The position numbers were made by a program, and so were the translations under genes. The notes beneath the pieces were generated by a model that was given only the letters and a program-made list of their open reading frames with translations, searched no databases and was not told the DNA's origin. Of a DNA stretch of 28,248 bases, positions 1 through 28,248 are shown piece after piece (positions within the stretch are counted from its first letter, which is position 1; each line of letters opens with the position of its first letter). Source of the DNA: Mitosporidium daphniae. Taxonomy: Eukaryota > Microsporidia. The stretch is taken from NCBI RefSeq assembly GCF_000760515.2, contig NW_013546163.1:1-28248 (forward strand). Reading direction: 5' to 3'.

Positions 1-545
1 AGTTGAGCCCGCCGCTAGGCATCCATTTGTTGGTAAGCATTTTCATGTAATGGCCAGATAAATTGCTTTATGACCTCTCCGAGCTCAACTCCCAAATTGA
101 CGATTTTTTCTTTTCCAAATCTTCATCGCCATTTTTCTCAACCAATGCGCCAGTACTTCACATTTACTTTGAAAAGCTATGGATTGCAATTGGAAACAAT
201 TTGCTCGACTGCATGGCTGATGGATTCATTTCCATCACCAAAGTACCAATCCTATATGCTAACCCACCTATCTTAGTGCACCGTTGCCGGTAGAGCACTG
301 ATGGCGTTAGAAACGGAAGAAATTGCTTCCATCCTCAAGTCAAGAGGAGGTCCCTCAGCAATCCAAAGGCTTTCTCGCGTTCAAAGCGTTATCAAAAGCT
401 TCTACGTCGACAAGGTATGCACCTGCTAGTATTTCCACAGACAAAGTCCGAATATTTCTCAGCACAGACCACATCATCGAGCCTGTCCAGCAGATTGGGA
501 AAATTGTTGAAAAGCACCTCCAGGCGCACACCGGGGTTTCCCTGA
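1..545 (+). CDS. Vps50/syndetin-like vesicle-tethering subunit, C-terminal part
   Basis: This is the 3' end of a gene entering from the left edge. Exons are 1-32, 58-242, 277-414 and 441-545. The introns are 25, 34 and 26 nt (33-57, 243-276, 415-440), all GT-AG, and joining them gives one open frame ending in TGA at 543-545. The product contains DGFISITK-CTVAGRALMALE followed by VQSVIKSFYVDK. This matches the C-terminal signature of Vps50/syndetin and Vps54-type proteins (EGxSxxKKCxxEGRALMxxD, then YIKAxY). Those proteins are subunits of EARP/GARP complexes that tether endosome-derived vesicles. The last about 30 residues are Ser/Thr/Arg rich and not conserved. Vps50 is favoured over Vps54 by the YIKAFY-like stretch, but only about 150 residues are visible. 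Confidence 0.6.
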
Positions 546-668
546 CATATTTATCACAGCCGGAATTGTAGTGTATATATAAAGCGCATTGATAATCAGG
601 CTTAGGATATATGCAACTTGCAGTAATAGTAGGCATGAGGCATCAACATTTCGTTGCAAAGTTAGCAT

Positions 669-889
669 TCAAGACTTGCATGGCGAGCCAAAAATCTTAT
701 TTTTGGCAATCTTGATGTTCGGCCCTGCAACCTTTGCCTTTTTGGTTTGATTAGGATGTAAGGCCCAAGTTTTCCTCCTCCAATCGACTTACCCGGAGTA
801 TCTATGCCTGTGTTATCACACGGTGGCTTGAGTGGGATTTTGCACCAGAATCTTGAGGTCAATCGACTTTTTATTGCGGCGCTAGCCAT
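669..889 (-). CDS. Possible small two-exon gene, about 50 aa, unknown
   Basis: From ATG at 889 the minus strand is open for 32 codons. A 68-nt GT-AG intron (792 to 725, GTAAG donor, TTGCAG acceptor, CCTAATC branch-like box) can then be removed, leaving a second exon that stops at 669-671. The predicted peptide is about 50 residues, basic, with N-terminus MASAAIKSRLTSRFW and end KIAKNKIFGSPCKS. The N-terminus could be a mitochondrial presequence (Arg/Lys/Ser, no acid). I do not recognise a family. Without splicing the frame runs to 662 as 75 aa. It is tail to tail with the Vps50-like gene, 123 bp away. Chance is a real alternative. Confidence 0.3.
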
Positions 890-1399
890 GATAATGTGAG
901 AGAGGAAGGGGTATAAGCAGAGTTTTCACATCGCCTATTTGAAAGTTTACCACAGAAGCATGAATAGCTGAAAATTACATCCCAGAGCGATATTGGCTTT
1001 CCTCCCGGAATCGGAGTCGCAGGCGAATCAACAACTAAAGCTGACGAAAAAAGCCAGTTAGCATTCTAACAAATGAGAACCTTTAAATGCCCATCAAACT
1101 GGCCTTTTAAACCGGGCTTGCTGGCCTTTTAAACTGGGCTTGCTGGCCTTTTAAACCGGGCTTGCTGGCCTTGTAAACTGGGCTTGCTGGCTTCGTATGT
1201 TTGTACTGTTTGCGGATGCCGGAAACACAATGGAAAATGACCAATTAAATTGGGATGTAGTTTCTGGCTCCTCGTTTTTATTTTGTAACGGCTACTTGGC
1301 GTCCCGGATGCAACTTTAATTTGTGTTTTATTTGCTAACGTTTACCAAAAAAAGAAGCCGCTCTATTTACAAAGTATTGCGATAACCTAGGACAGACGG
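890..1399. other. Gene-free spacer
   Basis: About 510 bp lie between the start of the doubtful minus-strand mini-gene and the stop of mevalonate kinase. I see no ORF with family signal, no tRNA fold and no paired box C/D motifs here. Its one structured element is the 22-bp tandem repeat at 1101-1188. The part next to the mevalonate kinase stop (1300-1400) is AT-rich and may carry that gene's 3' end. Confidence 0.6.
1101..1188. repeat. Four tandem copies of a 22-bp unit
   Basis: Four contiguous 22-bp units begin at 1101, 1123, 1145 and 1167, and a partial fifth (GGCTT) follows at 1189. Consensus is GGCCTTTTAAAYCGGGCTTGCT, with YC read as CC in units 1 and 3 and CT in units 2 and 4. Unit 4 also has a T-to-G change (CCTTGTAAA). 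The alternation implies that a 44-bp dimer was duplicated. No frame through the array belongs to a recognisable protein. Confidence 0.95.
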
Positions 1400-2914
1400 T
1401 TACTCAACTTTGCCTCTTATTTCAGATTCGTCTTTACTTATCATTCGAAACTCGGCGCGCACCCCATAAGAGTCAACCTCAACAGGGAAAAGCAGCGGAC
1501 AAGGAGGGCTAGAAAACGAACTAGAGCCGGAAATAATTTTTATAAAGGAGTCTCGCTCACTTTGATTTGGAAAGACGTACAGAGCACAGCCACCGCCTCC
1601 AGCCCCAGTTATTTTAGAAGCAAATGTGAATGAACCACTTTCATTTCCAAGCTTTTCAATTTGACCTCGTAATTTGATGAATTCTTCAGAATCAACATCC
1701 AGTCCATATGGATTTGAACACGATAAAAGCTCTTGATTTTTTGAAATAAGCTTGGCCAGACAAGCAAAGTCCAGGATCCCGTTTTCGGTTAAAAATAAAT
1801 CTAGCGCCCTCTCAACAACGCTACCAATCGAATCAATGACTGCGTCAAATGATGCAGCATCGGAGTCTTTAAACTGCTTGACCCTTGCAACCATATCGCG
1901 AGTATTCCGCGAAATTCCAGAATATAAAATTGCCATCGAAAATTTCAACGATGAAGACTGCAGCGAAAATTGGCGCACCGAGATGGATTGTTCCAAATGG
2001 TGACTATCCATGGCGAAAAATAAATTTTCATTGGGCTTTCTGGAAAAGCGGATTGATCCTCCAAGCGTGCAGATTAACGGATCCAACCCGGAAGATGTGC
2101 CATGAATTATGGTCTCAGAAATATTGGACCAGGTGAAAATGTCCCCATCACAAGATATTAGGGAGAAAACAGATGCCACCAAAGCAGCCCCAAATGAGGC
2201 GGATGATCCAAGGCCAGCCCCTACCGGAATTTGCGTAAAGGTATGAAAAAGAACAGCACCATCTTCTTCCACAAAAGGACAGAGAAAAACGGCAGAAAAG
2301 AATAAAATAGACATTATGCCTCCGTTAGGAAACAAATTGCCTTTTTTTACAAAGGACACCGGTTTTAACGACGAAAGCAGAATGTTTACGAGCGAAATAG
2401 ATTCCTGCTTCCAAAGACGGTAATCTGTCAGCGATGAATTCCTCTCAGTGCAAAAAATTTTCAACTCGTTATGCAGTGATTTCAAATCTTTCACACAGAT
2501 ATGGGCAATTGCCGATGCATCCACCTGGTTTGGAACCGTTCCGATGCCAAAGGCGAGCATCGGTTTGTAACCGTCAATTGATGCTGCGTGGGTTAAATTG
2601 GCCCTGTCTACATGAGTGCCAACTTCATAACAAGCATTCGACTTGACTTCTTTCCTTTGGTCAAAATCCCCGAGTTCAATGCCAGTATTCTGCTGTTCCC
2701 GGTATGGGTTACCCTTCTTGTCTTCATCAGCGACGTTGCTTTGCTTTCCGGAACACAACTCTGTCCGAACAACTGTCCGCAAGTTAAGTGAAGTGGCAAT
2801 CGCAGGCTATGCAGTTAGTGAAACCTCCCCCCACAATACCTTTCCATAAACCACAGAGTGCTCTCCAAATAGGATCACTTTGGCTGGTGCACTTGCTTCT
2901 GCAAATTTGGGCAT
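1400..2914 (-). CDS. ERG12: Mevalonate kinase
   Basis: This GHMP-family kinase phosphorylates mevalonate to 5-phosphomevalonate with ATP in the cytosolic isoprenoid pathway. Exon 1 (2914-2840) starts at ATG and ends after FGEHSVVYGK. A 33-nt intron (2839-2807) is removed and exon 2 begins PAIATSLNL, restoring the family signature GEHxVVYGxPA. Further landmarks are the ATP-binding loop IPVGAGLGSSAS (about residues 219-230), the HGTSSGLD substrate loop with the expected catalytic Asp (about 260-267) and the C-terminal GHMP motif KITGAGGGGC. At 493 aa it is longer than typical mevalonate kinases (about 390-450); the extra sequence is a poorly conserved stretch after the first motif. It is divergent from PTPA with only 82 bp between the start codons. 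Confidence 0.93.
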
Positions 2915-2996
2915 TTTGAACTTTTGGCGCGGCTGTATAATTAGCGGACGAAAAACTTAAATTTCGCAATTCGGATCAAAATATCGTGCGTTTGAG

Positions 2997-4041
2997 ATGG
3001 AGCGCAAAATCAAAGAGCCTTCTGACATGGCCCTTTGGTACGCATCGCCAGCCTATGGCGATATCACCGATTTCTTAAAATCTTGCAATACCCAGCTGGC
3101 GGGCAAGACCCTAAGTGCCCTTGCAACTTTCAAAGTATGTCAATATCCCGCTCTTCGTTTAGGAGCCCTCCATTCTTTCTCAATACTTTTCCATTTTGGA
3201 TGACATCAAAGGCCTTGCAGATTCAATTGCACTAGATCCGCCTTTGGCAACAAGATATGGAAATGCGGCATTCAGGCGCTTCATTTCAGCGGTCGAGTCA
3301 GATGTGCTACCAAAAATAGCGGATCTTGAACTGCGGACCTATCTGCTTGAAAGCTTTGGAAATCCACTCAGGATCGATTATGGCACTGGTCACGAACTCA
3401 TGTTTATTTGCTTTCTTACTATTCTTTGGAAACATCTCAACTTTGCGTATCAATCTAAGACGGCATCTGAGGATCAAATCCTGTTCCCCTGTACCAAGTC
3501 AGGAGATCAACTGTCGCTGATGGACAAGCCTTCTATCAAAGAAGCGCTTGACATGCTTCCGCTTCTTTTTTCCAGGTACCTGGAAATATGTCGCTGCATC
3601 CAACTTCGTTTTCGCTTGGAACCCGCAGGCTCACATGGTGTGTGGGGACTCGATGACTTTCAATTTATTCCATTTCTTTGGGGCTCTGCCCAGCTCATGA
3701 ATGAGGCTGAAGAATCTTCAATACCCCCGAGCGCCGCCGTTCCGAAAGATAGCCTCTCCATTGCCATGATAGAGGAGTTGAGTCAGGACTATTTCTACTT
3801 TGGCGCTATCAATTTTATTTGCACAGTAAGTCCCCTTCTTGCAGGCCAACTTTAGGTCAAACCTGTGGGGTTTTTCGCGCAGCACTCACAGATGGTGTAC
3901 AATATCTCAGGCCTGGATTCCTGGACAAAGATAAATAGTGGGTTGATGAAAATGTATTTCAAAGAAGTCTTGGGGAAGCTGCAAGTCGTTCGAATGATGC
4001 CTTTTGGCACGGAACTTTGTTGGCACAAGTCCTCGCCTTAG
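2997..4041 (+). CDS. PTPA: Serine/threonine phosphatase 2A activator (PTPA, peptidyl-prolyl isomerase)
   Basis: PTPA (yeast Rrd1/Rrd2) activates protein phosphatase 2A and has peptidyl-prolyl isomerase activity. Exons are 2997-3134, 3163-3825 and 3856-4041, with introns of 28 and 30 nt. The 328-aa product carries the family blocks in order: RIDYGTGHE, RLEPAGSHGVWGLDDFQFIP, FLWGSAQL and, after the second intron, FFAQHSQMVYNISG...W. The second intron was placed at 3826-3855 because the alternative 57-nt version (to 3882) would delete the conserved VGFFAQ segment. The protein ends shortly after the conserved WTKINSGLMKMY helix. It converges on Rab GDI (122 bp between the stops). Confidence 0.95.
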
Positions 4042-4163
4042 TGATAAAATGTTGGCATGCAAATGTTAGCCAAGATATTTGCATCAGCACAATCAAAGGG
4101 ATAACTGGCAAAGCTATAAATATACCCCATAATGGATGGGCTACACAAGCTAAGGTTGCTGGA

Positions 4164-5870
4164 TTATTTATTAACATCGACCTGGTCTTTCTGGAGTATT
4201 GTCTCGATGTGACGTCCAGTTATCTGATGATACAACTCCTTGACATCTGCACACACAGACTCAAAATGACTCGATGAGTCGTAGGAGCGGGAGATGAAAA
4301 GATTTTGGGGGCAAGAGCTGTTCTTTGCCGGCACGCAATAATTGGAGATGAAGACAAAGCTACAATCAACTCAATGGTAGAGGCTTACCATTCCAGAACT
4401 GGACCAAGTAGTGCTAGCGCTGATGAGATTTCATCAATAGGGTCCAAGTGCTCCTGTTCCTGCAACGTGCTAATATAGGCAAGGAAAAAAGGAGACGGAG
4501 CCACACCATGTGCATGTGAAAGCACCGTTATATACATATCTAGCGATAACCCAAAGACATGGCCTACCTGATAGCCGAAGCAGCTCGCGCTGTGGGATGA
4601 TAATTTGTAACGAGTCAATACCCCCTGTGTGCGGCACTGGGCCAGGTAGGATACAAACGGCTCGAATGATTTTTGATTTTGTTTCCACAAATGAAGGAAA
4701 ATATGAAGGATCTCCGATCACTCCTCGCCTGCACTGAAACGTACCGATGGGAGAAGATAAATTTGCTGCTGGATGGCTGTTAGATGCTTCTTTTCCAGCA
4801 CCATTAGAATGTACTTCCACAGGAACGGTCCGCACCCCGGAAATAACCTGACCGTGCTCATTTGCTTGTTCAAGCAGCACAACGTCACCTACATTAAGCA
4901 TGTAGGTGCCTCCATGAACTGCGCCCAATCTGCGTGTGAGAATAACCCTCTCACCTTGCAAATGCCTGGGAAAGGTCGCCAAGACCGAAAAGTGGGTAAA
5001 TGAATGGAGATTTCCCAAATCTTGTTACCGAATTCATATAAAGAGCGATGGCATTGCATGTAGGAAGAGCCTCCCGTGTGAGATATCTATGCCATCAACG
5101 AACATCCTTACGAATCATCGCTTTGTAATGCTAGAGCGTGGCCAATAAAGTCCTGAGCGCTCCTAGCAAGCCCGTATTTTTCATAGAGGGCGGCCATCGA
5201 ATAAGTGGCTAGTTCTAAAAGTAAATGCAATGGTCAATAGCTGGAAAACATATAATAATTGGGCAACAACCAGAAAATGACATGCTCAGGTTGAAGAATA
5301 GGAAAATTGCCTACGAGAACATACTTTTTTTTTCTTCCTCTCCGTGCTCAGCAGAGGAGCTCCTCCGTATAAAGTCGAAAAACTTGTATGCTCGCCGCTT
5401 CTCGAACAATCCGAACAGGGGAGAGAGAACTGTTTCCATCTCCGTTGCAGGTACTTTGTATATGTGTCCATCACGATACACAAAGGCGCCATCGATTTGA
5501 CGAAACTCTAGGTATTTTGTCACCGTCGTCAAGGCTAGAATTTGTGCAAAATCGCCTGCTGCCATCAGAAGCTTGGGAACGGTGTCGATGTAATACTCGC
5601 GTGGAGGTCCAAGGAGGGCGCCCCCTTTTGCGGTGTACTTGGCAGGCAATTCGGCGTTCAACAATTTTTCATAAATCTAGAAAAGCATATAACGCAGTGT
5701 GCTACTTGGCCAATTGAGAGCGATGTACAGGCACCTCCGTAATATGAGTTGCGGTCAATATGGAGGATGCGATGGCCCTCCTTGGAAAGAAGGCTGCTTA
5801 TGATGCACTCTACCAATCCCGTTCCTAGTACGATATAGTCATATTGGTTCGTATCGCCATTCTGGGCCAT
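4164..5870 (-). CDS. GDI1: Rab GDP-dissociation inhibitor (seven exons)
   Basis: Rab GDI extracts prenylated GDP-bound Rab proteins from membranes and recycles them. Exons (minus strand) are 5870-5706, 5676-5325, 5214-5112, 5086-4955, 4929-4568, 4539-4389 and 4359-4164. Introns are 29, 110, 25, 25, 28 and 29 nt, giving 486 aa. The N-terminus has the dinucleotide-binding-like YDYIVLGTGLVECIISSLLS and HIDRNSYYGG, the SCR1 region of the GDI/REP family. Later blocks are ALYEKYGL, GHALAL, GKSPFIYPLFGLGDLSQAFA, HGGTYMLN, QIIIPQ and the C-terminal SRSYDSSSHFESVCADVKEL. A Ser/Pro/His-rich insertion (roughly residues 270-300) follows the HGGTYMLN block. The 110-nt intron is the longest in the gene. 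ATG 5870 starts the conserved domain after only about 10 residues. Confidence 0.93.
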
Positions 5871-6021
5871 TAGCAACGTAAGTGTCAAACCATATGGAAG
5901 AATTGTAAAAAATTAAGGCAAAAAGTAAATTTTATTGGGCCGCAAATTCAATATAACCCGGTCTCCTCATATGACACGTGAGTCATGATACGCAGTGCGT
6001 CATTCATCTAGAAATAAGCAA

Positions 6022-6098
6022 GTATTTCAGAATATGCCAGCAGGCGGTTGAACCATGAATTGCTCTTAAGACCGTCGTGATAATAGTCATCATAATTG
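6022..6098 (-). ncRNA. Box C/D snoRNA candidate F
   Basis: Box C ATGATGA lies at 6093-6087 and box D CTGA at 6030-6027, inside a GTGAG...TTTCTAG intron (6105-6008). The terminal stem is weak (ATT/AAT plus GTA/TAC). Upstream of box D, CTGCTGGCA (6043-6035) is antisense to TGCCAGCAG of the universally conserved small-subunit rRNA 530-loop region. That match is only 9 bp and its spacing to box D is loose. No clear D' box is visible. This is the least certain member of the cluster; its position in an intron with C and D boxes in order is the main support. Confidence 0.55.
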
Positions 6099-6251
6099 TA
6101 CTCACCTTTTACAAATGTACATGCACGGCTGGCAGTTCCGGAGAAACTCAGCTGACAGGCTCAATTGATATTTTGTGAGCTGGCTAAAGCACTCTCAAAG
6201 GAGATTATGCGATATGGGAAACGGTCTATTTTGCAAAGTATGAGGATTGCC

Positions 6252-6329
6252 TAAGTCTCAGCAAAAATACAACATCATGGAAATGAATCAGACATATGCT
6301 TGTCTCTTATTTTTTTCGTCATCAACTTA
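6252..6329 (-). ncRNA. Box C/D snoRNA E: guide for SSU rRNA A28 region (snR74/SNORD27 type)
   Basis: A TAAGT/ACTTA terminal stem encloses box C TTGATGA (6325-6319), box D' CTGA (6291-6288), box C' ATGATGT (6278-6272) and box D CTGA (6261-6258). The 14-nt element GAGACAAGCATATG (6306-6293) sits one base upstream of D' and is perfectly antisense to CATATGCTTGTCTC near the 5' end of eukaryotic 18S rRNA. Counting five bases from D' selects the A of CATA. In yeast numbering this is A28, the known target of snR74 (human SNORD27). The match and boxes are seen in the sequence; the rRNA sequence and homologue names are from memory. Confidence 0.9.
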
Positions 6330-6368
6330 CTAAAAGTAAGAAAGCTAGAAAGAAGGGATAATAGTTGT

Positions 6369-6445
6369 TTTGTCAGACAGCATGAATGGATATTGTGTTA
6401 TTTCATCATCATGAAATATGGCTCGTCATCTTGTCATCATTCAAA
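6369..6445 (-). ncRNA. Box C/D snoRNA D: double guide for one LSU rRNA segment
   Basis: Terminal stem TTTG/CAAA encloses box C ATGATGA (6440-6434), an internal C'-like GATGATG (about 6410-6404) and box D CTGA (6376-6373). Two antisense elements are visible. AGATGACGAG (6431-6422) is complementary to CTCGTCATCT, and ATCCATTCATGC (6391-6380) to GCATGAATGGAT. Both targets lie about 20 nt apart in the conserved 25S/28S stretch that contains the yeast Um2417/Um2421 sites (snR66/snR78; human SNORD52 region, from memory). D' is degenerate, so the exact modified base for the first element cannot be assigned. Confidence 0.82.
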
Positions 6446-6542
6446 TGTGAAGAAAGAAACTTACCTTTAATTAGTAGCACACTACATAAGAACTGCTTGT
6501 GATGATGGGTTCCCAAAAGCTAACCCCAGGCAATTCTAAAAT

Positions 6543-6614
6543 AAGACTCGGCCAAAAAGTATCATCAAATGAAATATCAGCACCCAGTGCTCAATTGTTG
6601 TACATCATTGTCTT
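6543..6614 (-). ncRNA. Box C/D snoRNA C: LSU rRNA guide
   Basis: A perfect AAGAC/GTCTT terminal stem encloses box C ATGATGT (6608-6602), D' CTGA (6580-6577), C' GATGATA (6566-6560) and a degenerate box D CCGA (6551-6548). Upstream of D', GAGCACTGGG (6592-6583) is antisense to CCCAGTGCTC of the conserved 25S/28S stretch that continues TGAATGTCAAAG. By the five-base rule the target is a C of the CCC run, which would agree with the snR64-type site. The stem begins one base inside the GTAAGAC splice donor, so donor and snoRNA 5' end overlap. Confidence 0.78.
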
Positions 6615-6654
6615 ACCTATAAGTAAGATGATGATGATGAGAATGGAAAATGAT

Positions 6655-6740
6655 CGTATGTCAGAATAGCCGCAAAATTTCATCACTAATCAGCCGGTAA
6701 TTCCAGCGTATAACGTATGATAGCAATCATCATTCACACG
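6655..6740 (-). ncRNA. Box C/D snoRNA B: guide for SSU rRNA 530-loop U (snR77/SNORD65 type)
   Basis: A CGTGTG/CATACG terminal stem (one G-U pair) encloses box C ATGATGA (6733-6727), D' CTGA (6693-6690), C' GTGATGA (6686-6680) and box D CTGA (6664-6661). The element GCTGGAATTACCG (6707-6695) is perfectly antisense to CGGTAATTCCAGC, one of the most conserved stretches of 18S rRNA. The fifth base from D' pairs with the U of CGGU, equivalent to yeast Um578 (snR77) as I recall. A second guide upstream of D (TTGCGGCTATT) is not assigned. Confidence 0.88.
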
Positions 6741-6782
6741 AGAAAACGGGTAGGATTCATACCTAAGCATAAGGAAATGCAA

Positions 6783-6861
6783 TCAAAGTCAGAATATAAA
6801 TGAAAATCACTAGATTCAGATACTCTAGTCCGAATATATATAGTTGTGCATCACTCCTTGA
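6783..6861 (-). ncRNA. Box C/D snoRNA A: probable LSU rRNA guide
   Basis: A six-pair terminal stem TCAAGG/CTTTGA (one G-U) encloses box C AGTGATG (6855-6849), D' CTGA (6819-6816), a C'-like GTGAT and box D CTGA (6792-6789). Upstream of D', GGACTAGAGT is antisense to ACTCTAGTC of the LSU stretch GAGCTTGACTCTAGTC, with possible extension through a wobble pair. The match is shorter than for the neighbouring snoRNAs, so target assignment is tentative although the box and stem architecture is complete. Confidence 0.75.
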
Positions 6862-6941
6862 ATGATTCCTACCTTTGGTTTGATAAAAAATTAGTAATCT
6901 ACAACTCTTACATTAAAAATACCAGGGTCCTCACACAATGC

Positions 6942-6965
6942 TTAATTTAAATTTAAAATTTTAAA
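6942..6965. promoter_or_regulatory. AT-rich promoter-like block between snoRNA host and PAK
   Basis: The block is TTAATTTAAATTTAAAATTTTAAA, nearly self-complementary. It lies between the divergent snoRNA host (minus) and the PAK kinase (plus). The same kind of element occurs close to the start codons of most genes in the window, which is why I read it as a core promoter element rather than random AT richness. Confidence 0.4.
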
Positions 6966-7101
6966 GTTTGATTGGTTTGGGGATGTTCCATTTTGAAATT
7001 TTTTTGATATTGCAATGCCCCAATTGGGTTAGTTATCCTCGAATAATATGCCGTTTTACTTTATTTAACCTTTTCCTTTCTAGTCACGCATAATTAAAGA
7101 A

Positions 7102-8737
7102 ATGGGAATCAGCTCGATTATTGAAGGTCAGGTGTACATGAAGGAGAGAAGGAGCTTTTTCCGCGAAAACTGGAACAAAAAATATCTTGTTCTCAGAGAA
7201 TCCACATTGGGCATACATAAGGACAAGAGCGATACAAATGCTGTCTTTGTACTGCTCCTAAACGACGTTATCAATATCGATCGGCGGTCAAATAGGCCCT
7301 ATTGTTTAGAGTTGCAATTGGCCAGCTTAAAGCGATCTATGATGTTTGCATTTGATTCTGAAGAAGAAATGGTTAAATGGATGAACTCTCTAAAAAAGGT
7401 TTGGCGTTTGAAATATTATCCGTGATTTACGCTATGCTTTTTCGATTGCTTTTCTTACCATCTTAGTATTGTTCAAAGCTGGCGTGTGTCTCTGGTCCCA
7501 CTTCGTTCCGCCACAACTTGCACATTGGGTTTGATCCGAATACAGGATCGTTTACGGGGCTCCCAGAGTCATGGAAGAGAATGCTGAAGGCCTCGAGCAT
7601 TACAAAGGAGGATATCGAATCGAACCCAGATGTAGGTCCATTGCATATTTATATGCCTTTGTCTAGGTCGTCTTAGATGTGCTTGAATTTTATACAAAAG
7701 AGCAACACGCGGATGCGCAAGCAGGCGTAGAAAAAGAGGAAAAGCCAAAGCCATCATCTCCAGATCTTCATATGAAATCTCCAGGTTCCTCGCCTGAATT
7801 TGACTCGACCCACGATTCCATGGTAAAGGTGCCAGTTGCCGACGAGCTCCCATATATGGTTGCTTTAAGGCAATTGTGCACCCCCGGAAATCCCGCCGAA
7901 ATTTACACAAAATTAAAGAGGATTGGCCAGGGTGCTTCTGGAGAAGTTTTTGTCGGCCAAGAGAAAAAAACCGGCGCCCTTGTGGCAATTAAGCAAATGG
8001 ATATGAGGTATCAACAAAAACCCGCGTTGATTATAAACGAGATTTCGATCCTCAAAGCCTCACACCATCCAAATATTGTCAACTACTTGGACAGTTATCT
8101 GATGGGGTCCCAGCTTTGGCTTATCATTGAATATATGGAAGGAGGGGCCCTTACAGAGCTTCTCGAGTATCGGGGCAATTTGGATGAGCCAGATATTGCC
8201 ACAATCTCAAATGAGATTATAAAAGGACTTCATCATCTCCACTCGCGTTCGATCATACATCGAGATATCAAAAGCGACAACATCCTACTTGGTGCTGGAG
8301 GACAGGTGAAAATCTCTGATTTTGGATTTTGTGCAGAACTTTCTGCAGATCGAAGGAAAAGGGCCACCATGGTAGGCACGCCCTATTGGATGGCGCCTGA
8401 AATAATCAAGCAAAAGAGGTATGATGCAAGTGTGGATGTCTGGTCACTCGGTATTATGATGATTGAAATGATAGAAGGAGAGCCGCCCTATCTTTCGGAG
8501 GAACCACTAAAGGCGCTCTATCTGATTGCTACCAATGGGAGCCCTACTTTGAGGCACCCTGAGCGAATGTCTGCCCCGCTGATACAATTTGTGGATTCCT
8601 GTTTGAAAGTTAATGTGGCTACTAGAGCAAAAACCCAGGATCTTCTTCGTCATCCATTTCTCGTAAAAAATTCACGCGACTCCAAAACGCTGATCCCTCT
8701 TTTTAGCTCAATAATTAAAGAAGGCCTAATTTCATGA
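7102..8737 (+). CDS. CLA4: PH-CRIB p21-activated protein kinase (Cla4/PAK type)
   Basis: This is a Ste20-family Ser/Thr kinase activated by Cdc42/Rac-type GTPases; such kinases act in polarity and cytoskeletal signalling. Exons are 7102-7398, 7467-7631 and 7667-8737 with introns of 68 and 35 nt, giving 510 aa. The order is a PH domain (about 1-100, ending WMNSLKK), a CRIB motif (GPTSFRHNLHIGFDPNTG, about 110-130), a charged Pro/Ser linker and the kinase domain (about 240-495). Kinase motifs are complete: IGQGASGEVFVG, VAIK, HRDIKSDNILL, DFG, GTPYWMAPE and DVWSLG. The PH-CRIB-kinase order is specific to the fungal Cla4/Skm1 branch. The first donor is the unusual GTTTGG, but it is the only phase-0 donor joining PH to CRIB. 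The protein is shorter than yeast Cla4 (842 aa). Confidence 0.95.
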
Positions 8738-9014
8738 ATTATTTTATTAATAAATTAACAACATGTATGTGTGTTTGCCACTTTGCGGGAAGGTTTGGCA
8801 ATTTGTAGCACAATGTTTGCTTCATTCTTTCTGTAAATTTTAACTTTTTCGGCATTAGAAAAGAAGCCAACTTTTGACTGTGCTCCTGTTCCAACGCTAA
8901 AAATGTGCCGCCATTAAACGTAAAAATAAAAATTTATCAAGACACAAGAAGGGTAGCGTTCGGTGGTATGTTAATGGCATTAATTTATCTGTGTTCCAAT
9001 TTATACAAACAGAA

Positions 9015-9432
9015 TTAGTAGGCGCTCAGAATATCCTGGCTATCTTCATCCCAATTCTCCGGGTCTACCTGTGCTGTAGGTTCCTCCTCAGTAGGGGGGG
9101 CGGGCGTTGGCTTGAGCGGCTTATTTGCTGCTGCAAAATCATCCATCCAATCGCTGTACACATCTATTGGCTGCGAAAGATCTACAATTAAAAATTCCAT
9201 CGATACAGGTAATCGGGGTCTTGTAGTCTGCCTGGCAAACTTTGCAAATCAGATGGCCAATGTTACGCTGGCGATCCCTACCAAAGTCAGTATGTGTGGA
9301 ATCTTACAGCTTGCAATCAACCGATTTTTCGTGGTTGCAAATAGGGCATGAGAACATCACATCTAGCTTGCGTTGGTTATTTCTTTTGGCGGCAGATGGA
9401 GGGGCCTTTCTTTTTACTTTTCTGCGGACCAT
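9015..9432 (-). CDS. ELOF1: Transcription elongation factor Elf1/ELOF1
   Basis: Elf1 is a small zinc-ribbon factor that binds elongating RNA polymerase II and acts in chromatin transcription and transcription-coupled repair. Exons are 9432-9308, 9277-9207 and 9181-9015, with introns of 30 and 25 nt, giving 120 aa. After splicing, the basic N-terminus MVRRKVKRK precedes CPICNHEKS and CKVCQADY (the four zinc ligands). The family hallmark TPITYLSQPIDVYSDW then appears exactly across the 25-nt intron, which fixes that junction. The acidic tail (about residues 90-120) is longer than in the human protein and resembles yeast Elf1. Its start lies 26 bp from the stop of the upstream LYR gene. Confidence 0.95.
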
Positions 9433-9458
9433 TTTGGAAAAATTTGAAATTTAATGCA

Positions 9459-9797
9459 TTAAAATTTATTTAATTTATCCTCTAATAAAACCTTGCTTTC
9501 AAAGTATACCAGAGGGGTATGGCCATCAATGCGCGTCAGGTCCCATTTAAGAATTTTTTCAAATGTATCCAGGGACCTCATTTGCTCCCCGATGAGGTTT
9601 TGCAATGCCTCCTGTTGAGTGGAGCCATATTGCTCAAGGGTTTCGCATCTATCTGGCTCGGCATATAGTTTGATTGTATCCTTGCAGTTCAAGGCAAATC
9701 TTTTCCCCACTTGAGGGTCTCTAAATAGCTTGGAAATGCGCAATGCTCTCCGATAAAGAGAGAGCACCGTAAAACTCCGCATTGAGGGCGGATTCAT
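9459..9797 (-). CDS. LYR-motif mitochondrial protein
   Basis: This is an intronless 112-aa protein with LYRRALR near the N-terminus (residues 14-20), followed by a conserved downstream F (KRF). That is the pattern of the LYR (Complex1_LYR) family. Members bind the acyl carrier protein and act as assembly factors or subunits of respiratory complexes and Fe-S biogenesis in mitochondria. The sequence does not fit ISD11, SDHAF1, MZM1 or LYRM1/2 well enough to name it. ATG 9797 is used; ATG 9782 is an alternative that would leave only a few residues before LYR. It sits 41 bp from the stop of Cdc5 and 26 bp from the start of ELOF1 on the same strand. Confidence 0.7.
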   Translation of the reverse strand: MNPPSMRSFTVLSLYRRALRISKLFRDPQVGKRFALNCKDTIKLYAEPDRCETLEQYGSTQQEALQNLIGEQMRSLDTFEKILKWDLTRIDGHTPLVYFESKVLLEDKLNKF

Positions 9798-9820
9798 CGC
9801 TCCAGAATAAAAATATTTTA

Positions 9821-9840
9821 CAATTTATAAATTTAAAATT
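9821..9840 (-). promoter_or_regulatory. AT-rich element upstream of the LYR gene
   Basis: CAATTTATAAATTTAAAATT lies 24 bp upstream of ATG 9797 and touches the stop codon of Cdc5 (9839-9841). The gap between the two genes is 41 bp, so this is the only place for a core promoter. It resembles the blocks at 11078-11107 and 13091-13110. Confidence 0.4.
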
Positions 9841-11071
9841 AATCTGGAAGTACAATTTCATAGTTGTTTTTTGGGGCTGGCAGCTTTGAAAGAGCAATGG
9901 AGAGCCGCGACCTGACCAAATCAATTGGAGGCCCTTCCTCTCCAATTTCGCTGCCCTCTCTCGAATTTGGCGTAAAACTTCCGGAAAATTGGTCCGCTGG
10001 GCGACGAAGCGGAGTTTCTCCAGTCTCAATAACATATTCCCTTGCATCTTCTGTAGAAATGCCAAGCTTCAGCAGCTCACGGACGTCCTTCTCCTTGACT
10101 ATTGGCGATGGAAGGTTAAATGCAGCTCTTCTGATTTGAAATTGCTCTTGGGAGAGCTGCTTTAGACGAGCCGATTGGGCTGGGGTCAATTTGCCTTGAC
10201 TGGCAGCCTCTTTCCTTTCGGAAATTTCTTTCTTTTTGGCCTGCTCTTCAGTGGTGTCTCTTTTTGGTTCTTGAGAAAGAGAAGAGACAAGCGGAGACTT
10301 TAGTTTGAGAACCTCTTTTTCTCTTTGAACCTCTTCGTTTGTATCAAAAAAGCCAGGCGGTGGTTTTCTCTCAAAGGGAATTTCCGTGTTATAGTTGATC
10401 ACATAAACGCCGGTACCTTTACCCTTCATCCCGATTCTAGCCTCAATTCCAGCTTCTTTTAATTCTCGCCTCTTTTGGATGAGAGAAAGTCTTCTAGATT
10501 CATTCAAAATTTTTTCCCTTGCTTTGCGCTTTGCTTTTTTTCCTTGTGTGTTGGCCAGACGGGCCCTGGCTTCAGAAAGCATCTCCTTTTCGTCATCATC
10601 CATATCCACTGGATCAGGACGAGCCGGCCTTGTTTCTGGACACGGGTCAGCTTCTCCAGGACGCAGTCCACGAAGCATGTCAAGGTCTTCGAGCGAAGGA
10701 GCGCCTTCAATTAAAAGCTTGCTTTGTGCCGCATCCAACAATTGTTCGTAGTGTTGAAGACATTGATGGGCAGTGCGGCCAACAATAGATGAAATGGTCT
10801 GCCATTGCGAAGGGAGCACTTTCGCCAAATGTAAAAGCTTCTCCTCTTCCTCACGTGTCCATTCTGTCTTTTTAATGGCGGGGTCAATCCACTCGTACCA
10901 GCGAGCCTTGCACTGTTTTGGCGTTTTTCGAACCAAAAGTGATGAAATACGAGCCCATTGATTACGACCATATTTCATAAACGCGGCTTTAAGAATCTCA
11001 TCCTCGGTATTGGTCCAAATACCGCCTAAAAATTACTCGACCCAAATCCTACCTTTGATGGGACGGGGCAT
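9839..11071 (-). CDS. CDC5: Cdc5/Cef1 pre-mRNA splicing factor, C-terminally short
   Basis: Cdc5 is a core subunit of the Prp19 complex in the spliceosome. Exon 1 is only 19 nt (11071-11053, MPRPIK). After a 27-nt intron (11052-11026), exon 2 (11025-9839) continues GGIWTNTEDEILKAAF, completing the first Myb repeat. Two Myb repeats cover about residues 5-105 (NQWARISSLL, QCKARWYEW, EWTREEEEKLLHLAK). Then follow PCPETRPARPDPVDMDDDE, SEARARLANTQGKKAKRKARE and NTEIPFERKPPPGF, all near-identical to other Cdc5 proteins. The protein stops directly after LPAPKNNYEIVLP, at 401 aa. Human CDC5L (802) and yeast Cef1 (590) continue for hundreds of residues. No donor site near the stop allows continuation. 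Confidence 0.95.
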
Positions 11072-11077
11072 GATGAT

Positions 11078-11107
11078 TAAATTAAATTTTTTTAATTTTA
11101 AAAATTT
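11078..11107 (-). promoter_or_regulatory. AT-rich element upstream of Cdc5
   Basis: The 37-bp gap between ATG of Cdc5 (11071) and the stop of Nup62 (11109) is made almost entirely of AATT/TTAATTTT blocks. As with the other genes of this tight cluster, any promoter for Cdc5 must lie here or inside the upstream gene. Confidence 0.4.
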
Positions 11108-11108
11108 A

Positions 11109-11755
11109 TCACTTTGCCAATTCATTAATTTTTTTCTTGATCGACGAAATGGCGTCTGCAGCCCAATTGTGGACAGAGATTTGAGACTCCATTATTTTCA
11201 ATAAATCGCTTCCCGGGTCATTTTCATTGATTAAGTTGGAAAGGTAATTCTTGATCTCCTGCGAGGAGTTATCTACAGACTCTTCAAGCCTGGAAATTTC
11301 CAGACCGCAAGATTCAGCAATTGTAAACAATTTGTCCCTTTCAATGTCGGACGAAAGCAGTTGTGGAGGGTTCTCATAATACTTTGCAAGCTCGGTCTCG
11401 ATACGAGTGAGGGCCTGTTCTAGCTCTGTTTGCTGGCACTCAAGATAATCCAAATTAAGGGTGAGCTCCTTGGCAAGGCCTTCAATGGACACAGTATCCT
11501 TGTGCAGTTCAGAAATCTCAAATATTAAACATAACAAAAAGAAACCTTTTTTCCTTGTGCGATCAGAGCATCATCGACTTTTCCAATTGCGAGCGCCTGG
11601 CTCTTGAATTCTCGAAGATGAGCATCCAGGTCCTGTGTCCATTTTGTTATGATTTCCTCGATAGACCTATTTTGCAGAAATGAAGAGGGTGCCGTGGCCT
11701 GGGAAGACGGGGCCTGCGGGGCCACGCTATGGGCAATCGAGGAGCTGGGGAACAT
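11109..11755 (-). CDS. Minimal Nup62/Nsp1-like nucleoporin without FG repeats
   Basis: Nup62/Nsp1 is the central-channel nucleoporin: an FG-repeat domain plus a C-terminal coiled coil that assembles with Nup54/58 and Nup82/88. Here exon 1 (11755-11546) and exon 2 (11516-11109), joined across a 29-nt intron with a GTTTCT donor, give 205 aa. From about residue 30, IEEIITKWTQDLDAHLREF, ALAIGKVDDALIAQGKKISELH, LECQQTELEQAL and VHNWAADAISSI follow the Nsp1_C coiled-coil pattern. The N-terminal 30 residues are Ser/Ala/Pro/Gln rich with no FG, GLFG or FxFG. ATG 11755 was chosen; an in-frame ORF extends to 11809 without adding FG. The next gene upstream is divergent (78 bp to the USP start), leaving no room for a long N-terminus. 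Confidence 0.75.
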
Positions 11756-11833
11756 CAAATTAATAATAAATTTGAGCCAAAAGTTGTAATTAACATTGTG
11801 CAAGGCCATTTGGAGCCATTTTTTCGGTTTGTC

Positions 11834-12975
11834 ATGCCTTTGACTGTGATGGACGTTTACTGTGCAGGAATCTTAAATGATTCTAACTCTTGTTACTTTA
11901 ATAGCATCTTGCAGGTGAGGTTTCCACTTTTCTCTCAAGTTCCTAGCATCTTCGCCTTCGCTACGCGAATTCCTCAACATCCTACTCAGAGCCGAATCAA
12001 CAGCATGCGTGCCCGCGCTGTTGGACTTTCTTTCAAGTAAAAAATCTCTTTCTCTTTTACTTTCTAGAACTAGACCCGTCACCGCATCAGCAGACTCCTC
12101 TTTTCCCATTATATCTAAAAAGGCTTTTTTCTATCGATAGGAACTATGCACAGCAGGTTGTCTAATAGCATTTTTGCTCTTTTTTGTATGTTCATTTTTT
12201 CGATTTGACATCGTTTATTTTTATCGCTTTTGCATTCGTTTATCTCCAGGACTCGCACGAATTTCTGGTATGCCTTCTAACATCGCTTGGCCAAATTTAC
12301 GATAATATGCTGCCCGCAATACGAGCAGCGACTCCGCTTCTTTTCAAAGTATTCATTAATTTCGATCCAGTAGCAACTACCATTTACTTGGCTCGCTTCA
12401 TCGTACATCTTTTGCAAAAATTGCTCGCATGCTGTAAGTCACTTGTCAATTACTCCATTTCCATTTTACTATTTCCATGACGTTTAATTTTTTTGTCACA
12501 GGGCGCATTTAGGGCGGAAATGGAAAACATTGTCCCTGTCTATGTGACAGAGTTGACAGAGGCAATGAGCCTCTCCGAAATTCTGGAACAGGGAATTCTG
12601 AAGCCTTCTGTTGCATCGCTTGACGGGGCATGGCGATGCGATAAATGCGGCGCTCATGGTTGCGGTTATCGATATACAAAGTTTCTACGGCCACTAGGCA
12701 AGGGATTAATCGTTCACATTAACAGGATTTATCAATTTGAGAGAAAAAGCGATCAAAAGATAAAGATCTCAAAAAAGATTCACGTCCGAAACTCAGTTCT
12801 TTCCCTTCGTGCAGTGGTGGAGCATATTGGAAACTCTTTAGGCGGACATTATATCTGCTATCGTCGACTTGCAAACGGTCGGTGGGCAATGACCTCCGAT
12901 GCCACTGTCAAGTATATGCGTGGTCCACCCTCATCGCTGGAACCGTATCTTCTTCTATATGAACCTGTAGCTTAA
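11834..12975 (+). CDS. Ubiquitin-specific peptidase (USP/UBP family C19), short
   Basis: USP enzymes remove ubiquitin from proteins by a Cys-His-Asp mechanism.  Exons are 11834-11914, 11940-12036, 12068-12156, 12250-12348, 12374-12433 and 12502-12975, with introns of 25, 31, 93, 25 and 68 nt (299 aa). The Cys box is GILNDSNSCYFNSILQ (catalytic C about residue 17), where the usual GNT is DSNS. The QQDSHEFLVCLL block forms across the 93-nt intron. Zinc-ligand pairs CKNC (after the 25-nt intron) and CDKC follow. The His box is VEHIGNSLGGHYICYRR and the end of the domain is WAMTSDATV. All splice junctions were set by these blocks. The protein is just a catalytic core; a Ubp16/USP30-like type is possible, but no transmembrane segment is seen after ATG 11834. 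Confidence 0.9.
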
Positions 12976-13090
12976 TCACAAAGATAAAAACCAAAAAGGC
13001 TTAGATAGATAGACACCCAATAAGGCACGTACCGCAGACGGGCAAACGCTAGGTTGATCCCTTGTATTGGGAAACATCGGACCAACTTAT

Positions 13091-13110
13091 TAAAATTTAT
13101 TTAAATTGAA
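13091..13110 (+). promoter_or_regulatory. AT-rich element upstream of mS38
   Basis: TAAAATTTATTTAAATTGAA lies 27 bp before ATG 13138. The rest of the spacer 12976-13090 is of mixed composition with no other feature I can name, so the AT block stands out. It closely resembles the blocks at 9461-9476 and 22031-22055. Confidence 0.4.
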
Positions 13111-13137
13111 ATAGCTAATCTCTTAATAACCTATTGC

Positions 13138-13653
13138 ATGCTGCCAGCGGTGCGCAGACTTTCTTCCATTGCGCACGGCCTCTCGCCATCTACGCGGCCA
13201 GGCTTCATCAGGGCTGATGAAATAGAAAAGCTCTTCGCATCCATGAAGCTCTTTAATATTTCTTCGTCACCACCAGCATCTGAGGTGAATGGAGAAAACA
13301 AGCCGTCTGCAACTCCTGCCAGCCATATGATTCGCAGACCAACAAAGACAGAATTGGCTACTATCAGACTGTTCCCAAAGGGTAGATTTACAGTTTCATT
13401 TGTAGTGGTGCAGTTTCTGCGCAACCAGGACTATCCATTTCAGCCAAGGGCCTTGTTACAGCCGCTTTCGAGCACCACATCTTCCGAGGACGATAGCAAT
13501 CAGCTTTACCTTACCCCTAGCTCGGAAAATTCGCCATTTGCGGCGCCGATTTTCTTTGCCAATGTCAAGAAGAAACGGAAATCACGTATGAATAAACACA
13601 AACGCAAGAAGCGCAGGCGGGCTCTGCGCTATAAGGCGTCATCGAATAAATAA
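13138..13653 (+). CDS. Mitochondrial small-subunit ribosomal protein mS38 (COX24/AURKAIP1-like)
   Basis: This is an intronless 171-aa protein. The N-terminus MLPAVRRLSSIAHGL is a typical mitochondrial presequence (Arg, Ser, Leu, no acid). The C-terminus KKKRKSRMNKHKRKKRRRAL matches the short basic signature (KRR.KMxKHKxxKRxKxxR) that defines the mS38/COX24/AURKAIP1 family, where it lies at the extreme C-terminus as here. The middle 100 residues are low-complexity Ser/Pro and not conserved, as is usual in this family. It indicates a translating mitochondrion. It is convergent with CCT7 (160 bp between the stops). Confidence 0.75.
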   Translation: MLPAVRRLSSIAHGLSPSTRPGFIRADEIEKLFASMKLFNISSSPPASEVNGENKPSATPASHMIRRPTKTELATIRLFPKGRFTVSFVVVQFLRNQDYPFQPRALLQPLSSTTSSEDDSNQLYLTPSSENSPFAAPIFFANVKKKRKSRMNKHKRKKRRRALRYKASSNK

Positions 13654-13813
13654 CGAGGAAAAATAAACATCCATCAACCGAGCTAATTGAAACACCACTA
13701 GGATGTAACGGAGACACATCTGTAACTCCCAATTATATGGAAACAAACCAGCAAAAGCCGTTAATTATGCAATCAAATGCGGTAATGGTAATTACGAAAT
13801 AAATTTACTGCGT

Positions 13814-15638
13814 CTACTTCATAGGCGGTGGTGGTACGGCTCTTATTGTTTCGTCGACAGAGAGAATAAGAGTAGCAGCCTCCGTGGCCGCAGAAATCAT
13901 GTTTTCCTTGACGATAGTCGGCTCCCAAACAAATTCTTCCTTGAGATTGGCCACCAGGTCGCCGCCACTGGCAGCTAAGTTGACGCCATAGAAGCGTCCG
14001 CTGTAGGGTATCGGCGTGGTTTCTGCGGTGGGGCTTTCGGGCTGCGCGTGCCGCTTGCGGAGCAATGCTAAAACATCGACTGCATCGATGCCAGCATTAT
14101 AGCAGAGCTGCCGGGGGATGACCTCAAGTGCACGAGCATAGGCTTGCACTACACGTTGCAGACGTGAAGGGATAGCACGAGCAGCCTCTCGAAGAATCCT
14201 TGAGAGTGCCATTTCCGTGGCACCACCGCCAACAGAAAGGCGACGGTGGCGCAGCGCGCGCTGAACCACCATTAAAGCATCATGCAATGAGCGCTCTACC
14301 TCTGCAATAAATTGATCAGAGCCACCGCGCAGTAGAAACGTTGAGATGGCACTTTCATTGGCAAACCCGGAAAAAAAGTTGAAACGCTCAGCACCAACCT
14401 GGCGCTCTTCAAATATAGCACAATGGCCAACGGCAGCCTCCAAAGGCTCCCCGGCGGCTACTGTCGAAACAACGGGAACAACCAAAGCTTTACTCAACCT
14501 CTGGAGGTCTTCCATTGGCACACGACCAGCGGAAAAAAGACCACGATCGGCAAAATATTGCGTGGCAACGTCTCCAATGGGAAGTCTTGAGAGGACAACG
14601 GTGGCGCCGACTTCCACAATCCGTTCAAGTTTTTGGTGTAGTATTGTCCACTCTCCTTCAACTATCGCAGCATAGTCAGCGACACCCGCGATGCGTAGCT
14701 CGGCATTGTCACGTTCAGCCTTGAGCTCCAACTCTACATTAAGAAGCAACACACGGGGATCATCGATGCGCTTTGGTTGCTGCTCGTGACCCGCATAGGA
14801 AAAGGTCTTCTTGAAAGCGATTCCATTTACCAGAACAGAGTCCTCCATCGAGCCTCCCGGAATTCGCTTTATACCAGCGTCGCGCGATGAAGTATGCCAC
14901 GAGGGCTGTTGATTAGTAGAAGGTTGCTCTCGAGACTCATTGTTTATCTCTCTTCCAAGCTCATAATCGACCACTAGACGTGCAAAGTGCGTTTGGGCAC
15001 TCCGGATAATTTTCGAGTTCATTGAGGTGGAAGCGATGCGTTCCAGCATCTTCCGGTCGTTGTTATGCAGAGGAAAGACCAGACTTGCAAGGCTATCTTC
15101 ATCTACAAGGGCCTGTTGTGCCAGGGTAGCCGCCATACGAAAACCTCGGATGATGGCCCGTGGTGCCATTCCATCCTCGACAAGTGTTCGGGCCTCCGCC
15201 AAAAGCTCACCTGCAAGCAGTACAACCGAGGTCGTGCCATCACCGACCTAAAATTTCGAGTCGATGCTTACCTCTGCGTCTTGCGCACGCGCAATGTCAA
15301 CTAACGAGCGAGCTGCCGGATGAACGACGTCCAGCAGTTTCATGATTGTCGCTCCGTCGTTGGAGATAACCGCTTTTCCTAAAAATGAACACAAATCTCT
15401 GATACCTAAAATAATTGGTGCTAATGGTACACAAACCTTTCGAATCGACGATCAATTTATCCGAACCAGAGGGTCCCAACGTTGTGCGCAAAATATCGAC
15501 CACAGCCAGTGCAGCGGTGATGTTGGAAAGTAGCTGAGCCTTTCCTTGGCTCGTATCTGTACCGTCCTTCAGTAGTATCACTTGCGGATTCTATGGTAAA
15601 ACATAGCTAGCCCCTACCATCATCATCTGCATTGGCAT
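13814..15638 (-). CDS. CCT7: Chaperonin CCT subunit eta (TCP-1 eta)
   Basis: This is a subunit of the cytosolic TRiC/CCT chaperonin that folds actin, tubulin and others. Exons are 15638-15618, 15590-15437, 15378-15272 and 15247-13814; introns are 27, 58 and 24 nt; product 571 aa. Landmarks are [54 protein letters not shown] (nucleotide binding), [44 protein letters not shown] and [20 protein letters not shown] and the IPRQLC block identify eta. A 25-residue Ser/Gln-rich insertion is present around residues 205-230. The 58-nt intron consists of two abutting intron-like units (31 and 27 nt, AG|GT). Exon 4 appears more GC-rich than neighbouring genes. Confidence 0.95.
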
Positions 15639-15728
15639 TTTATTATTTGGTGCGCCCAACATGTTGAAAATTTGCAAGCAATTTTATTCTTCTTTAAGTT
15701 AAATTGTGCATGTAAACTTTGGCTGCAA

Positions 15729-15745
15729 GTTTAATTTTAATTTAT
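15729..15745 (+). promoter_or_regulatory. AT-rich element in the CCT7/PQ-loop divergent spacer
   Basis: GTTTAATTTTAATTTAT lies 14 bp upstream of ATG 15760 in the 121-bp spacer between two divergent genes. A second AT block (AAGTTAAATTG, about 15696-15706) could serve CCT7. Confidence 0.35.
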
Positions 15746-15759
15746 TGCAGAGCCTTACT

Positions 15760-16913
15760 ATGCCTGCGGCCCAGACCCTGCTGGACGTCGCCATCATTGT
15801 CGGCATATGCCTTTCTTATACACCACAGGTGTGTATTACCATTTCTTTTCTAGTTTAAAAAAATAGTCCGCATGGGTAGTAGCTATGGACTGCATCCACT
15901 TTCCGTACTGCTTGGTCTGCTCTCTCTCACTTGTACACTTGCAAACAATCTTATTATGCGCCTTCCTTTTTTACTAGGGTGCCTTTCAATGGTATGAAGT
16001 TGAACCAAGTTTATTTCAGAACTCCATCTGGACATGCGTTGGGGCGCTCCTTCCCTTCTTTCAAGTAGTCATGCAGTTTATAATGGCGCTCATATTGTAA
16101 GTGGTAAGACTGATTCTCTACGTAGGGCTATCGTTTACTGTTGCTATTTTCCAGTAGAAAAAAAGACCGTTCCTACGCTTATCGATCTGAATACTTTTTA
16201 CCCGATGGGGATTAATGCTCATTATATGGGCGCCAGTCCTCGCACTAAAGACGGCGCCACAGTTCCCAGCTTTTACGGATCATTTTCTGAACAGGGATGC
16301 TTTCGCGATTTTAATTCCTGCCGCCAACATACACATCGTAAAGTTTCTGCCGAATGGCGTCAAATACAACGCTATATTAAAATCTCTGGGGGCATCTTTT
16401 TTTTTCTGTCTCTATCCATTGGGGGGCTTCTTGCTCTCCTTGGCGAGAGGCATTTTGTTGTACGTCTATATGGGACGTCGCTAGGTGTAATTTCTATGAT
16501 TCTGGCAATCTGGCAGTACATTCCTCAAATTATGGCCGTCTGGCACAACTCTGCCATCGGTTCGCTTAGTATCTCGGCGATGCTAATCCAAGTACCAGGT
16601 ATTTATTGAAATTTTTATTTCTCCCACCCCTTTTTTGATTTCCATTTATTTGCCAGGATCAATTTTGCTTCTTGCTTGCCAGATGCTGGATAAGCACTCC
16701 CATTTTTCTTCATGGTTGGGGTACCTCTGCTCCTCTATTTTACAGCTTGTCCTGCTGTTAACATGCATCCAATCTAAAAGATACGAGCTTAGACCTTTGA
16801 CAGCCTGTCACGATCCATTTGCTGAAGACGAGACTGGCGCTACCCAGAGGCCAGCCCTTGTAAAAAGCCTTCGCGATGAGCTTTTTCCCTTGCTCTCGCC
16901 CACGATTGCGTAA
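15760..16913 (+). CDS. PQ-loop repeat membrane protein, copy 1
   Basis: Exons are 15760-15828, 15854-15991, 16020-16096, 16126-16598 and 16657-16913; introns are 25, 28, 29 and 58 nt; product 337 aa. PQ-loop proteins are seven-helix membrane transporters or receptors (cystinosin, Ypq1 and KDEL-receptor relatives), often in lysosome/vacuole membranes. Two PQ-loop motifs are present: SYTPQFKKIVRMGSSYGLHP (about 19-38, created by removing the 25-nt intron) and QYIPQIMAVWHNSAIGSLS (about 215-235). Several hydrophobic helices surround them. A hydrophilic insertion of about 60 residues (after YCCYFPVEKK) separates the third and fourth helices and is absent from copy 2. The soluble C-tail ends LLSPTIA. 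The substrate cannot be inferred. Confidence 0.82.
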
Positions 16914-17196
16914 TTTTGAACATTATTTAAACAGACCTGCTTTGGCAGCAGCCATATCCTCATGTAAAACTAAAATTCTTTCCCATCAACACTCCCTTCC
17001 AATGTAATAAAAGCAAAACAAGCTCAAATCCTGCGCTTATTATAAGCTTGAAAGCTAAAAAGTATCGTTATTTTGCAGATGCTTCGCTTTTGTCTTTCTT
17101 TAGACATCACTTATGGTCTTTCGTTTGAGGAGGCTACCCTTCAACCGAAAATCGGTAATCTTTTATTTACCAAAGCACTGTAGAAGGTGAATTTTT
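16914..17196. other. Spacer between convergent PQ-loop genes
   Basis: 283 bp separate the two stop codons. The spacer holds AATAAAA (17007-17013) and AT-rich stretches that could end the plus transcript. A short inverted repeat around TTATAAGCTTGAAAGC is also present. I see no ORF with family signal and no RNA gene. Confidence 0.5.
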
Positions 17197-18134
17197 TTAA
17201 CCCAATTCTAGCTTTTCTGAAATTGGAGAATTTCTGGGATCAGACCCCTCTATGATGGGGGGAGATTGACGATGGAAGCGAGAGTAATATATGCATTGGG
17301 AAAGGAGGATTCCTTGACTTGTTCCGCTAATTAAATATGAGATCCACATCGAGTAGTCGCTATCCGGCCTCAATGCCAAGGAGACAATCAGAAGAAAGGT
17401 GCCTGGAGTTTGGAGCGCCATTGCAGGGATACTGAGAGCGCCTACCTCTTTTATTTTCCACGTTTTATAGATTTGAGGTGCACATTGGCAAGTTGTTAGA
17501 ATCAGCGAAATAAACCCAAGGATCCGGGCCCATCGCAAAAGCAGCGTTTCCGGAGATGCAGCGAATAGTTTTATGCAAATTGAGATTGTCGAAATGGAGG
17601 CAAGAAAGCACAAATTGATCATCAGTAAGAAGACAAGTTTACGCCACTCACGACCATTAATTCTGCATTCTCGCGGGAAATAAATAATGTAAAGCGCATA
17701 CCTGCAAGTGAGGTTAAAAATATCCACTTACAGAAAAAAAAACATTGAAACTTGAGTAAGAATCTGGGCAAAGCCAAGCATTCGTAACATACATGTGACG
17801 ATGTTCTGGGGAAAACAGAAACAAGCCTTTTTACCTCCTGGATACAGCAAATAAATAGGGACCATTGGATGATTATTGAAGTTACTAGCGTACTTGAGCT
17901 GCTACAAACTCCGAGCAGGAAGTAGTAGTGGGAATAGCCCGTAGATGAGCGTAGCTTTATTATTCTATAATGCTTTGTAGTGTGGAAGGAACAACTGCGT
18001 ACCTTCGGCGCATATGAACAAATAACTGCCAAAATCATAAATACGGATAAGATGTTGACCCAAAGGGAAGCAATCTCTCCGTCCCCACATTGAGGATTAT
18101 CTTCAAAGTTCAGATTGGAGGAGAACGTTCCCAT
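17197..18134 (-). CDS. PQ-loop repeat membrane protein, copy 2
   Basis: Exons are 18134-18003, 17972-17835, 17805-17732 and 17701-17197; introns are 30, 29 and 30 nt; product 282 aa. The motifs are CSYAPKHYRIIKLRSSTGYS and CQCAPQIYKTWKIKEVGALS, so the first motif has PK instead of PQ. It is the convergent neighbour and paralog of copy 1: the first three introns fall at the same motif positions and phases (0, 0, 2), and exon 2 is exactly 46 codons in both. The fourth intron of copy 1 (in VPG|S) is absent here (TPGTF uninterrupted). ATG 18134 lies just after a possible 5'-UTR intron acceptor (CCCTATAG). Confidence 0.82.
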
Positions 18135-18222
18135 GGCTATAGGGACAACAAAAAACTCAGATGTCAATTAAAATGAAAATTTACCGATTTTGTTGCATGT
18201 GATTTTTCTGAAGCTCCCATTG

Positions 18223-18816
18223 ATGAGGGTCATTATCCAAAGGGTGTCTCGAGCCTCGATTTCATTCGCTCAAAATCCGGAGAAAATAGTATGCTCCATT
18301 GGAAAGGGTTACGTAATTCTTGTCGGCATACATACCAGAGATACAGAGTGTGACATTGCTGAGCTGGTACCCAAAATTCTGAATATAAAGTTATTTTCGG
18401 ACGCAAGTGGAAACCATACTGGGCTTGAGGAAAAATCTAACCAAAAATCCCGTTGGAAAAGATCAATTATCGATGAAGAAGGCGAAATTGTTCTCGCTTC
18501 TCAGTTTACTCTTTACGCAATAGCAGGGAAAAGTAAGCTAAACACCTTTCTAATGCGTCGAAAAAGAAGGCCGAGCTCCGGATTTTCACAATGCCATGAA
18601 TGCAGATGATGCAAAGATTCTGTTTGAAAAATTCGCGCATGAATGTAAAAAGGCGTATGGTGCAGACAAAATTTTCAGTATGTTTACGCTGCGTTCTAAT
18701 TTTTAGCCGGGGTATTTCAGGAGCATACGCTTATAAGCCTTACGAATGACGGTCCCGTGACGATCACTATTGAGTCAACGTCTTACTTAAAAGAAGCAGG
18801 TGCATTACTGAAGTAA
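18223..18816 (+). CDS. DTD1: D-aminoacyl-tRNA deacylase
   Basis: DTD hydrolyses D-amino acids (and glycine) mischarged on tRNA. Exons are 18223-18532, 18567-18677 and 18707-18816; introns are 34 and 29 nt; product 176 aa. Conserved blocks are MRVIIQRVSRASI at the N-terminus, ASQFTLYA (the SQxxL catalytic motif), APDFHNAM (assembled from exons 1 and 2), FTGVFQEHTLISLTNDGPVTI (assembled across the second intron; NDGPVT is the NxGPxT motif). ATG 18223 gives the exact N-terminus expected for the family. A 10-residue Lys/Ser-rich insertion precedes WKRSIIDEEGE. It is divergent from PQ-loop copy 2 with 88 bp between the starts. Confidence 0.94.
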
Positions 18817-18979
18817 AAATAAACTGTTTATAAAGTTGTTTTTTGGCTTTTTATGTATTGATATGATTGTGAGCAAAGGGCATGATAAATTGCTAACTTC
18901 AAAAGATTACAAATTTTCACAAGACTGCAATAAATAAATGGAAAAGCCCCTTGAAATGTGTTTTTAATTTTTGAAGTGC

Positions 18980-20259
18980 ATGACCCAAAAGCCTGCTTTG
19001 CATTACAAGAAGCTGAACGAAATTAACGATTGGATTTCAAAAGGCCTATCCACTGCAAAGAGCTCCACTTTGTGTCTATCTGGGCCATCTGGCACTGGAA
19101 AAAGATTTGTTCTCCAATATTTGTCTCATATTGTTGGGTTTACTTTGCAAAAAAATTTCATTTCCTCAATGGCTTTTAGAAGGACTTTATACACCAGAAT
19201 CTAACGCAAATGCAATCGGGTCCTTTTTGCAGTCTATTTTTCTATTTTCCTCTTCCAATGCTATCAACTTTGGACCGCCAGATGAAATCGATGATAGCCA
19301 TCCTATTGCAGCCAAGGCCGGGAAAATTTTCGTGATTGACGATTTTCCTTTTCACGTTGAAACCGCCATTCGCTGCTTGTTTTCGTTTTTAGGTGGTTCA
19401 TTTTTTGTTAAAAGCCAAGCATTTACCATTATTCTCGTTTATACGGAAATAAATTTCAAGGAAGACCGCATGTTCTTTGAGTACTGCTCGAAAGCAAATT
19501 TCGCTGTCATTAAGATGTCGCCCATTCCTGCTAGTTATATTGAAAGGGTGCTCAACATCAAATTTAGCCGTTCCAATGTCAAGCGCAATGTCTGCACAAA
19601 GAGCAACTTGATTAAGGAAATTTCGCATTCTAGTAATGGGGATATAAGAATGGCTCTAAACGCCTTTGATTTTTGGTGTTTATTGCCTAGCTTTGAAGAC
19701 CTGGAATATGTTGCCGATAGATTCTTCCGCTCACATAAGACACTTTATCACATTCTAGCATATCTATTCTTTGGCTTAAATGGCCCCACTGGCGGTATCA
19801 CTTCTGACTCAAACAAATGGCAGTCTTTTGTCAAGTATTACCACCACTCTAGGCGATACGTATCTTCTGATAACATTCTAGCTTGGATTTGGGAAAATGC
19901 TCCCCTATTTTTAAGCACCGATTCGATTTCGTTTCTTCATGTCCTTTTAGAGGCAGCTTCTGATTGTTCATTTGTATTTGATTGCTTTCAAGTACCCTTT
20001 TATGCAATTAACAATTTAGGACAGCCGAGACATCGATGATGTCGCTCAAACGATACTACTGCTACCGGCTTCTTTTTTATTAGGACAAAGACCTGGGCCG
20101 CAAGCCTTTTTCTTCCCCAAAGAATTATCTAATTTTGTCACTCCTCGGATTTTCTTTCATTCAGATCGCACTAGGAATTTCCACACATCCTCAACTGATA
20201 CAGAAACAGCCCACGGCGTGCCCAATGTTAGCGCAAATGATTACCATCTCCTTTCATAA
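18980..20259 (+). CDS. RAD17: Rad17-like checkpoint clamp loader, with an apparent frameshift
   Basis: Rad17 replaces RFC1 in the clamp loader that puts the 9-1-1 clamp on damaged DNA. From ATG 18980 the frame contains HYKKLNEINDWI and a P-loop GPSGTGKR. It then continues in the +1 frame from an A7 run at 19149-19155, where QWLLEGLYTPES matches the EW..P region of Rad17. Further marks are a Walker-B-like KIFVIDDFP, SSNGDIRMALNAFDFW (sensor 2) and DRFFRSHKTLYHILAYLF (Rad17-specific RD.SLF.FRALGKILY block). A 28-nt intron (19992-20019) precedes the last exon (20020-20259). The protein would be about 416 aa if one A is dropped. The P-loop has Arg where Thr/Ser normally follows Lys. No GT-AG intron restores the frame in the shifted region. 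Confidence 0.7.
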
Positions 20260-20290
20260 TTTAAATATTTATTTTTTGCGTCATAAATGG

Positions 20291-21998
20291 CTATTTAATT
20301 TTGCGCAAAGGATCTCGAGACAGCCTTTTCTTTTTTAGCTTGGAATGGTTTGTAGCAGAAAAAGCCGTTGTTTTGGAGAGGGAATATTTGAACTCAGAAT
20401 CTAACTTTGGCAAAGATATTCCCCTGGCCGAAGTGGATAGAAGATAATCGGGAATATGCTTCAGATGTGATTTGTTTTTCTTGGATCGAAGATCTTTGTC
20501 CTGCCTGAGAGATTTCAGGTCAAGAGGATTGGCTTCAAAGTGGTTTTTTAGTTTTTCGGAAATGGAAATGTGATTTTTCAAATCATTCACCTTGGATTCG
20601 TTGAGACAATTTGCAGTTATCCCAGACAACACATCCATCGCTCTATAGCGGAGACCTTCCACCTGAGCGATATCAAATAAAAAAGGTTTCATTTCAACTT
20701 GATGCTTCTTTAAAAACTGTACAATTCCTTCAAAGTCTGAGGCCTCCGAATCGCTCTTCAGGGAAAGGGTTGTCCCGTGTGCAATATTTCTTCCGGTTCT
20801 TCCAGCACGGTGACAATATGCCTTGACCGTGGTGGGGATATCAAAATTAATCACCACGGAAAGGCCTTTGAAATCGATTCCTCGGCTTACCCCGAACTCG
20901 TCTTCTGCCAATTTTTGGGGCTTTTTCGGCTTCAAGTCGACCTGATCAACAGCAATGATACAGTCAAATTTGCCTCGGTTAGCCTCTTCGATGATGTTAT
21001 ACCGAGATGTGAAGGGCAGCTCCCCATTTAGTACGCAGGCTTTAATGTAAAATGCCTCCAAAAACAGTTTCAGCCTATATGCAGTATCAGAGGAATTGGT
21101 GAAAATTAGGATTCTTCCCGAGATCAGTTTGAATTTAAAAAGAACTAAAGTCAATAGAAATTTATCCTCAATCGTATCAAGATGCAAGAAAAAGTGGGAA
21201 ATTGAGCCCTTTTGGGTTGACTCTTCAGAATGTGATTCCTCTTGCAGCTTAATAATGACCTAATGTTAATATTGTAGCCGTACCGGTTTAGATAGGAATT
21301 TTTTTTTCAAGCAATCGATTTCCTCATCAAGGGTGGCAGAAAGAAGAATTCGAGTGCAAGTTTGCGGTATGGCCGCAAGGATACTGTCAAGGTCATTTTG
21401 GTAGCCAATTCCTAGGATAAAATCAGCTTCATCAATAACGAAATATTTGAAACAAGCTACATTAAGATTGATCGCCTAAAAGAACAATGTAAATCAAGAA
21501 ATACCTTGTTATTTATAAATTTACAAAGAAGAGACGGGGTAGACAAAACAATAGAAGGCTGTAAAGATAACAAAGATTTTTTGAATAATTCTGAAGAATC
21601 TGCACACAAATTAACGAGTTGAATTTCATTAGGGCAATAGCGCATAATGGAATTAAAAACCCCCAAAACTTGCTGGGCCAAATCCCTGGTGGGCACTAGA
21701 ATAATTCCGCGGATTCCCTGATTAGAAATCTAAGATAAGAACAGTAAAAGGCAAAGCGTACCTCCTTTTGCGAACCCACGGCCGATGCCCATTGTAAGCA
21801 TTCTTTCAAAATAGGAAGAACATAGAGAAGGGTCTTTCCAGATCCAGTTTTTGCGTGAACAAAGATATCTAAATTTTGTTTCAAAATAATCGGAAGACCA
21901 TGGGCTTGGATGGGAGTTGGCTCTAGATAACCTGCCTTCAAAAGAGCCTTTTCAAGGCAAATGTCAAGCGACAACTCGGCAAAGCTTGGCAAACTCAT
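20291..21998 (-). CDS. DBP9: DEAD-box RNA helicase Dbp9/DDX56
   Basis: Dbp9 is a nucleolar ATP-dependent RNA helicase for 60S subunit assembly. Exons are 21998-21762, 21729-21505, 21475-21284 and 21259-20291; introns are 32, 29 and 24 nt; product 540 aa. Motifs in order are the Q-motif (EPTPIQAHGLP), HAKTGSGKT (I), VPTRDLAQQ (Ia), STPSLL (Ib), VIDEADFIL (II), LLSATL (III), RILIFTNS (IV), SRGIDFKGLSVVINFD (V) and HRAGRTGRN (VI). The SRGIDF...VINFD form, EGLRYRAMD and HIPDYLL are specific for Dbp9/DDX56 among DEAD-box proteins. The Lys-rich C-terminus resembles a nucleolar tail. It is convergent with Rad17 (31 bp between the stops). Confidence 0.95.
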
Positions 21999-22022
21999 TT
22001 GTTATGTAAAAACAAAATTCCA

Positions 22023-22055
22023 AAAATTTAACTAAAATTTAAGTAAAATTTAATT
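22023..22055. promoter_or_regulatory. AT-rich block in the Dbp9/22065 divergent spacer
   Basis: The 66-bp spacer between two divergent start codons contains three successive AAATTTAA-like units (AAAAATTTAA, TAAAATTTAA, TAAAATTTAA). It is the clearest repeated form of the element seen before many genes here. Confidence 0.45.
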
Positions 22056-22064
22056 GTTTACGCC

Positions 22065-24771
22065 ATGCAACGGGTACTCCTCCTCAATGGGAGGTTTCTT
22101 TTCCCGACGCGGCCCGAATATACTGCAGCAATAGCAATGAAAAGCATAAAGCGTGGGATTTTTTTTACCGGGAAAAAACACTATACACTTAATCTGCCTG
22201 TTAAAAGCTACATAGAATCAATAGAGGCGCCTACCTTTACTACCATGTTGACCCATTCACTTTCCCTAAAATATCGCCAATCAGAATACTTTTCTCGCAT
22301 ACAATCGATATATAAATTTTGTGACTCTATGATGACTCTGCTAAGGGGCGCGTTTGCACAAAAAGATTCGACATCTAACGATCTTTTTGTTGAAAAAAGT
22401 TTACAGAAACTTTGTGTGTTGAAATCTTTGTCTTTGAAAGCATCATATGGTGATGATCTTTGCACTACCGACGTCGAAAGCTTATTTGGTGATACGGAGG
22501 CCGAATTTGAAGCCTTTTTATCTGTTTTCAATACACATTTCCGGCAAGATACTTTACTTCGGGATTCCTTCACCTTTTCGGAATCAACGTATTTGGAAAT
22601 TCTAAACATGATCTCCAAATATTCTCTTATAAATTCGCTAGCTCTAGTGTCTTTTATGCAAAATATTTTCCGATTTGCCTTCCCTTGCGACAGTCAGCAG
22701 GAAACACAACTTCTCCTGTTAGCTCACGATGAGTTTCAACACAGTCCACTATTATTTTCTGCGCCACAGGTGGAAATGGCAAAACTATTTGTCATACAAA
22801 CAATAGCCAATTGCAAGTTCCATCTTCTTGAGCCATATCTAAAGTGCCTTGTTTTTTTAGGTACAAATTTTTGTTTCACTCTTAGATGCCAATAGGATTG
22901 CCATTTTGCGTCCAAATTCACCTTTTCTTTTGGCCATACGAATTCTTGAAAAATCACAAACTGATTTCACGGAAATTTTCAACACTTTATTTTTCAAAGT
23001 CGCTATGAACTCTTCTAGCAGCAATTTTTTTTCGAGAAAGAAAATTTTCCTCTATGAATTGCTCGGCCAAGCATTGCACACTAGGAGTTCATTCGATTCG
23101 GAAAATACCCTTATTAGTGATAGCTTAAAGCTGGTGCCTTGTTTTACAGCAAGCCTTTTTCAACTCATTTTTTATTATCTCTTTGAGCTAATGCCACAGC
23201 GCGAAAAAGACGGCCTTTCAAAAGATATAACACAATTTTTTAAAGAAATTAGAAAATCTGGAAAGGCATCTCTTCTTGCGTATGTAATATACTTCAAATT
23301 TGTCAAGTCTAAGGGCACCGTCGAGGAAATCCGGTTTTTGGAAGCTGAAATGAATTCCAAGCATTGGGTTGCAGAGATTGATAAGATCAGAGAGGCTTCT
23401 GATATCATTCCCCAAGGCAACCCTGAACTATTGGCCAATGTTCACTATTTTCTACAATATTTGATAGACGAGCCACTCCCCAATTCACTTCGCCTGTTCT
23501 CGAATTTCAATTGCCTTGGCTCGATATTCATTCCTCTGTCAACGGTCGATGCAAGAGACATCATTCTGATCTCTGCATATTCAAAATTGAAGCTATGGGC
23601 CGATATTTATCGAATCTATTCCAATGTCAAAACAGAAGGTCGACTGGATATTCCAGCATCTGGAATTGTTAGATCTCCAATATTCCATCTTTCGCTTTCC
23701 ACGATAATCTTTAAAAATGTCCTTAATAATATTTCGTGGAATGAGGTCATACCATACCTTGAATTCCCATCGCCCTTGCTTTCGCGTGAGGGCTTTAGAA
23801 TAATTTATACGCATCTTTATTCAAAGCTATTCAACCTCCTTATTTCTTATGATAAGTTTTTGCTTATTCAATCGATCGTCATTATTCCACGGTCTCTGTT
23901 TATCAAAGACGATTATATTCTTCCATGTATCCTTTCAACATTTGCATGCTCCTCGGGAAGGGGCCCACTGGGCCCTCCAAATCGAATTCTATTCTACAAA
24001 TTATTGTCGAACCGCCTCGATATAGATATCATCTGTGAATCGTCGCCAACCCCACCCTCTAATCTGGCTGGAATTATAGCATCAGTCGACCCTCAGCTTT
24101 CCAATCTCCTACATTTCATAGAGCTCCATAAGATTCCATTAAGCCCCTCCAATTTTTTGAGCTTAATACTATCGCTTTTTAGGAGGCGGAGATATGATCT
24201 TGTCTGCCAGACATTCAATTTTAGAAATTCGCATTATAAGCAAGAATCTTATCTACATTATATATATCTGGCATCGGCCCTCAAAAATAGAGAATATGGA
24301 ATAGTGAGAACAGTGATCAACGAAAAAAGTAAAAGCTTCCTGATTCCGGAGCAGAACCTATTGCAGGAATCTATTTCAAATCATGAGATTGGCTTAATAT
24401 TGCCCTCTTCAATGTCGTCCGTGGCTGCTTTGGACAAATGGAGAGAACAGGGTCTCGTTTCAGATGCCGACTATAGTAGTTCTTTGGCTATTTGTCTCAA
24501 TTATAATTTGGAAAATTTGTTTTATCTTCGAAGGTTCATATCGCTTCAGCAGCAAGATCGAGAACACGCCCCAAAAACTGCTAAAAATGACTTGAAAGCA
24601 CGATTTCCAGATAGTGTTGTGCGGCTCTCTGCTATTCCAAATTATCTTCTAGAATATGAAAACAGATATTTTTCGATTAAGAAAAAACAAAATGTTATAG
24701 AGTCCGATGACGACGATGTAGAGGGTGAAGGCTTTTCCAATACCTATCTGTTGGACTCTGAAAATTTGTAA
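22065..24771 (+). CDS. Large predicted helical protein, 893 aa, not recognised
   Basis: Exon 1 (22065-22860) and exon 2 (22886-24771) are joined across a 25-nt intron (GTACA...CTTAG) in phase 1. I do not recognise the family. The first about 35 residues (MQRVLLLNGRFLFPTRP...KSIKRG) are rich in Arg/Lys and hydrophobics with one acid, compatible with a mitochondrial presequence. The bulk is regular amphipathic leucine/serine/phenylalanine helices, as in PPR, HAT or other alpha-solenoid proteins, but no PPR consensus is evident by eye. The C-terminus is acidic (ESDDDDVEGEG). Composition is AT-rich (many Phe, Ile, Lys, Ser codons). It could be a fast-evolving organellar RNA-binding or mitoribosome-associated protein. 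That is a guess. Confidence 0.6.
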
Positions 24772-24802
24772 TTTACACCTGGCATGGCGATTTCTCAAAT
24801 TC

Positions 24803-24840
24803 CAATTTATTTAATTTTTAAGTAACTTTACAATTTAATG
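24803..24840 (+). promoter_or_regulatory. AT-rich block upstream of the La gene
   Basis: AATTTATTTAATTTTTAAG and CAATTTAATG lie 22-60 bp before ATG 24863, in the 91-bp gap after the stop of the 893-aa gene. It is the same kind of element as before mS38 and Dbp9. Confidence 0.4.
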
Positions 24841-24862
24841 TTTATAATTTTTTTTGCCTTTT

Positions 24863-25876
24863 ATGTCCATTTCATCTTGTTCCTCAACTTCGTTTGGTGA
24901 AGTGTTGTCACATAAGATACTAAACCAAATCGAGTTTTATTTTGGGGATTTGAACCTCTCTAAAGATAAATTTTTGCTCACCAAAATAAGCGAAACCGCC
25001 GAAGGATGGGTTCCCATTTCTGTTATCGCAGATTTTGGTCGCATCAAGGCACAATTGAATAATATCAATGAAGAACAAGAGAAATATGCAGCAATTAAAT
25101 CAGCTTTATCCTCTTCATTGGTTGTTGAAATTAATGATCAAGGAAATTCTCTTCGAAGAAAAATTCCGCTCTCTACAACTAGAGATGATCTAAAGGCTAC
25201 CTTGTATGTGAAAGGATTTCCAAAGAATACATCTCTTGATGAGTTGCAATTGTTTTTTGGCAAACTGTCTGAAGTTCCATTTGCAATCAGAATGCGCCGC
25301 TTTCAAGATGCGGACAAGCTGTTTAAAGGATCCGTATATGTTGAGTTTCTCACAGAAGCTGAAGTGGACCGCTTTTTGGCTTTGAATGCATGCCCGCCCT
25401 TTATTGATGAGCATGGAGAAAATCATCCGCTCTTCCTTCAGAAAAAAATTGATCATGTTATGAAAAAAAATCACGGAGAAAAAGGCGTTGGATCGTCTCC
25501 CCTGAAGGAAATTTCTAAAGATTCCATCATCAAGGTTTCCCCTATTCCCGAAAACGCGGATTGGAAGCTCATCAAGGATGAGCTTTCAACAAAATTGCCT
25601 ATTTCTCGGGTGGTGGTTGACTCTGAGAATAAGATTGCTTTTGCTCTTCTTCGTGGCCCTATTGATGAGCAAAGTGAAGTTCCCCTTACATGGGCCTCTC
25701 AAGCCCTTCAAAAATGCCCCGATATTGCTTTTGGGGCACTTGATTCTACATTAAGCCTTCCCAGCGAAAGTGAATATGAAAGTGCAATTTCTTCTTTCGC
25801 AACGACGATAGGGAAGCCCAAACCCTTCGTCGCTTCGAGAAAAACAAGATTCTCCAAACGGCAAAAGGTGAACTAA
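24863..25876 (+). CDS. LHP1: La protein (RNA polymerase III transcript chaperone)
   Basis: La binds UUU-OH ends of nascent Pol III transcripts and assists tRNA and snRNA maturation. It is intronless, 337 aa from ATG 24863. The La motif lies near the N-terminus (ILNQIEFYFGDLNLSKDKFL, then GWVPISVIADFGRIK; about residues 15-95). An RRM follows (TLYVKGFPKNTSLDELQLFF ... GSVYVEF; about 112-195). A second, divergent RRM-like segment (IIKVSPIPENADWKLIKDEL; about 220-290) and a basic tail SRKTRFSKRQKV complete it. The conserved La-motif residues Q, Y, F, D for 3'-end binding are present (QIEFYFGD). It is followed after 59 bp by the next plus-strand gene. Confidence 0.93.
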   Translation: MSISSCSSTSFGEVLSHKILNQIEFYFGDLNLSKDKFLLTKISETAEGWVPISVIADFGRIKAQLNNINEEQEKYAAIKSALSSSLVVEINDQGNSLRRKIPLSTTRDDLKATLYVKGFPKNTSLDELQLFFGKLSEVPFAIRMRRFQDADKLFKGSVYVEFLTEAEVDRFLALNACPPFIDEHGENHPLFLQKKIDHVMKKNHGEKGVGSSPLKEISKDSIIKVSPIPENADWKLIKDELSTKLPISRVVVDSENKIAFALLRGPIDEQSEVPLTWASQALQKCPDIAFGALDSTLSLPSESEYESAISSFATTIGKPKPFVASRKTRFSKRQKVN

Positions 25877-25935
25877 ATTTGACCTATCCTCTCTTTTTAA
25901 TAAAATCAATAAACTTTCAATTTTTACAATTTGGG

Positions 25936-27397
25936 ATGCTCCGCAAAAAGGTTGATGTCATCATCTTTGGTGCTACCGGATTTACAGGAAAATTCGTGCT
26001 TGAGGAGTTCCATCGCTACGCTTCCTTGCCGTTGAAAGATGCATCTACTGGTAAAGCTGTACCTACCTTTGCCGCTGCTGGGAGAAGTGAACAAAAGCTC
26101 AAAGGTTTTCTTGCTTTTGCATATGTTTGCTGTAGAACTAACTCTTGGTATTGATGCAAATATCCCGATCATCGTTGCCAATATTGAAGACAAGGAATCT
26201 CTTGAAAAAATGGCGGCTATGTGTCGTGTTCTAATTAATTGTGTGGGGCCTGTAAGCTTATTTTCGATGATGTCTAGTTTCGATTTTATGGCAAGTCTGT
26301 AATAGAGGCCTGCATCTCTATGAAATGCAACTATGTCGATATTAGCGGTGAACCTCAAGTATTTTTTACCTTTTATTTTCTAGTTTATGGAAGAGTGTTT
26401 GATCTTGTATAATGACCTCGCCATTAAGAGCAATGTATCGATTATCTCTGCGTGTGGATTTGATTCCATTCCAGCCGATATTGGGGTCTTTTTCACGTTG
26501 AAGAACATTCTGAAAGAAAAAAGTAGGAAACCCCTTTCAGTGGAATCTTTTATTGAGGTGGAGAATTCTATGGGAATGCCGGTGAAGGGGCATTTCACCA
26601 GCTTCGAATCGGCTGTACATGGTTTCTCAAGCCACGAAAATCTAAATGACTTGCGTCAGAGAGTTCCTTCTTTTGATAAAAAGATCCCCGACTCCACCAC
26701 AATAGGCGGCGAAACATTCCAGAGAAAACGATGGCCTTTTTACGAAGATCGAATTGGAAAGTGGTGTGTCCCATTTCCTGGCTCAGATCCATCAATTGTT
26801 CTTATAATTATGTGATCATTCTAGGTTCGTCGCTCGATTTCTGCTCTTGTTGCCCAGAATTACACATGCAACTTTCCATATGCTGCCTACTTTGCCGTAA
26901 ATTCATTTTACTCGCTAGTTGGGCTTGTGCTTTTTTCTAGCATCTTTTATTTGTTGACTAGATTTCAATGGGGTAAATCTTTGCTGTTGAAGGTTACATT
27001 TACTTGTGCTTTCTCCATAGTATCCGTCTTTTTTTACGGGAGGAGTCTTTTCTCATGAAGGTCCAACTCGCGGTGAAATCGATACTACCCGTTTCAGCAT
27101 CAAATTTTATGGCTCCTCCGTTTTGGAGGATGGAAGTGAGCCAAAAACATTTCGTGCAGTTCTTACGGGGCCTGGTTGTGGAGCCTTTGCTAATTACTAG
27201 AACCAGGATATAGAGCTACGCCAGCCTGCATCACGCTTGCAGCAATGACGATCCTTGAAGAAGAGGTAACTGTCTGTAATTAATGCGCCTAGCACAATAT
27301 CCCAAAGGGCGTTATTACCCCAGTAACTGCATTTAAAGATACCAGCTTTATTGAGAGGTTCCAGAGCAGTAGTTTAACGTTGCGGATGGACGAATAG
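25936..27397 (+). CDS. SCCPDH: Saccharopine-dehydrogenase-like oxidoreductase (eight exons)
   Basis: Exons are 25936-26104, 26136-26251, 26278-26358, 26384-26797, 26825-26992, 27021-27174, 27201-27265 and 27293-27397. Introns are 31, 26, 25, 27, 28, 26 and 27 nt, giving 423 aa (human SCCPDH is 429). The N-terminal Rossmann motif is VIIFGATGFTGKFV. Family blocks VLINCVGPFRFYGKSVIEAC, DISGEPQFMEE, CGFDSIPADIGV and TGPEPGYRATPACITLAAMTIL are assembled over splice junctions, and all seven junctions were fixed by these blocks. A hydrophobic segment (YAAYFAVNSFYSLVGLVLFSS) lies mid-protein as in the family, which associates with lipid droplets or membranes. The true substrate is unknown even in well-studied relatives. 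Confidence 0.94.
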
Positions 27398-27547
27398 AAT
27401 ATTTCAAAATAAAATCACATGAAGACTAAGCGTAAACCAAGTCGATTTATTAAAGGATAAACCTTGACAAAAACCATTTGCGAAAAAGGATCGATCACCC
27501 TTGGCAGAAAAATTCTTGACAAAGTCCTTTCAATTCCTTTTTTCGGA
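27398..27547. other. Convergent spacer
   Basis: 150 bp lie between the stops of SCCPDH and Spt3. It contains AATAAAA at about 27410 for the plus gene. Nothing else is recognised. Confidence 0.5.
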
Positions 27548-28248
27548 TCAAAAAACTCTTAAATGGGAAAGGTTAGAAAACGCCTCCTTCATCAACTCTG
27601 GAGTTAGAGGGCACTTTTCCGAAGGCGCATAAAAAAGACTGTTCGCCCTCAAAGAGTCCAGTTGTACATCTGAATAGCGGGAAAATGTTTCAGCAATAGA
27701 TAAGGTCGAATTCTGTGTTGGGTGGGGCTGGCTTTCTTTCCGTCGTCTATTTCTAAGGGCAAGAGCCTCAATGGTAAGCTTTCGCAAGAATTCCCAAAGC
27801 AAAAAGCCGACAATATCTAGAAGATCATCAGAGGGCTTATAGCGCTCGTGGAATCCAAGCCAATCTTTGAATTTTTTTGCCTTTTTGTATGTAAAAGAGG
27901 CCTGTCGACACTCGGCAAATTCGATGTATTCCTCTTTGGACATTTTTCTTGTTAGAATATCGGCTTCCTAGCAATGTAAGAAAGATCTTCACAATCGAAC
28001 AGTATTGAAAGATAAATTGTGATATGTAGATATATATATACCTCCAAACGATCGCGAAATTCTTGATGGAATTCCGCCATGTCTTCCTCATCTTCTGATT
28101 GATCCGAGTCGCAAATGCTAGTAAGACAACGGGGAAACTCCCACTGAAAATGAATGTTCTTTTTGCGAATTGGAACATCGCGATCCTCGGAAACTCCTAC
28201 AGTAATTCTGGTAGGAGATACCTGAGGCATATATATATCTACATATCA
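27548..28248 (-). CDS. SPT3: SAGA subunit Spt3 (SUPT3H), C-terminal part
   Basis: Spt3 is a double-histone-fold subunit of SAGA that helps load TBP. This is the downstream part of a gene coming from beyond 28248. Exons seen are 28196-28042 and 27967-27548, joined across a 74-nt intron (28041-27968). A further 25-nt GTATC...TGTAG intron at 28221-28197 is likely, because its removal leaves a frame leading into the coding exon. The product contains RKKNIHFQWEF, an acidic stretch (DSDQSEDEED), EEADILTRKMSKEEYIEFAECRQASFTY, KKAKKFKDWL and DLLDIVGFLLWEFLRKLTIEALALR (second histone fold). The TRxMSxEEYxxxxECRQASFTYxKxKxF block is diagnostic for Spt3. The N-terminal histone fold is outside the window. 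Confidence 0.87.

Follow-up and report, generated by a model that had tools for sequence, protein, structure and literature searches.

Introns that carry snoRNAs and follow one another without exons have been reported in Ascomycota. The available text of Luo et al. gives at least 61 exon losses for the Ascomycota clusters I–III, where juxtaposed introns are left without exons (PMC3596301). Among 42 EST products of cluster III, 18 lack intron I only, 14 lack introns I and II and 10 lack all three, and the EST and RT-PCR data fit stepwise 5'-to-3' splicing (Luo et al. 2013, PMC3596301). A second study, in the text available, describes two modes of splicing for Candida cluster II, one nested (exon of negative size) and one recursive (exon of size zero), with RNA-seq data and two pathways via a common G, and lists an exon of size zero in Debaryomyces cluster III after Luo et al. 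(PMC5033589). The first-pass annotation of the locus studied here had held that no such case is described; given the zero-length and overlapping exons reported in Ascomycota snoRNA clusters, this is wrong, and the kind is already known (PMC3596301, PMC5033589).

The window, 28,248 nt in length, is the whole of contig C105 of the Mitosporidium daphniae assembly (4.66 Mb, 147 contigs), an organism placed in Fungi, Microsporidia by the NCBI taxonomy. Its PTPA protein (219 aa) is 99% identical, over 95%, to a protein of M. daphniae, whereas the second-best match reaches 53% over 58%. On its minus strand, from about 6930 to 5930, six candidate box C/D snoRNAs lie between splice-site-like signals. 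They follow each other on one strand in the order snR78-77-76-75-74-73, as in fungal cluster I (snR76 is placed by position and guide, and snR73 is weak), for which the published order is snR78-77-76-75-74-73-72 (PMC3596301, text available in part). The clustering had been noticed before and is supported by the six C/D candidates (Rfam matches, with one assigned by position and guide), whereas the conserved cluster I order had gone unmentioned. No recognisable copy of snR72 was found at the locus, either by eye or among the matches listed in a permissive Rfam search; according to the accessible part of PMC5033589, snR72 is missing from cluster I in other fungi too. From the sequence, we consider it likely that the locus represents fungal C/D snoRNA cluster I in a non-coding host gene. 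This gene has probably lost exons from its interior, which leaves introns A, B and C back to back and introns D and E with one G in common, and the spliceosome would remove these introns stepwise. The predicted anatomy is as follows.

6873..6930, minus strand: putative first non-coding exon, ending CCAAAG|; its 3' end is taken from donor 6872 (score 5.9)
6763..6872, minus strand: predicted intron A, 110 nt, with a snR78-like snoRNA at 6787-6858; donor 5.9, acceptor 9.0, branch CTTAT
6762..6763, minus strand: abutting CTTAG|GTATG, exon size 0 (sequence, profile scores, shuffles, removal-order simulation)
6617..6762, minus strand: predicted intron B, 146 nt, with snR77 at 6653-6739 (Rfam snoR77Y and 18S guide)
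6616..6617, minus strand: abutting TATAG|GTAAG, exon size 0 (sequence, profile scores, shuffles)
6536..6616, minus strand: predicted intron C, 81 nt, with a snR76-like snoRNA between snR77 and snR75; acceptor 12.1
6465..6535, minus strand: exon 2, 71 nt, possibly intronic in part or as a whole, with acceptors inside at 6482 and 6465
6330..6464, minus strand: predicted intron D, 135 nt, with snR75 at 6371-6445; donor 7.6, acceptor 12.5
6330, minus strand: G common to the D acceptor TTTTAG and the E donor GTAAGT, exon size -1 (sequence, simulation)
6251..6330, minus strand: predicted intron E, 80 nt, with snR74 (= U27/SNORD27) at 6254-6327 (Rfam and fold)
6106..6250, minus strand: putative exon 3, 145 nt, between acceptor 6251 and donor 6105
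6008..6105, minus strand: predicted intron F, 98 nt, with a snR73 (= U35)-like snoRNA at 6025-6098; donor 5.9, acceptor 11.8
5930..6007, minus strand: last exon, with AATAAA at 5936-5931 (sequence)

The junction CTTAG|GTATG that had been claimed for 6763/6762 of the minus strand is exact to the base, with no nucleotide between acceptor and donor: the A/B junction reads TTATGCTTAG directly followed by GTATGAATCC, where G6763 closes the acceptor and G6762 opens the donor. The back-to-back sites at 6617/6616 are equally present, the B/C junction reading CTTACTTATAG and then GTAAGACA on the minus strand (TATAG|GTAAG), and so is the one-G overlap at 6330 (TTTTA(G)TAAG), where the D/E junction reads CTTACTTTTAGTAAGTTGATG on the minus strand and G6330 is common to AG and GT. 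The outermost donor is located at 6872 (CCAAAG|GTAGGA) and a TTTTAG acceptor closes at 6536, giving a span of 337 nt in total. A further candidate abutting AG|GT junction, absent from the earlier list, is found at 6465/6464. Profile scoring reveals the hallmark of exon loss at the locus, in that an acceptor abuts the next donor and is accompanied by a branch site and a donor consensus; a branch-like motif stands 6–7 nt before the end in the case of acceptors 6763, 6617 and 6536.

Exon 2 is uncertain because of the further acceptors at 6482, which scores 12.0, and at 6465, which scores 9.3 and has a TACTAAT branch. If intron C ended at 6465, the C|D boundary would become a third zero-length exon. 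The acceptor of intron E at 6251 is weak (7.9, CTGAG) and has no canonical branch site. Acceptor-like sites scoring 9.8 to 12.5 also occur away from the junctions, at 6899, 6907, 6869 and 6686, and an additional upstream intron at 6911-6873 is possible, with a donor of 6.9 and an acceptor of only 8.1. We discarded an earlier end of intron D at TTCTAG (around 6346), which is absent among the acceptors scoring at least 7, and also an H/ACA snoRNA in the 145-nt or 71-nt exon, for which there is no supporting same-strand Rfam match and where the folds are no better than shuffles. Just 5' of the putative first exon lies a stretch, AATTTTAAATTTAAATT, that looks promoter-like by eye. About 60 nt 3' of the last exon begins a coding sequence that we take, by eye, to be Rab GDI-like. 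Elsewhere in the window, at about 1095-1200 on the minus strand, we noticed by eye a short tandem repeat, AAGGCCAGCAAGCCCRGTTTA, 3' of a GHMP kinase gene.

At gathering thresholds, Rfam gives no match in the whole window, and the snoRNAs are visible solely in a permissive search. This search of 1.1 kb yielded 25 listed matches that are mostly weak and all below the curated cut-offs, among them snR78 (E=0.009, below gathering), snoR77Y (E=9e-6), snR75 (E=1.8e-6, 39.7 bits versus a cut-off of 40), SNORD27 (E=4e-7) and, weakly, SNORD35 (E=0.21). All five are on the minus strand. When 65 kb were searched, SNORD27, snR75 and snoR77Y were retained at E values of 2.5e-5 to 5e-4, and snR78 did not reach E 0.5. 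The correspondence of U27 to snR74 and of U35 to snR73 is that of a Neurospora table (PMC2780460, seen in part). For introns A, D and E, the snoRNA identity is that of the Rfam match alone, and the snR76 family is not among the 25 matches listed.

Guide sequences bear on introns B and C. The guide in intron B comprises 13 nt antisense to the 18S rRNA in record L028, which had been picked for its LSU sequence, and is positioned 1 nt before CTGA; other parts of the introns give chance antisense matches of 11–14 nt to the same rRNA records. The guide in intron C, GAGCACTGGG, has 10 nt, ends 2 nt before CTGA (the D' box) and matches the LSU rRNA of three records in antisense, but since the pattern used to fetch these records already contains its target site, the match says no more than that this string belongs to eukaryotic LSU. 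Presumably, the guides of introns C and B address precisely Cm2197 and Um578, and we likewise assume that CACGACGGTCT in intron F is antisense to a 25S motif. In yeast, the sites served by snR76 and snR77 are 25S Cm2197 and 18S Um578, respectively, according to the text available of PMC5199042. Two conserved rRNA patterns have no match in the M. daphniae assembly itself. The three records used, L026, L027 and L028, are eukaryotic rRNA inside bacterial MAG records (an endosymbiont of Escarpia, Pseudomonadales and Cytophagales), which is probably contamination.

We simulated the removal of introns A, B and C by script in all six orders. Every step presents a donor in an AG|GT context and the product is always identical. 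Simulation of the D/E pair shows that either order of removal restores the broken site and that both yield AATTAAAGCAATCC. Removal of A and then B would re-form the upstream donor each time (CCAAAG|GTATG and then |GTAAG). With D removed before E, the G that ends exon 2 would re-form the E donor GTAAGT; with E removed before D, the G that begins exon 3 would re-form the D acceptor TTTTAG. Each lariat would then be debranched by Dbr1, and the debranched intron would be trimmed to the snoRNA that guides rRNA 2'-O-methylation. The genome encodes a DBR1 C-terminal domain (PF05011, E=1.4e-21, G000:C54), and the two stops within its frame could be explained by introns. The piecewise, recursive removal proposed in the first-pass annotation stands as the simplest reading, given that the computed removal is consistent with it in every order, and we infer that all predicted sites of the cluster would be used.

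The locus shares with the clusters of Luo et al. the gene order of cluster I, juxtaposed introns without exons and a proposed stepwise removal (PMC3596301). As far as its available text goes, the fungi surveyed there are Ascomycota, Basidiomycota and Rhizopus, with exon loss reported in Ascomycota, whereas the genome analysed here belongs to the Microsporidia lineage and has coding introns of mostly 22–35 nt (PMC3596301). The D/E overlap would work like the snR57-55-61 cluster II of Candida parapsilosis and its relatives, where a common G permits two pathways with the same outcome; the Candida cluster, however, contains other snoRNAs and has RNA-seq support, whereas the Mitosporidium junction is known from sequence alone (PMC5033589, text available in part). 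The D/E pair also resembles stwintrons, in that the G is common and removal of one intron completes the site of the other, but a stwintron has an internal intron that interrupts a splice element of the external one, whereas D and E are neighbours overlapping by one base (PMC8469720, accessible text).

The likeness to the ratchet points of Drosophila and vertebrates, on which the earlier interpretation had been modelled, is loose. Fly ratchet points likewise regenerate a donor from juxtaposed AG|GT, but in the available text of PMC8605326 they occur for the most part in long introns and depend on a cryptic RS-exon with a donor lying downstream; the junction at 6617/6616 has neither a long intron nor an RS-exon donor. 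The predicted introns of the cluster measure 80–146 nt, and no donor scoring at least 4.5 follows 6616 until 6482. After 6762, the sole donor scoring at least 4.5 before 6616 is 6739 (5.1).

We used an intron finder to scan 102 kb (204,432 strand-bases) for introns that restore long open frames, and we trained a splice-site model on 58 de novo introns of 22–42 nt out of the resulting 158 candidates. The training introns have GTANG donors, a yTnAy branch and mostly TAG; the set is noisy, as illustrated by PTPA (outside the training set), where the public model has an intron of 30 nt and the finder one of 66 nt. Predicted coding introns in the 102-kb sample are mostly 22–35 nt long, which is near the lower limit for spliceosomal introns, and their branch site lies 4–10 nt from the end in 38/57. 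Acceptor and donor of the junctions score, in bits, 9.0/6.8 at 6763/6762, 11.1/6.9 at 6617/6616, 9.3/7.6 at 6465/6464 and 12.5/7.6 at D/E. Donors 6762, 6616 and 6330 (6.8, 6.9 and 7.6) fall into the upper third of the training introns; acceptor 6763 (9.0) is close to their low end.

With thresholds fixed at the scores of the observed sites themselves (the lower score of each kind), the 902-nt locus contains three qualifying AG|GT sites, namely 6763/6762, 6617/6616 and 6465/6464. Of 5000 dinucleotide shuffles of the locus, 34 have one such site and none has two. By summed score, the three sites rank 9, 2 and 4 among the 547 AGGT sites in the 204,432 strand-bases. A model built without the window introns (42 introns) places 3/5 qualifying sites of the sample within the locus, and 3000 shuffles under this model give 21 with one site and none with two. 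At looser fixed thresholds of 8.0/5.5, the locus holds 3/7 sites with all introns or 3/10 without the window introns, and 58 of 3000 shuffles have one site and none has two. Since these 902 nt hold three of the five AG|GT sites that pass the thresholds across 204 kb of strand sequence, it is unlikely that they cluster here by chance.

That AG and GT stand side by side by accident is a reading to which we give next to no credence, even though the top of the 547 sites is an abutting AG|GTATG at 17701, which tells us that single AG|GT sites do occur elsewhere; the locus concentrates 3/5 qualifying sites in 0.4% of the sampled bases, and none of the 5000 and none of the 3000 shuffles has two or more. 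The site at 17701 lies on the minus strand, where a predicted coding exon starts AG|GTATG directly after a strong 30-nt intron, and it would be an option for resplicing in a coding gene. A more serious rival, albeit an unlikely one, holds that donor 6872 alone is used and chooses among acceptors 6763, 6617 and 6536, so that A, AB or ABC leaves as one lariat with one to three snoRNAs and the internal donors are relics or parts of stems. Luo et al., in the text available, name such a single-donor choice as possible for their own EST and RT-PCR data (PMC3596301), and donors 6616 and 6330 do lie within possible terminal stems of snR76 and snR74 (the fold contains the snR74 stem but lacks that of snR76). 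One would expect relics to decay, however, whereas the internal donors 6762, 6616 and 6330 score in the upper third, and the D/E overlap preserves both pathways, which would be unneeded for a dead donor.

A single ordinary intron from 6872 to 6536, from which nucleases free three snoRNAs while the AG|GT sites are incidental, appears very improbable. Intronic snoRNA gene clusters are known in rice and Drosophila (PMC2780460, text available in part), but against this reading stand three composite sites that coincide with snoRNA boundaries or lie close to them, when none of 5000 shuffles has more than one, and a branch-like motif 6–7 nt from the end at each of the acceptors 6763, 6617 and 6536. 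We see scarcely more than a slight chance that the snoRNAs are cut by RNase III from an unspliced polycistron, as in S. cerevisiae, with splice signals that are decaying. In S. cerevisiae, the cluster snoRNAs come from unspliced transcripts (PMC3596301, accessible text) and Rat1p and RNase III processing in this yeast is the subject of a title cited in PMC5033589. The splice signals of the M. daphniae cluster, however, do not fall outside the range that the training introns cover. The genome does contain an RNase III-domain protein, but only two PF00636 matches are reported, both in one 1761-aa frame, and this does not favour a yeast-like Rnt1 route, although it does not close it either. The frame is, by our own naming, presumably Dicer-like rather than Rnt1-like. 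Stepwise removal of abutting introns is the reading that we retain.

The branch sites chosen by the profile read CTTAY at 5/7 acceptors of the locus (6763, 6617, 6536, 6330 and 6008) versus 1/58 short coding introns (one-sided Fisher p 1.5e-5, a post hoc comparison made after the pattern had been noticed); for the third branch letter T alone, the numbers are 5/7 versus 14/58 (p 0.019). CTTAC is the reverse complement of the donor GTAAG. In the predicted fold of intron D, GUAAG pairs with CUUAC, and the predicted terminal stem of intron E, UAAGUU/GACUUA, takes in the donor. The donor GTAAGAC of intron C and its branch region GTCTTAT could form a terminal stem, which is absent from the MFE fold. 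None of the eight predicted folds clearly exceeds shuffles in stability (z -0.33 to 0.90; the boundaries of exon 3 and intron F were off by one base). A stem between donor and branch that prolongs the C/D terminal stem is possible, and the CTTAY observation may be new. As a rule for snoRNA introns, CTTAY was rejected: outside the cluster it is found in 2/5 of those examined (L017 and L022, not L004, L018 and L021; the branch sites of L004 and L021 were judged by eye), and CTTAC is therefore a tendency. It is conceivable, if rather improbable, that introns A-B-C-D-E form one exonless chain (0, 0, 0, -1, with C ending at 6465) in which each lariat would be pre-folded by pairing of the donor GTRRG with the branch CTTAY, the terminal stem would consist of the spliceosome's two recognition elements, and snoRNP assembly would be coupled to splicing.

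We searched the genome for similar arrangements. The pattern TAG|GTRNG followed by a C box and a D box has three matches (two overlapping at C78, and the A/B junction) versus two in the control, which is no excess; with an upstream D box, there are four matches, A/B among them, versus one in the control. The other three of these four, L006, L007 and L009, were rejected as exonless snoRNA junctions, as they have no snoRNA match. The pattern TTAGTAAG gives no match in the genome because its C-box form excludes even the site of intron E. A donor followed by a C box and a D box occurs 16 times in the GTAAG form versus 2 in controls, and 10 times in the GTATG form versus 2 in controls. Ten of the 12 GTAAG-form loci were put to Rfam (omitting L023, a duplicate, and L025, which is the window), and 4/10 have matches to C/D snoRNA families at E<=0.07. 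A snR75 pattern for relatives has no match in viral_contigs.

Several individual loci outside the cluster are candidates for intronic C/D snoRNAs: L022 (G000:C68:22817-22912), SNORD74-like (E 0.024), in a gene that is RPS23-like by eye; L018 (C51:1181), SNORD33-like (E 0.07); L021 (C64:5483), SNORD18-like (E 0.0065), in a gene that is nucleolin-like by eye; and L004 (8587-8654, minus strand), snoR1-like (E 4e-4), in a gene that is RPS3-like by eye. At L017 (1501-1714; G000:C44:20123 onward), a C/D-like intron, GTAAGT...CTTACCTTTAG, stops directly before a U14 match (SNORD14, E 3e-6), which would be exonic. This pair resembles the yeast snR190-U14 pair. It also resembles the mixed intron/exon snoRNA pairs of S. 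pombe described in the available text of PMC12508059.

In the open-licence literature, cluster I in Microsporidia is not named among the matches listed, and no paper joins Mitosporidium, intron and snoRNA. Judged from its sequence, the Mitosporidium locus is a deep-branching addition to the exonless snoRNA introns already known. If the pairing of CTTAY with GTAAG is real, it would offer a testable way for a terminal stem to help or time its own splicing. If our reading of the cluster is right, cluster I and exonless snoRNA introns extend to the Microsporidia lineage, exon loss would be either repeated or old, and the locus would suggest that longer introns are kept where they bear snoRNAs, in a genome whose coding introns are mostly 22–35 nt long.
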